NCBI RefSeq assembly: GCF_007846085.1
Contig: NZ_VOEJ01000001.1
Coordinates: 186,001-250,000, forward strand
Length of the DNA: 64,000 nt
Direction of reading: 5' to 3'
Source of the DNA: Mucilaginibacter pallidiroseus
GTDB lineage: Bacteria; Bacteroidota; Bacteroidia; Sphingobacteriales; Sphingobacteriaceae
Shown here: piece by piece, positions 1-64,000 of the stretch
Layout: each line of letters opens with the position of its first letter
Position numbering within the stretch: the first letter of the stretch is position 1
The notes under the pieces: model-generated
What the model saw: only the letters and a program-made list of their open reading frames with translations
What the model was told of the DNA's origin: nothing
Databases searched by the model: none
Made by a program: the position numbers and the translations under genes

Positions 1-713
1 CGAATAATGGCTTCGGTGTAAGGGATCAGCTGATCTTCCGGTAAAAAGTCCTCAACAATAGTTGCCAGTAATGGCTGCGCGCCAAGGCCACCGGCAAGGT
101 TTACTTTAAAGCCACGTTCGCCCTTATCATTTAACTTTGGAATAAAGCCAAGGTCGTGGATGTAGCTAAAAGCGGTATCCTTATCGCTTGATGAGAATGA
201 GATCTTGAACTTGCGGCCCATTTCCTGGCAAATAGGGTTGCGTAGAAAATATTCGAACACGGCCTGCGCATAAGGCGAAACATCAAAAGGCTCCTCCGGA
301 TCGATACCGGCAGTAGGTGAGGACGTTACATTGCGCACGGTATTACCGCAAGCCTCACGCAGGGTTATATCATCCTGCTCCAATTCGGCCCACAATTGCG
401 GTGTGCGGTCGAGGCTAACGTAATGAATCTGGATATCCTGGCGAGTGGTGAGGTGCAGGTTACCGCTGCCATATTCATCGGCAATGTCGGCTATCTTTAA
501 TAATTGTTTGAAGGTAACTTTACCAAATGGAAGCTTAATGCGTACCATCTGCACACCAGGTTGGCGCTGTCCATACACACCACGCGCAAGGCGCAGGCTC
601 CTGAACTTTTCGTCGTGTATTTTACCCTCTTTAAACGCACGGATTTTCCTCTCAAGGTCAATTATATCCTGTTCAACTATAGGGTTCTCCAGTTCCGTCC
701 TGAAGCTTTGCAT
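1..713 (-). CDS. Assimilatory sulfite/nitrite reductase hemoprotein (5' part; runs off the left edge)
   Basis: About 237 N-terminal residues are visible; the 3' part lies outside the window. The translation begins MQSFRTELENPIVEQD and carries the ferredoxin-like half-domain typical of the NirA/sulfite reductase family, including GVYGQRQPGVQMVRIKLP and HLTTRQDIQIHYV, followed by the start of the siroheme/4Fe-4S domain with EACGNTVRNV. The family reduces sulfite to sulfide (or nitrite to ammonia) with six electrons in the cytoplasm. The upstream leader codes for Cys-Cys-Met and ends at a terminator, which favours the sulfite role. The ATG at 713 lies about 27 nt after the terminator T-run. Siroheme and cluster cysteines would be in the missing C-terminal half, so sulfite versus nitrite specificity cannot be decided from protein sequence here. 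Confidence 0.85.
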   Translation of the reverse strand, partial: MQSFRTELENPIVEQDIIDLERKIRAFKEGKIHDEKFRSLRLARGVYGQRQPGVQMVRIKLPFGKVTFKQLLKIADIADEYGSGNLHLTTRQDIQIHYVSLDRTPQLWAELEQDDITLREACGNTVRNVTSSPTAGIDPEEPFDVSPYAQAVFEYFLRNPICQEMGRKFKISFSSSDKDTAFSYIHDLGFIPKLNDKGERGFKVNLAGGLGAQPLLATIVEDFLPEDQLIPYTEAII

Positions 714-739
714 ATCGTTATCCCGTTAAATTATATTAT

Positions 740-770
740 AAAAAAGCCTCTTCACTTTGGCTGAAGAGGC
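740..770 (-). terminator. Intrinsic terminator inside the reductase leader (attenuator candidate)
   Basis: On the minus strand a perfect 9-bp stem (GCCTCTTCA / TGAAGAGGC, 7-nt loop GCCAAAG) is followed at once by six T. It sits between the leader ORF stop (804) and the reductase ATG (713), so it would stop transcription before the gene. The upstream minus-strand gene (arginine decarboxylase) already has its own terminator at 1431-1462, so this one is best explained as a conditional attenuator. Confidence 0.8.
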
Positions 771-803
771 GTATGTCATCATTACACATCGGTTACAGCC
801 GTA

Positions 804-866
804 TTAAAATTGCTGCATACAGCAGAAAATTAGGTTGTTACAATATGTAGTATGCGAATTTGCCAT
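804..866 (-). CDS. Cysteine-rich 20-aa leader peptide upstream of sulfite/nitrite reductase
   Basis: A 21-codon ORF (ATG at 866, TAA at 804-806) encodes M-A-N-S-H-T-T-Y-C-N-N-L-I-F-C-C-M-Q-Q-F. Three of its 20 residues are Cys, and Cys-Cys-Met are consecutive near the end, an extreme density of sulfur amino acids. It starts 11 nt after a TAnnTTTG box and is followed 33 nt later by an intrinsic terminator, the layout of amino-acid attenuation leaders. The Cys-Cys codons lie inside a short hairpin (TGCTG/CAGCA, 811-824). A downstream GGCTG (796-800) could pair with CAGCC at the apical side of the terminator (759-763). No Shine-Dalgarno site is visible. The peptide itself probably has no function; its translation would be the sensor. 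Inferred, not shown. Confidence 0.65.
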   Translation of the reverse strand: MANSHTTYCNNLIFCCMQQF

Positions 867-877
867 TGTTAATAACC

Positions 878-885
878 CAAATATA
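878..885 (-). promoter_or_regulatory. -7 promoter box (TATATTTG) for the leader/reductase transcript
   Basis: The minus strand reads TATATTTG, an exact match to the Bacteroidota -7 consensus TAnnTTTG. Transcription would start near 873, giving a leader of about 160 nt that includes the leader peptide and terminator. A convincing -33 TTTG is not seen; just upstream is CTATAGTATG, possibly a regulator site. Confidence 0.5.
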
Positions 886-1430
886 TACATACTATAGGGA
901 AATTGTAGTATTTATTTAAAAAAAGTCTGTTTTGATTCTGTGATGACGGTTGGGAGAGGGGGATATAGGAATGCGTTGTTAACTTCATCTGTAAGCACTT
1001 GCATACCGTAACCTCTTAAATGCGGCATAGTGTAACGCACGGTTAGTACAGGCATTGCTAAAGCAGAAACTTTCAAAGGGCGTTACCAAGCCGCGACTTT
1101 TATTAACTTATTGATTGTTTTAATTTGTGTTAATGAGCTCGCTATGGCTCGGTTTTCTTTGGTTCCTTTCTTTTTTGAGAGAAAAAAGAAACGAACATCC
1201 ACAGGCGTCACAGAAATCACTACCATTACTAACGTAGCACTGATGAACGGTTTTTATTTTAATGAACGTTGGTCCGCTCATTGCCGCGGAGGCTACTTCT
1301 TTTCTCTTGAAAGAAAAGAGGCAAAAGTTCAAGACGAAAAAATCCTTCTCCGCACAACCCCCTTGCATCGGCCCCGGTTTTTCGTCGAGGCCACCGCTCT
1401 TCGGTATCTAAAAGCCGATAGGAGTAGTAT
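886..1430. repeat. Long intergenic region with oligopyrimidine/oligopurine inverted repeats
   Basis: No convincing gene is seen here. Open frames exist on both strands but translate to Phe/Lys-rich sequence without domain features. Two inverted repeats stand out: TTTCTTTTTT / AAAAAAGAAA (1167-1191, 5-nt loop) and CTTTTCT / AGAAAAG (1299-1318, 6-nt loop), about 110 bp apart. This arrangement resembles dispersed noncoding repeats common in this phylum. No copy was seen elsewhere in this window, so its repeat status is inferred. Confidence 0.45.
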
Positions 1431-1462
1431 AAAAACTAAAAAGGCACCGCTATTAACGGTGC
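1431..1462 (-). terminator. Terminator of the arginine decarboxylase gene
   Basis: The minus strand has a 6-bp GC-rich stem (GCACCG/CGGTGC, 7-nt loop) followed by CTTTTTAGTTTTT. It lies about 25 bp past the stop codon at 1487 and fits a rho-independent terminator for the minus-strand gene. Confidence 0.7.
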
Positions 1463-1486
1463 TTTAACAATTTTATCAGTTAAATA

Positions 1487-2881
1487 TTAAGTTGTATAAC
1501 CTAATATCTTCAATACCTGTTTACTGTTTTGCTCTTCGCCAAATACTTCAAAGTTGAACGTCTCGTCCCGGTTACGGCGAATAATGACATGCTTAGGTGA
1601 TGGCAGCAGGCAATGGTGTATACCGCCATATCCGCTTAATACTTCCTGGTATGCGCCTGTATTAAAGAAGCCCAGGTATTGCACTTTACGGGTTTTAGGC
1701 ATGTAAACGCTGTTCATGTGCGCTTCCTGGTTGTAATAGTCTTGCCCGTCGCAGGTTATACCACCAAGGTTAACGCGCTCGTACTCGCTGTCCCAGTTGT
1801 TTACCGGCAGCAGAATGTATTTTTGGTTAAGCGCCCAAACATCAGGCAGGTTGGTAATGAACGAGCCATCCAGCATTAACCAGCGCTCGCGGTCGTTTTG
1901 CTGCTTGCGGCCAAGTACCTTATATAAAATACCAGATGCCTCCGCAACGGTGTATTTACCAAACTCGGTAATAATATCCGGTTCGATGGTATCATGCTCG
2001 GCACAGATCTCTTTGATACGGCTTACAATCTCGTTGATCATGTACTCGTAATCAAAGTCGAATACCAACGAATCTTTAAACGGCATGCCACCGCCAATAT
2101 CCAAAGTATCCAGATGTGGATTAACCTTTTTAAACTTGCAGTAAAGTGTTACGTATTTCTCCAGTTCGTTCCAATAGTATGGTGTGTCAGAAATACCCGA
2201 GTTGATGAAGAAGTGAAGTAACTTTACCTGGAAGTTTGGATTCTGCTCAATTTTATTGTGATAAAAATCAATCACATCTTCCTGGCGAACACCAAGGCGC
2301 GACGTGTAAAACTGTGAGTTTGGCTGCTCTTCGGATGCGATACGGATACCAAGATTACATGGGGTATCCAGTTCGATCTCATCGTCATAAAGGTTGAACT
2401 CTTCTTTATTATCCAATACCGGGATGATGTTGGTAAATCCGTCATGCAGCATATCTATGATATACTGTTTGTATTGGAAGGTTTTGAAGCCGTTGCAAAT
2501 TACGGTCATATCCTTGCTCAGGGCGCCTTTCTTCTCAAGGGCTTCGATCATGGGCATATCAAAAGCCGACGATGTTTCCAGGTGGATATCGTTACGCAAA
2601 GCCTCTTCAACAATATGTTTAAAGTGGGAACTTTTTGTGCAATAGCAGTATTTATAGGTACCGCGATAGTTGTTTTTGATGATGGCCTGCTGAAACAACA
2701 GTTTAGCCTGCTGTATTTTCTTGCTCACAATGGGCAAATACGTGAAACGCAACGGCGTGCCGTAAGTTTCAATCATCTCCATCAAATTGAGGTCGTTAAA
2801 GTATAACTCATCCTCTATTATCTCAAAACCGTCTTGTGGAAAACCAACACTCAGGTCAAGAAATTCCTGGTAACTCTGCAT
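1487..2881 (-). CDS. speA: Biosynthetic-type arginine decarboxylase (PLP, fold III)
   Basis: This 464-aa protein belongs to the short Bacteroidota group of fold-type III PLP decarboxylases annotated as arginine decarboxylases. It would convert arginine to agmatine, the first step of polyamine synthesis, in the cytoplasm. The PLP lysine is K83 in YCTKSSH. A glycine-rich phosphate-binding loop (DIGGGMPF) spans about 261-268, EFGKY is at 306-310, and the C-terminal ITCDGQD motif supplies C377 and the substrate-binding Asp. It is much shorter than the E. coli SpeA of about 630 aa but typical for this group. A TACATTTG box (2898-2905) lies 16 nt upstream of the ATG. Two guanidino/ureido-processing genes lie upstream on the same strand (80-140 bp gaps). 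Decarboxylation of a related substrate such as lysine or diaminopimelate is a less likely alternative. Confidence 0.85.
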   Translation of the reverse strand: MQSYQEFLDLSVGFPQDGFEIIEDELYFNDLNLMEMIETYGTPLRFTYLPIVSKKIQQAKLLFQQAIIKNNYRGTYKYCYCTKSSHFKHIVEEALRNDIHLETSSAFDMPMIEALEKKGALSKDMTVICNGFKTFQYKQYIIDMLHDGFTNIIPVLDNKEEFNLYDDEIELDTPCNLGIRIASEEQPNSQFYTSRLGVRQEDVIDFYHNKIEQNPNFQVKLLHFFINSGISDTPYYWNELEKYVTLYCKFKKVNPHLDTLDIGGGMPFKDSLVFDFDYEYMINEIVSRIKEICAEHDTIEPDIITEFGKYTVAEASGILYKVLGRKQQNDRERWLMLDGSFITNLPDVWALNQKYILLPVNNWDSEYERVNLGGITCDGQDYYNQEAHMNSVYMPKTRKVQYLGFFNTGAYQEVLSGYGGIHHCLLPSPKHVIIRRNRDETFNFEVFGEEQNSKQVLKILGYTT

Positions 2882-2897
2882 TCTTTAAAATTTGGTG

Positions 2898-2905
2898 CAA
2901 ATGTA
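2898..2905 (-). promoter_or_regulatory. -7 box (TACATTTG) of the arginine decarboxylase gene
   Basis: Exact TAnnTTTG match on the minus strand, 16 nt before the ATG at 2881; the expected start point is just downstream. No clear -33 element is visible. Confidence 0.5.
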
Positions 2906-3022
2906 ATTTTAAAACGCATTGATTGGTTACATGTTGCCTATAATTTTTATTGCCGAATTGTAATTTATTTCAGCACCCCAGAGCTGTTAATTTTGTTGAT
3001 AAATTGCTTCTGATGCGCGGTC

Positions 3023-3943
3023 TTATTTATCCGGCAGATGCACTTCTGCCATCATGCATCGTGCGCTGCCGCCGCCGTTGTTTTCAATAGTGCCGATCTC
3101 TGCATAAACAAGTTTACCAAATTGCTGAAGAGTTGCTTTTTGATCGTTTGTTAACGAGCCAAATGCCGTTTGTGACATAACAATAAGTGTTTCTCCGGCT
3201 GTGTTTTTTACCTCCAGCATATTGCCTGCAAAGTGGTTCATTTGGTCGGAGGTGATATCTATAATTACCTTTTCGGTAGATTGAAGCGTTTTGATTACGT
3301 TTTCCTTTTCCTCGAAGTCAGTAATGCTTTCCAGGCATACAATAGCAAAGCCGGTACCTATTGCCATCAGCACATTGGTATGGTAAATAGCCAGGCCGCT
3401 TTTATCGAATGCGTCGAACGTTATTGCCCGGTAACCTGTGTAGTCACAAAAGGCCTTTAAAACTTCTGTATTGGTGCGGGGCGAGATGCAGGCATAGGCT
3501 AATTTGTTTGGCCTGTCCAAAACCATACTGCCAGTACCTTCTAGAAATTGATCGTTTAGCTCATACCGGCTCAGATCCATGACATGGTTGGTCCCAAACT
3601 TATCTTCAATTTGCCTTATAATATCTTCCCTGCGCTCAAGCCGGCGATTCTTAGCCTGCATAGGGTACAAAAATATATCGCCATTTTGGTGAAACGACAC
3701 CCAGTTATTCGGAAATATCGAGTCTGGCGTATGTGGTTCCGGTGTATCATCTATAACGGTTACATTTACGCCGTTATCCCGCAATACCTGCACGAAACCG
3801 TCAAACTCCTGCAAAGCTTCTTGTTGTACCGCTTGCTGATTATCATCACGGTTTTGGAAGGCATTACTTTCGGCAGTTTGGGCATTAAAGCCAAACGCCA
3901 CGGGGCGAATCATTAATATTTTTGAGGTACTCTGTTGCGTCAT
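3023..3943 (-). CDS. ctlX: CtlX-type citrulline/arginine hydrolase (amidinotransferase fold)
   Basis: The 306-aa protein matches the arginine-deiminase-related, CtlX-like family of the guanidino-group modifying superfamily. It shows RPVAFGFNAQTAESNAFQ near the N-terminus, DSIFPNNWVSFH (about 73-84) with the substrate-binding Asp, a central AIYHTNVLMAIG with the catalytic His, and a C-terminal GGGSARCMMAE with the nucleophilic Cys at about 296. Members hydrolyse the guanidino or ureido group of arginine or citrulline derivatives. The gene lies between arginine decarboxylase (141 bp downstream) and an arginine-deiminase-like gene (80 bp upstream), all on the minus strand. Its exact substrate cannot be fixed from sequence. 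Confidence 0.8.
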   Translation of the reverse strand: MTQQSTSKILMIRPVAFGFNAQTAESNAFQNRDDNQQAVQQEALQEFDGFVQVLRDNGVNVTVIDDTPEPHTPDSIFPNNWVSFHQNGDIFLYPMQAKNRRLERREDIIRQIEDKFGTNHVMDLSRYELNDQFLEGTGSMVLDRPNKLAYACISPRTNTEVLKAFCDYTGYRAITFDAFDKSGLAIYHTNVLMAIGTGFAIVCLESITDFEEKENVIKTLQSTEKVIIDITSDQMNHFAGNMLEVKNTAGETLIVMSQTAFGSLTNDQKATLQQFGKLVYAEIGTIENNGGGSARCMMAEVHLPDK

Positions 3944-4023
3944 TGGGTCATTTGCTTTGCTGTCACTGAGTCATTAATAAATAAATTCACTGGATAATGA
4001 CTCAATGCCCCAATGAATAGTGA

Positions 4024-5466
4024 CTAAATGGTATCCCGCCTTAACGGCATACTCATGCAATGGAAACCACCTCGTGCGCGTGACAATTCGGAGGACGGCA
4101 TCAGGATAAGTGTGTTTGTTAATGCTTGCGGGTTTATTTGGCCGGCTTCAAGTTTGGGTAGCAGGTCGGTTACGTGTATCACATCAAAGCCGTTTTGCTT
4201 AAATGCATCCACCGTTTTATCGTTACGATCATAACCCAAAACCACACCTTCTTTTACCGCCAGCAGGTTACAACTGTCTGTCCATTGTTCCCGGGCATCA
4301 AACGGGAATTCGTTATTGCCCGAGTAAATAAACCGTGTTGGCGTTTCGCTTTCCAGGTCTTTACGGCTTATGTTATCCAGTAAATCCTCAAGCGTATCAA
4401 ATGTCTTAGGTTTCTTACCCTTTCTAAATTGTACAATCTCGGGCTTGTCTTTATTCTTTTTATCGGCAAACCAGGCCATCGGCTCGTCGCCGGGGGTGGC
4501 AGCCTCGGCAATAGCCAGTGAGCGCAGCAATACCCATGTATCACGTTTTACCTGTGTAAATACTGTATCAATATGCATATAATCGCGCTTGTGAGGAATT
4601 TTCACTACCGTAACCTTGCTCACTACGTCTGCCTCGAATAACAGCTTTATCGCTTCATTAGCACCGCTCACAGAAGTGCGCTCGCTGCAACCTATAATCA
4701 AATGCTGCGAACTTACCATCATCACATCGCCGCCCTCTAAAGTTGTTTTCTCTTCGTTGGCCTCGCCTGGGCGCAAAAAGTGTTGTTTGTTTTCAGATAT
4801 CTCGATGATCTTGCTACGATAATTGGCAAACAACGGATGATTGAAGAAGATGTAACGCATCAATAACGTTTCGCGTGAGCGGGCTTTTTTTGCAGGTTTG
4901 TTGAGCAGTATGTGGTCATTAATGGCTATACCCAAATCTCTCGAAAATATGAGGTTAGGAATGGGTGCGAATATCATGGTATCATCATCGAGCGAACCCG
5001 AGATCAGTATTTTGGCCAGTTCAATCGGGGCAATATCAACCAGCTGCAACTGCAGGCGATAAGTGCAATTTTCAATCGCGCAAACACTTGCGCATAGCTT
5101 TTTGCGTACGTCTGCAATTTCGAGTATGTCGCTTAACAAGGTTTGAATTTCGATAACCTTGCCCGAATTGTGAAAGGCTTTGTTATCAGGCTTAAAAAAA
5201 TTACGCTTGTTCTCCGGCGCATTTATCTCATCAAGTTTGCCCTTTATTTTATCAGGGTCAAGAAAATACATCAGCAGTTTAACGTAGTAGTCGTACTCCT
5301 TGCGGCGCATGGTGTCCAAGTGAACAATATCTTCAAACAGCCAGTCCTGTGCTTTTGAGGGCACAACTTTACCAAGGCCGCTATCGGGGCTGTGTATTAA
5401 AAGCGCGCGAAGGTTGCCAATTTCGGTAGTTACGTCTATCTTAAAATCGTTATCTGCATTCAGCAT
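4024..5466 (-). CDS. Arginine deiminase-like amidinotransferase-fold hydrolase
   Basis: A 480-aa protein of the arginine deiminase/amidinotransferase superfamily. Visible motifs are LRALLIHSPDSGLGKV at the N-terminus, FSRDLG, LEGGDVMMVS, HIDTVFT (catalytic His) and ARGGFHCMSMPL (nucleophilic Cys about residue 470), in the order expected for arginine deiminases. It would convert arginine to citrulline and ammonia. At 480 aa it is longer than classic ArcA (about 410 aa), with an extra acidic/basic segment near the middle. The frame stays open to an earlier ATG at 5535, adding 23 unrelated residues; I prefer 5466 because the conserved part begins there and because the longer start crowds the argS promoter. 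No carbamate kinase or ornithine transcarbamylase gene is adjacent, so a complete ADI pathway is not shown. Confidence 0.78.
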   Translation of the reverse strand: MLNADNDFKIDVTTEIGNLRALLIHSPDSGLGKVVPSKAQDWLFEDIVHLDTMRRKEYDYYVKLLMYFLDPDKIKGKLDEINAPENKRNFFKPDNKAFHNSGKVIEIQTLLSDILEIADVRKKLCASVCAIENCTYRLQLQLVDIAPIELAKILISGSLDDDTMIFAPIPNLIFSRDLGIAINDHILLNKPAKKARSRETLLMRYIFFNHPLFANYRSKIIEISENKQHFLRPGEANEEKTTLEGGDVMMVSSQHLIIGCSERTSVSGANEAIKLLFEADVVSKVTVVKIPHKRDYMHIDTVFTQVKRDTWVLLRSLAIAEAATPGDEPMAWFADKKNKDKPEIVQFRKGKKPKTFDTLEDLLDNISRKDLESETPTRFIYSGNNEFPFDAREQWTDSCNLLAVKEGVVLGYDRNDKTVDAFKQNGFDVIHVTDLLPKLEAGQINPQALTNTLILMPSSELSRARGGFHCMSMPLRRDTI

Positions 5467-5588
5467 AAAAAGCAATAAAGTACAAACAAAGCTATCGTTT
5501 TTAGTTGATGGTTTATAGCGTGCAGCATTTGCCAACGCGCCATTTTAAAAAACTGTTAATCATGAACAATTAACCATCAACTAATTAT

Positions 5589-5596
5589 TAATTTTG
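5589..5596 (+). promoter_or_regulatory. -7 box (TAATTTTG) five nt before the argS ATG
   Basis: Exact TAnnTTTG match followed by CACCG and then the ATG at 5602. With the usual spacing the transcript would start at or next to the start codon, giving a leaderless or nearly leaderless mRNA. No strong -33 box is evident. Confidence 0.5.
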
Positions 5597-5601
5597 CACC
5601 G

Positions 5602-7368
5602 ATGAATTTTATTATCGAGGCCGTTGTAAGGGCCATAAAAGAGCTATACCAAACCGACATTGCTGCAAAAGACGTAAACCTGCAGGAAACCCGTAAAGAA
5701 TTTGAAGGCCAGGTAACGCTGGTTACTTTTCCATATACAAAACTATCGCGCAAAGGCCCCGAGCAAACCGGCACCGAAATTGGCGAATACTTAAAAGCTA
5801 ACGTAGGCGAAATAGCTGCATACAATGTTATTAAGGGCTTTTTAAATATATCTATTGCAAATAGCTATTGGCTTGGCCAGCTAAACAATAATATTCTCAG
5901 GGACGATTTTGCTGTAATCCCATCAAACGGCAAGAGGGTAATGGTTGAGTATTCGTCGCCGAATACCAATAAACCGTTGCATTTGGGCCATGTACGTAAT
6001 AATTTGTTAGGCTTTTCCTTGGCGCAGATCTTGACTGCCGCCGGTTATGATGTTGTAAAGGCCAACCTCGTTAATGACAGAGGGATACACATCTGTAAAA
6101 GCATGCTGGCATGGCGCGAGTTTGGTAATGGCGAAACGCCAGAGTCGTCGGGTTTAAAAGGCGACCATCTTGCCGGTAAATATTACGTTTGGTTTGATAA
6201 GGCTTATAAACAACAGATAACTGAACTGATAGAGGAAGGCCAGACTGAAGAGGAAGCAAAAAAGAATGCGCCGCTGATTAAAGAGGCACAAAGGATGCTG
6301 CAGCAGTGGGAAGCGGGCGACTCGGAGGTTATGAACCTTTGGAACACCATGAACGGTTGGGTTTATGAGGGTTTTGATGCCACATACAAAACCATGGGGG
6401 TTAGCTTTGATAAGTACTATTATGAAAGCAATACTTACCTTTTGGGTAAAGATATAGTTGAAGAGGGTCTCGAGAAAGGTGTATTCTTTAAAAAAGAAGA
6501 TAGTTCTGTTTGGATTGATTTAACTGAAGACGGCCTCGACCAGAAATTAGTTTTACGTGCCGACGGTACATCTGTTTACATAACCCAGGATTTAGGCACA
6601 GCCCAACTTAAATACGACGATTACCAGATGGACGAGTCGATTTACGTGGTAGGTAACGAGCAGGACTATCACTTTAAAGTGTTGTTCTTGATCTTACAAA
6701 AGCTGGGCAAAAGCTGGGCGCAGGGTTTATATCATTTGTCATACGGCATGGTCGATCTGCCTTCAGGTAAGATGAAATCGCGCGAGGGCACGGTGGTTGA
6801 CGCCGACGACCTGATGAGCGATATGTTTGAAACTGCCAAACAACAAACCGAAGCTGCCGGCAAAGTTGACGGTTTTGGCGAAGACGAGAAAGACAAGCTA
6901 TACCACACTATTGGTATGGGAGCTTTAAAATACTTTTTGTTGAAGGTTGATCCTAAAAAACGTTTATTATTCGACCCAAATGAGTCGGTAGATTTTCAGG
7001 GCCACACTGGGCCGTTTATACAATATACTCATGCACGTATTAAATCGGTGCTAAGCAGGGCGGGGTACAACGCCGCAGCCACACATACACAGGCAGAACT
7101 TGATGCCATTGAGCGTGACTTAATTGTATGGTTGACTAAATTTCCGGATACTATTACAGAGGCGGCAACAAGCCATAGCCCCGCAATTATTGCTAACTAT
7201 GTGTATGAGCTGGCTAAAACATATAACAAGTTTTACCACGAAAAATCGATAATGCAAGCCGAAAGCGAAAGCCTGAAGCAGTTCCGCTTAATGCTGTCGG
7301 CTGCATCGGCAAAGGTTATTAGCAAGGCAATGAATTTGCTTGGCATCGAGGTGCCGGAACGTATGTAA
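5602..7368 (+). CDS. argS: Arginyl-tRNA synthetase
   Basis: This 588-aa class Ia synthetase charges tRNA-Arg with arginine in the cytoplasm. The N-terminal Add-1 domain (1-90) leads into the catalytic fold with EYSSPNTNKPLHLGHVRNN, where HLGH (127-130) is the HIGH motif. KMKSREG at about 389-395 replaces KMSKS, as is normal for ArgRS. The C-terminal DALR anticodon-binding domain follows (about 465-588, with GPFIQYTHARIKSVL). Length is normal for the family. It is divergent from the arginine-deiminase-like gene and ends at a strong terminator (7403-7440), so it is probably monocistronic. Confidence 0.97.
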   Translation: MNFIIEAVVRAIKELYQTDIAAKDVNLQETRKEFEGQVTLVTFPYTKLSRKGPEQTGTEIGEYLKANVGEIAAYNVIKGFLNISIANSYWLGQLNNNILRDDFAVIPSNGKRVMVEYSSPNTNKPLHLGHVRNNLLGFSLAQILTAAGYDVVKANLVNDRGIHICKSMLAWREFGNGETPESSGLKGDHLAGKYYVWFDKAYKQQITELIEEGQTEEEAKKNAPLIKEAQRMLQQWEAGDSEVMNLWNTMNGWVYEGFDATYKTMGVSFDKYYYESNTYLLGKDIVEEGLEKGVFFKKEDSSVWIDLTEDGLDQKLVLRADGTSVYITQDLGTAQLKYDDYQMDESIYVVGNEQDYHFKVLFLILQKLGKSWAQGLYHLSYGMVDLPSGKMKSREGTVVDADDLMSDMFETAKQQTEAAGKVDGFGEDEKDKLYHTIGMGALKYFLLKVDPKKRLLFDPNESVDFQGHTGPFIQYTHARIKSVLSRAGYNAAATHTQAELDAIERDLIVWLTKFPDTITEAATSHSPAIIANYVYELAKTYNKFYHEKSIMQAESESLKQFRLMLSAASAKVISKAMNLLGIEVPERM

Positions 7369-7402
7369 TTGCGTTCTTTACAATTCTATTCTTTAATTGC
7401 GT

Positions 7403-7440
7403 ATCAAAGGTTTGCTGGAAAGTAAACCTTTGATTTTTTT
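7403..7440 (+). terminator. Terminator after argS
   Basis: Perfect 11-bp stem (ATCAAAGGTTT / AAACCTTTGAT, 10-nt loop) running into seven T, 35 bp after the argS stop. Confidence 0.85.
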
Positions 7441-7477
7441 AGCTGTCATAAATACTGTAAATTAAAACAGCTTAAAG

Positions 7478-7777
7478 ATGAAAGCAATAGCAAAAATAGG
7501 AGTTGTTGCTGCCCTTAGTGGAGCAGCACTCTTTTCATCATGCTCAACCAGCGACCATTATGTTGTAAGCCGCCCGGTAGAAGAGGTGTACGTAAGGCCC
7601 GCAGCGCCTTATGCAAACGCTTACTGGCTGCCCGGCGAATATGTTTGGCGCGGTAACAGGTACGTTTATACGCCCGGCTACTACGTAAGGCCACGCGCAA
7701 ACCGTGTTTATATACAAGGGGGGTGGGTGCAGGGCCCTCGCGGTTATAGCTGGCGCAGAGGGCACTGGCGCAGGTAA
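7478..7777 (+). CDS. Small YxxW/GxW-repeat lipoprotein
   Basis: A 99-aa protein with a lipoprotein signal peptide: a basic N-terminus, a hydrophobic stretch and a lipobox ending at C22 (ALFSSC). The mature part is rich in Tyr, Trp, Arg and Gly in a short repeating pattern (YWLPGEYVW, YVYTPGYYV, YIQGGWV, YSWRRGHW), resembling the YXWQ..GXW repeat family of small envelope proteins. The role of that family is not established. The gene sits alone between the argS terminator and a convergent dehydrogenase gene, with an 11-bp gap between the stop codons. It is probably anchored in the outer membrane or inner leaflet facing the periplasm. Confidence 0.8.
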   Translation: MKAIAKIGVVAALSGAALFSSCSTSDHYVVSRPVEEVYVRPAAPYANAYWLPGEYVWRGNRYVYTPGYYVRPRANRVYIQGGWVQGPRGYSWRRGHWRR

Positions 7778-7788
7778 GTTGACGTTAC

Positions 7789-8688
7789 TCAATGTGCGTT
7801 GGCGGTAAATTTATCGGCCACAACCAACTCTTTACTACCGGCAGTGTACTTGTAAAAGCCACTGCCACTTTTTATGCCTAAGTGCCCTGCGGTTACCATA
7901 TTTACAAGTAACGGGCATGGTGCATATTTCGGATTACCAAAGCCGCTTTGAAGTACTTTTAATATAGCCAGGCACACGTCAAGCCCAATAAAATCTGCCA
8001 ATTGCAAGGGGCCCATAGGGTGCGCCATACCCAATTTCATTACGGTATCTATTTCGCTCACGCCCGCTACACGCTCGTATAAGGTGTAAATGGCTTCGTT
8101 TATCATGGGCATCAGTATACGGTTGGCAACAAATCCGGGATAGTCATTAACCTCCACAGGGTCTTTACCAAGCCGGCGCGACAGCTCCATGACGGTGTTT
8201 GTAACTTCGTTGGTAGTAGCATACCCTCTTATAACTTCCAACAGCTTCATAACCGGTACGGGGTTCATAAAGTGCATTCCAATAACATTTTCAGGATGAG
8301 CAGTAATGGCTGCTATCTCGGTTATAGATATGGAAGATGTGTTTGATGCAAGTATTGTTTCGGGCCGACAAACTTGGCTAAGCTGTTTAAAAAGCTCAAG
8401 TTTTATGTCGCGGTTTTCGGTAGCAGCTTCCACAACAAGGTCAGCATTGGCGGCACCATCATTAACATTTGTGAAGGTTTTGATATTGGCCAGTGTTGAT
8501 GCTTTTGCAGCATCGTCAATTATGCCCTTGTTAATCTGCCTGTCAAGATTGCCTGATATAGTTTGCAGGGCTTTTTGCAAAGCTGCCTCATTAACGTCAA
8601 CCAAAGATACAGTAAAACCATTTTGGGCGAAGGTGTGTGCAATGCCGTTACCCATTGTGCCCGACCCAATAACTGTAATATTTTTCAT
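7789..8688 (-). CDS. 3-hydroxybutyryl-CoA / 3-hydroxyacyl-CoA dehydrogenase
   Basis: The 299-aa protein has an N-terminal Rossmann NAD-binding site (VIGSGTMGNGIA, about 6-17), the family signature GMHFMNPVPVMKLLEVIRG (about 140), and the C-terminal helical domain with DYPGFVANRILMPMINEA (about 182). Length and motifs match stand-alone short 3-hydroxyacyl-CoA dehydrogenases (Hbd/PaaH type), which interconvert acetoacetyl-CoA and 3-hydroxybutyryl-CoA or act in beta-oxidation. No thiolase or enoyl-CoA hydratase gene is adjacent, so the pathway cannot be assigned. The start at 8688 puts the GxGxxG motif at the proper distance. Confidence 0.92.
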   Translation of the reverse strand: MKNITVIGSGTMGNGIAHTFAQNGFTVSLVDVNEAALQKALQTISGNLDRQINKGIIDDAAKASTLANIKTFTNVNDGAANADLVVEAATENRDIKLELFKQLSQVCRPETILASNTSSISITEIAAITAHPENVIGMHFMNPVPVMKLLEVIRGYATTNEVTNTVMELSRRLGKDPVEVNDYPGFVANRILMPMINEAIYTLYERVAGVSEIDTVMKLGMAHPMGPLQLADFIGLDVCLAILKVLQSGFGNPKYAPCPLLVNMVTAGHLGIKSGSGFYKYTAGSKELVVADKFTANAH

Positions 8689-8750
8689 GTTTATAATTGT
8701 AGCATTTGCTTAAACAAGCGGTGTGTAATCACAAACTTAATATTTACTGG

Positions 8751-8758
8751 TAGCTTTG
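8751..8758 (+). promoter_or_regulatory. -7 box (TAGCTTTG) of the Crp-family gene
   Basis: Exact TAnnTTTG match 28 nt before the chosen ATG at 8787; it gives a short 5' leader of about 24 nt. Confidence 0.45.
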
Positions 8759-8786
8759 TAATATCAGCAGCTAAAATTATTTGCCC

Positions 8787-9380
8787 ATGCTAAATGCCGA
8801 AGAGGTAAGCTTTTACCTTTCCATATTTAAAGGTCTCGATTCCAAAGACATTTACGAACTGGTTAAAATGTCGCACACGCGCAGGTTAGCAGCAGGAGAG
8901 GTATATATCAAGAATGGATCAAGCTATCAAAAGTTAGCATACATTAAAAAGGGCCTGATCCGTGCATACCACTTACAGGAAAACGGTGATGATATAACCA
9001 TACTGCTACGATGGGAAAATCAGTTGATAGCATCGCACGATAATATTATATACGGAAAACCTTCCCGCTTTACTTACCAGGCTATGGAAGATACCGTATT
9101 GATAGAGATTGACTATCAAAAAGCCCAGGCTATTTTGGACAACAACCCAAAGTTATCATCAACAAGGCACACTTTTTTGCTTAACATGCTGGCCGAATCC
9201 ATGAGCAGGGTAGAGTCATTCGTACTGCTTACGCCCGAGGAACGCTATCAACAACTGGTAAATGAAAAAGCAGACATTGTGAATCGCGTGCCCGATAAAT
9301 ACATTGCCACACTTTTGGGTATAACACCTGTATCATTAAGCCGCATCCGCAAACGTATTGCGCTCTCTGGCAGGCATTAA
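8787..9380 (+). CDS. Crp/Fnr-family transcriptional regulator
   Basis: A 197-aa protein with an N-terminal cyclic-nucleotide-binding-like beta roll (about 10-120; AAGEVYIKNGSSYQKLAYIKKGLIRAY) and a C-terminal winged HTH (PDKYIATLLGITPVSLSRIRKRI, about 168-190). It belongs to the large Bacteroidota group of Crp-like regulators that lack the cAMP-contacting residues of E. coli Crp, so the ligand is unknown. The frame is open two codons further upstream at a TTG (8781), but ATG 8787 is the better start. It is divergent from the dehydrogenase gene and followed 63 bp later by a fatty acid hydroxylase gene, a possible target. Confidence 0.9.
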   Translation: MLNAEEVSFYLSIFKGLDSKDIYELVKMSHTRRLAAGEVYIKNGSSYQKLAYIKKGLIRAYHLQENGDDITILLRWENQLIASHDNIIYGKPSRFTYQAMEDTVLIEIDYQKAQAILDNNPKLSSTRHTFLLNMLAESMSRVESFVLLTPEERYQQLVNEKADIVNRVPDKYIATLLGITPVSLSRIRKRIALSGRH

Positions 9381-9443
9381 TTATCTTTTGTTAATTTTTT
9401 TGGTGGGCTACTCGCCTAAATTCGTGTATTAATTTTCATCATT

Positions 9444-10271
9444 ATGGAGAAAATAATTCACGGTATATTAACCATATTCAGCGTCACCGTCATAAGGTAT
9501 TTTGTATTGGCGGGTGTTCCCTTCTTTTTGTTTTACAAACTTTTAAATAAGTGGTATGGTAAAGCTAAGATCCAAAGCAGAGATGCAGGATTGAGCGATT
9601 TTAAGCGGGAAATATTACAGTCAGTGCAAACCACGGGCGTTTTCGCCGTTATAGCTTTTGCGGTAATGTACACGCCTTTCCGCAACTACACGCAGCTTTA
9701 TAGTTCGTTAACAGATTTTCCATTATGGTACTTGCCTGTCAGCCTGGTACCGAGCCTCATCATACACGATACCTATTTTTATTGGATGCACAGGTTTTTG
9801 CATCATAAAAAGCTGTTTCGTTTAACACATCTGGTTCATCATCAATCTACCAATCCATCCCCGTGGGCGTCGTACTCATTTCATTTTTTGGAATCATGTA
9901 CCGAAGGTTTTGTATTGGTAGTTATTGTAATGTTGATACCTATACATCCGGTTGTGGTAATTTGGTTCACAATTGTAGGCTTCATCATCAACGTTTACGG
10001 GCATTTAGGTTACGAGATTGCACCACGATGGTTGCGCGGTTCATTCTTATTTCAAGTCATCAATACATCGGTGCATCACAACCTGCATCACAGCAAATTT
10101 AAAGGTAACTATGGCTTATACTTTAGGGTTTGGGACAGGCTTATGAAAACCGAACACCCCGATTACGTGAAGGAGTACGACCGTATACAAGCCAATCGGT
10201 TTAAAGCACCGGTAAACGTTTCGCAAGAAAAACAAACGCAGGCTAATGCTGCTGCTTTAAATAGCAAATAA
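9444..10271 (+). CDS. Sterol desaturase / fatty acid hydroxylase family membrane protein
   Basis: The 275-aa integral membrane protein has the eight-His diiron signature of the fatty acid hydroxylase superfamily: HDTYFYWMHRFLHH (about 108-121), HLVHH (about 129-133) and VHHNLHH (about 211-217). Hydrophobic segments near 15-30, 65-85, 90-105 and 155-185 are consistent with an inner-membrane enzyme. Such enzymes introduce hydroxyl groups or double bonds into lipids using O2; the substrate here is unknown. The C-terminal 25 residues are Gln/Ala-rich and look unstructured. Its position just after the Crp-like gene on the same strand allows co-regulation. Confidence 0.88.
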   Translation: MEKIIHGILTIFSVTVIRYFVLAGVPFFLFYKLLNKWYGKAKIQSRDAGLSDFKREILQSVQTTGVFAVIAFAVMYTPFRNYTQLYSSLTDFPLWYLPVSLVPSLIIHDTYFYWMHRFLHHKKLFRLTHLVHHQSTNPSPWASYSFHFLESCTEGFVLVVIVMLIPIHPVVVIWFTIVGFIINVYGHLGYEIAPRWLRGSFLFQVINTSVHHNLHHSKFKGNYGLYFRVWDRLMKTEHPDYVKEYDRIQANRFKAPVNVSQEKQTQANAAALNSK

Positions 10272-10286
10272 AAATAAGGAGCATAA

Positions 10287-10319
10287 ATAACAAAAGCGGC
10301 TATAAGCCGCTTTTGTTAT
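10287..10319. terminator. Bidirectional terminator between convergent genes
   Basis: A 14-bp perfect stem (ATAACAAAAGCGGC and complement) with a 5-nt loop. It has an A-run on one side and a T-run on the other, and lies between the stops of the hydroxylase gene (+) and the Spy-like gene (-). Confidence 0.85.
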
Positions 10320-10332
10320 GTTTAAAACGTTA

Positions 10333-10692
10333 TTACTTGCTTGGAGGAGCGCCACCGCCACCGTTTTGCATACGGGCGCGTCTTTCATCCTGCATTTTTT
10401 GCCAGGCAGCAGCCTGCTCTGTAGTGAGGATGGCTTTAATTTTATCTGTAGATGCCTGCATCAACGGGCGAAAAGCCGACCTGTCGCCACCGGCATTACG
10501 CAAACTGTCGAGTGATTTAGCCTGCGCCTGGTAAATAGCTGTTACTTTTGCGGTTTGCTCATCGCTCAGTTTAAGCGTTTCTTTTAATTGTTTAGCTCTG
10601 TCTTCGGGGCTCCTCATTTGGCGGCCACCTTGTGCAAAACTTACTGCTGATATCCCAACCAGGAAAAAGCAGATTAACATGATTTTTTTCAT
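10333..10692 (-). CDS. Small secreted Spy/CpxP-like (LTxxQ-type) protein
   Basis: The 119-aa product begins with a Sec signal peptide (MKKIMLICFFLVGISAVSFAQG; cleavage after SFA or AQ). The mature part is an amphipathic helical protein: RAKQLKETLKLSDEQTAKVTAIY and KIKAILTTEQAAAWQKMQ follow the 'L(S/T)xEQ' pattern of the Spy/CpxP/DUF4890-type periplasmic proteins. The tail is Gly/Pro-rich. Proteins of this shape act as periplasmic chaperones or stress sensors in proteobacteria; in Bacteroidota the role is unproven. It shares a bidirectional terminator with the convergent hydroxylase gene and appears monocistronic. Confidence 0.82.
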   Translation of the reverse strand: MKKIMLICFFLVGISAVSFAQGGRQMRSPEDRAKQLKETLKLSDEQTAKVTAIYQAQAKSLDSLRNAGGDRSAFRPLMQASTDKIKAILTTEQAAAWQKMQDERRARMQNGGGGAPPSK

Positions 10693-10765
10693 CTTATCGT
10701 TTTTTAGTTTTTAATTGATGATAAGATAAATATAGCTGCTATTGGTTTAACCCGCACCATGTAAC

Positions 10766-11539
10766 TTAATTGTTGCCTTGCAGGTTAGCTATTGATCGTT
10801 GCATTTGCGCCATCATGCTGGTAAGGCTTTCCATAGTAGGCTCGGGCATTGGTTGCGGCATTTGTGTAGATATATATGCTTTGGCTTTCCAAATCTCTAA
10901 TAGGTCTTCGCCATTAATCTCATAAGGTTCATAAACAGGATTGTCTGATACAAGCTTAAGTTTCTTGTTTTCACGAAACTTGTTACCCGCCCTCTTATAA
11001 ACCACTCCATCATTTTTAGATATAAATACATAGGTTTCACCTGCCTTTACCTCGGCCCAGTTTTCCTGGTATTCACCTATTATAATAGTACCCGATTGCA
11101 GGGGAAGCATCGAGTCGCCTTTTATTTCGAAGGCCCGATATGTGCCTTGTTTAAACATAGGCAAATAAAACTTTGGCAGGGCAGCTACATACTCCGGATC
11201 CGCATAGCCGTTAAGGTAACCGGCACTTGCTTTAAGCGGCACAAGCTCAATGTTTTCGTTATCATCTTTGTCGACCGAAATACTTAGCACCCTAAGGTTT
11301 GCAGGGTTGCCTTTTGGCTTGGGTGCCCATTTCTCATCGATCGTTTCGTTAATAAAGTCATCAATAGATATGTCAAAAAATAATGCTAAAGATTTTAGTA
11401 ATTCGTATTTAGGTTCCGCGCGTTCTTCCTCATATGCGCCTACTAATGAACGTTTTATACCAACCTGATCAGCAAATTGCTGCTGTGTTAACCCTTTCTT
11501 TTTCCTGAGAAATTTAATATTTGATGAAATTTTTGACAT
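10766..11539 (-). CDS. XRE-family HTH repressor with S24 (LexA/CI-like) domain
   Basis: A 257-aa regulator. Residues 7-62 form an XRE helix-turn-helix (LRKKKGLTQQQFADQVGIKRSLVGAYE). Residues about 100-215 form an S24/LexA-like domain with the catalytic Ser143 (GDSMLP) and Lys182 (VVYKR). An Ala-Gly pair at 106-107 (KASAGYLNGY) sits where self-cleavage occurs in LexA/CI proteins, so RecA-stimulated autoproteolysis is plausible. The C-terminal 30 residues are Met/Gln/Pro-rich. An imperfect palindrome (11552-11570) just before the start is a likely autoregulatory operator. No phage genes are nearby, so this looks like a chromosomal stress regulator rather than a prophage repressor. Confidence 0.88.
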   Translation of the reverse strand: MSKISSNIKFLRKKKGLTQQQFADQVGIKRSLVGAYEEERAEPKYELLKSLALFFDISIDDFINETIDEKWAPKPKGNPANLRVLSISVDKDDNENIELVPLKASAGYLNGYADPEYVAALPKFYLPMFKQGTYRAFEIKGDSMLPLQSGTIIIGEYQENWAEVKAGETYVFISKNDGVVYKRAGNKFRENKKLKLVSDNPVYEPYEINGEDLLEIWKAKAYISTQMPQPMPEPTMESLTSMMAQMQRSIANLQGNN

Positions 11540-11551
11540 AAATATTTGGAA

Positions 11552-11570
11552 TTGCTAAAATGTTTAGTAA
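11552..11570. promoter_or_regulatory. Candidate operator palindrome TTRCTAAA-N3-TTTAGYAA
   Basis: TTGCTAAA-ATG-TTTAGTAA is a near-perfect dyad (7 of 8 positions) 13 bp upstream of the S24 repressor start. A further half-site TTAGCAA occurs at 11587-11593, toward the divergent GIY-YIG gene. This fits a dimeric repressor controlling both divergent genes; inferred from position and symmetry. Confidence 0.45.
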
Positions 11571-11624
11571 TTTTATGCTCATAAAGTTAGCAAATATTTT
11601 TAACCCGGCAAATTTTTTTATCAA

Positions 11625-11987
11625 ATGAAGAGCTTCGTATATATTATAACTGACAGAAACAGGAAGAACTTACATGTAGGAATGTGCTCAGATCTGTTAA
11701 AAACCATTAAGTTTTACAGCGAGATGCCAACCTTGTTTTTTGATAGCGCAAACCAGCTTAACCGTTTGGTTTACTTTGAGGAGATAAATACCGAAGAGCA
11801 GGCCATGGCTCGTTTTCAGCAGGTAAGCACCTTTACCCGTATGCAAAAAGAAAAAATGATACGCCAGGTAAACACCGATTGGATTGACCTTACTGCCGGG
11901 CTTAATTATGAAAGCGGTATACGTGTAAGGCCATCAGTTTATGGCAGGCCATCTATACAGCCAACCCGTCGTGCGGTTGCATTGTAA
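11625..11987 (+). CDS. GIY-YIG-fold protein (degenerate nuclease)
   Basis: This 120-aa protein has an N-terminal GIY-YIG-like fold: FVYIITDRNRKNLHVGMC corresponds to the paired tyrosine/glycine strands, followed by an LVYFEEINTEEQAMARFQQV segment like that of UvrC/YhbQ-type GIY-YIG domains. The motif is degraded (YII...HVG in place of GIY...YIG), so catalysis is uncertain. The tail is Arg/Pro-rich. It is divergent from an S24-type repressor across an 85-bp region holding a palindrome, which suggests that repressor controls it. A DNA-damage-linked role is inferred only from that pairing. Confidence 0.65.
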   Translation: MKSFVYIITDRNRKNLHVGMCSDLLKTIKFYSEMPTLFFDSANQLNRLVYFEEINTEEQAMARFQQVSTFTRMQKEKMIRQVNTDWIDLTAGLNYESGIRVRPSVYGRPSIQPTRRAVAL

Positions 11988-12091
11988 TTTTAGTTTAACA
12001 GAATTTACACTCCTGCGTGTTTGCAAGTAGATATGTATTAGTTAATGGATTTTTTCTGCTAACTAATAACTGCTAACTGCCGACTAACCCG

Positions 12092-15000
12092 CTACCATCC
12101 CGGTGTAAAGTTGAAGCCGAATACTGTTTTCTTGTCCGTCCGGTTAAAAGGTATGGCCACATATGGCTCCAATATCAGGGCACCGAAAAGGTTTACCCTT
12201 AACGACACACCTGCGCTAAGTGCCGGCACACGCTGATTTGTGTTGTAAACCGTATTTTGTACCTGTTTACCACTTGCATCAAGTATAGGTGCGCCGGTAA
12301 CAGGATCTACCGCCGGCTCAGTGCCAATAGCATCAGGGCTTTTTTGAAATTTTATATCATTACCACCGTTCCAGGCTAAACCTGCATCAAAAAAGAAGTT
12401 AAGGTCACTAAACAGGAACTTTGATTTGATTGCCGCCAGTTTTTCGGGGCCTGTAAACGGAACCCGCATCTCGAAATTTGCTACCGCTATACGGTTACCA
12501 TACAACTGATTAATATTGAAGCCATTTTTATTTGATGATGATGAGTTATAAAATGATTGCGCTTCGTAACCACGTATCAGGAAAGGGTATCCCAAATATA
12601 ACTGATATAGGTTTTGTGACCCTTCTCCAAATCGCCCATAGCCGTACAACCTGCCGGCAAAAGTTACCGGACCTGTACGCACGTACTTGCGTAAATCTAT
12701 AGTAGGCGAGAAAAATTTGTAAGTTCCCACGTTGTATTCAGCCTCGATCCTGAACCTGTGCCCATTAAGCGGGGCGGTTATACCAAAATATGAGTCATCG
12801 CCAACAAGTGCCGTGCTTAAGCCATACACCTGAAATGGTTTGAGATTTAATCCGGTCTCTGATTGAAACTGTGCGCTGGATACCTTGTGCTTGTCAAATT
12901 CAACTATCTGGCCAATATATGTTGTCGAGTTGCCACTTGCGTCGGTAGATGTTTGGTACTGGTAATAGCTGCTATACCTGTCTATGCGGTACGAGTAGCG
13001 TGATATGTTGGCACCAAATTCGGCCCGTAAAGTTCTTGAGAAAGGGTAGGATGCGATACCTTGCACCGCGTCTTCAAACGTGCGGATAATATCGTACCTT
13101 TCTTCATAAACAGGCGTTTCTACCCCGTTTATGTTACGCGTAGTAAAGTCATTACCAAAGTAACCCGATTGATACGGAATATGCGACAAGCCGAAGCCAA
13201 AGCTCCAGCGTTTGCGCTGGTTTATGTACAATGCCGACGCACCAAAGTCATATATCTCGCCATTTACAGCTGCGCCTGCATATATCTGGTTACGGCCCAA
13301 AATGTCACTGAAAACACCCATAATGCCGCTTGATAAGCCTGCACCGTAAACGCTGTTTACACCCACGCCCACGCCACTGCTTGCCAGTGCGTCGAGTTTA
13401 AATTTGGGTTTGTAAGCAACGCTCTTAATCGAATCGACCGGGAACCTTGGATATGCTAAAAAGTTGTTAAGGTTATTGTTAATTAAATCCACACCAACAG
13501 CACGTGGGGGCGGTAGCAAGGCTGCATCAAAGTTGGTGCTACCCGGTGCTACATCTACAGGCTTAAAATCCGAAGCCTTTGCATTATAGATGCTGTATTT
13601 TTGCGCCCTGTAATATGAATAGACGATATCGTCATTGTTCGATACACTCAGCGCCGGCGAAAACTCCGTAATCCCGCTAATGCCGGTAAACAGATCTGTA
13701 AGCTGTGCTACTTTTGCGTCGGCAAAGGTATAGCTGTACAGGTTACGGAAACCATCACGGTTTGATAGGAAATAAACTTTTTTACCGTCGCCGGAGTACA
13801 TCGGGTTTAAGTTGTTTGCGCCGTTAAATACATTAATATCTGTAATGTGGCCGGTGGCAAGATCGAGCTCAGCAAGATTAAATGTAATTTGTTGCGAGTA
13901 CGTTTTGTCATAAGTAGCCCTGTCGCTCGCGTAAATTATTTTCCTTCCGTCTTTTGAGAAACTTGGCTGGTAATCTGAATACTTATCATTTGTAAGCTGC
14001 CGCACTTGCTTCGTCTGGAAATTGTACATGTACAGATCGCTTTGCCCTTCCGACAATCCCTGGAAGGCAATGTTATTCCCATCCGGAGACCATGACAAAT
14101 TGCTGAACTGCTCGGCCTTATCCATACCGATGTCGTTTAGGATCCGCCCATCGGGTACCGAAACGACGATCAGGCGGTTACGCCCTTTGCTAAATACGCT
14201 GAATGCAAACTTTTTGCCATCGGGGGCCCATGTGCCGGCCGACTCGATAAAGTTAAATTCATCGATATGTGTATTAGAAATTTTGCTGGTAAGTTTTTTT
14301 AAGATGACACCGCTTTTAGCATCCGCCAGGTAAAGATCAATACTGAACAAACTTTTCGACGACAGGAATGCCACATACTTACCGTCCGGGCTTACGGCAG
14401 GTGCAACGGTAAGATCGCCGCCGGTTTTGGAATCAACCAACTTAAAACCAACCGGCTTTTGTACCGTGTCTTTTAAATATGGCTTGTAAGTTTGCTCGAT
14501 AGATGCCCGCCACAAGCGCGACAGGGTTTTGTCGTCGTATCCAAAGGTGCGCCTTATGCCATACTCCAGCCCGTAACGTGCAACGTTTTTAAAGAAAGGT
14601 ACAATGATGGTATCGCCATAGGTTGAACCCAAATATGACCAAAACGCTTCGCCGTAACGATAGGGGAAGTATTTGCTGCTTGTAGTTAACTCCCTTACGG
14701 TTGGGATATCTTTATTGAGGTATGCATCACGCATCCACATGGCTGTGTACGCATCTTTTTTACCGATAGATAGGTATTCGGCCATACCCTCAACCATCCA
14801 CAAAGGCAGGTTGCCAATGTTTTCAGCGTTTGAAGAGTCGTGGCCCAGTAGTGTATGATATTGAAAGGCATGCACCAACTCGTGCCCCAAAACATGCCGG
14901 GTAGTTTGGTGCGTTTCCATCACGGGCATTATTACGCGGTTTTTAAGGCCTTCCGTAACACCGCCCGTACCCACACTTATTTCACCGTCTAACGCAGTTG

Positions 15001-15319
15001 TTTGTTGAAAGTCGGGATGATTAGCGTACAGTATTATGGGATTGGGCTTATTAAATGTATCTCTGAAAACCTGCTGATGCAGGGTATACCACAATTCGCT
15101 TTCCTGCGCAAAACGCTTTAGCATACTATCATTTTTCATGTAATAGTATATCTCGAAGTGCGGCGTTTTTAAAACCTTAAAATTTAGGTTTTTGTAGCGT
15201 ACCTTATTTTGGCCGAAATATTGCGCCTGTGCCTGCCTGTTTATAAACATTGATGCTGCTATGATAAAAAACATCACAGCAATTTTTACAGATGCGCGAA
15301 AAGCGTAGAGTTTATTCAT
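12092..15319 (-). CDS. Metalloprotease-like / TolB-type propeller / outer-membrane barrel fusion
   Basis: A 1075-aa secreted protein with a Sec signal peptide (about 1-32, ending AQAQ). Three modules are visible. Residues about 45-290 form a gluzincin-like peptidase region with HELVHAFQ (146-153) and a downstream Glu in MVEGMAEYLS (about 178), i.e. HExxH plus a third zinc ligand. Residues about 300-590 contain repeated SPDGKYVAF / WAPDGKKFAF / SPDGNNIAF / FSKDGRKIIY motifs of a TolB/PD40 beta-propeller. Residues about 690-1075 look like a BamA/D15-type outer membrane beta-barrel (GYPFLIRGYEAQSFY, alternating strands, terminal FNFTPGW). The combination suggests a surface or periplasmic peptidase anchored by its own barrel. 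It lies 62 bp downstream of PBP1A on the same strand. Substrate unknown. Confidence 0.82.
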   Translation of the reverse strand: MNKLYAFRASVKIAVMFFIIAASMFINRQAQAQYFGQNKVRYKNLNFKVLKTPHFEIYYYMKNDSMLKRFAQESELWYTLHQQVFRDTFNKPNPIILYANHPDFQQTTALDGEISVGTGGVTEGLKNRVIMPVMETHQTTRHVLGHELVHAFQYHTLLGHDSSNAENIGNLPLWMVEGMAEYLSIGKKDAYTAMWMRDAYLNKDIPTVRELTTSSKYFPYRYGEAFWSYLGSTYGDTIIVPFFKNVARYGLEYGIRRTFGYDDKTLSRLWRASIEQTYKPYLKDTVQKPVGFKLVDSKTGGDLTVAPAVSPDGKYVAFLSSKSLFSIDLYLADAKSGVILKKLTSKISNTHIDEFNFIESAGTWAPDGKKFAFSVFSKGRNRLIVVSVPDGRILNDIGMDKAEQFSNLSWSPDGNNIAFQGLSEGQSDLYMYNFQTKQVRQLTNDKYSDYQPSFSKDGRKIIYASDRATYDKTYSQQITFNLAELDLATGHITDINVFNGANNLNPMYSGDGKKVYFLSNRDGFRNLYSYTFADAKVAQLTDLFTGISGITEFSPALSVSNNDDIVYSYYRAQKYSIYNAKASDFKPVDVAPGSTNFDAALLPPPRAVGVDLINNNLNNFLAYPRFPVDSIKSVAYKPKFKLDALASSGVGVGVNSVYGAGLSSGIMGVFSDILGRNQIYAGAAVNGEIYDFGASALYINQRKRWSFGFGLSHIPYQSGYFGNDFTTRNINGVETPVYEERYDIIRTFEDAVQGIASYPFSRTLRAEFGANISRYSYRIDRYSSYYQYQTSTDASGNSTTYIGQIVEFDKHKVSSAQFQSETGLNLKPFQVYGLSTALVGDDSYFGITAPLNGHRFRIEAEYNVGTYKFFSPTIDLRKYVRTGPVTFAGRLYGYGRFGEGSQNLYQLYLGYPFLIRGYEAQSFYNSSSSNKNGFNINQLYGNRIAVANFEMRVPFTGPEKLAAIKSKFLFSDLNFFFDAGLAWNGGNDIKFQKSPDAIGTEPAVDPVTGAPILDASGKQVQNTVYNTNQRVPALSAGVSLRVNLFGALILEPYVAIPFNRTDKKTVFGFNFTPGW

Positions 15320-15381
15320 ATAAGGCAGTTCACAGTTAATGCTAATTTAAATATTTGCCTGCACAATTTGGCGTAGCTATG

Positions 15382-17721
15382 TTATTGCGCAGGCGGATTA
15401 CTTTCCGGGTTTTCTTCAGGTGCCGGGGTTGTTGGTGGCGTTACAGGCGCAGCTGCGCTATCTGGAGCAGTCATGTCCAAACTGTCTGACGATGTGGTAT
15501 CGGAGTAGCTGATTTGTGGCGTAGGGCAGCTGTATTGCTTTGTTATCTTGCTCCACGGTTTTGGGAAAGGGCCATAGGTGTAGCCCGATTTAGGATCATC
15601 ATAAACCTTTTCCATAAAGGCGCCAAATATCGGGAGGGCAGTGTGTGAGCCCTCGCCAGATTCTGACGAATTAAAATGCACGCTTCTGTCGTCGGCACCT
15701 ACCCAAATACCCGTTACCAAATCTTTGGTGATACCCATGTACCATCCGTCAACGTAATCGCTTGATGTACCTGTTTTACCGCCAATCTGGTTTCCTTTTT
15801 TCCAAAGGTCCGGGTATTCCCAAAGTGCCTGCGAGGTGCCGCCGGGTTCTTCCATACCCCCGCGGAACATGTATAACATCAGCCAGGCAGTTTCTTCACT
15901 CAAAACACGCTCGGCCTTTAATTTAAATTCTTGTATAACGTTGCCTTTTTGGTCGGTAATTTTGGTAACTAACAACGGGTCAACCTTTTCTCCTTTGTTC
16001 AGGAACGTGCTGTATGCACGTACCATCTCAAAAACAGAAACGTCATTTGATCCTAATGATACCGATGGAACAGATTTTAGCGGGCTTTCGATGCCTATTT
16101 TGTGGGCGTAGTTCACAATTTTATCCCAGCCAACCTGCTCGGTAATTTGTGCCGTTATAGAGTTAACTGATTTACCCATGGCCCAACGTAACGACATTTC
16201 GCGGTACGAGAAATGGAAATCGGCGTTTTTAGGTTCCCAAACATCGTCCTTGCCTTCATCCTTAAATTTAATGGTTACTGGTTTATCAGTAAACTTATCA
16301 CATGGCGTAAAGCCATTATCGAGCGCAGTTACGTAGGCAAAAGGCTTAAAGGTTGAACCCGCTTGGCGTTTGGCCTGGTTTACGTGATCATAATTGAAAT
16401 ACTGATGATCTATACCGCCTACCCAAACTTTAATTTTACCGGTTGATGGCTCCATCGTCATCATGCCGGTATTCAGGATTTTGGCGTAGTATTTAATGGA
16501 ATCGATGCTGGAGAAGGTAGTATCCTTATCGCCGTTCCAGGTAAATACCTTCATCCTTTTTTTGGTCTTAAAGTAGTCCTGAATTTTGGTGGTATCGCCG
16601 CTATATTTTTTACTCAGCATGCGGTAAATAGGCAGGCGCTGTTCAGATTTTAAAATGAAGTCTTTGATCTCCACACCTTTCGAGTCGCGCCAAGGGTTTT
16701 TATTGCCCCAAATGTTATAAAAGCGCTTTTGCAGCATCTTCATTTTTTGGGCAACGGCTTCTTCAGCGTATTGCTGCATGCGCGAGTCTATTGTAGTATA
16801 TATCTTTAAGCCATCCTCATAAAGGTCGTAATCATTATCCTTGCACCATTTGTCAAGCCATTTTTCAACTGCACGGCGCAGATACGAGTCGCCCATGCCG
16901 GTGTTGTCAATATAGCTTAGGTTAAGTGCCAGCGGATGGCGTACGCTACTGTCATAAGCGGTTTTATTAAGGTAATTATACTTATGCATTTGCGCCAATA
17001 CCACATTGCGGCGCTCAAGCGAACGCTCAGGATAGGTACGCGGGTTATAGGTTGACGTTGCCTTAAGCATACCAATTAAAGTGGCAGCTTCGGCAGCTGT
17101 AACCTCATTAGGCTGTTTGTTGAAATATTTTAATGTAGCTGTTTTAATACCGAACGAGTTATTACCAAAGGGTACAGTATTCAAATACATGGTAAGTATT
17201 TGCTGTTTACTGTATATATGCTCGATTTTGTAGGCGGTTAACCACTCCTTAAACTTGTAAACAATAGTTTTTATAACGGGAACGTGCCTTATTAAACCCT
17301 GTGATTTGCGCTTACGTGTGCTGAAGAGATTTTTTGCTAACTGCTGTGTTATGGTACTGGCCCCACGGCGCTCGCCTTTGGCGGTTGATATCATGCTGCT
17401 TGCAAAGCCATAAAAATCCACGCCGCCATGTTTGTAAAAACGCACATCTTCGGTAGCTACAAGCGCATTTATAATGTTAGGGGAGATGCTCTTATAGTCC
17501 ACCAGTGAGCGGTTTTCTTTGTAGAAGCGGCCAATCAATTTACCATCGGCAGTATACACTTCTGATGATTGCGACATGGTTGGCATCTTAATGTCTTCCA
17601 TATCAGGCGAGTAGCCGAATAACCATAAGAAGTTAAGCTCAATAGCACAAAAAAAGATGATGATGAAATATATAAAGATGGTAAAGTACCGGAGATAACG
17701 ATTTTTTATACGTCTGAACAT
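15382..17721 (-). CDS. mrcA: Penicillin-binding protein 1A (bifunctional transglycosylase/transpeptidase)
   Basis: The 779-aa class A PBP has a short cytoplasmic start and one membrane anchor (about 13-36). The GT51 transglycosylase domain carries the catalytic Glu in ATEDVRFYKHGG (E91) and RRGASTITQQLAKN (about 138). The transpeptidase domain has the SxxK motif in AGSTFKPF (Ser about 455) and KTGTSSDYVDGW (about 649). The C-terminal 50 residues are a Ser/Asp/Pro-rich, probably disordered tail. It polymerises and cross-links peptidoglycan in the periplasm. The downstream barrel/protease gene may be co-transcribed. Length and motif order are normal for the family. Confidence 0.95.
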   Translation of the reverse strand: MFRRIKNRYLRYFTIFIYFIIIFFCAIELNFLWLFGYSPDMEDIKMPTMSQSSEVYTADGKLIGRFYKENRSLVDYKSISPNIINALVATEDVRFYKHGGVDFYGFASSMISTAKGERRGASTITQQLAKNLFSTRKRKSQGLIRHVPVIKTIVYKFKEWLTAYKIEHIYSKQQILTMYLNTVPFGNNSFGIKTATLKYFNKQPNEVTAAEAATLIGMLKATSTYNPRTYPERSLERRNVVLAQMHKYNYLNKTAYDSSVRHPLALNLSYIDNTGMGDSYLRRAVEKWLDKWCKDNDYDLYEDGLKIYTTIDSRMQQYAEEAVAQKMKMLQKRFYNIWGNKNPWRDSKGVEIKDFILKSEQRLPIYRMLSKKYSGDTTKIQDYFKTKKRMKVFTWNGDKDTTFSSIDSIKYYAKILNTGMMTMEPSTGKIKVWVGGIDHQYFNYDHVNQAKRQAGSTFKPFAYVTALDNGFTPCDKFTDKPVTIKFKDEGKDDVWEPKNADFHFSYREMSLRWAMGKSVNSITAQITEQVGWDKIVNYAHKIGIESPLKSVPSVSLGSNDVSVFEMVRAYSTFLNKGEKVDPLLVTKITDQKGNVIQEFKLKAERVLSEETAWLMLYMFRGGMEEPGGTSQALWEYPDLWKKGNQIGGKTGTSSDYVDGWYMGITKDLVTGIWVGADDRSVHFNSSESGEGSHTALPIFGAFMEKVYDDPKSGYTYGPFPKPWSKITKQYSCPTPQISYSDTTSSDSLDMTAPDSAAAPVTPPTTPAPEENPESNPPAQ

Positions 17722-17875
17722 GGGGTAAAGATGAAAATTTATGCAACTATATCATAGCCGCACGCACAAAAATTAACAACGCAAAAAGTTAAAGTAAATT
17801 TTGGTTTATGAAATTAAAGATAGCATTCAATTAAAACTAACACAAACCAAAAGCGCGTTTTTAAGTAGTTACAAT

Positions 17876-18961
17876 ATGAAAAGCAGCTTAGCATCCATTG
17901 TCCTCACAACTATATCGCTTACATCGCTGGCACAAAGCAAACTTATAGAAGTTGCATCATTTGGCCATAATCAGCCCATCGGTGTAAGCGTTGCGCCAAA
18001 AAGCAATCGCCTGTTTGTATCCTTCCCGCATACCGAGCCGTTTTTATATGGCCTTACCGAAATTATTGATGGCAAGCGTGTGCCGTATCCAAACATTGAG
18101 TGGAATAAATTTGATACTACTCAAACCGCCAACCACTTCGTTAACGTGCAGGATTTGTATGCTGATGATGCCAACAATTTGTGGGTGCTCGATTCTAAAC
18201 CATCGGGCGGTGCTGCTGTCATTGGCGATGGCGACAAAAAGGAAGGCAAGTTTAAACTGTTGCAGATTGACTTGGGCACCAATACCGTTAAGCGCGTATA
18301 TACGTTTGACGATTTGCCAAAAGATAAAAGTGCGCTTAATGATATGTGCATTGATAACAGCAAAGGCCTTGCATATTTGAGCGACCCGGGCCTGCACGCC
18401 ATCGTGGTGCTTGATCTTGAAACAGGTAAAAGCCGGGTGCTATTAAAAGACGATAAATCTACAGTTGTGCAACCGGGCTCTAAGTTACATCTTGATGGTA
18501 AAGATGTGGTTGATAACAACGGTAATCCATTTACATCTAATGTTAACGGCATAGCGCTTACAAAAGATAACAAGTGGTTTTACTTCAGGGCAATCAATCA
18601 AACCAAATTATACCGCATTGCAACGGTCGATTTAGCAAATGATAAGTTATCAAACGCAGACTTATCAAGCAAAGTGCAAATGGTTGCAGAAACGGGTGTT
18701 TGCCACGGTATGATTGCAGATAGTAAAGGAAATATTTACAGCAGCAGCTCGCCCGATCATAGCATTAAATATGTATCGCCAGATGGTAAGCTGCATACCC
18801 TTGTTCAGGATGAGCGCCTGATATGGCCCGACTCTTTTGGGATTGGTAACGATGGATATTTGTATGTAAGCGCCTCGCAAATGCACCGGTTGCCAAAGTA
18901 TAATAATGGGCATGACAAGGTTGAATACCCGTACCGCATTTACAAGGTTAAGCTTCCGTAA
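17876..18961 (+). CDS. Secreted major-royal-jelly/Yellow-family protein (L-dopachrome tautomerase-related)
   Basis: A 361-aa beta-propeller-like protein of the MRJP/Yellow family. The chosen ATG at 17876 starts a clean signal peptide (MKSSLASIVLTTISLTSLAQS); the frame is open to 17801 but those 25 extra residues are not signal-like. Family features include PIGVSVAPKSNRLFVSFP, DLYADDANNLWVLDSKP, LNDMCIDNSKGLAYLSDPG and NGIALTKDNKWFYFRAI. Bacterial members are usually labelled L-dopachrome tautomerase-related or SMP-30-like, without proven activity. Its 3' end overlaps the convergent MOSC gene by 14 bp. Confidence 0.85.
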   Translation: MKSSLASIVLTTISLTSLAQSKLIEVASFGHNQPIGVSVAPKSNRLFVSFPHTEPFLYGLTEIIDGKRVPYPNIEWNKFDTTQTANHFVNVQDLYADDANNLWVLDSKPSGGAAVIGDGDKKEGKFKLLQIDLGTNTVKRVYTFDDLPKDKSALNDMCIDNSKGLAYLSDPGLHAIVVLDLETGKSRVLLKDDKSTVVQPGSKLHLDGKDVVDNNGNPFTSNVNGIALTKDNKWFYFRAINQTKLYRIATVDLANDKLSNADLSSKVQMVAETGVCHGMIADSKGNIYSSSSPDHSIKYVSPDGKLHTLVQDERLIWPDSFGIGNDGYLYVSASQMHRLPKYNNGHDKVEYPYRIYKVKLP

Positions 18962-19793
18962 TCTGCGGGCCTACAATAAACCGCTCTTCGGTATGTGTGG
19001 TATGTACCTGTAATTCGTCGCCCACGCTTATTGTACCGCCAGCCGTCATCATTAAGTTTTGGCCAAACAATATTTTTGCCCCCTTGCGGCGGTATTGTGA
19101 AAGCGTTTTAAGAGGCTCCTTGCCTTTTGTTGCGGTGTCCTGATCTATAGTTGTTAAAACACAACGCGCACAAAGCTTTACGCCATACATATCAGCACCG
19201 TTAATGCTAATGTGGTTCATAATGTCTTCGCTATACGGATCGCCGCCGGTAAATACAATATTTGGCCTGAAACGATTCATCGGTAAGGCCTCTGCCAACC
19301 GGCTGTTTAAATCATCTAATGATGCCTGGCCTATCAACAGGGCAGGGTAAGCGTCAGAAAATGAGGTAATGCCGTCTGCATCAGTATATCGCGAATCAGT
19401 TTGCCGGTGCACATCGTCGGGCATGTAAACAAGTCGGCAGTCCATCCCGGCTTTTTTAGAAAACCATTCGTTTGCCTCATTGCTTACAATTTGTCCCGGG
19501 CAGGTGTCGTCCCAAATGCTTACATCAATCATCTGTTTTGTTTGTGGCACAAAAGGGATTAAGAGAGCCGCACCGTCACTTCGGCACGTAACCTCAAGTC
19601 CAGTGTCCAAAATAATGATTGAAAAAAGCGCCAATTGTGCATGTTCGCGCTGGCTTAAAAAACGATTGTTAGCATCTATAAGCATCCAGCGGCGGTCGTG
19701 CTCCAGGCCGCGGTCTGTAACCCGGGCATTTTGCAACCCAATACCACCTAATGATTTTATGGGATAAACAATGAGTTGGCTTACCAATAGCAT
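18948..19793 (-). CDS. MOSC-domain molybdenum-cofactor sulfurase-like protein (YcbX type)
   Basis: A 281-aa protein with an N-terminal MOSC beta-barrel domain (LIVYPIKSLGGIGLQNARVTDRGLEHDRRWMLID, 5-40) and a C-terminal MOSC domain whose conserved Cys is in GVKLCARCVLTTID. YcbX-type proteins use molybdenum cofactor to reduce N-hydroxylated bases; this one lacks the ferredoxin domain that E. coli YcbX carries, so a partner reductase would be needed. The frame opens at a TTG (19799), but ATG 19793 lies 3 nt after an exact TACATTTG box and is the better start. Tail-to-tail 14-bp overlap with the MRJP-family gene. Confidence 0.88.
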   Translation of the reverse strand: MLLVSQLIVYPIKSLGGIGLQNARVTDRGLEHDRRWMLIDANNRFLSQREHAQLALFSIIILDTGLEVTCRSDGAALLIPFVPQTKQMIDVSIWDDTCPGQIVSNEANEWFSKKAGMDCRLVYMPDDVHRQTDSRYTDADGITSFSDAYPALLIGQASLDDLNSRLAEALPMNRFRPNIVFTGGDPYSEDIMNHISINGADMYGVKLCARCVLTTIDQDTATKGKEPLKTLSQYRRKGAKILFGQNLMMTAGGTISVGDELQVHTTHTEERFIVGPQITEA

Positions 19794-19796
19794 ACG

Positions 19797-19804
19797 CAAA
19801 TGTA
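19797..19804 (-). promoter_or_regulatory. -7 box (TACATTTG) three nt before the MOSC gene ATG
   Basis: Exact TAnnTTTG match on the minus strand, then CGT, then ATG. It implies a leaderless or nearly leaderless transcript and argues against the TTG start six bases upstream. Confidence 0.45.
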
Positions 19805-19934
19805 AAACTTTGCCTGCTTAATTTTCAGCCATTAATAATTGTATATTATACGGTTGTTATATTGACTTTTAATTAATAGTATTGTTAAACCAATTAATGT
19901 ACCGGCGCCACTAAACCGCTAAAACCTATTTATT

Positions 19935-21644
19935 ATGATTATTGATGCACCTAATTTAAATACAAAAGCAAAGGATAATAATACCTACGATGCCATTGTT
20001 GTAGGCTCGGGAATTAGCGGCGGCTGGGCTGCCAAAGAGCTTACCGAGCGCGGCCTTAAAACTATTATGCTGGAGCGGGGTGCCAATTACGAACATATAA
20101 AAGATTATAAAACGGCCAACAACAACCCCTGGGATTTTGCCCATCGCGGCAGCGTAACACAGGCGGAACGCAAACAACGGCCGGTAATATCACGCGGATG
20201 GGGTGCTTACGAACCGATTATAAACGCATGGACAGATGAGGCTGCTGCACCATACACCGAGGTGAAGCCGTTTAATTGGTGGCGATCATACCGCATGGGT
20301 GGCCGCTCTATACTTTGGGGGCGCCAAAGCTACCGTTGGAGCGATCTTGACTTTGAAGCAAATGCTAAAGATGGCTGGGCCGTTGACTGGCCTATAAGAT
20401 ACAAGGACCTATCACCATGGTATGATCATGTTGAAAAATTTGCAGGTATCAGCGGTTCGTTAGAGGGAATACCCCACTTGCCGGATGGGCATTTTTTGCC
20501 GCCAATGCCGCTTAACATTGTAGAGAAAGACGTTGCCGCAACCATCAAGAAGAAGTACGGCCGGCATATGATCATCGGCCGCTCGGCAAACATTACCGTG
20601 CCGCATAATAACCGAACCAATTGCCAGTACCGCAACCGTTGCTGGGAAGGCTGCCCGTTTGGCGGTTACTTTAGTACACAGGCATCAACCCTGCCTGCTG
20701 CGGTTAAAACCGGCAACTTAACCGTAAGGCCGCAATCTATAGTAACCAAAGTGCTGTACGATAAGGATACAAAAAAAGCCATAGGGGTAGAGGTGCTTGA
20801 TGCCGAAACCAGCAAAACATATGAGTACTATGCAAAGATCGTTTTCCTGAACGCTTCTGCTTTAAACAGTGCCTGGATACTGATGAACTCGGCTACAGAT
20901 ATTTGGCAGGATGGCTTGGGCAGCAGCAGCGGCGAGTTGGGCCATAACATCATGGATCATCATTACAATTTAGGCGCCAGCGGCGATGTAGAAGGGTATG
21001 ACGATAAATACTATTATGGCCGCCGTGCCAATGGCGTGTATGTAGCCCGGTTTGCAAACATAGGTAATGACAAACGCGATTACCTGCGTGGTTTTGGTTA
21101 CCAGGGCGCAGCAAGCCGTAACGGTTGGAGCCGCGAGATAGCCGAAATGAATATAGGCGGAGCATATAAAGATGCCGCAGCCGAACCGGGTGGCTGGCGC
21201 ATGGGCATAGGCGGCTTTGGTGAATTGCTGCCATACCACGAAAACAAAATGACGCTCGACAAGACAGTCAAAGACAAGTGGGGTTTACCTGTTTTGGCAA
21301 TGGATGCCGAGATTAAAGATAACGAGCGCAAAATGCGTTTAGATATTGTTGCCGAAGCAAAGGCAATGCTTGAAGCAGCAGGCGTTAAAAATGTAGAAAC
21401 CCATGATAGCGGCCATAACGTTGGCGACGGGATCCATGAAATGGGCACCGCACGCATGGGCCGCGACCCCAAAACATCTGTGTTGAATGGCAATAACCAG
21501 GTTTGGGACGCAAAGAATGTATTTGTTACGGATGGTGCAGCCATGACTTCATCGGCATGCCAAAACCCTTCACTAACCTACATGGCGCTTACAGCACGTG
21601 CAGCCAACTTTGCTGCCGACGAACTTAAAAAAGGTAATATTTAA
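19935..21644 (+). CDS. GMC-family FAD oxidoreductase (sugar/glucoside dehydrogenase-like)
   Basis: The 569-aa flavoprotein has the FAD-binding GxGxxG site at about 22-32 (IVVGSGISGGWAAKEL), followed by ERGAN, and a C-terminal GMC signature: HEMGTARMGRDP with the FAD/catalytic region, then VFVTDGAAMTSSACQNPSLTYMALTARAA. The middle has CQYRNRCWEGCPFGGYFSTQAS, a Cys-rich segment typical of the gluconate-2-dehydrogenase/glucoside-3-dehydrogenase subgroup. Such enzymes oxidise sugars or glycosides, often at C3, passing electrons to a small subunit or cytochrome. No signal peptide and no small-subunit gene is seen here. The ThuA-like gene begins 16 bp downstream, so the two are likely one operon acting on 3-keto sugars (inference). 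Confidence 0.88.
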   Translation: MIIDAPNLNTKAKDNNTYDAIVVGSGISGGWAAKELTERGLKTIMLERGANYEHIKDYKTANNNPWDFAHRGSVTQAERKQRPVISRGWGAYEPIINAWTDEAAAPYTEVKPFNWWRSYRMGGRSILWGRQSYRWSDLDFEANAKDGWAVDWPIRYKDLSPWYDHVEKFAGISGSLEGIPHLPDGHFLPPMPLNIVEKDVAATIKKKYGRHMIIGRSANITVPHNNRTNCQYRNRCWEGCPFGGYFSTQASTLPAAVKTGNLTVRPQSIVTKVLYDKDTKKAIGVEVLDAETSKTYEYYAKIVFLNASALNSAWILMNSATDIWQDGLGSSSGELGHNIMDHHYNLGASGDVEGYDDKYYYGRRANGVYVARFANIGNDKRDYLRGFGYQGAASRNGWSREIAEMNIGGAYKDAAAEPGGWRMGIGGFGELLPYHENKMTLDKTVKDKWGLPVLAMDAEIKDNERKMRLDIVAEAKAMLEAAGVKNVETHDSGHNVGDGIHEMGTARMGRDPKTSVLNGNNQVWDAKNVFVTDGAAMTSSACQNPSLTYMALTARAANFAADELKKGNI

Positions 21645-21660
21645 TATTGAAGACTCGAAT

Positions 21661-22407
21661 ATGAAGATAATAAAAGGCCTGATTTTAAGTGTAGCAGTTG
21701 GTTTCGCTTCGTTAGCTTGCAATGCTGACGGTGGTAAAAAAACAGGCGTTGCCGCCAAATCTAAGATTTTAGTATTTAGCAAAACGGCAGGTTTCCATCA
21801 TAATTCTATTGCGGTGGGTGTGCCCGCTATTATCAAGTTAGGTCAGCAAAATAAATTTAACGTTGACACCACGACCGACGCTACAAAGTTTACTGAGGCA
21901 AATTTAAAGCAATACAAAGCAGTTGTGTTTTTAAGCACCACAGGCGATGTGTTGAACAACAATGAACAAAAGGCGTTTGAGCAATATATCAAAGCTGGTG
22001 GCGGATTTGTTGGTGTTCACGCCGCTACCGATACCGAATACGACTGGCAATGGTATGGTAACCTGGTGGGCGCGTACTTCAAAAGCCACCCTGAACAACA
22101 GAACGCCGATTTACTGGTAGTTGATCGTAACTTTATTGCCACCAAACATTTGCCGGCTGTTTGGAAACGCTTTGATGAGTGGTACAACTATAAATGGATT
22201 GCCAATGACTTGCATGTGTTAATTAAGATTGACGAGAAGAGTTACAAAGGCGGAGAGAATGGCGATAACCATCCTATGGCTTGGTACCATAACTACGACG
22301 GCGGCCGAGCCTTCTATACCGAAATGGGCCACACCGATGAATCATATAGCGATCCTGTTTACCTCAAGCACCTCTTAGGCGGTATACAATACGCGATGGG
22401 CAAATGA
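21661..22407 (+). CDS. ThuA-domain lipoprotein
   Basis: A 248-aa ThuA (trehalose-utilisation-like, class I GATase-like fold) protein. The ATG at 21661 begins a lipoprotein signal ending at C20 (FASLAC); an open extension back to 21598 overlaps the previous gene and is not signal-like. Core motifs are ILVFSKTAGFHHNSI, YKAVVFLSTTGDVLN, GGGFVGVHAATDTEYDWQWYGNLVGAYFKSHP and HPMAWYHNYDGGRAFYTEMGHT. ThuA-type proteins are tied to processing of 3-keto-glycosides made by dehydrogenases. Here it follows a GMC oxidoreductase by 16 bp, which supports that pathway. The lipid anchor places it at the periplasmic face of a membrane. Confidence 0.88.
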   Translation: MKIIKGLILSVAVGFASLACNADGGKKTGVAAKSKILVFSKTAGFHHNSIAVGVPAIIKLGQQNKFNVDTTTDATKFTEANLKQYKAVVFLSTTGDVLNNNEQKAFEQYIKAGGGFVGVHAATDTEYDWQWYGNLVGAYFKSHPEQQNADLLVVDRNFIATKHLPAVWKRFDEWYNYKWIANDLHVLIKIDEKSYKGGENGDNHPMAWYHNYDGGRAFYTEMGHTDESYSDPVYLKHLLGGIQYAMGK

Positions 22408-22746
22408 GTTTTAAAATTCAAAAGTTTAAATTCAAAAGTCAAAAATGCCGGGCAGTTTGGTACTGTCGAACATATTAAATCCACTTTGGTCATGCCGATG
22501 TATATCGGCATCTCATTATAAAATCTTGTGAGATGCTGAAACAAGTTCAGCACGACCTTTGGGTGGCATTTGGAGTTTGTTGGAGAAATAATAAAGAATC
22601 TGTCAAGCCAATAAAATTGGCACTGATTATACAAACTTTAGTACTTACATAAGTTCAACATCAGCAATTGACACAAATTCATTCCCGTTGGCTTCAGCCA
22701 ACGGATCTGTAGAAAGCCACACAGCCTTCAACTGATCTTTTCAAAA
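22408..22746. repeat. Intergenic region with dispersed palindromic repeats
   Basis: No gene is seen. It contains an AAAAGTC/TTTAAA-type A-rich repeat (about 22414-22445), a composite palindrome ATGCCGAT-GTAT-ATCGGCAT (22492-22511), then CATCTCA/TGAGATG arms, then TGCTGAA-ACAAG-TTCAGCA (22534-22552), and a separate palindrome CCGTTGGCT-TC-AGCCAACGG (22685-22704). The 'TCATGC..GTTCAGCA' style is typical of small dispersed repeats in Bacteroidota intergenic DNA. Function unknown. Confidence 0.5.
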
Positions 22747-22790
22747 CAAAGTCGGCCTTGCATTATTGCAAGGCCGACTTTGCTTATTTG
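22747..22790. terminator. Strong bidirectional terminator
   Basis: Perfect 15-bp stem (CAAAGTCGGCCTTGC and complement, 6-nt loop; 22747-22782) between the ThuA gene (+) and the M28 peptidase gene (-). T-rich flanks are modest on the plus side, with an A-rich flank on the other. Confidence 0.75.
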
Positions 22791-22799
22791 TGTGCCAAT

Positions 22800-24368
22800 T
22801 TAATCTAAGCCACCTTTGCGGTTTGGTTTAACCGGGGCAGGCCATTTGGCGTCGCCGGTTAACTCAACAGTATCTCGTGGTAGTTTTTCGGGATCCTCGC
22901 TTGCCATGTAAATAAGTATTGCCGTAAGGATAGCATTGCTGCGCAAATCATCAAATACTATTTTATCGTAGGTGTCGCGGTTGGTGTGCCATGTATAGTT
23001 ACCGTACGACCAGCTGTTTGACCCTAAAGAAAAGCCGGGCGCTTTAACAGCTACGAATGACGCAAAGTCCGATCCGCCACCACCAGGCCTGCCCGGGAAA
23101 GATGTTTTAATTTGATTTTTGATCGTATCAGGCACTTTTGCCAACCAGCGTTCAATAAACGGCCCTGCTTTAGTAAAGCCCTGCCCGCTGATGTTTACAA
23201 CGCGACCTGTGCCGTTATCCTGGTTAAACAACGCTTGCAGGTTGGCAACAATTTCCGGATGATCTTCCACAAATGCACGCGAGCCGTTCAAACCCTGCTC
23301 TTCGCTTGCCCAGTGGCCAACCAAAATGGTACGTTTAGGGTTAGGATAAATTTTCTTTAAGATACGCATCGCTTCCATCATGGTAAGTGTGCCGGTGCCG
23401 TTGTCGGTAGCGCCGGTTCCGCCATCCCATGAGTCGAAGTGGGCAGAAAGCATTACATATTCGTTAGGTTTCTTTTTACCTTTTATTTCGCCGATAACGT
23501 TAAATGTTGGTACAGTACCTAATTCTTTTGATTCGGTTTGTATAGTTATAACAGGCTTGCTGCCCCCCTCAGATAAACGGTAAAGCAAACCATAATCTTC
23601 TAAAGCGATATCAACGGTAGGGACAATCTTGGTGTAAGCGCTGAATATTTTGTCCACCCCAAAGCCTGCCGACCAGTTAGAGGTAAGGATACCGGCAGCA
23701 CCGGCGTTCTCCAAGGCCACAGGTAGGGTACGTGCATTGTAACCTGTATTGCTTATGCGTTTGCGCCATGCTGCGGTTTGGGCGGTACGTTCGGCTTTCA
23801 TTTTCTCGAAAGATTCTGTAAGTGCAAATTCTTTCCAGTTTTCATCCGGGCGGCCGGTTGGCTGGTTCATAGATATCATTACAAACTTGCCTTTAACCAT
23901 AGGCAGCCATTTTTGGAAGGCAGCCGAATCTGCCAGCTCCGGTAAGATAATTACTTCGGCGGTAACCGGTTTTTTCATTCCGGGACTCCATGCCAGTTGT
24001 TGGCCTTCCAATGATTTTACACGTGGCGACACCATATCGATGTGTGATATACCACGCTGCCAGCCGCGCCATTCGCCCCATTTTTCCTGGCGGGCAGTAA
24101 TACCCCAGCTCTTGTATTTATCAAGCGCCCATTTGCCCGCCTGGTCATACTGTGGCGTACCCACCAAACGTGGTCCAACGCCGTCAAGCAGTTCATGCGC
24201 CAGCTTGGGTAATTGCGAATTTTCTGTAGCCTCTTTAACAATGCCGGCAACAACAGCATCTGCCGATTGCGCCATCGAAGCCATTGGCGCCATTAAAGAC
24301 GATGCCAGCAACAGCTTTGTGATATTTTTTGCACTAACCAAGTGCATAAGGTTGTGAGTGGTTTTCAT
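22800..24368 (-). CDS. Secreted M28-family zinc metallopeptidase
   Basis: A 522-aa peptidase. Start ATG 24368 gives a signal-like N-terminus ending in SMAQS at about 35; the frame is open to 24455 but the extension lacks signal features. A protease-associated-like insert (about 130-260) precedes the M28 catalytic domain, whose zinc ligands are visible as HFDSWDGGTGATDNGTG, EEQGLNGSRAF, a later Asp/Glu (FNQDNGTGR) and YTWHTNRDTYD. GGGGSDFASF completes the active-site region. This is the aminopeptidase / glutamate-carboxypeptidase-like group, acting in the periplasm or outside. It is divergent from the OmpA-like gene and probably monocistronic. Confidence 0.93.
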   Translation of the reverse strand: MKTTHNLMHLVSAKNITKLLLASSLMAPMASMAQSADAVVAGIVKEATENSQLPKLAHELLDGVGPRLVGTPQYDQAGKWALDKYKSWGITARQEKWGEWRGWQRGISHIDMVSPRVKSLEGQQLAWSPGMKKPVTAEVIILPELADSAAFQKWLPMVKGKFVMISMNQPTGRPDENWKEFALTESFEKMKAERTAQTAAWRKRISNTGYNARTLPVALENAGAAGILTSNWSAGFGVDKIFSAYTKIVPTVDIALEDYGLLYRLSEGGSKPVITIQTESKELGTVPTFNVIGEIKGKKKPNEYVMLSAHFDSWDGGTGATDNGTGTLTMMEAMRILKKIYPNPKRTILVGHWASEEQGLNGSRAFVEDHPEIVANLQALFNQDNGTGRVVNISGQGFTKAGPFIERWLAKVPDTIKNQIKTSFPGRPGGGGSDFASFVAVKAPGFSLGSNSWSYGNYTWHTNRDTYDKIVFDDLRSNAILTAILIYMASEDPEKLPRDTVELTGDAKWPAPVKPNRKGGLD

Positions 24369-24526
24369 ATTGCTAATGTAATAATTTACGGTTGCCAAAC
24401 GGCATTGCACAGAGATGCCAACTGTAATAATGTTGTGAACATTGCCTATTTGCAAATCAGGTAAAACAAATGCCCGCCAATGATATTTGAAATAGAGATG
24501 TTTAACCCTGAAAGATTATTTAGCAT

Positions 24527-25180
24527 ATGGCCCAACTTGATGTACAACCTAAACAACGCAGCCCAATATGGATATGGATCGTACTTTTCATAATAGGGAT
24601 TGGTGTAGTGTTTCTGCTCATGAAGGGCTGCAACCGTTCGGCCGCTTTAAAGGTGGATGAAAGCGATAGTGTGGTAACGGATACTGTAGTGAAACCGCAA
24701 GGCACTCCCGTTGCCACTACTCAGCCGGATTGGAGCGCGATTGATTTTAACATTCCGCAATCAAAATTTGATGAGGTAACTGATACTGCTATCGTTGTAC
24801 GCGGCAACAAGGTATACACAATTTACAGCCTTGGCGAAAATGTATTGTTTGCCAACAATGAGAGTAAGATACAGCCAGCCGCCGAAAAACAGCTACAGCA
24901 AATAGCAGCATCAATAGAACAGCGCTCAAAAAACGCATCCATCGGAATTTACGGACATGCCGACTCTACCGGTGCAGCTGACCATAACAAAACCTTGAGC
25001 GCACAACGCGCCGAGGCGGTAAAAGATTGGCTGATACTAAACGCCGGCATAGCCGAACAGATGATAAGCATACACTCGCTGGGTGAAAGTAAACCTATAG
25101 CAAGTAATGGTACTGATAAGGGTCGCGAACAAAACCGTAGTGTAGAGATAATTGCGTTCCCTGCTAAGGGTGAAGAATAG
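24527..25180 (+). CDS. Membrane-anchored OmpA-domain protein
   Basis: The 217-aa protein has one N-terminal transmembrane helix (about 13-35, WIWIVLFIIGIGVVFLLM), an acidic linker and a C-terminal OmpA peptidoglycan-binding domain (about 95-212) with LFANNESKIQPAAEKQL, IGIYGHADSTGAADHNKTLSAQRAEAVKDWL and GREQNRSVEI. The helix is not cleavable-looking, so it probably tethers the domain in the inner membrane with the OmpA part in the periplasm, binding diaminopimelate in the wall. It is followed 24 bp later by a PRC-barrel gene on the same strand, which suggests one transcript ending at the terminator after 25744. Confidence 0.88.
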   Translation: MAQLDVQPKQRSPIWIWIVLFIIGIGVVFLLMKGCNRSAALKVDESDSVVTDTVVKPQGTPVATTQPDWSAIDFNIPQSKFDEVTDTAIVVRGNKVYTIYSLGENVLFANNESKIQPAAEKQLQQIAASIEQRSKNASIGIYGHADSTGAADHNKTLSAQRAEAVKDWLILNAGIAEQMISIHSLGESKPIASNGTDKGREQNRSVEIIAFPAKGEE

Positions 25181-25204
25181 AATTTTGACCATAAAAAACA
25201 AATC

Positions 25205-25738
25205 ATGGCAACAGAAAAAAAACTGAACAATTACAGTTACCTGGAAGAGTTGAGCGAGAGCGATTACGAAATTGTTGACGGGCAACCTAACATACAAGGT
25301 TGGGACGTGCTGGATGATCATGGCCGTAAAATAGGGGAGGTTGATGATATGCTGTTTAATGCCCAGGCACGCAAGGTACGCTACATTGTACTGGATATGG
25401 ATAGCAATGATGTGGGCCTTGAAGATGGCCACGTGCTAATACCGATAGGAGTAGCTGAACTGCACGAAAATAACGATACCGTAATAGTTCCCGGCGTTAC
25501 TGTAGATGATATAAAACGGCTGCCAATTTACGAATATGGCCGCGAAATTACGCCCGAGATTGAAGCCGACATACGCAAAGTATTTGTAAGACCTATTGGC
25601 GATGGCAATGGCAATGTACTACCCGAGCCGGACTTTTACGACCATGAGCACTTTAACGAAACCAAATTTTACGGTAAGCGAAGGCCAACAAGTTACCTGG
25701 ACGAGCCCAACGATGGAAGCGAAAATAAGCCAGAGTAA
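25205..25738 (+). CDS. PRC-barrel domain protein
   Basis: A 177-aa cytoplasmic, acidic protein. The N-terminal half contains a PRC-barrel: LSESDYEIVDGQPNIQGWDVLDDHGRKIGEVDDMLFNAQARKVRYIVLDMDSN, then a second strand set HVLIPIGVAELHENNDTVIVPGV. The C-terminal tail (about 130-177) is charged and Asn/Asp/Glu-rich, likely disordered. PRC-barrel proteins of this type are common in Bacteroidota and are often stress-associated, but no activity is established. It forms a likely operon with the OmpA-like gene (24-bp gap). Confidence 0.85.
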   Translation: MATEKKLNNYSYLEELSESDYEIVDGQPNIQGWDVLDDHGRKIGEVDDMLFNAQARKVRYIVLDMDSNDVGLEDGHVLIPIGVAELHENNDTVIVPGVTVDDIKRLPIYEYGREITPEIEADIRKVFVRPIGDGNGNVLPEPDFYDHEHFNETKFYGKRRPTSYLDEPNDGSENKPE

Positions 25739-25743
25739 CAATT

Positions 25744-25785
25744 AAACACAAAGGCTCCGTATTTACAGGGCCTTTGTGTTTTTAA
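25744..25785 (+). terminator. Terminator after the PRC-barrel gene
   Basis: A 12-bp stem (AAACACAAAGGC / GCCTTTGTGTTT, 14-nt loop) ending in a T-run. The A-run at the 5' side means it may also serve the convergent gene ending at 25793. Confidence 0.8.
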
Positions 25786-25792
25786 AAAGCTA

Positions 25793-26113
25793 TTACGTCC
25801 TTGGTCTTTTAAAGTTAAAGGCCACAATGTAAGTTAGTTCGCGTTGGGCAATTGTGCCGTTATTCAATAATTCGTCCTCTTGGCTCAAAGGTTGTTTCAA
25901 AGCAGCTTTTGTGGCTTGCAATACGTCCCGAAGCAAGTCTGGAAATATTTTTAATGCTATCATAGGGTAGTAATCTCGTTGTAATAGAGCTTTTTCTTTT
26001 TCAGATGCAAGCATCAGTTCCCATGTATCATCTGCCTTAAAACCGTGCTCGGTAGCGGCATTTTGGAGGTCGTAAAGGTATAGTTTAGTATGGTCGTTTA
26101 CAGTTTTCTTCAT
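25793..26113 (-). CDS. Conserved hypothetical protein of 106 aa
   Basis: The product begins MKKTVNDHTKLYLYDLQNAA and has no recognisable domain; it looks soluble and helical, with WELMLASEKEKALLQRDYYP in the middle and a basic end (FNFKRPRT). The frame is open to 26197, but the extension overlaps a small basic ORF in another frame. ATG 26113 comes 1 nt after that ORF's TGA, so the two are probably translationally coupled. Function unknown. Convergent with the PRC-barrel gene, sharing its terminator region. Confidence 0.6.
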   Translation of the reverse strand: MKKTVNDHTKLYLYDLQNAATEHGFKADDTWELMLASEKEKALLQRDYYPMIALKIFPDLLRDVLQATKAALKQPLSQEDELLNNGTIAQRELTYIVAFNFKRPRT

Positions 26114-26114
26114 T

Positions 26115-26249
26115 TCACTTCTTTTTAACTGGCGTTGAAAGATCTGATGACGATGACCCTTTACCCAATTGGTAGGCTGATTGTTTTTTGCTTGCAACTT
26201 CGGCAGGTGCTTTCTTCGTTTCCTTGTTGGATTTTTTTTCTTTGCTCAT
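26115..26249 (-). CDS. Small lysine/serine-rich basic protein (44 aa)
   Basis: A 45-codon ORF (ATG 26249, TGA 26115-26117) encoding a highly basic peptide: MSKEKKSNKETKKAPAEVAS at the start, a Ser-rich GKGSSSSDLSTP and a KKK end, 13 Lys in 44 residues. It ends one base before the ATG of the 106-aa gene, so it would be the first gene of a two-gene transcript. The codon composition and close coupling support it as real; the repetitive low-complexity composition is a caution. It is similar in style to small basic proteins that bind nucleic acids, but that is only a resemblance. Confidence 0.55.
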   Translation of the reverse strand: MSKEKKSNKETKKAPAEVASKKQSAYQLGKGSSSSDLSTPVKKK

Positions 26250-26516
26250 GATGATATTTAGCGGATGGCTTTAACCTTTTAAGAAGGAGAAGGTTTTTGC
26301 GGTAATTACCGGCGGTATGTTCTTAAAGGTAGTCTTAATAGTTGATAATCAGTCAGATTTATTTATTTAATATAATTTATCACCGTTAAAGTGCACACCT
26401 ACTGTGTTTTATATGTAAAATAAAAGTTTAATAATTTAAAATATCGTTAAATACTTTTAGCATAGAGAAAGTATTAGAAAAAATGACTACCTTGCATACT
26501 TATTAAAAATTATATA

Positions 26517-26711
26517 ATGCAAAAAGAAGGAACTGTAAAATTTTTCAATACCACTAAAGGTTTTGGATTTATTACACAGAGTGAAAACAAAGGCGACGTT
26601 TTTGTTCACTCAACAGGATTGATCGATGAGATACGCGAAAATGACAGCGTAACCTTCGATGTAGAGGAAGGCAGAAAAGGCCTTACTGCGGTAAATGTAA
26701 AAGTAGTTTAA
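26517..26711 (+). CDS. Cold-shock (CspA-family) protein
   Basis: A 64-aa single cold-shock domain protein: MQKEGTVKFFNTTKGFGFIT contains RNP1-like KGFGFI, and DVFVHSTGL is the RNP2-like motif. It binds single-stranded RNA/DNA and melts RNA structure. Length is typical. The 5' region is very AT-rich (26340-26516), as usual for cold-shock leaders, and a TACCTTGCA sequence 20 nt upstream resembles a degenerate -7 box. A terminator follows directly, so it is probably its own transcript, with partial read-through into the next small gene. Confidence 0.95.
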   Translation: MQKEGTVKFFNTTKGFGFITQSENKGDVFVHSTGLIDEIRENDSVTFDVEEGRKGLTAVNVKVV

Positions 26712-26731
26712 TCACTATATATTTAATCGTA

Positions 26732-26765
26732 AAGCACTTGCCTCATAAAGGCAGGTGCTTTTTTA
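26732..26765 (+). terminator. Terminator after the cold-shock gene
   Basis: An 11-bp stem (AAGCACTTGCC / GGCAGGTGCTT, with one G-T pair) followed by TTTTTT, 20 bp after the stop. Confidence 0.8.
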
Positions 26766-26788
26766 TTCATTTAAAATCAATATACAAT

Positions 26789-26998
26789 ATGGCTAAATCA
26801 CAGGCAACGTTCATGAAAAAGCAACTCGAAAAAAACCGTCAGAAAAAGAAAGAAGAAAAGGCATTGCGTAAGCAGGAGCGTAAAGAAAACCCTAACGGCA
26901 GCGATTTGGATAGCATGTTGGCCTATGTGAATGAATTTGGCGAAATTGTATCAACTCCTCCCGAAAAGAAGCCTACCGCCACAGACGATAAAGCATAG
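26789..26998 (+). CDS. Small coiled-coil, lysine-rich protein (69 aa)
   Basis: The chosen start gives MAKSQATFMKKQLEKNRQKK, a strongly charged helix (about 5-40) of alternating Lys/Glu/Arg, then ENPNGSDLDSMLAYVNEFGEIV and an acidic tail. The frame opens at 26738, but that part lies inside the cold-shock terminator. Small proteins of this composition are often found next to cold-shock genes in Bacteroidota; their role is unknown, with RNA or ribosome binding a guess from charge. Only 24 bp separate the terminator T-run and the ATG. Confidence 0.7.
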   Translation: MAKSQATFMKKQLEKNRQKKKEEKALRKQERKENPNGSDLDSMLAYVNEFGEIVSTPPEKKPTATDDKA

Positions 26999-27067
26999 TT
27001 TAAGCTATCTCAGTATAAAGCCTTTATAATATTTTCTGCTAAAATTTAAACAGGGGGCGCGTTTCAT

Positions 27068-27394
27068 TTAATTCGATACACCTGTCAGGGAGTGGTGCTT
27101 CGTTATAAACCACTTGGAAAGCCAGTGTTTGATTTTGCTTAACAGGCTTTGTTGCTGCAGTGTCGACGGAGGCGTAAGCCATTGTTCTGGATTATAATCA
27201 TTAGGTTGCGAGTTATCGTCATTGCATTGCATTTCTTCAAGGATAATGTCTCGTAGTTTTGGGTCGCGGTTTACAATCCAGTCAAGTTCGGTAAGGTCGT
27301 TAAACGTAGCTTGCCCGTTAAGCTGCTTTTTTATAAGCACTTCAAACCTTTCCTGCAAAAAAGTACGCCTGATAAGTGGTTTGCTGTTCTTCAT
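27068..27394 (-). CDS. Hypothetical protein of 108 aa
   Basis: The product begins MKNSKPLIRRTFLQERFEVL. Residues 15-60 (LIKKQLNGQATFNDLTELDWIVNRDPKLRDIILEEMQ) resemble the short helical N-terminal region of FecR-type anti-sigma proteins, but no membrane helix or FecR sensor domain follows. The C-terminal half is Gln/Ser/Trp-containing with no motif. It may be a small cytoplasmic regulator; this is a guess. It is divergent from the TPR-HisKA gene at 27598, across a 203-bp AT-rich gap. Confidence 0.55.
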   Translation of the reverse strand: MKNSKPLIRRTFLQERFEVLIKKQLNGQATFNDLTELDWIVNRDPKLRDIILEEMQCNDDNSQPNDYNPEQWLTPPSTLQQQSLLSKIKHWLSKWFITKHHSLTGVSN

Positions 27395-27507
27395 GCGGTT
27401 TGATAATCAAGGCTACGGGCTCAAATTAAATGCCATGCTTTTAAAGTATTGATTGATAGTAAATTGCGCACATTTTACTTTTCAATCATGCACGAAGTTG
27501 ATACAAT

Positions 27508-27519
27508 AAGCGTACGCTT
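27508..27519. promoter_or_regulatory. 12-bp perfect palindrome AAGCGTACGCTT
   Basis: A perfect dyad in the 203-bp divergent region, with a second GCGTAC core at 27539-27544 (31 bp centre to centre). It could bind a dimeric regulator of the TPR-HisKA gene or the divergent gene. No regulator is identified. Confidence 0.35.
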
Positions 27520-27597
27520 TTTTAGTGTATTATATTATGCGTACATGTAAATCTGATATCAATATTTTAGGTACTTTTAAGACCAAATCTTTCATAG

Positions 27598-28992
27598 TTG
27601 ATTAATCTTAAAACAGTTAGGTGGCTGGCTGCCGCCTTTTCAATTATTTGCGTAGTACAGGCGTGCACCGGGCGTAGCGGTTCGCAACAACAGCAGGACC
27701 TTGCTGCTGATACATTAAAAGCCAACGCCCTCATCAAAACCGGCACACGCATACAAAGTGGTAAGTCCGATTCACTTTTAACTTTAAGTAACGAGCTTTA
27801 CAAGATAGGTTACCGGCACAATTATAAAAAGGCGCTGTTGTATGCAAAAATCTATGACGCCAACTACAAGTGGCTTAAAGCAAATCATGAAGCCGCGCTG
27901 AAAGTTGCAGAGCAGGCGCTTGCTGATGCCGAGGAGCTGGGCACTACCAAGTTGCTTCCCGATATTCATGGCATTATATCAAACCTGTACAAAGAGTCGG
28001 GCAATTACGATCTGGCTTTTACTGAAATTGACAAAGCTATAAAAGCTGCGCGTGCCAATCACGATACGGCCGAAATTATAAGTGCATTAGGTAATAAAGC
28101 TATGTTTACGCACAGCTATTATAATTATACCGATCAGCAGGAGAACGATCACAGTAGCCTGCAACTTGAATTTGATGCACTTAAAATGGCCGAAGCCAGC
28201 AACAAGTATGAGCGTATGCGGATCCGTTTTTATAACAATATTGCCCAAACGTATAAGGAGCATAAAGATTATGAAAAAGCTATCTTCTATGCCGGCAAAG
28301 CAGTCGTGCTTGCCACAAAGTATAACCAGCGGCGTTCCCTTACTTATTCCTATAACTGGATTGGAGAATCATACTTTGGGATGGGCCAGCGGGATAAAGG
28401 CTTCGATTATATTTATAAAGCGTTGGCCATTACGCATGATTTAATTGAGCCTTACCGCCGCATGGAATTGTACGAGGTGCTAAATCAATTATATGAAAAG
28501 ACCGGCGATTACAAACAGTCCCTCGCAGCATATAAACGCTACGACACCCTGCGCGACTCGATGGCGGTTGATAAGAATACACGCCGTTTGAACGAAATGC
28601 AGGTGGTTTATGAAACGGCAAAAAAAGATAAAAAAATTGCTGACCTAAACGCCGCCAACGGTACCAGCCGCCGTATGGCACGGATTATTGGCGTAGTAGC
28701 CTTTTTGTTTTTGATTATGCTTGCAACGCTATTTTGGCAATACTTAACTATTCGTAAAAAGACTAAGATTATCAACGGCAAAAACGAGGGACTGAATAAT
28801 ACATTATTAAATATTGCATTCATTCAATCGCATGAAGTGCGCAAGCCGCTCACAAACATACTCGGATTAATGAACCTGATAAAAGCCGAAAATTACAAAG
28901 CGGAGAAACAGGTTTTAAAAATGCTCGAGAAAACAGCTTATGAGCTGGATGAAAAAGTTAGGCAGGTAGTAAAAGAGGCAGAAGGTAATTAA
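27598..28992 (+). CDS. TPR lipoprotein with membrane helix and HisKA-like end lacking an ATPase domain
   Basis: A 464-aa protein. The first codon after an in-frame stop is TTG (27598) and no ATG lies nearby, so TTG is the probable start. Residues 1-23 form a lipoprotein-type signal ending VVQAC. About 60-340 contain TPR-like helical repeats (LAFTEIDKAIKAARANHDTAEII, AIFYAGKAVVLATKYNQRRSLTYSYNWIGESYF). One membrane helix (about 362-384) leads to a coiled coil and HEVRKPLTNILGLMNLI, an H-box of a HisKA-like dimerisation domain. The protein ends about 45 residues later with no HATPase domain. Bacteroidota have other sensor proteins with this truncated ending, so it may be natural rather than a fragment. 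It probably needs a partner kinase. Confidence 0.75.
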   Translation: MINLKTVRWLAAAFSIICVVQACTGRSGSQQQQDLAADTLKANALIKTGTRIQSGKSDSLLTLSNELYKIGYRHNYKKALLYAKIYDANYKWLKANHEAALKVAEQALADAEELGTTKLLPDIHGIISNLYKESGNYDLAFTEIDKAIKAARANHDTAEIISALGNKAMFTHSYYNYTDQQENDHSSLQLEFDALKMAEASNKYERMRIRFYNNIAQTYKEHKDYEKAIFYAGKAVVLATKYNQRRSLTYSYNWIGESYFGMGQRDKGFDYIYKALAITHDLIEPYRRMELYEVLNQLYEKTGDYKQSLAAYKRYDTLRDSMAVDKNTRRLNEMQVVYETAKKDKKIADLNAANGTSRRMARIIGVVAFLFLIMLATLFWQYLTIRKKTKIINGKNEGLNNTLLNIAFIQSHEVRKPLTNILGLMNLIKAENYKAEKQVLKMLEKTAYELDEKVRQVVKEAEGN

Positions 28993-29027
28993 CCCGCTGC
29001 CTATTTTTATGTGCTGTCATGTTTACA

Positions 29028-30128
29028 TTACTCAATCAGTTTCATGATCCTGTTCCACCGGATGCGGTTAAAAAATGAGGCCGTGCTGTCACTGCTCATC
29101 CATGTTATTTTCGCCTTACCTACAATATGGTCTTCGGGTACGTATCCCCAATAGCGCGAATCTTCAGAGTTGTGGCGGTTATCGCCCATCATCCAGTAAT
29201 AATTCATTTTAAAGGTGTAGCTGTCGGCCTTTTTATTGTTGACGAAAATGTCTTTTCCTTTCACGTCAACCTTGTTGTGCTCGTATAATTCGATGGCCCG
29301 GCGATAAAGTATCATTGTTGAATCGTTCAGCGCGATAGTCATCCCGGCTTTCGGTAAGCGCAGCGGGCCAAAATTGTCAACGTTCCACTTGAATTTCTCG
29401 TTATGCGGAAATATTTCCGGGTTATATACGCCACGCTTTTGCACGGCTGGCACAATTGATTTGATATTGGGTATGCTTTTAAAGGCTACATAACTATCTA
29501 CGGGGATAATCATTTCGTAAGCATTTTGCCCAACAGGCTGGCGTATCTCAATCTTCAGGTTATTTAACAGTTCGGGGTTAATATCTGCACCATCGGTAGT
29601 TACGATGTAAGTGGTTTGTGCTTTAGGAGCATTTAGCACTAATTTTCCGTTTACATAAAGGCGGGTATCAACCAGGGCAAACTCATCACCGGCGGTGGCA
29701 ACACAACGTTTTATAAGATTTGTGCGTGCATCAACCGGGCGGTTAAATATCGGGTCGGCCTCTGCCGGTTTATTAAAAACTACAATGTCATTTTTTGTAA
29801 CATGCCCAAAACCCGGCAGGCGAAAATAAGGCAATTGTATGCCGCTCCAATAGGTTTTAACGCCATAAACTTCCGATTCAAGAAAAGGAACCGCAATTGG
29901 CGTGAACGGCATGCGCGGTCCGTAGGCTATCTTACTTACAAAAAGATAATCACCGGTAAGCTGGGTGCCTTCCATTGATGATGATGGGATGGCATAAGCC
30001 GAAAAAAATAGCCCACGTATAATGGTAGATGCTACCACGGCAAACACAATGGCATCCAGCCACTCGCGGGTTTTGCTTTTCTTAGGCTTATCTGCCGATT
30101 TTTTGCGGTTAAAAAACTTCCAGTTCAT
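29028..30128 (-). CDS. lepB: Signal peptidase I
   Basis: A 366-aa membrane serine protease. ATG 30128 gives MNWKFFNRKKSADKPKKSKT followed by one membrane helix (about 25-45). The catalytic Ser is S51 in IPSSSMEGT and the general-base Lys is K140 in NLIKRCVATAGDE. MMGDNRHNSEDSRYWGYVPEDHIVG near the C-terminus is box E. It cleaves signal peptides from exported proteins on the periplasmic side. It is longer than typical (about 250-300 aa) because of an insert of about 90 residues between boxes D and E, which is common in Bacteroidota. An upstream ATG at 30173 adds 15 residues without support. Confidence 0.95.
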   Translation of the reverse strand: MNWKFFNRKKSADKPKKSKTREWLDAIVFAVVASTIIRGLFFSAYAIPSSSMEGTQLTGDYLFVSKIAYGPRMPFTPIAVPFLESEVYGVKTYWSGIQLPYFRLPGFGHVTKNDIVVFNKPAEADPIFNRPVDARTNLIKRCVATAGDEFALVDTRLYVNGKLVLNAPKAQTTYIVTTDGADINPELLNNLKIEIRQPVGQNAYEMIIPVDSYVAFKSIPNIKSIVPAVQKRGVYNPEIFPHNEKFKWNVDNFGPLRLPKAGMTIALNDSTMILYRRAIELYEHNKVDVKGKDIFVNNKKADSYTFKMNYYWMMGDNRHNSEDSRYWGYVPEDHIVGKAKITWMSSDSTASFFNRIRWNRIMKLIE

Positions 30129-30248
30129 GGTTTTAGGATGGTTTGTTGTTGTGCTTAAACGGTTTGACACCAATACAGCCGGTTTGTTACACGTTTTGAT
30201 ATTTTATTACCGCTACTATTATTACTTTAGGGCTTCACTACAAAACCT

Positions 30249-31880
30249 ATGTTAAGACGCAACTTTATAAAACTTGGCGCAAGCGGCTTCGCAGCCATTA
30301 TGTATAGCAGGCTAACTTTTGCTAACGCCGCGGGTAAGCAATTAATAAAACATCCTGATGAAGCCTGGGCACAGGTAAATAATCAATGGATTAAACTTAG
30401 CGGCACAAGCTCGGGCTTTACTTACCAGGATATAAAAGTGGAGCTTAAAGGCAGCGGTAATGCACAGGCTGTGTATGTGGAGGCACCAACCACGCAACTG
30501 GAAGCCATTAAGCTGAAGTGGAAATATCAAACCGCAAAATATAGTAAAGTACTTGGCGATCATTGGGAGCGAACCTATGGCGATTTAGGTTGGAAAGCTC
30601 CCGAGGCCGGGGTTAAAAACCCATGGTATGTGTTGCTTAATGATGGTGAAAGCACAGCATGCTTTGGTGTTAAAACGGGCGGTAATACCATTTGCTGGTG
30701 GGAAGTTAATTACGACAGTATAGAGTTGGCTATTGATACGCATAGCGGTGGCTCGGGTGTAAAGCTGGGTGACCGTAAGCTTCATGCTGCCGATATTGTG
30801 ACAGCTATGAGTAAGCCCGGTCAAAATGCTTACGCGGCCTTAACTGCTTTTTGCAAAGTGATGTGCGAAAAGCCACGCCTGCCTAAACAGCCGGTTTACG
30901 GTATTAACGACTGGTATTTTGCCTATGGTAACAATTCAGAAAAAAGCATACGCGAGCAAACGGAAATTATGGCCCAGTTTGTTACTGATAACAATAACAG
31001 GCCGTTCTCTGTAATTGATGATGGTTGGGAAAAGGCCGACGATTTTGCGGTATCTAACCCAAAATTTCCGGATATGCACAAAATGGCCGATACCATTAAG
31101 AGCCTGGGTATGCGCCCCGGTTTATGGACAAGGCCGCTTATAGCCCGGCTAAGCGACAGCGCGACCTTACTTTCACCCAAAATAAAAGGGCGCGACAACG
31201 CCAACGAGCCTATACTTGACCCGACTGTTCCCGAAACGATTGAGCGTGTAAAAAATAACTTTAAGCTTTATAAGCAGTGGGGTTATGAAATGATAAAGCA
31301 TGATTTCAGCAGCTGGGATATTTTTGGAAGATGGGGTTTCCAGATGAAAAAGGATTTCACCGTACCCAACTGGAACTTTCACGATCAAAGTAAAACCAAT
31401 GCCGAAATTATACTAAACCTGTATCGGGAGATACGCGAGTCGGCAGGGAGTATGTATGTTATCGGTTGCAATACCATGAGCCATCTTTCGGCCGGTTTAT
31501 TTGAGTTGAACCGTACCGGCGACGATACCAGCGGCAAGGAGTGGGAGCGTACCAAAAAGATGGGCGTTAATACACTGGCTTTCCGTTTGCCGCACCACAA
31601 CACTTTTTACGCTGCCGATGGCGATTGCGTAGGTGTAACCAAAGATGTGCCCTGGGATAAAAATAAACAATGGCTGCAGCTATTGGCCGAAAGTGGTGCA
31701 CCGCTATTTATCTCGGCTGATACCAATTCCTTAACTGCCGAAAAGAAAGCTGCAATAAAAACCGCTTTTGCCCAGGCAGCCAAAGCGCAACCAACCGGCG
31801 AACCGTTGGACTGGATGACCAGCCAGTTCCCATCCAAATGGAAACTGAATGGCCGCCAGGTTGATTTTAATTGGGATTAA
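30249..31880 (+). CDS. Secreted clan-D glycoside hydrolase (alpha-galactosidase/GH36-GH27-like)
   Basis: A 543-aa protein with a Tat-like N-terminus (LRRNFIKLGASGFAAIM). It has an N-terminal beta-domain (30-220) and a catalytic TIM barrel beginning about 225 with VYGINDWYFAYG. Active-site candidates are the nucleophile Asp in EMIKHDFSSWD (about 355) and the acid/base Asp in NRTGDDTSG (about 425), plus VIDDGWE and GLWTRPL, as in clan D. The family hydrolyses terminal alpha-linked galactose or related sugars. Exact specificity is unclear because the short N-terminal domain differs from classic GH36. It is transcribed divergently from lepB and overlaps the convergent metal gene by 4 bp. Confidence 0.82.
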   Translation: MLRRNFIKLGASGFAAIMYSRLTFANAAGKQLIKHPDEAWAQVNNQWIKLSGTSSGFTYQDIKVELKGSGNAQAVYVEAPTTQLEAIKLKWKYQTAKYSKVLGDHWERTYGDLGWKAPEAGVKNPWYVLLNDGESTACFGVKTGGNTICWWEVNYDSIELAIDTHSGGSGVKLGDRKLHAADIVTAMSKPGQNAYAALTAFCKVMCEKPRLPKQPVYGINDWYFAYGNNSEKSIREQTEIMAQFVTDNNNRPFSVIDDGWEKADDFAVSNPKFPDMHKMADTIKSLGMRPGLWTRPLIARLSDSATLLSPKIKGRDNANEPILDPTVPETIERVKNNFKLYKQWGYEMIKHDFSSWDIFGRWGFQMKKDFTVPNWNFHDQSKTNAEIILNLYREIRESAGSMYVIGCNTMSHLSAGLFELNRTGDDTSGKEWERTKKMGVNTLAFRLPHHNTFYAADGDCVGVTKDVPWDKNKQWLQLLAESGAPLFISADTNSLTAEKKAAIKTAFAQAAKAQPTGEPLDWMTSQFPSKWKLNGRQVDFNWD

Positions 31881-32620
31881 CCTATCATTATGAGCATAAC
31901 AATGCTCATCGCTATCATAAGTGCATCCTCAATAATAGTAAGGGTGCTCATTGGCAGGTTAAACACGGTACCTAAACAGGCGCACTGTATTTTGCGCTTG
32001 TTTAATACACTTTGCAAAACACCTATTATGCTTATGCCCATTACCACCAGTGTTACTAAGTTAGTAGCAAATGGGTTGAAGTTTACAACGAAGGCTATAC
32101 CAAGGGCCAATTCTATAAAAGCATAAATAAACCCCCAGGCCCTAAATTTTTTAGCGATGACATCATAGCTGCTGTAACTATCTGCAAATGCATCCAGATT
32201 AAGGAGCTTGAAAAAGGAAAACACCAGGAAAAAGCCGCCCATAAAACTGCGCATGGCAAGCATCCAGTTAAATGAAGTACCACTGGCAGATATAAGTGCC
32301 GATACTACAGCGATATAGCCAAATACCAATAAAACAGGTTTATATGTTTCTATAAAACCTCGGGTTGGCTCATCGGCAGTAAGGTCTGCGGATGCAGGTA
32401 TATACTGGTGCGAAGCCTCGCTTAACGAATATTTAGGATAGGGTGCTAATGCTGCTTTTAAATCGTCGGTGGCTACATGCTGATCCATGCTTACATCGGC
32501 TTTGCCATTGGCAAGGTCAATATCAACGTTTGTTATATGCGGTATTTTTGAAAGCAAGCTATGTACTTTGGCCTGGCAGCCGGTACAGGTCATGCCGGTA
32601 ATGTTATATGTATGTGTCAT
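31877..32620 (-). CDS. HMA metal-binding domain fused to a MauE/DoxX-like membrane protein
   Basis: A 247-aa protein. Residues 1-66 are a heavy-metal-associated domain with GMTCTGC (C12, C15). A linker leads to about four membrane helices (about 105-130, 140-155, 175-195, 200-245) with the MauE/DoxX-like pattern, including CACLGTVFNLPMSTLTIIEDALM, which has its own Cys pair. This suggests a membrane metal-handling or thiol-redox protein, likely for copper. ATG 32620 is preferred over the open frame to 32659, since MTHTYNITGMTC is the standard HMA start. It lies 77 bp downstream of an HMA-AraC regulator on the same strand. Substrate inferred, not shown. Confidence 0.82.
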   Translation of the reverse strand: MTHTYNITGMTCTGCQAKVHSLLSKIPHITNVDIDLANGKADVSMDQHVATDDLKAALAPYPKYSLSEASHQYIPASADLTADEPTRGFIETYKPVLLVFGYIAVVSALISASGTSFNWMLAMRSFMGGFFLVFSFFKLLNLDAFADSYSSYDVIAKKFRAWGFIYAFIELALGIAFVVNFNPFATNLVTLVVMGISIIGVLQSVLNKRKIQCACLGTVFNLPMSTLTIIEDALMIAMSIVMLIMIG

Positions 32621-32697
32621 TGTATTTAAATTGATAAGCAAAGATACGCTGCTCGTCAAAATAACATTTACACAATTACCTGATTGATTTACATCAT

Positions 32698-33258
32698 TTA
32701 CAGTTCTTCGATATTTCGGCGCTTGTTCTCTTTAAGCTGGCGGTAAAAAGTAGGGGTTAGGCCTGTTTGCTTTTTAAACTGTGCCGATAAGTGCGCTACG
32801 CTGCTATAGCCGGTTTCATTGGCAATTTGTGATAAGGTAAGTTCGTCATACATCATTAACTCCTTAACCTTTTCAATCTTTTGAGCAATGTAATATTTCT
32901 CGATAGTTGTACCTTCCACCTCCGAAAACAAGTTGCTTAAATAACCGTAATCATAGTTGAGCTTTTGCGACAGGTAGGCAGATAGGTTTATATGCTGCTG
33001 TTCATCGCTATGATGTACCATTGAGATGACAGCCGTTTTAATTTGCTCAATTATGCGGCTTTTGCGGTTGTCTATAATTTCAAATCCAAGCTCTTTAAGA
33101 CTGGTATCGAGCTTGCTTAATTGTTCATCGCTTAAATCTCCGGTCAAATCTACTTCGCCCAACTCTACACTTGCTGGTTTAATACCTGCTTTTTCAAGTT
33201 CGGCACTAACCACCATTTTACAACGGCTGCAAACCATATTTTTAATGTAGATTTTCAT
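32698..33258 (-). CDS. AraC-family regulator with N-terminal HMA-like metal-sensing domain
   Basis: A 186-aa transcription regulator. Residues 1-65 resemble a heavy-metal-associated fold with a CxxC motif (MVCSRCKMVV, C10 and C13). The C-terminal 100 residues form an AraC-type double HTH (LSQIANETGYSSVAHLSAQFKKQTGLTPTFYRQL). The combination suggests a metal, probably copper or another thiophilic ion, as the ligand. It is immediately upstream of an HMA-membrane gene on the same strand, probably its target or operon partner. It is shorter than most AraC proteins, whose sensing domains are about 170 aa. Confidence 0.85.
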   Translation of the reverse strand: MKIYIKNMVCSRCKMVVSAELEKAGIKPASVELGEVDLTGDLSDEQLSKLDTSLKELGFEIIDNRKSRIIEQIKTAVISMVHHSDEQQHINLSAYLSQKLNYDYGYLSNLFSEVEGTTIEKYYIAQKIEKVKELMMYDELTLSQIANETGYSSVAHLSAQFKKQTGLTPTFYRQLKENKRRNIEEL

Positions 33259-33324
33259 ATAACAAATTTACCGTTAATAGCTGATGTTCGGCGCCTTGAT
33301 TAGTCAATGCCCGGTAACATTGCA

Positions 33325-33669
33325 CTAACGCTTCTTTTTAGATGAAACGGCAATTTTATTATATTCCAGCGACTTGCTAATCCAGTATTCAAAATCTTTA
33401 TGATTGCTAAATACATTGCCATCCACAAATACATAACCGTTCATGCTGCGGCCACCATGTATCATTGGTGTGGCTCCGTGCTGTTCAAGCGCTGCTAAAT
33501 ATTCGTCCGGCCCAACACGGCACATTACTTCATCTCCGCGTACACAAATGCATAACTTGTCATTAAGCAAAAAGCAGATGCCGCCAAACATTGTTTTTTC
33601 TTCCACGCTGTCCATGTCCATCAGTGCCTCCCGAATGCGATTGATTATTTGCTCATTATGGTCGCGCAT
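33325..33669 (-). CDS. TfoX N-terminal-domain protein
   Basis: A 114-aa protein with the TfoX/Sxy N-terminal fold: KTMFGGICFLLNDKLCICVRGDEVMCRVGPDEY and HGGRSMNGYVFVDGN. It lacks the C-terminal TfoX domain, as do many Bacteroidota homologues. Proteobacterial TfoX regulates competence, but single-domain forms have unknown roles. The ATG is 5 bp after the stop of the GH92 gene on the same strand, so the two are probably co-transcribed, though a functional link is not obvious. Ends in a basic KKKR tail. Confidence 0.85.
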   Translation of the reverse strand: MRDHNEQIINRIREALMDMDSVEEKTMFGGICFLLNDKLCICVRGDEVMCRVGPDEYLAALEQHGATPMIHGGRSMNGYVFVDGNVFSNHKDFEYWISKSLEYNKIAVSSKKKR

Positions 33670-33674
33670 TTATG

Positions 33675-36600
33675 TTACTCTACAATAATTTCGTCGGCAA
33701 ATATGTATGAAGGGCTGCCTTTGCTCTCGTGCCAGTCGGGCAGTGCGCCGTATTGCTTGGCAATAACTTTAATGTACCTCGTGCGCAGGTTTACGGTTGC
33801 AGTATAGTCCTGCGTTTGTGGTTCCAGGCTGTCAACAGGCACTTTAGTGTTAACGGTGGCAGCTAATTTATAATTCTTGCCGTCATCAGACACCCAGTAT
33901 TGCACCGTTTTCGGAAACACTATCCATGAGCGTGTATCCTGCAGCGCACCCAGTGTAACCTGTTTTACAGGTTTAACCTGGCTCATATCAATCACCGCCT
34001 CCAGGTCTTTACCTTGAAATCCCTGCCAGTTGCCAAGCCGCCAGTTAGCTTTACCACGTATGCCGTTTACCAGCGACTCATCGCCTTGTGCCGAATAGTT
34101 AACAAGGTACTTGTTAACCAAAGTAAGCTTAAGATCGCTACGGATCCGGTTAAAGGTACTTTCGGTAACAAAACTGCTTTTACCATCCCGAATGGCAACT
34201 GCCTTTACCGTTGTATTTTCTGAAATCAGTATGCGTTTTGTGTAGGGCGTTGAGGCTGCCATTGGGGTAGTTCCGTCTAAGGTGTAATATACCTTTGCTA
34301 AACTGTCTGCATCCTTTATAGCAATGCTGATAGGTTGTTTAAATGTGCGGGACGGTGCCTCGGTATATGGATTTGGAACGATCAACTCTTCCGTGATCTT
34401 CGATGTAGGTTTTTCCAAATCCTGCGCAAAAAGTTTATTAGCCAATCTGCCGGTAAATACCTCAAATTCGCCACCTTTAGCAATATCATCAAAATTTAAA
34501 TATAGCTTGTTGTAGGCGCCTTCGTTTAATGTCATGCCCTGCAGGTAATAATTATTACGGTTAACGGTAGCACCGGGATTACTAACAACGAACTTTTTTC
34601 CGTTCTCCAGGTTGATCGTGATCTTCTCGAATTGCGGTATGCCTATCTGCATTTGCTGCTGGCCGGGTGCAATGTTATAAAAGCCTAGGCTGCTCATTAC
34701 ATACCAGGCCGACATTTGACCGCAATCTTCATTGCCCGATAAGCCGTCGGGCTTGGCGCTATACTGTTCCTGTAATATGCGGTTTACATAGTACTGCGTT
34801 TTTTCGGCTGCGTTGGTAAAGTTATACAGGTAGGCAATGTGATGGCTTGGCTCGTTACCATGTGCATATTGGCCTACAAGGCCGGTAACATCATCCTGCT
34901 GGCGGCCGCTTAATTTTGCATTGGTGCTAAATAGTTCATCCAGTTTAGCTTCAAAGGCTGTTCGCCCGCCCATGGCATTTATCAATCCTTCAACATCCTG
35001 GGGCACCAGGAAGGTATATTGCCATGCATTACCTTCGGTGTAGTTGTTATTGATTTCGGTAGGCTCAAAAGGTGCAAACCAACTCCCGTTTTCGCGGGCC
35101 TGCATAAACCCATTGGTAGTGTTAAATACATTTTTCCAATATTGTGCCCGTTTGATATATACTGAATAGTCCTGCGGCTTATTCAGCATCTTTGCCATTT
35201 GCGCAATGCACCAATCATCGTAAGCATAATCAAGTGTCTTGGCTACAGATTCGTGCTCTGCATCACTGTTAACCAAGCCCGTAGCGCGGTAATTATCCAA
35301 CCCAAATTGGTTTCGGTTCACAGAAGCTTTCATAGCTGTAAAGGCCAGTTCCGCATCAAAATCCCTGATGCCTTTTGCATAAGCATCAACAATTACAGGG
35401 ATGGCGTGGTTGCCAACCATGCAATAAGTTTCGTTTGATGCAAGCGGCCATATGGGTAGCAAACCGCCTTGCTTGTACATCTCTAAAAAGCTTTTTATAA
35501 AATCCGTGGTGCGCTTACGGTCTATCATAGTAAGAAGCGGGTTTTCGGCACGGAAAGTATCCCACAAGGAAAACACGGTGTAGTAATTAAAGCCGTTAGC
35601 AGAATGGATCTTTTGATCGAGCCCACGATATTGGCCGTCAACATCATTGTAAATATTTGGGGCAAGCATGCAATGGTACAACGCCGTATAGAAGATCGTC
35701 ATTTTTTCGGCCGCGCGGTCAACGGGTTTTACCGGTTTCTGTGTTCTGTTACCATTGGAGGCCGGATATCTGTCCTCATGCGAAACCGGAGGCGCACCGC
35801 CTTCAACCTGTATTTTTGATAGTTCGGTGTTCCAAGCTGCTTTTGTTGCCTTAGCAATTTTTTTGAAATCGAAGTCGGGCATTTCTGCATCAAGGTTTTT
35901 CAAAGCACCGTCGGCGCTTACAGATGATATACCCACCTTTGAAATCACCTCACCGGGGTTGTCAAACTGAACAAACATCTTTATGTTTTTTCCTTGGAGC
36001 TTACTCTTTCCTGCCTGTACCTGGTTATTAAGCGCTATACCGTAATTTTTGAAAGACTTATTAAACTTGACGTAAAAGTACAGATATTGGTCATTAGCCC
36101 ATGATTTTGATCGGCGGTAGCCTTTGATCTCCCTATCATTAACAACTTCAATCCATGAATCCAGCACTTCATCACGGTGTTGCAGGTCGATAATTATATT
36201 GGCTTGATTTGCCGATGGATAGTCATAACGATGCATCCCTGCACGGGTGGTAGCCGTAAGTTCGACACCAATTTTATCCTTATTAAGATATGTTTTGTAA
36301 TAACCCGGGCCGGACTCTTCATTTTTTTTACTGAAGCCCGAGCGGTAATCGGTGTTTTTAAACTGCGGCTGGCCAACGGTAGGCATAAATAACACGTCGC
36401 AATAGTCGGCAATGCCTGTGCCGCTTAAATGGGTATGCGAGAAGCCGTAAACCGTGGTATCAGCGTAATGATAGCCCGATGAGCCGTCCCAGCCTTCCAA
36501 ACGGGTATCCGGACTAAGCTGCATCATTCCGAATGGCGCAACTGCCCCGGGGTAAGTATGGCCATGGCCGCCGGTGCCTATAAACGGGTCGACGTATTTG

Positions 36601-36704
36601 GTAAGGTCTTTCTTCTTTTGGGCCGATGCGCAAATTGCGATCGACATGATAAGTGCAAAAGCTGTATAGCGAAAAAATGATCTCACTCCCGGTATTATAA
36701 TCAT
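33675..36704 (-). CDS. Secreted GH92 alpha-mannosidase with C-terminal carbohydrate-binding region
   Basis: A 1009-aa protein with a Sec signal (about 1-28, ending CASAQ). The GH92 domain (about 33-770) includes YVDPFIGTGGHGHTYPGA near the start and the hallmark LSGNEDCGQMSAWYVMSSLGFY (catalytic Glu/Asp region, about 655-675). GH92 enzymes are calcium-dependent exo-alpha-mannosidases. The C-terminus has a chitobiase-like/FN3-type segment (about 790-850, YYTLDGTTPMAAS) and an F5/8-type C discoidin-like domain (about 870-1009). Likely periplasmic or surface, trimming mannosides. It heads a possible unit with the TfoX gene. A TATTTTGCGG sequence just upstream resembles a degenerate -7 box. Confidence 0.93.
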   Translation of the reverse strand: MIIIPGVRSFFRYTAFALIMSIAICASAQKKKDLTKYVDPFIGTGGHGHTYPGAVAPFGMMQLSPDTRLEGWDGSSGYHYADTTVYGFSHTHLSGTGIADYCDVLFMPTVGQPQFKNTDYRSGFSKKNEESGPGYYKTYLNKDKIGVELTATTRAGMHRYDYPSANQANIIIDLQHRDEVLDSWIEVVNDREIKGYRRSKSWANDQYLYFYVKFNKSFKNYGIALNNQVQAGKSKLQGKNIKMFVQFDNPGEVISKVGISSVSADGALKNLDAEMPDFDFKKIAKATKAAWNTELSKIQVEGGAPPVSHEDRYPASNGNRTQKPVKPVDRAAEKMTIFYTALYHCMLAPNIYNDVDGQYRGLDQKIHSANGFNYYTVFSLWDTFRAENPLLTMIDRKRTTDFIKSFLEMYKQGGLLPIWPLASNETYCMVGNHAIPVIVDAYAKGIRDFDAELAFTAMKASVNRNQFGLDNYRATGLVNSDAEHESVAKTLDYAYDDWCIAQMAKMLNKPQDYSVYIKRAQYWKNVFNTTNGFMQARENGSWFAPFEPTEINNNYTEGNAWQYTFLVPQDVEGLINAMGGRTAFEAKLDELFSTNAKLSGRQQDDVTGLVGQYAHGNEPSHHIAYLYNFTNAAEKTQYYVNRILQEQYSAKPDGLSGNEDCGQMSAWYVMSSLGFYNIAPGQQQMQIGIPQFEKITINLENGKKFVVSNPGATVNRNNYYLQGMTLNEGAYNKLYLNFDDIAKGGEFEVFTGRLANKLFAQDLEKPTSKITEELIVPNPYTEAPSRTFKQPISIAIKDADSLAKVYYTLDGTTPMAASTPYTKRILISENTTVKAVAIRDGKSSFVTESTFNRIRSDLKLTLVNKYLVNYSAQGDESLVNGIRGKANWRLGNWQGFQGKDLEAVIDMSQVKPVKQVTLGALQDTRSWIVFPKTVQYWVSDDGKNYKLAATVNTKVPVDSLEPQTQDYTATVNLRTRYIKVIAKQYGALPDWHESKGSPSYIFADEIIVE

Positions 36705-36759
36705 ACCGCAAAATAGTATTTTTTTAAAGAAGGCTTTGGTTATATGGCCGTCGTGCTTT

Positions 36760-37539
36760 TTATTCTATGTCAAACTTGTCCGCATCCTTCAGGAAAGGTA
36801 ATGCGCGGCGCACTTTGGCTATCTCGTCTGCAACTATGGTGAATGTATAAATGTCCTCTTCGTCGCGTTTGTAATATATCACCTTACCATTTGGATCAAT
36901 GCAGGTCGAGTCGCCGGAGTGGTAAACTTCGTTGCCGTCATGGCCTACACGATTCACACCAATAACATAGGCTTGATTTTCAACAGCGCGTGCTGGTATA
37001 AGCGTACGCCAGTGGGGGGCACGGCGCTCGGGCCAGTTGGCCACAATTAAAAGCAGGTCATACTGCTCTTCAGGCACATTGCGCAACCATACAGGGAAAC
37101 GCAGGTCATAACAAATCATAGGGCAAATACGCCAACCGTTCAGCTCAACTATCAGTTTTTTAGCGCCAGGAGTATAGGTGTCATGTTCTTTACCTAAAGC
37201 AAAAAGATGGCGTTTATCGTAGTGTGATACGGTGCCATCGGGCCTTACCCACAGCAGGCGATTATAGAAATTTCCGTTTTCTTTAATAATGATGCTACCC
37301 GTAACTACGCAATCAAATTTTTGAGCGGTTTTGTGCATCCATTGCGTTGTTTTGCCATCCATTTCTTCGGCAAGCGCCTCGGCATTCATGCTAAAGCCGG
37401 TGTTGAACATCTCCGGTAATATAATGAGATTAGTTTTCTCGCGAATGTTAGATAATTTTAAAGTGATGTTTTGAAGATTCTTATCAATGTTTTCCCAGAA
37501 TAAGTATCCCTGAAACGTTGTAATTTTAAGATTATCCAT
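36760..37539 (-). CDS. Omega-amidase / nitrilase-family amidohydrolase (YafV-like)
   Basis: A 259-aa carbon-nitrogen hydrolase with the triad E43 (LPEMFNTG), K109 (SHYDKRHLF) and C143 (MICYDLRFP). The set of conserved positions matches YafV-type omega-amidases that hydrolyse 2-oxoglutaramate or 2-oxosuccinamate to 2-oxo acids. ATG 37539 gives MDNLKITTFQ; an open extension to 37563 is less likely. A methionine aminotransferase gene lies 57 bp upstream on the same strand. Together they fit the glutamine-transaminase/omega-amidase route that regenerates methionine from its 2-oxo acid. Confidence 0.85.
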   Translation of the reverse strand: MDNLKITTFQGYLFWENIDKNLQNITLKLSNIREKTNLIILPEMFNTGFSMNAEALAEEMDGKTTQWMHKTAQKFDCVVTGSIIIKENGNFYNRLLWVRPDGTVSHYDKRHLFALGKEHDTYTPGAKKLIVELNGWRICPMICYDLRFPVWLRNVPEEQYDLLLIVANWPERRAPHWRTLIPARAVENQAYVIGVNRVGHDGNEVYHSGDSTCIDPNGKVIYYKRDEEDIYTFTIVADEIAKVRRALPFLKDADKFDIE

Positions 37540-37596
37540 AGTATCAATTAGTTGGCCCGGCAAATATTTTGTAATGCGGTTGTTGTTGCGTAAAAG

Positions 37597-38742
37597 TTAA
37601 ACAGTTAATAATCTTTCAACGGCTTTATCGATGGTTTCTTGCATCTTGGCGAAACAAAATCTCAAAACGCGCCGCTCGGTGCTTGCCCGGTAAAAGGCAG
37701 AAACAGGTATGGCAGCCACACCAATTTCCCTGGTTAACCGTATAGCAAAGTCGCTGTCCTTTTCGTTGGTGATAGCCTCGTAAGTAGCTGATTGAAAATA
37801 AGATCCGGCACATGGCAAAAGCGTAAATCTGCTATTTTCCATACCTTTGCGGAAATAGTCGCGCTTCTCCTGGAAAAATCCAGGTAACGAAAGGTAAGTG
37901 TTTTCGTCTTTTAAGTATTCGGCTATTGCGTGCTGCAAAGGAGTGTTAACACTAAATACCAAAAACTGGTGTATCTTCCTAAATTCCTGCATCAGGTAAG
38001 CGGGAGCAAGGCAATAACCCATTTTCCAGCCGGTAGCATGAAAGGTTTTGCCGAATGATGATACAATGAAGCTGCGTTGCTGCAGCTCGGGGTAGCGCGC
38101 CATACTTTGGTGCTCCTGCCCGTCAAAAACAAGGTGTTCGTAAACCTCGTCGCTCAGTATCAATATATCCTGGTTTTTAATTAAAGCGCTTAACTCACCA
38201 ATATCTTCTTTGGTGAGTATGGTTGCTGTTGGGTTATGCGGCGAGTTAAGGATGATCATTTTTGTTTTATTGTTGATCAGCCTTTTAACCATATCCCACG
38301 CAATACGATAATTTGGTGGCTCAAGCTCAAGCGATTTTACAACGCCGCCCATCAGCTTAATAGCCGGCGCATAGCAATCATAAGCGGGCTCAAACATAAT
38401 TACCTCATCATTGGGATGTATTACCGCACTTATGGCCGTAAATATAGCTTGTGTTGCACCGGCAGTTACCGTTATTTCGGTATCGGGGTTGTAAACGCCG
38501 CCGTAAAGTTTTTCTGTTTTAAGGGCTATCTGCTCACGCAATGCAGGTAAGCCGGCCATAGGCGCATATTGGTTATGCCCATCGCGCATTGCTTTATTTA
38601 CCAGTTCGACCAGGCCGGGCGAACACTCAAAGTCAGGAAATCCCTGCGAAAGATTGATGGCGCCATGCTCATTGGCCAGGGCCGACATGGTGGTAAATAT
38701 AGTAGTGCCTGTTTGCGGCAATTTTGAAATTACTGATATCAT
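37597..38742 (-). CDS. Methionine aminotransferase (class I/II, YbdL-like)
   Basis: A 381-aa PLP aminotransferase. It has the N-terminal LSQGFPDFECS, the substrate/PLP region NSPHNPTATIL, DEVYEHLVFDG, and the PLP lysine in SSFGKTFHATGWKMGY (about K233). It groups with YbdL/glutamine-transaminase-like enzymes that prefer methionine, His and Phe and use 2-oxo-4-methylthiobutanoate. A GGCTATTTTGGCC sequence upstream resembles a weak -7 box. It is followed 57 bp later by an omega-amidase gene, with which it probably forms an operon. Confidence 0.88.
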   Translation of the reverse strand: MISVISKLPQTGTTIFTTMSALANEHGAINLSQGFPDFECSPGLVELVNKAMRDGHNQYAPMAGLPALREQIALKTEKLYGGVYNPDTEITVTAGATQAIFTAISAVIHPNDEVIMFEPAYDCYAPAIKLMGGVVKSLELEPPNYRIAWDMVKRLINNKTKMIILNSPHNPTATILTKEDIGELSALIKNQDILILSDEVYEHLVFDGQEHQSMARYPELQQRSFIVSSFGKTFHATGWKMGYCLAPAYLMQEFRKIHQFLVFSVNTPLQHAIAEYLKDENTYLSLPGFFQEKRDYFRKGMENSRFTLLPCAGSYFQSATYEAITNEKDSDFAIRLTREIGVAAIPVSAFYRASTERRVLRFCFAKMQETIDKAVERLLTV

Positions 38743-38867
38743 TCATGGCCAAAATAGCCATAATAATGCACGCTGGTGCACATTGTTGAAAACTGGGCCG
38801 ATGATCATAAATCTCCGTGTAATCATCTTCTTTACATAAGCAAGTGTTTTTAATGCCGCGCGTTTCC

Positions 38868-38875
38868 TATTTTTG
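38868..38875 (+). promoter_or_regulatory. -7 box (TATTTTTG) four nt before the ABC binding-protein ATG
   Basis: Exact TAnnTTTG match, then ATGT, then ATG at 38880; suggests a leaderless transcript for the ABC operon. It is divergent from the aminotransferase gene. Confidence 0.45.
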
Positions 38876-38879
38876 ATGT

Positions 38880-39851
38880 ATGAAATATGGTAAGCTATCA
38901 TTATTTATCGTTTTGCTCACAGCAATTTTCGCGTGCAACCAAGCCAAGAAAAGCGCTGTACCAATTATTGGTTTCTTAGATGCTTTTGAGGATGCCACAA
39001 TAGGGCAGGCCCGCACAGGATTTACCCAAGCCTTAAAGGATAGGGGCTTTAGCGAGGAGGAGGGTAATATCAAAATAGAATATAAAAACGCACAGGGAAG
39101 TATACCTACACTTACCCAGGCGGTAAATTATTTTGTGTCCGAGAAAGTAGATCTTATGGCTACCTCTACTACACTTGCCACCGTGGCAGCCATCCAAAAA
39201 ACTAAAACAATACCCATCTTCCAAATGGTGTCGCCAACGCCCCAAAGGATGAAGGTGGCAGATGCGTCGGGCAATGGGCCGGCTAATTTATTTGGCACCA
39301 TGGAAGAGTTGAATTATATCGATACATCTTTTGCCTTGATACCGCAGTTGTTGAAACCAAAAGCCGGCAAGTTGACGGTAGGCATGATCTACAATCAGTC
39401 CGAGCCGCAATCTGCCGATGCATTGGAAAGGATAAAAAGTTTAGCCGCCGGGTTAAAAGTAAATGTTGTTGCCTTGCCGCTTAACTCATCGGCCGATGCT
39501 CAGTTGGTAACGCAAGCACTACTTTCAAAAAACATCGACGCATTTTTTGCCAATCCTGATAATACCGTCTTTGCTGCTTTCGAAACCATACTTAAAAGTT
39601 GCAATGGGAAAAATGTGCCTGTGTTTACGAGTGAGGCCGGATTAGTGCAGCGTGGCGCGGTGGCAGCCTTTGGTGCCGATATTTACCAATGGGGTTACCA
39701 ATCTGGCTTGCAGGCAGCTCAGTATTTAAAAACACATAAAACAGATGGTATAAAACTGGAAATGGTGAAAGTGCGCAAGCGCGTTTACAATGCAGCTGCT
39801 GCAAAAAAATATAATGTTACTATCCCGGCAGGGTTTGAGGCTGTTAAATAA
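38880..39851 (+). CDS. ABC transporter substrate-binding lipoprotein (TrpX-like)
   Basis: A 323-aa lipoprotein with its signal ending at C19 (LLTAIFAC). The mature part is the type-1 periplasmic binding fold of the ABC_sub_bind/TrpX family: PIIGFLDAFEDATIGQARTGF, LMATSTTLATVAAIQKTKTIPIFQMVS, NLFGTMEE, VFTSEAGLVQRGAVAAFGADIYQWGYQSGLQAAQYL. Homologous systems import tryptophan or tyrosine in some bacteria; the ligand here is not known. It is the first gene of a three-gene unit, and the permease ATG follows its stop codon directly. Confidence 0.9.
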   Translation: MKYGKLSLFIVLLTAIFACNQAKKSAVPIIGFLDAFEDATIGQARTGFTQALKDRGFSEEEGNIKIEYKNAQGSIPTLTQAVNYFVSEKVDLMATSTTLATVAAIQKTKTIPIFQMVSPTPQRMKVADASGNGPANLFGTMEELNYIDTSFALIPQLLKPKAGKLTVGMIYNQSEPQSADALERIKSLAAGLKVNVVALPLNSSADAQLVTQALLSKNIDAFFANPDNTVFAAFETILKSCNGKNVPVFTSEAGLVQRGAVAAFGADIYQWGYQSGLQAAQYLKTHKTDGIKLEMVKVRKRVYNAAAAKKYNVTIPAGFEAVK

Positions 39852-40718
39852 ATGGATTTTTACCTAACCGCATTGTTACAGGGATTGTGTTATGCTGGCA
39901 TCGCCTATGGCATATACATATCCATGAAAATTTTCAATATTCCTGATATTACTACCGATGGCAGTTATGCGCTTGGTGGAGTGGTAACCGGGGCATTACT
40001 AACGCATAATGAGCCCGGGTATATTATCTTGCCTGCTGTGGTATTAGCCGGGGCGCTGGCCGGTGCACTTACAGGCTTTATTCATACCAAATTAAAGATA
40101 AATGCGCTACTTGCCGGCATTTTGGTAATGACGGCGCTGTACTCCGTTAACCTCACCATACTTGGCCGGTCCAATGTACCATTGCTAACTATGCCCACTT
40201 TGTTTACATCTATAGTAGTTACTACCAACGTCAACCAGAATTCATTATTCATTTTGTTGGCTTTTGTTGCGCTTGTAACCATAATAATTGGCTACCTGCT
40301 TAAAACTGATTTTGGTATTGCCATGCGGGCAACCGGTAACAGCGAGCCCATGATACGCGCCCTTGGTGTGAATACGGACCGGATGAAGATCATAGGACTG
40401 GCCATCGCCAACGCGCTTACGGCTTTAAGTGGCTATCTGATAGCGCAGCAACAGGGGTTTGCAGATATAAGCATGGGCATAGGTATCGTAATTGTTGGCC
40501 TTGGCTCCGTAATAATTGCCGAAACGGTTATCAACTGGCTGCAAATTACATCTGTTTGGTTAAGCCTGTTACTTGTGCTTGCGGGTGCCATTATATTTCA
40601 GTTTGTGCTGGCATTTACCTTAAGTATAGGGGTTGATGCCAATTTGCTAAAGCTGATTACCGCCATATTCGTATTAATAATTGTTGGCCTACCCCGTTTA
40701 ACCACCCGCAGCGAATGA
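39852..40718 (+). CDS. ABC transporter permease (TrpY-like, branched-chain-type fold)
   Basis: A 288-aa inner-membrane protein with about eight or nine hydrophobic helices. It carries the branched-chain amino-acid-type permease pattern NIPDITTDGSYALGG and GNSEPMIRALGVNTDRMKIIGLAIANALTALSGYLIAQQQGFADISMG, which includes the ATPase-contacting loop. It begins directly after the binding-protein stop codon (TAA-ATG) and overlaps the ATPase gene by 4 bp (ATGA), so the three are translationally coupled. It forms the membrane channel of the importer. Confidence 0.92.
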   Translation: MDFYLTALLQGLCYAGIAYGIYISMKIFNIPDITTDGSYALGGVVTGALLTHNEPGYIILPAVVLAGALAGALTGFIHTKLKINALLAGILVMTALYSVNLTILGRSNVPLLTMPTLFTSIVVTTNVNQNSLFILLAFVALVTIIIGYLLKTDFGIAMRATGNSEPMIRALGVNTDRMKIIGLAIANALTALSGYLIAQQQGFADISMGIGIVIVGLGSVIIAETVINWLQITSVWLSLLLVLAGAIIFQFVLAFTLSIGVDANLLKLITAIFVLIIVGLPRLTTRSE

Positions 40719-41464
40719 TTAATTTAGAGAACGTCAGCAAAACCTTTAATACAGGCAAGCCGAACCAGGTAAATGCGGTTGAGGGTGTAAGTCTGCAAAT
40801 AAACAGCGGCGAATTTGTTGTTATTGTTGGTGCCAATGGCTCAGGCAAAACAACGTTGCTTAACTTAGTGGCTGGAAATACCCTAAGTCAAGGCGGAAAG
40901 ATTTTAATTGAAAACACTGACGTTACCCGCCTGCCCGAATATGACAGGACTAAATGGATAGCCCGCATCTTTCAAAATCCCTTATTGGGTACCGCTTCCG
41001 AGTTAAGCATTATTGATAACTTCAGGCTGGCTGCCTTGCGCACCAGGCGCAAGGGTTTAAGCATTGGGAAAAATGACGCTTTTAAAGAGCAGGTGCGGCA
41101 AAAAGTAGCCAGCCTGCGCATGGGGCTTGAAAATAAATTAGAGCAGCCCATCGGTACGTTATCCGGCGGGCAAAGGCAGGCTCTAACTTTGCTGATGAGT
41201 GTTATGGACGAGTGCAAGATTCTGCTGCTTGATGAGCCGACAGCTGCGTTAGATCCGAAGTCGGCCGTTAATGTGATGGCTATTGCTGACAATTTAATTA
41301 AAGAAAATAACCTGACTGCGGTATTGATAACCCACAACCTGCGAGATGCGATTAATTACGGCACTCGCGTAATCCAAATGAGTGAAGGCAAGGTGATAAG
41401 AGATATAGCAGGCGAAGAAAAAGCAAAAATCAATCAAAATGAGCTGTTTAGCTGGTTTGATTAA
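40715..41464 (+). CDS. ABC transporter ATP-binding protein (TrpZ-like)
   Basis: A 249-aa ABC ATPase with Walker A GANGSGKTT (39-47), a Q-loop in FQNPLLG, the signature LSGGQRQA (about 148-155), Walker B ILLLDEPTAALDP and the switch His in LITHNLRD. It powers the adjacent permease. The 4-bp ATGA overlap with the permease gene shows coupling. The 82-aa gene that follows 34 bp later may be on the same transcript, up to a shared terminator at 41751-41782. Confidence 0.95.
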   Translation: MINLENVSKTFNTGKPNQVNAVEGVSLQINSGEFVVIVGANGSGKTTLLNLVAGNTLSQGGKILIENTDVTRLPEYDRTKWIARIFQNPLLGTASELSIIDNFRLAALRTRRKGLSIGKNDAFKEQVRQKVASLRMGLENKLEQPIGTLSGGQRQALTLLMSVMDECKILLLDEPTAALDPKSAVNVMAIADNLIKENNLTAVLITHNLRDAINYGTRVIQMSEGKVIRDIAGEEKAKINQNELFSWFD

Positions 41465-41498
41465 TTTGTGGCAAAGAAATTGCATTGGCGTAAGTATT

Positions 41499-41747
41499 AT
41501 GAAGACTAATACTTTTGAAAATATATTCGACGCTTACCAGTTAGTTAGCGGCGCAAAAATAAAATCCAAAAACCACGACGAGATATATGAGCTTGGTGCC
41601 TATGATGGCAACAAACGCGGTTACACGTTATATGCTTTTGAAGATGGAATACGCTTCGATGATTTCAGCGTAATCATTTCAGAATATGAACTGATGAACA
41701 ACTACCAAATCGAGAAAGCAAAAGTTACACAGAAACTTGCCGCATAA
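41499..41747 (+). CDS. Hypothetical protein of 82 aa
   Basis: ATG 41499 gives MKTNTFENIFDAYQLVSGAK; the longer open frame from 41439 overlaps the ATPase gene. The protein is small, acidic/mixed and soluble-looking, with ELGAYDGNKRGYTLYAFEDGIRFDDFSVI in the centre, no membrane segment and no recognised domain. Placed 34 bp after the ABC ATPase gene and before a strong terminator, it may be co-transcribed with the transporter. Function unknown. Confidence 0.6.
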   Translation: MKTNTFENIFDAYQLVSGAKIKSKNHDEIYELGAYDGNKRGYTLYAFEDGIRFDDFSVIISEYELMNNYQIEKAKVTQKLAA

Positions 41748-41750
41748 CAA

Positions 41751-41782
41751 AAAACGCCCCGCATTGAGGGGCGTTTTGTTTT
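41751..41782. terminator. Bidirectional terminator
   Basis: Perfect 10-bp stem (AAAACGCCCC / GGGGCGTTTT, 7-nt loop) with T-rich and A-rich flanks, between the 82-aa gene (+) and the sugar dehydrogenase gene (-). Confidence 0.88.
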
Positions 41783-41784
41783 TG

Positions 41785-43098
41785 TTACTTCTTGTAACTA
41801 ATCTTGTATACAGATCCTTTTACATCATCTGTAATGTATAATGATCCGTCAGGTCCTTGGGCTAAACCACATGGCCTGCGTACTGCGCTACCTTTTGCGG
41901 TATTCTCTGCCGATCCCGAAAATCCGTCAGCAAAAACTTCGCCTTTGCCATCCGGCTTTCCATCTTTAAACGGTTGAAACACCACAAAGTAACCCGCCTG
42001 TGGTTCGGGTGCACGATTCCATGAGCCGTGGAACGCTATGAAGGCACCATTTTTATATTTCTCAGGAAACTGGTCACCTGTATAAAATAGCAAACCATTT
42101 GGCGCGAGGTGGCCCGGATAAGCTGCAACAGGGTTTATAAATTTGCTATCACCTTCTTTTTTTCCATCGCCGCCATATTCGGGAGCAAGCATTTTTTTGT
42201 TTTGTTCGCCGTCGTAGTAAATGTATGGCCAACCTGCGTTATCACCTTGCTTTAGTGCATACATACATTCGGCAGGTAACTCAGCCTGTTGTTTGGTGGT
42301 GTACATTTCAGGGAAGAGGTCGTGCAGGCCGTCGCGGCCGTGTTGCATTACAAATAATTGATTAGCCTGCTTGTTCCAGTCAAGGCCAACTACATTACGC
42401 AACCCGGTAGCATATCTAACGCCATCTTTATAAGTTTGGTTAGCTTTATCAGCCTTAAATTTCCATATACCGCCTGCCGAATCCAGGATTGGGCAGCCCG
42501 GTTTCCCTAACGACCCTTTTTCACGATCCTTGATCTGGCATGAATTTGAGTACGCGCCAATGTTTACGTAAATGTTGCCGGCATCATCAAGTACAATAGA
42601 TTTTGATTCATGCTGGTTACGGTTAATCAAGCCCTTTATAATTACTTCCGGCTTAGCAGGATCAACTACTTCATTCTTATCATTTAATTTATAACGATAA
42701 ACATCCTCGTTAGATGAAGCATAAAGATAACCGTTCTTGATTGTTATACCTGTTCCTCCAAAGTCGCCAAAGCCTGTTTTAACAGATGCTTTACCGTTGG
42801 CCTCTGTCAGTTCCAGTATGCCTTTACCATCTTTTGGGCGGCTGAGTTTAACGAAAATTTCGCCTGTCGGCGTAACTGCTATGTGGCGTGCGCCGCCAAG
42901 GTCTTCGGCAATAAGGCTGGCAGTAAAACCCTCCGGAACAAGTATGCCACCGGATGGAGTGGTTGCGCTTGATTTGGTGGTATCGCTAACGGTTGAGTCG
43001 GCAGTACCTCCCGGCTTATTGCCAGTACAGGCGCCTAGCAGCATTGTGCCGGCTATAGCAAACGCAGATAATGTGAATTTAACGAGTGTGTTTTTCAT
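41785..43098 (-). CDS. PQQ-type sugar dehydrogenase-like lipoprotein (sorbosone dehydrogenase family)
   Basis: A 437-aa protein with a lipobox at C24 (MLLGAC) and a Thr/Ser/Asp-rich linker. The beta-propeller of the soluble glucose/sorbosone dehydrogenase type contains ARHIAVTPTGEIFVKL, YASSNEDVYRYKL, NIYVNIGAYSNSCQ, YATGLRNVVGLDWNKQANQLFVMQHGRDGLHD (typical Arg/His/Asp cofactor region) and FHGSWNRAPEPQAGYFVVF near the end. It oxidises sugars in the periplasm, possibly with PQQ; PQQ synthesis genes are not in the window. It shares a terminator with the convergent 82-aa gene. Confidence 0.85.
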   Translation of the reverse strand: MKNTLVKFTLSAFAIAGTMLLGACTGNKPGGTADSTVSDTTKSSATTPSGGILVPEGFTASLIAEDLGGARHIAVTPTGEIFVKLSRPKDGKGILELTEANGKASVKTGFGDFGGTGITIKNGYLYASSNEDVYRYKLNDKNEVVDPAKPEVIIKGLINRNQHESKSIVLDDAGNIYVNIGAYSNSCQIKDREKGSLGKPGCPILDSAGGIWKFKADKANQTYKDGVRYATGLRNVVGLDWNKQANQLFVMQHGRDGLHDLFPEMYTTKQQAELPAECMYALKQGDNAGWPYIYYDGEQNKKMLAPEYGGDGKKEGDSKFINPVAAYPGHLAPNGLLFYTGDQFPEKYKNGAFIAFHGSWNRAPEPQAGYFVVFQPFKDGKPDGKGEVFADGFSGSAENTAKGSAVRRPCGLAQGPDGSLYITDDVKGSVYKISYKK

Positions 43099-43407
43099 GA
43101 TAGTGTATGAATTGATTGGTTGATGCTTTTATAGGGCTTGGTGGAGAATCACTTGGCTGTATAGCGGTTTATCTCAAATTAACTGATAATACTTCTTAAA
43201 CAAAAATCTGTTTTGATAATAGTTGAAGGTCAGCTTTTTAAAAAGGGCTTAGATCTTGTAAACAACTTTTTAATTTAAAAATGATATTCTATTTTATTAT
43301 ATATTTTCAAAATATTGTTTTGTATAAAAACAATTGATCTATAATAGTAGAAAGTAGCATTAAACTATAGGTATTTGTCATCGTCCTATTGGTATAAATT
43401 TAGAAAG
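43099..43407. other. AT-rich intergenic region with a perfect inverted repeat
   Basis: No gene is seen. It separates the divergent sugar dehydrogenase and Gly/Asn-rich genes. A perfect 8-bp inverted repeat ATTGTTTT-GTATA-AAAACAAT lies at 43314-43334, about 75 bp upstream of the plus-strand ATG; it could be an operator or an mRNA leader hairpin. Given the high AT content, chance is possible. Confidence 0.35.
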
Positions 43408-44349
43408 ATGAAAAAGTCAGTTATACTATCAGCAATATTAATGAGCACCTTTGCATACAACGCTGCTCATGCTCAAGTGTCAGTAAGTATTGGTTTTAAT
43501 TTACCTGTGCGCCGGGTTGTAGTTGCTCCACCTCCGCCGCCGCCAGTGGACGTTGTGTATGATGACGTTTATGACGATAGCGACGATTACTATTATTTGC
43601 CTGAAGTAGAAGCTTATTGGAGTATATCGTTAAACAGATATTTTTACAACGACGGTAGTCGCTGGGTATCTGCAGCATATTTGCCAGGCGCTTACAGAAA
43701 CTTCGATTGGCACACAGCGCGCAGGTTTGAAGTGAGAGGCCGTAGACCATACTTTAACCATGATGTATACCGCAGCCGCTGGGGTGGCAACCCAAATCGC
43801 GGCAACTGGAACCGCGGGCAGGTTTACGCAGGCCGAGGTAATGATGGATACAATAGGGGCAATTGGGGGCAACCATCACGCGGAGGTTACAATATACCGG
43901 GCCGTGGCGGTTATAATCAACCCGGCCGCAATGATGATCGTGGCAATTGGGGCAACAACCAACCATCAAGGGGCAATAATGGCTATGGGCAACCAAACCG
44001 CAGCGACGATAACCGTGGAGGCTGGGGCAGGGGCCAGGGCCAGCCATCAAGAGGCAATGATAACCAGGGCGGCGGCCGCGGCGGATGGGGTAACGGCGGT
44101 GGCTATCAACCACAGCCGCAACAGCCTTCGCAGCCAACAAACAACGGCGGTGGCCGTGGCGGATGGGGTGGTCAACCACAACAACAGCAGCAACCAAATA
44201 ACGGCGGCGGCCGTGGCGGATGGGGTGGCGGCGGTCGCGACAGAGGAAATGATAACCAGGGTGGCGGCGGCCGTGAACGGATGATGCAAGGTGGTGGCCA
44301 AATAGCGCAAAGCCAGCATCGCGGTGGTGCCTTTGGTGGCCGCTTTTAA
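43408..44349 (+). CDS. Secreted Gly/Asn/Arg/Gln-rich low-complexity protein
   Basis: A 313-aa secreted protein. The ATG at 43408 starts a signal peptide (MKKSVILSAILMSTFAYNAAHAQ). The N-terminal half has a proline run (PPPPPPVD), an Asp/Tyr-rich segment (DDVYDDSDDYYYLPEVEAYWS) and YFYNDGSRWVSAAYLPGAYRNFDW, as in small Bacteroidota envelope proteins. From about residue 120 onward it is dominated by repeats such as RGNWGQPSRGGYN, QPSRGNNGYG and NNGGGRGGWGG. Such Gly/Arg/Asn-rich tails are flexible and may bind polymer or phase separate; function unknown. A terminator follows at 44385-44422. Confidence 0.75.
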   Translation: MKKSVILSAILMSTFAYNAAHAQVSVSIGFNLPVRRVVVAPPPPPPVDVVYDDVYDDSDDYYYLPEVEAYWSISLNRYFYNDGSRWVSAAYLPGAYRNFDWHTARRFEVRGRRPYFNHDVYRSRWGGNPNRGNWNRGQVYAGRGNDGYNRGNWGQPSRGGYNIPGRGGYNQPGRNDDRGNWGNNQPSRGNNGYGQPNRSDDNRGGWGRGQGQPSRGNDNQGGGRGGWGNGGGYQPQPQQPSQPTNNGGGRGGWGGQPQQQQQPNNGGGRGGWGGGGRDRGNDNQGGGGRERMMQGGGQIAQSQHRGGAFGGRF

Positions 44350-44384
44350 AAAAAGCAATTTAACTCGATATATATATATAATGG

Positions 44385-44422
44385 AAAAGCCATCATGCAT
44401 ACGTGCTGATGGCTTTTTTTTC
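44385..44422 (+). terminator. Terminator after the Gly-rich gene
   Basis: Stem AAAAGCCATCA / TGATGGCTTTT with a 12-nt loop and a run of nine T; the A-run lets it serve the convergent gene too. Confidence 0.85.
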
Positions 44423-44436
44423 GCAATTAAATACTG

Positions 44437-45387
44437 CTAATAATTGCTGGCTGTAGTAAGTGCGTCAATAGCATCGCCATTTAATTGCAGATTTGTAGCG
44501 GCTATCAATGCCTGCAATTGCTCAATGCTGGTAGCGCTGGCAATTGGCGCTGTAATGCCCGGTCTTGCCATAACCCAGGCAAGCGCTACACTGGCAGGCG
44601 TGGTACCATATTCTTTAGCAACCTTATCAAGGGCAGCTAATATTTTGTAGCCGCGCGGGTTAAGATATTTCTTAACGCCACCACCACGTTGGCTCTTGTT
44701 TAAATCGTCTTCAGAGCGGTATTTTCCTGTAAGGAAGCCGCTCGCTAACGAGTAGTAGCTAATTACTCCTAAATTATTTTCACGACATAATGCTTCATAT
44801 TGGGTTTCATAGTCCTCCCGATCGTATAGGTTGTACTCCGGCTGCAGGCTTTCATAACGTGCAAAGCCATTATCGGCGCTTACCTGTAGCGCTTCCTTCA
44901 ACCTGGTGGCGCCATAGTTGGATGCCCCTATCGCTCTTACTTTTCCTTGCTTTATAAGGTCAGTATACGTTTCAAGCGTTTCTTCAATCGGCGTGTTTTG
45001 GTCATCATCGTGCGATTGATACAAGTCGATGTAATCTGTCTGTAGTCGGGTTAATGAGTCTTCTACAGCCTTTGTAATGTAGGCTTTGGATAAACCCTTT
45101 TTACCTTCTCCCATTGGTTTACCAACCTTTGTGGCAATTATCACCTTGTCGCGTTTTGCGCTTTGCTTTAGCCAGTTGCCAATAATTATTTCAGACTCGC
45201 CGCCTTTATTGCCCGGCACCCAATAGGAGTACACATCGGCGGTGTCAATAAAGTCTAGCCCGGCATCAACAAAAGCGTCTAATAACTCAAAAGATTGTTT
45301 CTCGTTGGCCGTCCAACCAAAAACATTTCCGCCAAAAACCAATGGCACAACTTTAATTCCCGACTTGCCTAATTCACGCTTTTCCAT
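44437..45387 (-). CDS. Aldo/keto reductase
   Basis: A 316-aa NADPH-dependent reductase with the catalytic tetrad: Asp and Tyr in FIDTADVYSYW (about 47-55), Lys in IATKVGKPMG (about 86) and His in YQSHDDD (about 125). NADP contacts near the end are in APIASATSIEQLQAL. It reduces aldehydes or ketones in the cytoplasm. The YajO/GPR-type sequence indicates a family 11-like member, but the substrate cannot be told. It starts 1 nt after the stop of a 77-aa gene, with which it is coupled. Confidence 0.93.
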   Translation of the reverse strand: MEKRELGKSGIKVVPLVFGGNVFGWTANEKQSFELLDAFVDAGLDFIDTADVYSYWVPGNKGGESEIIIGNWLKQSAKRDKVIIATKVGKPMGEGKKGLSKAYITKAVEDSLTRLQTDYIDLYQSHDDDQNTPIEETLETYTDLIKQGKVRAIGASNYGATRLKEALQVSADNGFARYESLQPEYNLYDREDYETQYEALCRENNLGVISYYSLASGFLTGKYRSEDDLNKSQRGGGVKKYLNPRGYKILAALDKVAKEYGTTPASVALAWVMARPGITAPIASATSIEQLQALIAATNLQLNGDAIDALTTASNY

Positions 45388-45388
45388 A

Positions 45389-45622
45389 TTAAAAATTGGT
45401 AGATGTTTGTATTTGCTCGCTTAGCTCGTCAACCCAACCCGAAAGGTAAGGCTCACTGCCTGCAATTCTTTTCCAATGCCCGTTTGCATCACGTGATATG
45501 GTTATTTGTAAACTATCATCAAGAGAGCGAAACTCATATACCGAATCGCCAATGCTTGTTACTATGCCGCTCACCGGCGTGTCGGTGCCTGTTAAAACTG
45601 CTTCAAATTGTTCTGTTTCCAT
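45389..45622 (-). CDS. Hypothetical protein of 77 aa
   Basis: ATG 45622 gives METEQFEAVLTGTDTPVSGI; the open frame extends to 45646. The protein is small, acidic and beta-rich, with TSIGDSVYEFRSLDDSLQITISRDANGHWKRIAGSEPYLSGW. No known domain. Its stop is one base before the aldo/keto reductase ATG (TAAT-ATG), so the two genes are translationally coupled and may share regulation. Similar small proteins occur beside unrelated genes in this phylum. Confidence 0.65.
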   Translation of the reverse strand: METEQFEAVLTGTDTPVSGIVTSIGDSVYEFRSLDDSLQITISRDANGHWKRIAGSEPYLSGWVDELSEQIQTSTNF

Positions 45623-45808
45623 AGTTATGCGTTTAAAAATTAACACGGGTTTTTTATTTGTGTTTGTAAGGATGTGGAGATAATAGGATTACTGTAAAAC
45701 GTAATCTACACAACGGCAGCGTTTGGAAAGCTTTTTGCGGTGTTTATTGCTGTAACATTAAAAACCTTTGTAGCAGGCCACCTGTTATAAAAGCAACCAT
45801 TTATAAAT

Positions 45809-46750
45809 ATGTTAAATACAACAAACGGAAAATATTTTCAGGTATCGCAGGGTGTGTGGGGGATGCGCTTGTCATTCGTGAACATTTATATGATTGCCAA
45901 CCGCCGTGGCGTTGCCTCGGGCTGGGTACTGATTGATACCGGCATTAAAGGCTCTGCAAATAAGATTATTGCCATGGCCGAAACATTGTTTGGCCCGGGC
46001 ACACGGCCACGTGCTATTGTGCTTACACATGGCCATTCAGATCATTCGGGTTCTTTAAAAGAACTTCTAAAATATTGGGACGTGCCGGTTTATGCACACC
46101 ACATGGAACTGCCTTATCTAACCGGTAAATCAAACTATCCACCGGCTGATCCGGAAGTAGGCGGCGGATTGATCAGTATGGTATCTGGTATATTCCCAAC
46201 AAAAGCTATTGACGTGCGCCGTAACACACAGGAGATTGACATGTATGATGGTATCCCTGAACTGCCTGAGTGGAAAGTTATACATACGCCAGGGCATACG
46301 CCGGGCCATATCTCATTGTTTTTTCCGCTAAACACTACGCTGATAGCAGGTGACGCGTTTACTACCACGCAGTCCGAATCGGTTTTAGATATACTTACTT
46401 ACGCCAAAAAGGTATGCGGCCCGCCAAAGTATTTAACAACCGACTGGATAGCTGCTGCTAAATCTGTACGCAAATTAGCTGCTCTGCAGCCGCGCATTGC
46501 TGCAACCGGCCACGGACCCGTTATGCGCGGTAAAGAACTACAAAGCGAACTTAATTACCTGGCCAACCGTTTTGAAGATGTTGCCGTACCGGAAAGTGGA
46601 AGATATGTTGGGCGTGCAGCGCAGGCCGATGAAAATGGCGTGCGATACATACCATCGGGCAATGGTAAGCAGCGTGTGCGCGCCGCTATAGTTGTGGTAG
46701 CTGCAATCACAAGCTTTTTAGTGGTGAGGCGCATTAGTAAAAATTGGTAA
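45809..46750 (+). CDS. MBL-fold metallo-hydrolase with C-terminal membrane helix
   Basis: A 313-aa protein with the metallo-beta-lactamase metal motif LTHGHSDHSG (HxHxDH, about 72-80), a bridging Asp in LIAGDAFTTT, and further ligands HTPGHTPGH and ATGHGPVM. The last 25 residues (RVRAAIVVVAAITSFLVVRRISKNW) form a hydrophobic helix followed by basic residues, so the enzyme is probably membrane-tethered. This is unusual for the family, which is mostly soluble. The substrate is unknown; glyoxalase-II-like or lactonase-like activity is possible. Confidence 0.88.
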   Translation: MLNTTNGKYFQVSQGVWGMRLSFVNIYMIANRRGVASGWVLIDTGIKGSANKIIAMAETLFGPGTRPRAIVLTHGHSDHSGSLKELLKYWDVPVYAHHMELPYLTGKSNYPPADPEVGGGLISMVSGIFPTKAIDVRRNTQEIDMYDGIPELPEWKVIHTPGHTPGHISLFFPLNTTLIAGDAFTTTQSESVLDILTYAKKVCGPPKYLTTDWIAAAKSVRKLAALQPRIAATGHGPVMRGKELQSELNYLANRFEDVAVPESGRYVGRAAQADENGVRYIPSGNGKQRVRAAIVVVAAITSFLVVRRISKNW

Positions 46751-46782
46751 TATAAACACCGCCATATTTGTAAGTTTACGGC

Positions 46783-47028
46783 TTGGAAAATATACAACCC
46801 GACCCAACCGTACTTATTGACATGGTGAATACGCGCATGCCTTTTGGTAAATACCAGGGAACACTTATATGCGACATTCCGGTAAGCTACCTGGAATGGA
46901 TGCATAGCAAAGGTTTCCCGCCTGGAAAGTTAGGTATGCTGCTTGCCAGTGTGTTCGAAATGAAAACCAATGGGCTTGACAAGCTTTTGCGCGCAATTAA
47001 GGAGAAGCACGGCAAGTCGATGCGATAA
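46783..47028 (+). CDS. DUF3820-family small protein
   Basis: An 81-aa protein with the DUF3820 motif TRMPFGKYQGTLICDIPVSYLEWMHSKGFPPGKLG. The first codon is TTG (46783), since the only ATG in frame upstream of the motif is at 46822 (MVNTRMPFGKY), too close to it. The family binds zinc in some members and is associated with DNA repair-like exonuclease domains, but a stand-alone copy has unknown function. A terminator-like hairpin follows at 47052-47078. Confidence 0.78.
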   Translation: MENIQPDPTVLIDMVNTRMPFGKYQGTLICDIPVSYLEWMHSKGFPPGKLGMLLASVFEMKTNGLDKLLRAIKEKHGKSMR

Positions 47029-47051
47029 GACCTAAATAAATAGAACTCGAA

Positions 47052-47078
47052 GGCTTGGCATTTGCCGGGCCCTTTTTA
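47052..47078 (+). terminator. Terminator after the DUF3820 gene
   Basis: An 8-bp stem GGCTTGGC / GCCGGGCC with two G-T pairs and a 4-nt loop, followed by CTTTTTATTT, 23 bp after the stop. Confidence 0.65.
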
Positions 47079-47279
47079 TTTATATCACCTGTCCCCAAAT
47101 GGCTTAACTTATGATTGAATAACTTATATGGTTCGCTGTAGAAAGCAAAACAGCTTTATTTAATTATCAATTTTGGTGGTTATATATCGTCATTGAAATA
47201 AAATTTCTTTTAAAGATAAAAACCGCGATTTGTCCTTCTTCGTAATTGGTATATAACCCTAATTAATTTATCCCCTGAA

Positions 47280-47543
47280 ATGAAGAAGGATTTTTCTGAT
47301 AAAGTAAAGCATATTACTTTAAATATAAGAAACATACGAGAGGAGAAGAATTATTCGCAAGAATATATGGCTATGCGAATGCGCATCTCGCAAAATGCTT
47401 ATTCAAAAATCGAGCTGTCAAACTCAAAGTTAACAGTATCAAGGCTTATCGAAATCGCAACTATACTTGACATAAATATATGTAATTTATTGGATCCGGA
47501 TACCCCGCCGGTTGAATACCAAACTGTTGACAACCCTAAGTAG
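47280..47543 (+). CDS. Small XRE-family HTH protein
   Basis: An 87-aa protein that is almost entirely one XRE helix-turn-helix domain: LNIRNIREEKNYSQEYMAMRMRISQNAYSKIELSNSKLTVSRLIEIATILDINICNLL. It probably binds DNA as a dimer, or acts as an antitoxin-like or accessory regulator, but no toxin gene is next to it. The 250-bp upstream region is AT-rich with TTTTGG and TATATA elements. Convergent with corA, 15 bp apart, with no clear terminator between. Confidence 0.85.
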   Translation: MKKDFSDKVKHITLNIRNIREEKNYSQEYMAMRMRISQNAYSKIELSNSKLTVSRLIEIATILDINICNLLDPDTPPVEYQTVDNPK

Positions 47544-47558
47544 GTCTACGACACACTG

Positions 47559-48683
47559 TTATAATTTATTAAACCAGCCCTTTCGCCAAAATACCAATAA
47601 CTGCACAAGTGCTATAAATAGCATGGCTATTATGGTGTAAACGTAGCCGTGTTGTACGTAAAGCTCGGGCATGTTATCCGGGATAATCCTGCCATGTGTA
47701 TCCTGGCGACTAAAGTTCATGCCGTAGATACCGGCAACAAATGTTAGTGGTATAAATATTACCGATATAATGGTAAGCACTTTCATGATCTCATTCATGC
47801 GGTTGCTTACCATACTTAAGTATAAATCAATAACGCTGCCGGTAACCTCTTTGTAGCTTTCAACAATTTCCATTGCCTGTATGCAATGGTCATACGCATC
47901 GCGCAGGTAAATTTTGGTATCGTTATTAATCAGCGGGCTTTCGCTGCGTATCATGTCATTTATCTTGTCACGTTCGGGCCAGCAAGCGCGGCGGATAGTG
48001 ATAAACGTTCGTTTTAATTGTTGGGCATCAAACATGATGCTTTTACTAGGGCTTTTATAAACACGTTCTTCAGTTTCTTCAACCTGGTCGCCCAGGTCAG
48101 ACAGAACCACAAAGTAATTATCCAATATTGTATCGGTAAGCGCATAGAACAGGTAGCCCGAGCCGCCGACTCTTATCAATCCTTTACCAGCTTTTATACG
48201 GGTTATAACAGCGCTGAAATAATCATCGTAGCTTTCCTCAAAGCTCATCAACAGATTCTCTTTGATGATACCGCTAAACTGGCAGTTTATTAATTCATTT
48301 TCATCATTAAGATAAATGATGCGGCTGGTGCCAAAAGCATAGTTGTCATACTCGTCAAATTTGGGCCGTTGGTGAGTGTTCACAATATCCTCAAGAACCA
48401 ACTGGTTAATACCCAAAAAAGTGCCAATATCTTCCATCAATTGTGCATCGCCAATGCCGTTTACCCTTATCCAATGCGTGTGGTCGGTACAGCGTTTCAG
48501 CTGCTCGGTGATGGTGCGCATGTCGGTACCCTCACTTACCTGCAAATCCGTTTGATTGTACGAGTAAACTACAATGCGTGGTTTAAGCGCATCTGCGGGT
48601 ATGGAAATTGTTCCGGGGCGTTCGCCAACCTTATTTACTTTGCGGTTTTTATGGCGGATGCGTTTATGATGATAGTTGCCCAT
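47559..48683 (-). CDS. corA: CorA-type magnesium/cobalt transporter
   Basis: A 374-aa protein: a large cytoplasmic domain (about 1-300) followed by two C-terminal membrane helices (about 312-332 and 347-367) with the CorA signature YGMNF between them (about 333). It forms a pentameric divalent cation channel in the inner membrane. The ATG abuts the WbqC-like stop codon (TAA-ATG), so these two genes are on the same minus-strand transcript. A second Mg2+ transporter gene (mgtE) lies at 58968. Confidence 0.95.
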   Translation of the reverse strand: MGNYHHKRIRHKNRKVNKVGERPGTISIPADALKPRIVVYSYNQTDLQVSEGTDMRTITEQLKRCTDHTHWIRVNGIGDAQLMEDIGTFLGINQLVLEDIVNTHQRPKFDEYDNYAFGTSRIIYLNDENELINCQFSGIIKENLLMSFEESYDDYFSAVITRIKAGKGLIRVGGSGYLFYALTDTILDNYFVVLSDLGDQVEETEERVYKSPSKSIMFDAQQLKRTFITIRRACWPERDKINDMIRSESPLINNDTKIYLRDAYDHCIQAMEIVESYKEVTGSVIDLYLSMVSNRMNEIMKVLTIISVIFIPLTFVAGIYGMNFSRQDTHGRIIPDNMPELYVQHGYVYTIIAMLFIALVQLLVFWRKGWFNKL

Positions 48684-49295
48684 TTAAAGGTAATTTACAG
48701 CTTGCGGCCCCTGATTAAACAGCAGGTCGGCTATGCTAAGGTCTTTTAAAAATCCTTTACGTTCTTCAAAAACCTGAAAGTAAGCTTTTTGTTGACCGGA
48801 ACTTTCTGTTTTAGCGCTGAAGCCGTTTCGCAGGTCGGTATGGTTTGGGTATTGAGCTAGATACTCGTGAGTAAATATCGGCTCATACTTAATTTTTGTA
48901 AGTTTTAATAGCAGTGCAAGCAACTCATTGTTATAGTCGAAAAGGTATTCGTAACGCTTTTCATAAAAGGGAGCAAAATCTGCCTCGTAGTACTCGAAAT
49001 ATGCCGAGCGACGGTAACAAGCTTGCAAGCTCATCCAGTGCAGGCGCTGCCACCTGAAATCATAACTTATCTTTACATCCTTTACCTGGGTGTGATTTTT
49101 TGATCCTTTGATCACCGGCACCACCAACGGCAACAAACCGTCGGGCGAGTAAATATTAGCCCTGTTGCGATAGGTTTGCTTAGGGAAATTTTCTTCGCGT
49201 TCTATAACTGCGTTGGGTTTAAATTGGTTCAGTTTGCTAAACCATGACACCGGCGGCAGGTAAAACATCGGTAAAACAGCACCATTCTCAATCAT
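48684..49295 (-). CDS. WbqC-like family protein
   Basis: A 203-aa protein of the WbqC-like family, with MIENGAVLPMFYLPPVSWFSKL at the start and ERE.NFPKQTYRNRANIYSPDGLLPLVVPV, IKISYDFRWQRLHWMSLQACYRRSAYFEYYEADF. The family is linked to polysaccharide or lipopolysaccharide loci, but its enzymatic role is unclear. It is directly coupled to corA (TAA-ATG) and divergent from a lipid A acyltransferase gene, which agrees with an envelope role. Confidence 0.85.
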   Translation of the reverse strand: MIENGAVLPMFYLPPVSWFSKLNQFKPNAVIEREENFPKQTYRNRANIYSPDGLLPLVVPVIKGSKNHTQVKDVKISYDFRWQRLHWMSLQACYRRSAYFEYYEADFAPFYEKRYEYLFDYNNELLALLLKLTKIKYEPIFTHEYLAQYPNHTDLRNGFSAKTESSGQQKAYFQVFEERKGFLKDLSIADLLFNQGPQAVNYL

Positions 49296-49305
49296 ATATA
49301 TTTTT

Positions 49306-49313
49306 TATGTTTG
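49306..49313 (+). promoter_or_regulatory. -7 box (TATGTTTG) of the lipid A acyltransferase operon
   Basis: Exact TAnnTTTG match. It overlaps an in-frame ATG at 49307, so the transcript would start just past that ATG; this supports ATG 49334 as the real start. Confidence 0.45.
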
Positions 49314-49333
49314 TGGCAAAATTGGTTAAAATA

Positions 49334-50218
49334 ATGTTAAAAAAAGTGGCAGATGGTGTAGGTATATTTTTTTGGTACCTGGCCTCGTTACTGCCATTTT
49401 GGTTTTTGTACCTTTTGTCTGATTTTTTATTTGTCGTTTTATATCATATAGCAGGCTACCGCCGCAAGGTTGTGCGTAATAATCTTAAAAATTCTTTTCC
49501 TGCTAAATCTGCTGAGGAATTAAAGCAGATTGAAATGCAGTACTACCATTACTTAAGCGACTTGATGGTGGAGACGCTTAAGATGATCAGTATATCCGAA
49601 AAAGATCTGCACAAACGTATGCGCGCAACCAACCCGGAATTGGTTGAACATTATTTTAGCCAAGGGCGAAGCATTATAGCTGCCGCAGGGCATTACGCAA
49701 ATTGGGAAATGGCTGCTCTGGCTTTCGGTAAAATCACTGATCATAAAACAATTATTGTTTACAAACCACTAACCAATCCGTCGTTTGACAGGTTCATGAA
49801 CAAGCAGCGCGCGCGCTTTGGCAGCGTAATGGTGGCCATGAAACAAACTTTGCGTACTATGGTTGCTCTTAAAAATGAACTAACCATGAGCGTGCTGGTA
49901 TCTGACCAAACGCCGAATATGCACGAGATAAATTATTTTACAATTTTTTTGAATCAGCCTACTGCCGTTTTTTTGGGTATCGAGAAAATAGCCAAGCTCA
50001 CTAATGCGGTTGTATTATTTTACCGTATAGACGTAGTAAAACGCGGTTATTATACCTACACGCTGGTGCCGCTGGTTGAAAACCCTAAAGAAACAGCGCA
50101 ATACGAAATTACAAACATCCATACACAATACCTTGACAAACAGATACAGGAAACACCGCAGTACTGGCTTTGGAGCCATAAACGCTGGAAGTACAAACCG
50201 GAGGACATAAATTTATGA
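49334..50218 (+). CDS. Lipid A biosynthesis acyltransferase (LpxL/HtrB family)
   Basis: A 294-aa membrane-associated acyltransferase. It has an N-terminal hydrophobic helix (MLKKVADGVGIFFWYLASLLPFW) and the HxxxxE catalytic motif in AAGHYANWEMAAL, followed by later blocks such as SVLVSDQTPNMHE. It transfers secondary acyl chains to lipid A at the inner membrane. ATG 49334 is chosen because the -7 box covers 49306-49313; 49307 is the alternative. It overlaps the glycosyltransferase gene by 4 bp (ATGA). Confidence 0.88.
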   Translation: MLKKVADGVGIFFWYLASLLPFWFLYLLSDFLFVVLYHIAGYRRKVVRNNLKNSFPAKSAEELKQIEMQYYHYLSDLMVETLKMISISEKDLHKRMRATNPELVEHYFSQGRSIIAAAGHYANWEMAALAFGKITDHKTIIVYKPLTNPSFDRFMNKQRARFGSVMVAMKQTLRTMVALKNELTMSVLVSDQTPNMHEINYFTIFLNQPTAVFLGIEKIAKLTNAVVLFYRIDVVKRGYYTYTLVPLVENPKETAQYEITNIHTQYLDKQIQETPQYWLWSHKRWKYKPEDINL

Positions 50219-51288
50219 CAGATATGCCAAAGGTTGCCGTTGTAATTTTAAACTGGAACGGCATCAAATACCTCCGTAAGTTTTTACCGTCGGTAACAGC
50301 ATCCTCCTATCCTAATCTGGAAATTGTAGTAGGTGATAACGCTTCCAGTGATGAGTCTGTTCAGTTTTTAAAGGAGAGTTATCCAGACATCCGTGTTATA
50401 GAGAACGACGCTAACTACGGCTTTACGGGCGGGTACAATCGCGTATTGGCGCAGGTGGAGGCTGATTATCTTGTACTTCTAAACTCTGATGTTGAAGTTC
50501 CGGCAGGTTGGATAGAGCCTGTTATTGAACTGATGGAGCAAGATGCTAAAATTGCTGTTGCAGCACCCAAGATCAAATCTTATGCGCAGCAAAAGCATTT
50601 CGAGCATGCTGGTGCAGCTGGCGGCTTTATTGATAAATATGGATACCCATTTTGCCGTGGGCGTATTTTTTATGAGATAGAAGAGGACAAGGGCCAGTAT
50701 GATGCACAAAGTGAAATATTTTGGGCATCCGGCGCGGCTTTGTTCATTAAAAAGAAGTTTTGGGATATAGCCGGTGGTTTTGACGAGAGCTTTTTTGCCC
50801 ACATGGAAGAGATTGACCTTTGCTGGCGCATAAAAAATATGGGATACAAGGTAGTATATTGCCCGCAGAGCCATGTTTACCATGTAGGTGGCGGCACACT
50901 TAACGCCGAAAACCCCTTTAAAACTTACCTGAATTTCCGCAACAACTTGTTGATGCTGAAAAACAACTTGCCTTTTTGGCGGGCGGTTTGGATCATAGGC
51001 CTGCGTATGTGGCTGGATTTTCTTGCACTTATCCGCTTTTTAATGGAAGGTAAACGCAAGGACGCCTGGGCGGTGAGCCGAGCACATCAAAACTTTATAC
51101 GCAAGCTGTTTAAGAAGTCAAAAATTAAAAGTCAAAGGTCAAAAGCTTTGGATGGGGAACTATCTCAAACTTCAAATTCTAAATCTCAAATATTAACAGG
51201 TACTTATCAGCGCAGCATTGTGTGGGATTTCTTCGGCCGTAAAAAAACAAAATTTACTGATCTGGAGCAACAGGACCTGAAGTATTAG
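50215..51288 (+). CDS. Family 2 glycosyltransferase (rhamnosyltransferase-like)
   Basis: A 357-aa GT-A enzyme: VAVVILNWNGIKYL (1-20), GDNASSDES, YLVLLNSDVEVP with a metal-binding DxD-like NSD, and the acceptor-side EEIDLCWRIKNMGYKV. It would add a sugar to an envelope polysaccharide. The C-terminal 55 residues, from about 302, contain KSKIKSQRSKALDG and SNSKSQI, which are encoded by an A-rich repeat (AAGTCAAAGGT at 51129-51139) also seen within prmC and in intergenic DNA. Overlaps the acyltransferase gene by 4 bp and the MscS gene tail by 35 bp. Confidence 0.9.
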   Translation: MTDMPKVAVVILNWNGIKYLRKFLPSVTASSYPNLEIVVGDNASSDESVQFLKESYPDIRVIENDANYGFTGGYNRVLAQVEADYLVLLNSDVEVPAGWIEPVIELMEQDAKIAVAAPKIKSYAQQKHFEHAGAAGGFIDKYGYPFCRGRIFYEIEEDKGQYDAQSEIFWASGAALFIKKKFWDIAGGFDESFFAHMEEIDLCWRIKNMGYKVVYCPQSHVYHVGGGTLNAENPFKTYLNFRNNLLMLKNNLPFWRAVWIIGLRMWLDFLALIRFLMEGKRKDAWAVSRAHQNFIRKLFKKSKIKSQRSKALDGELSQTSNSKSQILTGTYQRSIVWDFFGRKKTKFTDLEQQDLKY

Positions 51289-53818
51289 CATCAGGGATGT
51301 CGTTATCGTTGGTGTCCGTATTTTCTGCGTTGTCAGCTTTTGAAGGTTTGAGGCCTTTCTTTTTACCGAAAAGCTCGCCTTGCTCGTCGGTAATGGTTAA
51401 ATGCATATCGCGTTGAGGATACGGTATCTCTATGCCTTCCTGCTCAAATTTGATGTATATGTCTGTAAGTATAGTGCTTTTTAAAGAGAGCCATTTGGTG
51501 ATGTCTGCAGCCCAAAAAAGTATCCTGAAATCTACAGAGTTTTCACTCAGATTATGAACAAATACCAGTGGCTCGGGATTGTCCATAATGTCTTCATTGC
51601 CATTTAGTAAATCAGTAAGCAACTTTCTAACCTTCTCTATATTTGTACCATAGGCCACACCAATAATCAGTTCAACGCGGCGGTTGTTGTTGCTCAGTGT
51701 CCAGTTCACTACATGTCGTGATATCAAATCACCGTTGGGGATGATAACTTCGGCACCATCGCTGGTAGCTATCTTGCTCGAGCGTATGCCTATCTCCATA
51801 ATGGTTCCCGACCGCGTATCCACTTCTATGATATCCCCAATTTGTACCGGCTTCTCAAATGCAAGTATAAGGCCCGATACCAGGTTGTTTACAATGGTTT
51901 GCAAACCAAAACCAATACCTATGCCGAAAGCGCTGATAATGATGGTAATCTTATCAAGTGGAAAGCCTGAAGCCGTAACAGCCAGTAAAAAACCTATGCC
52001 AAAAACCGCCATTTTAATAAGCAGGGTAGATGTACGGTTCTTTTTTTTCAAGAAATCCATATCACTGGAATGCTTGCCGGCCACCTCATACAGATAGCTG
52101 ATGATACGCGCAGCTACGGATGATAACCAGATAACGGCAATGAAAATAATAATGCTTTGAAAAGTGAACTTGGTATTGGTGCCGCCCAGACTGCGCGTTT
52201 CTCTTAAAAATTTACCAATGTGGTCATAAACAGCATCTTCAACACTCAGGTTTTGAAAAAGCATTATTAGCCATAAAACAAAGGCCAGTATTGTAAGCAC
52301 ACTGCGAAACTTGTTTTGAAGCAACTTGAAGTCGATAAAAGAGGTAAGGCTGTTACTGTTTTTATTTGCCTCGAGTTGCATAAACAAGCTTTGCATTAGT
52401 ATTTGAACGAGGTAGTACATGGCCAGGGCAAGCCATAGGTTGTACACAGCTGTCACACCGATAATTTTTGCCAGCGTAACGCGGCCAAATATATTGCAAA
52501 GAGCCGATGCCGCAAGCAATGCGATAAATACCTGCAAAACCGGCTTGGTGTATCTCAAGAAGTTTTCGGGCGATTTTTTTACTACAAGGTAAAACCTTAT
52601 GCTTAACCCGGCCGCAGCAAGGGCTAAAATCAAATCGATGACCCTATCGGTGTTTGATACTTCAACAAACAGGTTACTGAAGCTGAACACCAAGGTGATA
52701 ATAAATAACGGCAGCAAATAGCTGAATAACGGCTGCGGACAGGTGCGCTTAACCAGGTACAAAACCGCCATTGTTAACCCGGTGAAAAATAGCTCGAGTA
52801 CTATTACTGGTGGGTGATCATAAAAATTAGGGACGATAGATAACGCTACTATAAACGCCGAGGCATATGGATAAACAGATACATACCTTGCATGTTCCAA
52901 TACGGTTCGGGGCGAATCTTTTATGCGCATTACCTTGCGCCGGCTGGTTATAATCCACGTAAGAAATAAGCCTAACACCAGCAGGCCTGCCAAGTGTATA
53001 AACTGATCACGGAGCGCAAAAAACGTCAGCAGCTTCAAATTCATATTGCTGGTTTTAGCAAGCGCTGTTTTAAAAGTGCTTTCGGTATTGCTGTCAATCT
53101 CCCAAATACTGTTGTTTTCGTCGCTGAGGGCCTGAATGCTAAATTCTCTTATCTTGATATCGATTTGGTCTTTTAAGTCTAACAGGGATATGTAAATAGC
53201 GGCTGTGCGGTTTTGCAGCAGGCTAACCTTTAATATAAGTTTACGGTTTATGGTATCCAGTCGTTGAAACTTACTGTCAATAGCTATTTTTTGTTTCAGG
53301 TAAGTGCTGCGCAGGTTGCTGTCTGCCGGCACCAGTCGCATCGACGAATCTTTTGCCATTGAAGCAAGCTCGTTTTGGTTTTGAACAAGCTTCACATTAA
53401 TGCCCGACAGGCGATCCTGCCATAGGTCCAACTGATCGTCACTGCGGGTAATAATATCTCTGATAGCGTACAAATAACGCAGGGTGCTGCTCCTGTCATT
53501 ATCGATCAGGGTTTTTATCAATGTAACACGCTTTTCGTAGGAGGGCAGCAGGGTGCTGATGTCGACAGTATCAACGGTGCGCGATAGGTTGGTTTTAATC
53601 TGATTAAAAGATGATGTATAATACTCAATCTTTTGCAGCAGGTTATTGATGGATGTATCCGACTTTTTAAGGCTCCGCATCATCGAGTCGCGGCGAAGAA
53701 TAGAGCGCCTTAATGAGTCGCGCACGGTTTGCTTCTTTTTGGTTTGCGCAAATCCAGGTGCGCATAAAAGCGTAAGCAATAATAAGGTAACAGGTATAGT
53801 TTTGAGGGCTTTAAGCAT
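51254..53818 (-). CDS. Large MscS-family mechanosensitive channel (MscK-like)
   Basis: An 854-aa protein with a signal peptide (about 1-24), a periplasmic coiled-coil region (about 30-260) and roughly ten or eleven membrane helices (270-690). The MscS core comprises a TM3-like glycine-rich helix (SAFGIGIGFGLQTIVNNLVSGLILAFEKPVQIGDIIEV, about 630-668) and a C-terminal beta/alpha cytoplasmic domain. The multi-helix N-terminal part and periplasmic domain are like MscK/KefA. It releases solutes on hypo-osmotic shock. The C-terminus is Asp/Asn-rich. The gene ends in 35 bp of overlap with the convergent glycosyltransferase gene. Confidence 0.9.
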   Translation of the reverse strand: MLKALKTIPVTLLLLTLLCAPGFAQTKKKQTVRDSLRRSILRRDSMMRSLKKSDTSINNLLQKIEYYTSSFNQIKTNLSRTVDTVDISTLLPSYEKRVTLIKTLIDNDRSSTLRYLYAIRDIITRSDDQLDLWQDRLSGINVKLVQNQNELASMAKDSSMRLVPADSNLRSTYLKQKIAIDSKFQRLDTINRKLILKVSLLQNRTAAIYISLLDLKDQIDIKIREFSIQALSDENNSIWEIDSNTESTFKTALAKTSNMNLKLLTFFALRDQFIHLAGLLVLGLFLTWIITSRRKVMRIKDSPRTVLEHARYVSVYPYASAFIVALSIVPNFYDHPPVIVLELFFTGLTMAVLYLVKRTCPQPLFSYLLPLFIITLVFSFSNLFVEVSNTDRVIDLILALAAAGLSIRFYLVVKKSPENFLRYTKPVLQVFIALLAASALCNIFGRVTLAKIIGVTAVYNLWLALAMYYLVQILMQSLFMQLEANKNSNSLTSFIDFKLLQNKFRSVLTILAFVLWLIMLFQNLSVEDAVYDHIGKFLRETRSLGGTNTKFTFQSIIIFIAVIWLSSVAARIISYLYEVAGKHSSDMDFLKKKNRTSTLLIKMAVFGIGFLLAVTASGFPLDKITIIISAFGIGIGFGLQTIVNNLVSGLILAFEKPVQIGDIIEVDTRSGTIMEIGIRSSKIATSDGAEVIIPNGDLISRHVVNWTLSNNNRRVELIIGVAYGTNIEKVRKLLTDLLNGNEDIMDNPEPLVFVHNLSENSVDFRILFWAADITKWLSLKSTILTDIYIKFEQEGIEIPYPQRDMHLTITDEQGELFGKKKGLKPSKADNAENTDTNDNDIPDANTSGPVAPDQ

Positions 53819-53924
53819 CCTTGTATCGAATTCTATTGTTCGCTTAAAGAAACAAAGACGCTTTTTGTTTTACCTGTTTGCTAGTAATCGTAAACACCCT
53901 GGTTGATGAGGGCTAAGGTGAATA

Positions 53925-54344
53925 TTATTTCAATAAAAAACTTTCCACGCCAAGGCGGTATGAGTGTAAGCCAAAGCCCGCTATAACCCCGCGACAACTT
54001 GCTGCCAGCATCGATTTATGCCTAAACTCCTCACGTTTATGCACGTTTGATATGTGCACCTCAATTACCGGTGTGTTAATTGCCGCAATGGCATCGGCAA
54101 TGGCTATGGATGTATGGGTGTATGCGCCGGCATTGAGTACAATACCATCATAAGTAAAGCCCACTTCATGAAGTTTATTTATAATTTCGCCCTCAACATT
54201 GCTTTGGTAATAAGTGATATTGATGTCGGTGTAGTGCTGTTTAAGATCCGTAAGGTAGCTTTCAAAATCAGTATTACCGTATATCGACTTTTCGCGCACA
54301 CCAAGCAGGTTAAGATTTGGGCCGTTTATAATTTGTATATTCAT
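53925..54344 (-). CDS. aroQ: Type II 3-dehydroquinate dehydratase
   Basis: A 139-aa enzyme with the AroQ motifs GPNLNLLGVRE (catalytic Arg/Tyr loop), YQSNVEGEIIN, NAGAYTHTSIAI, PVIEVHISNVHKREEFRHKS (catalytic His/Arg). It dehydrates 3-dehydroquinate to 3-dehydroshikimate in the shikimate pathway. Length is typical. The ATG lies 5 nt after an exact TAAGTTTG box, so its mRNA is probably leaderless. Divergent from xerD. Confidence 0.96.
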   Translation of the reverse strand: MNIQIINGPNLNLLGVREKSIYGNTDFESYLTDLKQHYTDINITYYQSNVEGEIINKLHEVGFTYDGIVLNAGAYTHTSIAIADAIAAINTPVIEVHISNVHKREEFRHKSMLAASCRGVIAGFGLHSYRLGVESFLLK

Positions 54345-54349
54345 TTGTT

Positions 54350-54357
54350 CAAACTTA
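54350..54357 (-). promoter_or_regulatory. -7 box (TAAGTTTG) five nt before the aroQ ATG
   Basis: Exact TAnnTTTG on the minus strand, then AACAA, then ATG at 54344. Suggests a near-leaderless transcript. Confidence 0.5.
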
Positions 54358-54384
54358 GTTATAAAACATTAAAACTAAAATCTA

Positions 54385-55290
54385 TTGAATTGGGCTGCGG
54401 CAGTAAAGGGATTTAAAACTTACTTGAGGTTAGAGCGGTCGTTATCCGCGAACTCGATAGATGCCTATATTACAGATTTAGAAAAGCTGTATCAATTTGC
54501 TGATTCAGAATTAAATAAAAAATCTCCTACAGAATTTTCTTTAGCCGATTTGCGTGCCTTTATTTTTTGGATAAATGATTTGGGGATGATTCCGTCATCG
54601 CAGGCGCGTATCATTTCGGGCATCAAAGCCTTCTATAAATTCTTGCTGATTGAGGATTTTATCACGATAGATCCATCCGTATTGTTGGAAGCGCCTAAGA
54701 TTACCCGCAAGCTGCCGGATACCTTGAGCATTATCGAGATCAATAAAATGATAGGTGCTATCGACCTGTCACGACCGGAAGGGCCGCGCAACAAGGCTAT
54801 GCTCGAAGTGTTGTATGGCTGCGGACTGCGGGTGTCTGAGCTGACCGAGCTTAAACTGTCAAATTTATACCTTCGAAAAGGTGACGAACTAATTAAAGTT
54901 TTGGGTAAAGGTAGCAAGGAGCGCCTGGTGCCCATAGGGGGCGAAGCCATTAAGGCGCTAAATATTTGGATTGAACAAGTGCGCGTGCATGTCGATATCA
55001 AAAAGGGCGAGGAAGATATGGTTTTCCTTAACCGCAGAGGGAAGCGATTAACAAGGGTTTATGTTTTTATGCTGATAAAAGAATTAGCCCAAACTATCGG
55101 GCTGACAAAAAACATAAGTCCGCATACGTTTCGCCACTCTTTTGCCACCCACCTTGTTGAGGGCGGGGCGGACCTGCGCGCCGTACAGGAGATGCTGGGC
55201 CACGAAAGCATTACCACCACCGAGATATATGCGCACCTGGATAAGGAGTATTTGAAAAGTGCGATTATCCAGTTCCATCCAAGGAGTTAG
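54385..55290 (+). CDS. xerD: Tyrosine recombinase XerD-like (site-specific integrase)
   Basis: A 301-aa tyrosine recombinase with an N-terminal SAM-like core-binding domain (1-90) and a catalytic domain with Arg in GCGLRVSEL (about 150), Lys in GKGSKERLVP, HTFRHSFATHL (HxxR, about 247-250), LGHESITTTEIYAHLD (His about 270 and Tyr about 279). It resolves chromosome dimers at dif with XerC. The start is a TTG at 54385; ATG starts only occur well inside the domain. No dif site was found in the window by inspection. Confidence 0.92.
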   Translation: MNWAAAVKGFKTYLRLERSLSANSIDAYITDLEKLYQFADSELNKKSPTEFSLADLRAFIFWINDLGMIPSSQARIISGIKAFYKFLLIEDFITIDPSVLLEAPKITRKLPDTLSIIEINKMIGAIDLSRPEGPRNKAMLEVLYGCGLRVSELTELKLSNLYLRKGDELIKVLGKGSKERLVPIGGEAIKALNIWIEQVRVHVDIKKGEEDMVFLNRRGKRLTRVYVFMLIKELAQTIGLTKNISPHTFRHSFATHLVEGGADLRAVQEMLGHESITTTEIYAHLDKEYLKSAIIQFHPRS

Positions 55291-55334
55291 ATTTTTTGCT
55301 TTAGAAGTTTAAAAGCCAAAACAAAAATGTCATT

Positions 55335-55373
55335 GCGAGGAGCAAAGCGACGTGGTAATCTCCTCGCGTTTTT
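55335..55373 (+). terminator. Terminator-like repeat hairpin after xerD
   Basis: A stem GCGAGGAG / CTCCTCGC (17-nt loop) followed by GTTTTT. Its sequence (cattgcgaggagcaaagcga) is typical of a widespread dispersed repeat in bacterial genomes, which may double as a terminator here. Confidence 0.5.
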
Positions 55374-55412
55374 AACAGGGCGCAAGATTTCCATCCCTAA
55401 TCCTTGTTAATT

Positions 55413-56297
55413 TTACGATTTGTTACCCCTGATATACTCGGCCTTTATCATCCTGTCTCTACCACTCATATCTCGCCTTAACTCAATGTTTATAAACTTC
55501 TTATCATTTAGCATGTCAACAGTTTGTTGACCATAACTTTCATTTATTTCAAAGTATAGTAAACCGCCATCTACAAGTTTGTTGACGGCATAATCAGCAA
55601 TGGCTTTGTAGAATATCAAGGGATCATGTTCGGGTACAAACAAGGCCGTGTGCGGCTCAAAATCGTTTACGTTAATATGCATTTTTGCCTTATCATCCAT
55701 CGTAACGTAGGGCGGGTTTGATATAATGATATCAAGATCATCAGGTGCCAGGCCCGGCTGTATCTGCAAGATATCGGCTTCAATAAAGTTTACCTCGGCC
55801 TCGTTAATCACGGCGTTTTTCTTTGCGGTGTTCAATGCTTCTGATGAAATATCTATGGCGCTTACACGTGCATGTTTAAGATTCTTTTTTAAACTGATGG
55901 CTATACATCCGCTCCCTGTACCAATATCCAAAACAGATAAAGGTTTTTCACTTTCAACTTTTAACCTTTGACTTGATAATACCCATTCTACCAATTCTTC
56001 CGTTTCCGGCCTTGGGATAAGTACAGCAGGATTAACCAAAAATGTAAGCCCGTAAAATTCTGCTGAGCCCAAAACGTATTGTACAGGTTTGCCTGTTTTT
56101 AATTCATTCAATATTAGCGGTAGTTTTTCGATGGCTTCGGGGGGCACGTCATCTTCAGGGAAAGCCTTGATCTTGGCGTGCGACAGATCTGTCACCTGGC
56201 TCAATACCAATAACGTGATCGCTTCCGCTTCCTGCTGCCCGTAAAGGCCATCAAGCTGCTGATGGAAATTAAGAAATACATCCTTAATAGTTTTCAT
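55413..56297 (-). CDS. prmC: Release factor glutamine methyltransferase
   Basis: A 294-aa SAM-dependent methyltransferase that methylates the GGQ glutamine of peptide release factors. The SAM motif I is VLDIGTGSGCIAI, and motif IV is IIISNPPYVTMDD, the NPPY catalytic signature. ATG 56297 gives MKTIKDVFLN; an upstream ATG at 56312 would only add MLLCC. A short insert SSQRLKVESEKPL between VEWVL and the SAM motif is encoded by the same A-rich repeat word as in the glycosyltransferase gene (55964-55974, antisense AAGTCAAAGGT). Confidence 0.93.
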   Translation of the reverse strand: MKTIKDVFLNFHQQLDGLYGQQEAEAITLLVLSQVTDLSHAKIKAFPEDDVPPEAIEKLPLILNELKTGKPVQYVLGSAEFYGLTFLVNPAVLIPRPETEELVEWVLSSQRLKVESEKPLSVLDIGTGSGCIAISLKKNLKHARVSAIDISSEALNTAKKNAVINEAEVNFIEADILQIQPGLAPDDLDIIISNPPYVTMDDKAKMHINVNDFEPHTALFVPEHDPLIFYKAIADYAVNKLVDGGLLYFEINESYGQQTVDMLNDKKFINIELRRDMSGRDRMIKAEYIRGNKS

Positions 56298-56318
56298 GCA
56301 ACAAAGTAACATAAAAGC

Positions 56319-56326
56319 TACTTTTG
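56319..56326 (+). promoter_or_regulatory. -7 box (TACTTTTG) four nt before the ribD ATG
   Basis: Exact TAnnTTTG match, then CACC, then ATG at 56331; implies a leaderless or near-leaderless mRNA. The 33-bp divergent gap to prmC leaves little room for other control. Confidence 0.5.
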
Positions 56327-56330
56327 CACC

Positions 56331-57389
56331 ATGCCATTACATGAAATTTATATGCGCCGTTGTTTGGAGCTGGCTGCTTTGGGTGCAGGCAGCGTAAGCC
56401 CCAACCCTATGGTAGGCGCGGTGATCGTGCATAACGATCGCGTTATTGGCGAAGGATACCACCATAAATACGGCGAAGCACATGCTGAAGTAAATGCGGT
56501 TAACATGGTGGTAAACAGGTATGATAACTATGCAGAACTGCTACGTCAATCAACAATATACGTATCATTAGAGCCTTGCGCTCATCATGGCAAAACGCCG
56601 CCATGTGCCGATTTAATTATCAGGCATCAAATACCAAATGTAGTAGTTGGCTGCCGCGATCCATTCCCACAGGTTGACGGCAAAGGGATTGAAAAACTTG
56701 AAGCAGCGGGTATAAACGTAACGGTAGGCGTGTTGGAAGACGAGTGCCTTTGGCTCAATCGACGCTTTTTCACTCGTGTGCAAAAACACCGGCCTTATAT
56801 CATTTTGAAATGGGCGCAGACCACCGATGGCTTTTTCGCCCCGGCCAATGGTAGCCAGCATTGGATAACCGGGATCGAGAGCCGCAAACTTGTACATCAA
56901 TGGCGTGCCGAAGAGGATGCTATATTGGTAGGGAAAAATACTGTATTAGCCGATAACCCTCAACTGAATGTGAGGTTGGCAAATGGAAGGTCGCCTAAGA
57001 GGGTCATCATTGACAGAAACCTTACCTTACCAGCCACTTTAAATGTATTTGATAAAACCGTTGAAACATTGGTATTTAACCAGGTTAAAACGGATATTGA
57101 CGAAAACCTGAAATACATAGCTTTAGAAGATTTTGACAGGTACGTACCGCAGTACATCATGTTCCAGCTATACATGCAAGATGTGCAATCGGTAATTATT
57201 GAAGGCGGTGCCAATACGCTTAATGGTTTCATAAACGAAGGTTTATGGGATGAGGCGCGCATTTTCACGGGGGCATCAGTGCTCTGCGAGGGAATTAAGG
57301 CTCCCGTTATCACCGGTGTTAACGGCGGCAGGCAGGATATAGGTGACGATAGCCTGCAAATATTTTACAACAAACAAATTAAGCACTAA
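56331..57389 (+). CDS. ribD: Bifunctional riboflavin deaminase/reductase
   Basis: A 352-aa enzyme. The N-terminal cytidine-deaminase-like domain has zinc ligands in GEAHAEVNAV (His/Glu, about 50) and SLEPCAHHGKTPPCADLI (two Cys, about 85). The C-terminal RibD/DHFR-like reductase domain starts about 150 (YIILKWAQTTDGFFAPANG) and includes VIIEGGANTLNGFINEGLWDEARIF. It performs deamination and side-chain reduction in riboflavin synthesis. Other rib genes are not adjacent. The next gene follows only 4 bp later, so an operon is likely. Confidence 0.95.
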   Translation: MPLHEIYMRRCLELAALGAGSVSPNPMVGAVIVHNDRVIGEGYHHKYGEAHAEVNAVNMVVNRYDNYAELLRQSTIYVSLEPCAHHGKTPPCADLIIRHQIPNVVVGCRDPFPQVDGKGIEKLEAAGINVTVGVLEDECLWLNRRFFTRVQKHRPYIILKWAQTTDGFFAPANGSQHWITGIESRKLVHQWRAEEDAILVGKNTVLADNPQLNVRLANGRSPKRVIIDRNLTLPATLNVFDKTVETLVFNQVKTDIDENLKYIALEDFDRYVPQYIMFQLYMQDVQSVIIEGGANTLNGFINEGLWDEARIFTGASVLCEGIKAPVITGVNGGRQDIGDDSLQIFYNKQIKH

Positions 57390-57393
57390 GCTG

Positions 57394-58257
57394 ATGTTAT
57401 ACGTTTTTTTGAGCATTTGCTGCAGCGTTATAGTTTCTATATTACTGAAACTTGCCCGCAGGTACAGCATTGATATTTCACAGGCCATAACCTGGAATTA
57501 CTCGATGGCCATTTTGCTTACGTGGTTATTTTTTAAACCGCAGTTTCAAAACTTGCAGGCTGCACCAATAGGTATTTACACTGCTGTTGGTTTGTTACTG
57601 CCACTGGTATTTTGGATCATGGCATCATCGGTACGTGTTGCCGGCATAGTACGTACAGATGTAGCACAACGCTTGTCGTTATTTATACCCTTGCTGGCAT
57701 CGTTCCTGGTGTTTGGGGAGGCACTTACACCACTAAAAATTGCAGGCATTATAGTAGGTTTCGCCGCCATACTATGCTCGATACCCTGGCAAAAGAAAAC
57801 CGCCAATCGTAAGGTAATTAGCAATGCCTGGATGTATTTGGTGGTTGTGTTTTTTGGCTTTGGGGCTATTGATATTTTATTTAAAAAGGTTGCCGCCTTT
57901 AGGGAAATACCATATACCACCTCGTTGTTTTTTATCTATAGCCTGGCTTTTATTATAGCACTGACAGGCTTACTAATCAGGGTGTTCAATCGTAAGGCCC
58001 GAATTGTTTGGCCGCACATTATGTTTGGATTGATACTCGGCGTGGCAAATTTTGGCAACATCTTATTTTATTTGCGGGCGCATAAAGCTTTGGCAAGTAA
58101 CCCATCGGCAGTATTTTCTGCCATGAATATAGGCGTTATTACTGTTGGCACCCTTGTTGGCGTGTTTGTTTTTAATGAACGCCTAAGCCTGGTCAATAAA
58201 ATTGGTATAGGGCTGGCTATCGTAGCCATTATTTTGATCACTCTTTCGCAGCACTAA
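57394..58257 (+). CDS. EamA/DMT-family membrane transporter
   Basis: A 287-aa protein with about ten hydrophobic helices in two EamA repeats (MLYVFLSICCSVIVSILLKL..., TDVAQRLSLFIPLLASFLVFGEALTPLKIAGIIVGFAAILC, and a second repeat with SAVFSAMNIGVITVGTLVGVFVFNERLSLVNKIGIGLAIVAIILITL). It exports or imports small metabolites; the substrate is unknown. ATG 57394 lies 4 bp after ribD; the open frame begins upstream inside ribD. It overlaps the YigZ gene by one base (TAATG), so the three are one operon. Confidence 0.88.
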   Translation: MLYVFLSICCSVIVSILLKLARRYSIDISQAITWNYSMAILLTWLFFKPQFQNLQAAPIGIYTAVGLLLPLVFWIMASSVRVAGIVRTDVAQRLSLFIPLLASFLVFGEALTPLKIAGIIVGFAAILCSIPWQKKTANRKVISNAWMYLVVVFFGFGAIDILFKKVAAFREIPYTTSLFFIYSLAFIIALTGLLIRVFNRKARIVWPHIMFGLILGVANFGNILFYLRAHKALASNPSAVFSAMNIGVITVGTLVGVFVFNERLSLVNKIGIGLAIVAIILITLSQH

Positions 58258-58871
58258 TGTTATTTGACGATACCTATAGAACTATTGCCGCCCCGGTAGA
58301 GGCTATCTTTCGTGACCGTGGCAGCAAGTTTTTGGCTTTTGCTTACCCAATTACTACCGATGCCGAGATAAAGCCCCTTGTAGCAAATTTAAAAGCGCAA
58401 CACCCAAAGGCTAATCACCATTGTTGGGCCGTCAGGCTGGGTATAGACAGGTCGGTGTTTCGGGTTAACGATGACGGCGAACCTTCCGGTACGGCAGGCC
58501 GACCGATCCTGAATACGTTGCTGTCGAAAGAAATTACAAATACGTTAGTTGTAGTTGTACGTTATTTTGGCGGTACGTTATTAGGTGTGCCCGGGCTTAT
58601 AAATGCCTATAAATCTGCTACCGAGCTGGCGCTTGCTGAAGCAACTGTCATTGACAAAACCGTGAATGATGTTTACACCGTAATCTTCGAGTACGCTCAT
58701 ATGAATGATGTAATGCGCATTGTAAAGGACGAGCAGTTGCAGGTGTTGCAGCAACGATCGGAATTGAATTGCGATATACAATTTTCGGTGCGTAAAACAC
58801 AGGTAGAAACTGTGATGGCTAAACTCAACAAAGTTGAGGGGGTGAAGATTAAGTATGATTACAGCGGTTAA
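58257..58871 (+). CDS. YigZ/IMPACT-family protein
   Basis: A 204-aa protein of the UPF0029/IMPACT family with KFLAFAYPITTDAEI, HPKANHHCWAVRLG, NDDGEPSGTAGRPIL and VVVVRYFGGTLLGVPGL, the family signature. A C-terminal ferredoxin-like domain follows (about 140-204). The bacterial role is unclear; eukaryotic IMPACT modulates translational control. The ATG overlaps the EamA stop (TAATG), so it is translationally coupled. Confidence 0.93.
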   Translation: MLFDDTYRTIAAPVEAIFRDRGSKFLAFAYPITTDAEIKPLVANLKAQHPKANHHCWAVRLGIDRSVFRVNDDGEPSGTAGRPILNTLLSKEITNTLVVVVRYFGGTLLGVPGLINAYKSATELALAEATVIDKTVNDVYTVIFEYAHMNDVMRIVKDEQLQVLQQRSELNCDIQFSVRKTQVETVMAKLNKVEGVKIKYDYSG

Positions 58872-58967
58872 CGTTTGATTGCATTTTTTCATTTTCGAAA
58901 CACCCGGTTGTAACAAACTGGCTCGCAAGAAACTTAGTCTTAGTTAAAATTCTTATTTTGCATACCT

Positions 58968-60317
58968 ATGCAATCTTTCGAAATAGATAAAAGCGATTTA
59001 CTGAAGATAAAGACCGCGCTGGAGGGCAGTGATGCCGAACTGCAGGCGGCACTGGAGGAATACCATGCTTCCGAGATTGCTATCCTGTTCGAAAGATTGC
59101 CACAGGAGGCCAAAGAGCGTATCGTTAACATCATGCCTGTTGAGGTGGCTTCAGAGATCATCTCGGAGATGGATGAAGAGGCGCACCCCGAAGACCTGCT
59201 GGTAAGCCTCGACCCCGAGAAGCGTACCGAGATAGTAGAGGAGATGGATTATGATGTTGCTACGGACATTATTTCGCAACTCGATGAGCAGGATCAGAAA
59301 GAAATTCTTGACGATATTGACCATGAGGATGCAAACAGCATTCGTGCGCTCTTAAACTACGACGAGGATACTGCGGGTGGTTTGATGAACTCGCAGGTTA
59401 TTTGTGTAAACATCAACGCCGATAAAAAAGATGCGCTGGACGATATCATCCGCCAGTCGGAAGAGATGGAGGAGTTTTACACCATTTATGTGGTGGATAA
59501 CGACAAACACCTGCAAGGCATCGTATCTGTAAAAGATATTATAAAAGCAAAGGGAGAGGTTAAAGTGCGCGACCTGTTACAACCCGATCCTGTATTTGTA
59601 AAAGCCGACCTCGACCAGGAAGAAGTTGCTAAATTGATATCGCAATATAACCTCACCAGCATCCCTGTTGTTGATGATAACATGCGTTTGCTGGGCCGCA
59701 TTACGGTAGATGATATCATTGACGTAATGGAAGCCGAAAATACCGAGGATATCCTGAAAATATCCGGTGTAAGCGAGGACGAGGAACTGAGCGGTAGCTG
59801 GCAGGACGCAATAAAAAGCCGTTTGCCGTGGCTTATCATCAACCTGGGAACAGCATTTTTAGCTGCTTCTGTTATCAGGCACTTTACAGATGTGGAAGAA
59901 AAGCTGCCTGTAATTGTGGCTTACCTAAGCATCATTGGTGGTATGGGTGGTAATGCTGCTACACAGGCACTCGCGGTAACGGTAAGGCGTATCTCGTTAA
60001 GCGACCTGTCCGACAGGCAAGCTTATAAAACCGTAGTAAAAGAGTTTTTGGTAGGGATGACTAACGGTGCAGTCAATGGTATAATCGTAATGTTATTTGC
60101 TGTATTCTACGACAAGAACCCGCTGCTTGGCGTGGTGCTTTTCCTGGCCATGACGGGTAACTTAATTGTTGCAGGCTTAACAGGTGCGGGCATCCCGCTC
60201 ATTTTAAAACGTGTAGGTATCGACCCGGCGGTAGCTTCATCTATTATCATCACCACCTTTACCGACTGCATTGGCTTTTTGCTACCGTTGTGGCTGGCGT
60301 CAACCCTGTTGCTGTAA
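58968..60317 (+). CDS. mgtE: MgtE-type magnesium transporter
   Basis: A 449-aa protein in the MgtE layout: N-domain of acidic helical repeats (about 5-130), two CBS domains (about 135-255, with DDIIRQSEEMEEFYTIYVVDND and VAKLISQYNLTSIPVVDDN), a plug helix and five membrane helices (about 285-449), including GGMGGNAATQALAVTVRR. It is a gated Mg2+ channel in the inner membrane. A TTATTTTG sequence 7 nt before the ATG is a one-mismatch -7 box. Convergent with the MFS gene, 10 bp apart. Confidence 0.95.
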   Translation: MQSFEIDKSDLLKIKTALEGSDAELQAALEEYHASEIAILFERLPQEAKERIVNIMPVEVASEIISEMDEEAHPEDLLVSLDPEKRTEIVEEMDYDVATDIISQLDEQDQKEILDDIDHEDANSIRALLNYDEDTAGGLMNSQVICVNINADKKDALDDIIRQSEEMEEFYTIYVVDNDKHLQGIVSVKDIIKAKGEVKVRDLLQPDPVFVKADLDQEEVAKLISQYNLTSIPVVDDNMRLLGRITVDDIIDVMEAENTEDILKISGVSEDEELSGSWQDAIKSRLPWLIINLGTAFLAASVIRHFTDVEEKLPVIVAYLSIIGGMGGNAATQALAVTVRRISLSDLSDRQAYKTVVKEFLVGMTNGAVNGIIVMLFAVFYDKNPLLGVVLFLAMTGNLIVAGLTGAGIPLILKRVGIDPAVASSIIITTFTDCIGFLLPLWLASTLLL

Positions 60318-60327
60318 CAGCGTGCCG

Positions 60328-61542
60328 CTACACTTCGGGCGTGATATTGGTACCCACCTCGGTGCCGGCTTTTGTAACGCGCGATTTGTTATGTTTTATC
60401 AGCATATAAAGTATAGCCATGAAAGTTATGCCTGCACTTATATACATTACAAGCGGTATTCGGGCTATTACATCCTGGTAGTACCAGCCTGCTGCAAAAG
60501 CACCTATACCAATACCGGCCTCAAGCGCAATGTACATTGTTGCCACTGCCTTACCGCGGTGTTCGGGCTGGCTCAGGTCTATCGTCCAGGCATTTAACGC
60601 GGGCGAAAGGATACCTGTTGAAATTCCATACAGTGCACCACCAGCCATCAGGCCCCAAAAACTATCCGCAAAACCTACAATAAACAAGGCAACAACTAAC
60701 AGTGATAAGCCAATATTGATCACCGGTATCCGGCCATACCTGTCTGAGGCTTTGCCCGCAACAAACCTTATCAAGATAGATGCGATGGTAAACACCATAA
60801 AAAAGAGCCCCTTGTTTACGATGCCCAAATGCGAGCCCCAGTCCGGAATGAGTGTAAGTATGGCTCCATAGGCTATGTATGACAGGAACGTTACTATTGC
60901 TGCAGGTAATACCTCCACGGCGATTATATCGTTTTTAGTAAGCTTTAAGGATGCAAACGTAAAACGCTGCTTTTCCTTAAGCGTTTCTTTCATGTTCATC
61001 AATATCACAATGGAAAGCAAGGCAAATATTGATGACGTATAAAATAGCGCGTTAAGGGAGAATGCCAGCTTTATGGTACTGCCGATGGCGGGTCCAACTG
61101 CCAAACCTGTACTAAAACATAGGCCATGAAAACCCAAAGCTTCGCCCCAGCGTTCGCGCGGTACAAGGTCGGCAACGTAAGCGGCTGTAGCAGTTGGTTT
61201 GAACCCGGTAGAAAACCCATGTATTAGTCTTAAGAATAAAAAGCCTGCAACTGTGCCCAATACAGGGTATAAAAAACCGCAGATGAAACAGACTATAGAG
61301 CCAACTGCCATAATGGGCACCCTGCCAAGTGTATCGGTAAGCCTGCCGCTAAAGGGGCGTGATATGCCGGCTGTTAAAGTAAATAGCGCGATAATTAGCC
61401 CTTTATATTGTGAACCGCCCATGCTTTCCAAATAAGCAGGTAACTCGGGAATGAGCATGTTAAAACTGCAGGAGAACAAGAATGAGCTTAAGCAAACCAG
61501 TCCGAATTGTAAGTTATAGATAGATGGTCCGGGTTTGTTCAT
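60328..61542 (-). CDS. MFS transporter
   Basis: A 404-aa protein with twelve hydrophobic helices and the MFS loop motifs GRLTDTLGRVPIMAVG (helices 2-3) and GKASDRYGRIPVINIG (helices 8-9). It is a proton-driven exporter or importer, possibly multidrug or sugar efflux; the substrate is unknown. ATG 61542 gives MNKPGPSIYNLQFG; the open frame to 61566 lies upstream of the -7 box at 61564-61571, so that start would not be transcribed. Confidence 0.92.
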   Translation of the reverse strand: MNKPGPSIYNLQFGLVCLSSFLFSCSFNMLIPELPAYLESMGGSQYKGLIIALFTLTAGISRPFSGRLTDTLGRVPIMAVGSIVCFICGFLYPVLGTVAGFLFLRLIHGFSTGFKPTATAAYVADLVPRERWGEALGFHGLCFSTGLAVGPAIGSTIKLAFSLNALFYTSSIFALLSIVILMNMKETLKEKQRFTFASLKLTKNDIIAVEVLPAAIVTFLSYIAYGAILTLIPDWGSHLGIVNKGLFFMVFTIASILIRFVAGKASDRYGRIPVINIGLSLLVVALFIVGFADSFWGLMAGGALYGISTGILSPALNAWTIDLSQPEHRGKAVATMYIALEAGIGIGAFAAGWYYQDVIARIPLVMYISAGITFMAILYMLIKHNKSRVTKAGTEVGTNITPEV

Positions 61543-61563
61543 AAGCGCAGGATATTTGAGGCG

Positions 61564-61571
61564 CAAAGATA
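61564..61571 (-). promoter_or_regulatory. -7 box (TATCTTTG) of the MFS gene
   Basis: Exact TAnnTTTG on the minus strand, 21 nt before ATG 61542. Confidence 0.45.
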
Positions 61572-61624
61572 TTAAAATGGCCGGTGGATGCCGTCAATTA
61601 TCTAATTTGCATAGGAGCGATGGG

Positions 61625-62680
61625 CTAAACCCCCAAGGATGCAAATATTTCCCTGATGGATAAATGCGCGCCGCAAACATGCTCGTCGGCAGCACCGTAG
61701 TATATGGTTATGGTGTCGCCGTCATCTTCCAAAACATGCCCGTTTGTAAAAACAACGTGGCCAAAAAATCCGGTAATTTCATATGGCGCAATAGGTTCCA
61801 TAATCGGCTCTACAGAGCGGGCCAATACTTTTGACGGGTCGTTAAGATCCAGCAATGCAGCGCCAAGACAATAACGATGCTCTTTTGTGGCTCCATGATA
61901 AATTTCCAGCCAGCCTTTTTCTGTTTTGATAGGGGCGGCACCGGCACCAACACGGCCGCTATCCCAGTAGCCTTCGCGCGTTTTCATAATGCATTTATGA
62001 TTACCCCAGTGCAAGCCATCGGGCGACTCGGCCAGCCAGATGTAATTACCCCCAATATCCACACTGCTTGGGCGGTGCAGGGCGTAATATTTGCCGTTTA
62101 TCTTTTCTTCGAAAATGGCAACATCCTTGTTATGGGGGGGCAATATCATACCGTGATTTTCGAATGTTTTGAAGTCGGTAGTAGTGCGCATGCCTACGCC
62201 TACACCACTGTCAGATACTGCAGTAAAGGTTAGGTAAAACTTATCTTCCAGTTTTGTCACGCGGCAATCTTCTATACCGAATGTTTGCAAGGGCCCTTTA
62301 CCAAAAAGTTTTTGATAACCTTCCGGCTCATGAAAGTTTACGCCGTCTTCGCTGCAAAGCAATCGTAGGTGCGATAGGGTGGTAAGATAATCTACCCCTT
62401 TATAGCGTACCACACGCGCATCTGTTGCAATTAGGTCTGCATCGTTCAGCGCAATTTCCATTATTTGCGTTTTGCCGGTTTCAGTGAGTATAGGAAATGA
62501 TACGTGTATTTCAGATTGTGCAGGCCGCTCAGCTACGCGAAGCAATAGCCAGGTTTTTCCTTCAAATTTAAAAGCGCCGGGGTTGAGCAGGCAGGCAATT
62601 TGAAGCCCATCTACCGTTGGCTTTAAATCTTTAGGGGAAAGTAAGGGGTTTTGAGGGAAACGTTTTGCTATATCTGCCAT
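61625..62680 (-). CDS. GH130-family beta-mannoside phosphorylase/mannosidase
   Basis: A 351-aa five-bladed propeller enzyme of family GH130: NPGAFKFEGKTWLLLRVAERP (Glu/Asp-bearing strand), GIEDCRVTKLEDKFYLTFTA with the conserved Glu-Asp-Cys-Arg, GRVGAGAAPIKTEKGWLEIYHGA and YYGAADEHVCGAHLSI. GH130 enzymes phosphorolyse or hydrolyse beta-mannosides in the cytoplasm. ATG 62680 gives MADIAKRFPQNPL; the extension to 62722 is unsupported. No signal peptide. Together with GH92 it points to mannan or N-glycan use. Confidence 0.9.
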   Translation of the reverse strand: MADIAKRFPQNPLLSPKDLKPTVDGLQIACLLNPGAFKFEGKTWLLLRVAERPAQSEIHVSFPILTETGKTQIMEIALNDADLIATDARVVRYKGVDYLTTLSHLRLLCSEDGVNFHEPEGYQKLFGKGPLQTFGIEDCRVTKLEDKFYLTFTAVSDSGVGVGMRTTTDFKTFENHGMILPPHNKDVAIFEEKINGKYYALHRPSSVDIGGNYIWLAESPDGLHWGNHKCIMKTREGYWDSGRVGAGAAPIKTEKGWLEIYHGATKEHRYCLGAALLDLNDPSKVLARSVEPIMEPIAPYEITGFFGHVVFTNGHVLEDDGDTITIYYGAADEHVCGAHLSIREIFASLGV

Positions 62681-62754
62681 AACACATTTGCTGGTACACT
62701 TTTTTAACAAAGCGCCCTGCAAATGGTTGTGACAAATTAAAATCGGCTAATAAG

Positions 62755-63747
62755 TTACTTCTGCATAACCATAACGCCATTCATCATAAAAGTGCTGCCG
62801 CCGTCGGCTACAATGTTGTAAACCTTTTGGTTACCGCCTACATGTTCATTCTTAATAAGGACAGTGAATGGCTCATACTTGCCTGTTTGCTCGTTAAAGC
62901 AAAGCACATCCTGACCTATTTCTACTTCACCGATTTTTTTATTGCCTTGTTTGGTCATCATCGGGTGGTTAGGTGTAGCCTGCAAAACTTTACTGTTAAG
63001 CAATACATTATGGCCATATGCAGTCAGTTCGTCATGCGCTGATACAAGCACCAGCTTAGTTAAAGCATAATTTTTAGGCTCGTGCGTGGTGAGCTCTTTT
63101 ACCTTTACAGTTGTTGCCTGTTTTGTGGCAGGGTCAACGGTAACAACCTCGTCGCCGGGCATGACATCTTTGAGCAACTTTTTACCACCGTTGGCCATTG
63201 CAACAACCTCAGTACCCGGGAAACAAATATCGTTGCCATAAGTGGCCGACTCTTCTTTCATATCCTTGCCGCCATTCAGCAATTTGTATTGCATAAAGCT
63301 AAACTCTTTTGACAGCACATACGATAGCTTTAGAATGAAATTGGTTTCAATCTTGTTGATGTTGTCAATATCTTCAAAATACTTTTCCCATACTTTACCA
63401 TCGGCGGTAAAGTTAGGTACAAGGGTTTTATAGATCTTGCCCTTCTCGTTGGTGTAAAACACCATGGTGCCAAGCTCCTGCATGCCTTCCTTTGCAACGA
63501 GTTTATACAAGTCGATACGTTTTTTTAAGCCATCGCTGCCCGTGATAAAGTAAGGTTTGCGACCTTCATAACGGTCAAGTATATAAACGTTCTCGAACTT
63601 TACGTAGGTATCCTTGTCCAGGTCGCCAATGCTGAATGTTTGTGCCTTTGTGTATTCGGCCATAGTAAGCGGCCTCGGGTTTACGGTTTGGGCATTTCCC
63701 AGGTATATCGTTCCCGCTAAAATTAAAGTAAGTGTAAATTTGCGCAT
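62755..63747 (-). CDS. Secreted protein with C-terminal Hint (hedgehog/intein-like) domain
   Basis: A 330-aa protein with a signal peptide (MRKFTLTLILAGTIYLGNAQ). Residues about 25-170 have no recognised domain. From C175 a Hint domain is visible: CFPGTEVVAMANGGKKLLKDV (block A with the nucleophilic Cys), PGDEVVTVDPAT, LQATPNHPMMTKQG (block B TxxH, T258-H261) and a final VYNIVADGGSTFMMNGVMV. The usual terminal His-Asn is replaced by Met-Gln-Lys, so splicing should be impossible, but N-terminal thioester cleavage at C175 remains conceivable. Function unknown; the Hint domain may self-process or anchor the N-terminal part. Confidence 0.85.
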   Translation of the reverse strand: MRKFTLTLILAGTIYLGNAQTVNPRPLTMAEYTKAQTFSIGDLDKDTYVKFENVYILDRYEGRKPYFITGSDGLKKRIDLYKLVAKEGMQELGTMVFYTNEKGKIYKTLVPNFTADGKVWEKYFEDIDNINKIETNFILKLSYVLSKEFSFMQYKLLNGGKDMKEESATYGNDICFPGTEVVAMANGGKKLLKDVMPGDEVVTVDPATKQATTVKVKELTTHEPKNYALTKLVLVSAHDELTAYGHNVLLNSKVLQATPNHPMMTKQGNKKIGEVEIGQDVLCFNEQTGKYEPFTVLIKNEHVGGNQKVYNIVADGGSTFMMNGVMVMQK

Positions 63748-63883
63748 GGTAGTAACAGTTGTCAGTTGCTAGTTAGCAATAGACAGTTATTAGATGTTTT
63801 ATTTGTTTTAAAGTGATAAAAAGATGATTTTAAATTAAACGATTTTTGTCTTAATTCTTGACTCTGACATTTTGATTCTCAGA

Positions 63884-64000
63884 TCAAGATATTTCCTTAA
63901 ATGCAGCAGCAAAGGCTTCCATTTCATCCATGCGGCCAATGCTCACACGGCACCAGTCTTTGTCGTTAAATTTCCAGTTGCGGATGCCCACGCCGCGTTT
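63884..64000 (-). CDS. PLP-dependent aminotransferase, C-terminal end only (HisC-like)
   Basis: Only the last 38 codons lie in the window; the rest is beyond the right edge. The translation (RGVGIRNWKFNDKDWCRVSI, then GRMDEMEAFAAAFKEIS) matches the C-terminal small domain of histidinol-phosphate-aminotransferase-like enzymes, including the conserved Arg that binds the substrate carboxylate (WCRVSIG). The stop is TGA at 63884-63886. Whether it is true HisC or another family member cannot be told from this fragment. Confidence 0.7.
   Translation of the reverse strand, partial: KRGVGIRNWKFNDKDWCRVSIGRMDEMEAFAAAFKEIS

Follow-up and report, generated by a model that had tools for sequence, protein, structure and literature searches.

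The leader of the sir operon in Mucilaginibacter pallidiroseus is, in all likelihood, a ribosome-mediated transcription attenuator that would sense scarce charged cysteine tRNA, as judged from sequence comparison. The window analysed is a 64,000-nt stretch of DNA, at one edge of which lies sir, the first gene of an operon for making cysteine precursors from sulfate. Upstream of sir are an ORF with runs of codons for the end product of the pathway (Cys), a predicted intrinsic terminator between this ORF and the first gene, and, at the sequence level, an antiterminator that excludes the terminator and would be controlled by the position of the ribosome. Amino-acid attenuation has hardly been described in Bacteroidota. 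If the reading is true, it would explain, in terms that can be tested, how the decision to make cysteine from sulfate is taken in many bacteria of the class.

The leader in the window

The elements of the leader are listed in Table 1. The order of -7 box, ORF, terminator, and reductase start codon given in the initial annotation is right in every coordinate, and its 20-codon ORF with one Cys codon followed by Cys-Cys-Met is found as described (Cys9, Cys15, Cys16, and Met17). The perfect 9-bp terminator with six T is likewise present, in the MFE and centroid folds alike. The leader as a whole has a folding z of -2.02, with 5 of 200 shuffles equally stable. A search of window positions 1–3000 with the families of Rfam 15 (T-box, SAM riboswitches, and others) returns six weak matches, none at the gathering score and none in the leader.

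Table 1 Features of the sir leader in the window
Feature	Position	Strand	Basis
Promoter-like element TACTAC..TATAGTATGTATATATTTG with -7 box TATATTTG (885-878) at its end	878..910	-	Sequence and comparison
Predicted transcription start	873	-	From box position -12 to -5 in Flavobacterium psychrophilum (PMC9723704)
Leader peptide ORF, 20 codons, MANSHTTYCNNLIFCCMQQF	804..866	-	Sequence; Cys in 85/86 leaders
Cys9 codon of leader ORF	842-840	-	Sequence
Tandem Cys codons TGC TGT, Cys15 (824-822) and Cys16 (821-819), then Met17	819..824	-	Tandem Cys in 64/86 leaders
Small hairpin over Cys codons	824-811	-	Present in window sequence
Putative antiterminator segment GGCTG, 21 nt past first base of second tandem Cys codon	796..800	-	Complementarity, comparison
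CAGCC, terminator 5' arm and loop, partner of GGCTG	759..763	-	Complementarity; terminator-shared base covaries with both partners
Predicted intrinsic terminator, perfect 9-bp stem and 7-nt loop (770-746), six T (745-740)	740..770	-	Sequence, folding
sir, first gene of operon, nitrite/sulfite reductase family; ATG at 713, continues past window edge	3..713	-	

Conservation of the cysteine codons

We compared 134 non-identical upstream regions of sir, 125 from near relatives (the window, the named loci, and same-genus genomes) and nine from other families. The 80 named loci are the best 80 of 442 from one contig scan and come from Mucilaginibacter, Pedobacter, Parapedobacter, Sphingobacterium, and a few others; further loci were taken from relatives and from a class survey, in which 94 of 396 genomes have a sir match at E 1e-60. 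Leaders were selected by a rule blind to cysteine: a start codon no more than 28 nt from a -7-like box, an ORF of 13–30 codons, and downstream a hairpin with a T-run, at -8 kcal/mol or below and no more than 70 nt from sir. The rule selects 86 of the 134 regions, every one a near relative, leaving 48 regions (39 of the 125 near relatives) with no rule-defined leader.

Cys is encoded in 85 of the 86 leaders and at least twice in 80. Tandem Cys codons occur in 64, compared with a mean of 5.4 and a maximum of 12 for shuffled ORFs (200 rounds). TGC (119) and TGT (112) are used about equally, indicating that the meaning of the codons is kept and not the letters of the RNA. The Cys-Cys codons are therefore conserved among orthologous leaders, as the initial annotation anticipated, though with the leader itself missing from 39 near-relative regions. 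The terminator, anticipated along with them, is part of the selection rule, but tandem Cys codons together with a terminator recur in other families (see below).

Leader presence changes 16 times on the sir tree, on which gain and loss are not distinguishable. The single Cys-free leader (L013) keeps its terminator, and two further loci (L006 and L017) keep a distant promoter box upstream of sir with no start codon close behind; all three appear to be cases of decay.

Spacing and pairing of the proposed antiterminator

For each leader we determined the best complement between the stretch past the last regulatory Cys codon and the 5' arm of the terminator. In 69 of 85 leaders, the complement begins 13–24 nt beyond the codon's first base, compared with a mean of 25.6 and a maximum of 36 in shuffles (near relatives, 200 rounds). 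In toeprinting practice, a stalled ribosome covers about 12–13 nt past the first base of the A-site codon. Therefore, the segment lies just outside a ribosome stalled on the Cys codons. Measured from the last base of the stop codon, its start is at -11.5, -1.5, and +5.5 nt (10th, 50th, and 90th percentile), a place that would be covered by a terminating ribosome. The mean helix score of the 85 leaders (15.0) is above every shuffle round (mean 12.6, maximum 13.2); the individual helices are weak, the median leader being matched by 18.5 of 100 shuffles. The same holds for the 5-bp GGCTG:CAGCC pairing in the window, which 13 of 100 shuffles equal and which is not unusual alone. Its weight comes from the comparison: the two segments, paired already in the initial annotation, are complementary, show compensatory changes among relatives, and keep their spacing to the Cys codons from leader to leader.

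The compensatory changes are found in alignment A1, which holds 30 of the 86 leaders, 20 of its 30 rows having been chosen for showing the helix in that register. Of the antiterminator cells in A1, 85.6% pair, and none of 500 shuffles reaches this value or the covariation score; slid to other registers, at most 51.9% of the cells pair. Two of the five measures (both-side pair changes and further pair types) are not above the shuffles. The terminator columns are 96.7% paired. In columns 34/72/85, the base common to terminator and antiterminator covaries with both its partners: the combination is G/C/G in 14 rows, A/T/A in 8, G/C/A in 5, and G/T/A in 3. On the sir tree these columns change 4, 3, and 6 times, giving 2–3 independent pairs. 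The proposed covariation of antiterminator and terminator is thus seen as compensatory changes in A1 and falls short of significance on the tree, because the key columns change only 3–6 times. Alignment A3, which holds the wrong stretch for L076 (inside sir), is left out of every count.

The small hairpin over the Cys codons, which the initial annotation also proposed, exists in the window but is not conserved as a pause element in A1, in which 58.5% of the cells pair, compared with 58.4% in shuffles. RNAalifold draws a 4-bp hairpin over the Cys codons in A2 and A4, where a lineage-specific role is possible. Pairing between the ORF and the antiterminator segment, which would act as a protector, scores 11.6, slightly above shuffles (10.2; 0 of 60 as high).

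With ample cysteine, the ribosome would pass the Cys codons and cover or melt the antiterminator segment, so that the terminator would form and transcription would end after about 130 nt. With scarce cysteine, the ribosome would stall on the Cys codons with its leading edge just short of the antiterminator segment, and the segment would pair with the 5' arm of the terminator, allowing RNA polymerase to read through into sir-cobA-cysG/TauE-cysH-cysD-cysN. Because of the Met codons next to the Cys run, a shortage of methionine may act likewise.

Stalling at the Cys codons might instead affect sir translation or Rho, the kind of control proposed for the polycysteine ORFs of mycobacteria, with the hairpin not being a switch. 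The mycobacterial cysteine leaders function without an obvious terminator, according to the account of them in PMC1262725, and translational attenuation is cited for them (PMC13236596). However, in the sir leader the ORF is followed by a T-tailed hairpin, and a complement of the hairpin's 5' arm keeps a fixed spacing to the Cys codons; we consider this alternative very unlikely.

Composition of the leader peptides

Met is enriched two-fold in the leaders. In the 64 tandem-Cys leaders, Met occupies 63 of 256 positions within two codons of the Cys run, compared with 41 of 970 elsewhere. This clustering fits a joint gauge of both sulfur amino acids and is suggestive of one. Of the sulfur-amino-acid sensor first proposed, the cysteine part is upheld by sequence comparison, and the clustering of Met near the Cys run is what points to the methionine part.

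Cys and Met are metal ligands, and their joint enrichment would also suit a small Cys-rich protein with a metal- or redox-binding function, followed by an ordinary terminator. However, the peptide sequences are freely variable except for Cys and the Met close to it, and a functional protein leaves unexplained the fixed distance between the Cys codons and the complement of the terminator arm; we give this explanation almost no weight. Arrest peptides are a known phenomenon, and the nascent peptide, whose Cys and Met could bind metal, might arrest the ribosome by metal or redox state and not by tRNA charging, but the peptide varies in the part expected to occupy the exit tunnel, and the genes downstream are for cysteine synthesis, making this explanation highly improbable.

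Promoter-like element, leader start, and an Rrf2-family regulator

In 37 of the 86 leaders, the start codon of the leader ORF follows TTTG by exactly 4 nt, and in 85 by no more than 14 nt (the rule allowed 28 nt). In F. psychrophilum, the box is placed at -12 to -5 (PMC9723704). With a 4-nt gap, the A of the ATG would therefore be at +1; with the same box position, the predicted 5' UTR in the window is 7 nt. Leaderless mRNAs make up 5.5% in F. psychrophilum (PMC9723704), and 5' UTRs shorter than 10 nt about 3.7% in B. thetaiotaomicron (PMC7366714). Early loading of the ribosome at such a start would help ribosome and polymerase to keep step.

Of the 125 near-relative regions, 97 contain the promoter-like element, compared with 3 of 1250 shuffles, the pattern having been drawn by eye from the same regions. 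It is also present in 28 of the 39 leaderless near-relative regions, in 15 at 43–81 nt from sir. A gene for an Rrf2-family protein lies upstream of sir in the same orientation, 144–4902 nt off, in at least 48 of 79 named loci, of which 30 have a leader and 18 lack one; the count is a lower bound because some flanks are short. The protein scores above cutoff with TIGR00738, and with the CymR model reaches 76 bits, below the cutoff of 195 (for example, L031:5417-5851). In the window's own genome, an 87% identical Rrf2 protein is encoded about 60 kb from sir (G000:C1:125122-125550, L148). We infer that the Rrf2-family regulator is the predicted partner of the promoter element, where it probably acts as a second layer of control.

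The element and the Rrf2 gene at leaderless loci, together with the frequent changes in leader presence, which would often be losses, could be taken to mean that the regulator is the sole control and the leader a relic. This is scarcely credible, since the Cys codons and their spacing are kept far above shuffles, unlike in a relic.

Occurrence in other families and before other genes

Outside the window's family, 26 of 77 loci, spread over 15 of 25 families, have a tandem-Cys ORF with a terminator ahead of sir, compared with 1 of 770 shuffled regions. The caller used for the 77 loci takes the nearest ATG, so that its peptides are often shortened, and its matches include the doubtful L163 (family f2), L204, and L216 (units >300 nt from sir). 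Many of these leaders have runs of 3–5 Cys codons. Of 34 units, 29 have a complement starting 13–24 nt past the final tandem Cys codon; shuffles give 8.3 on average and never more than 16. The helix score is 19.1, compared with 12.9 in shuffles, and several helices are perfect over 7–9 bp. Eight loci (L140, L146, L147, L177, L191, L206, L208, and L211) carry two units of tandem-Cys leader and terminator in series, the first unit of L146 being without the 13–24-nt spacing. In the remaining 51 of the 77 loci the combination is absent; in families f54 (0/12), f12 (0/8), f15 (0/5), and f68 (0/4), no tandem-Cys ORF with a terminator lies directly upstream of sir. The tandem units, the losses, and the frequent Rrf2 neighbor make a natural set for studying how an attenuator is gained, doubled, and lost.

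These patterns admit a broader reading, which we advance tentatively and consider slightly more apt to fail than to hold as a whole: Bacteroidia may have a widespread, Shine-Dalgarno-free sulfur-amino-acid attenuator whose start codon lies within about 10 nt of the RNA 5' end, in which Met and Cys would form a joint gauge and a fixed ruler of about 16–20 nt between the last Cys codon and the antiterminator would set the switch. Some families would have two gauges in series, and in the window's family an Rrf2-gated promoter would let the operon read regulator state and tRNA charging together.

The signature is rare before other genes. It precedes 1 of 49 genes in the window (sir is uncounted, as it continues past the window edge). 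In 20 fetched loci it precedes 8 of 194 genes, seven of the eight being sir. Among cysS, cysK-like, and cysE-like loci from 21 genomes (63 of 78 scanned), no gene of at least 150 aa has a tandem-Cys leader with a terminator. Seven same-genus genomes have an adjacent pair of cysE-like and cysK-like genes (L257-L263 and L287-L293). The best cysK match in the window's genome is a longer protein (454-aa frame) below the family cutoff.

Relation to described leaders

The trp and his leader-peptide attenuators have regulatory codons and mutually exclusive antiterminator and terminator. The sir leader shares these features but differs in its cysteine signal, its weak protector pairing, and its near-leaderless start.

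The nearest described design, on the published account of it, is the uORFC-8-2 motif before cysS of Rhodobacterales, for which ribosome-mediated attenuation is predicted (PMC8632094). Both have a short tandem-Cys ORF, a terminator with a U-run, and predicted ribosome-mediated attenuation. However, uORFC-8-2 belongs to Alphaproteobacteria and has its Cys codons within a conserved first stem (PMC8632094), whereas the sir leader belongs to Bacteroidia and a sulfate-assimilation operon, has no conserved Cys-codon stem in A1, and starts near the predicted RNA 5' end. The leader in the window is not a member of the motif: it precedes sir and not cysS, and none was found in the scanned cysS loci.

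The polycysteine ORFs of mycobacteria likewise lie before cysteine genes and have a leaderless start (PMC1262725). No conserved terminator is reported in that paper's account of them (PMC1262725), and the attenuation cited is translational (PMC13236596). The sir leader, in contrast, has a predicted terminator with an alternative pairing and so does not match a terminator-free translational attenuator of the mycobacterial type. The resemblance to the Cys-run leaders of mycobacteria and Rhodobacterales suggests that cysteine codons have come to serve as a sensor on more than one occasion.

General suggestions of leader-peptide attenuation have been made for Bacteroidota (PMC9723704, PMC7366714). 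In F. psychrophilum, short ORFs are described before amino-acid operons, with elements at pheA and hisG named (PMC9723704); the main text of that paper has neither 'sulfate' nor 'sulfite' and uses 'cysteine' only for a protease, and its supplementary tables may hold a cysteine case. Our search of the open-licence literature found no report of a cysteine attenuator in Bacteroidota. We judge that the sir leader differs from described leader-peptide attenuators by its cysteine signal in this phylum.

The sir operon and flanking sequence

The full operon, read in L002, consists of six genes in the same direction: sir, cobA (uroporphyrinogen-III methyltransferase), a fusion of siroheme-synthase N-terminal and TauE/SafE domains, cysH, cysD, and cysN. 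The fusion is a single protein of 500 aa (L002:6358-7860, minus strand). The sir product belongs to the nitrite/sulfite reductase family and has no NCBIfam equivalog at its cutoff; from the operon context, its substrate is presumed to be sulfite. Between sir and a decarboxylase gene, the non-coding positions 1120-1400 of the window contain several A-/T-rich self-complementary segments around AAAAGAAA-like runs, which may represent a dispersed repeat.
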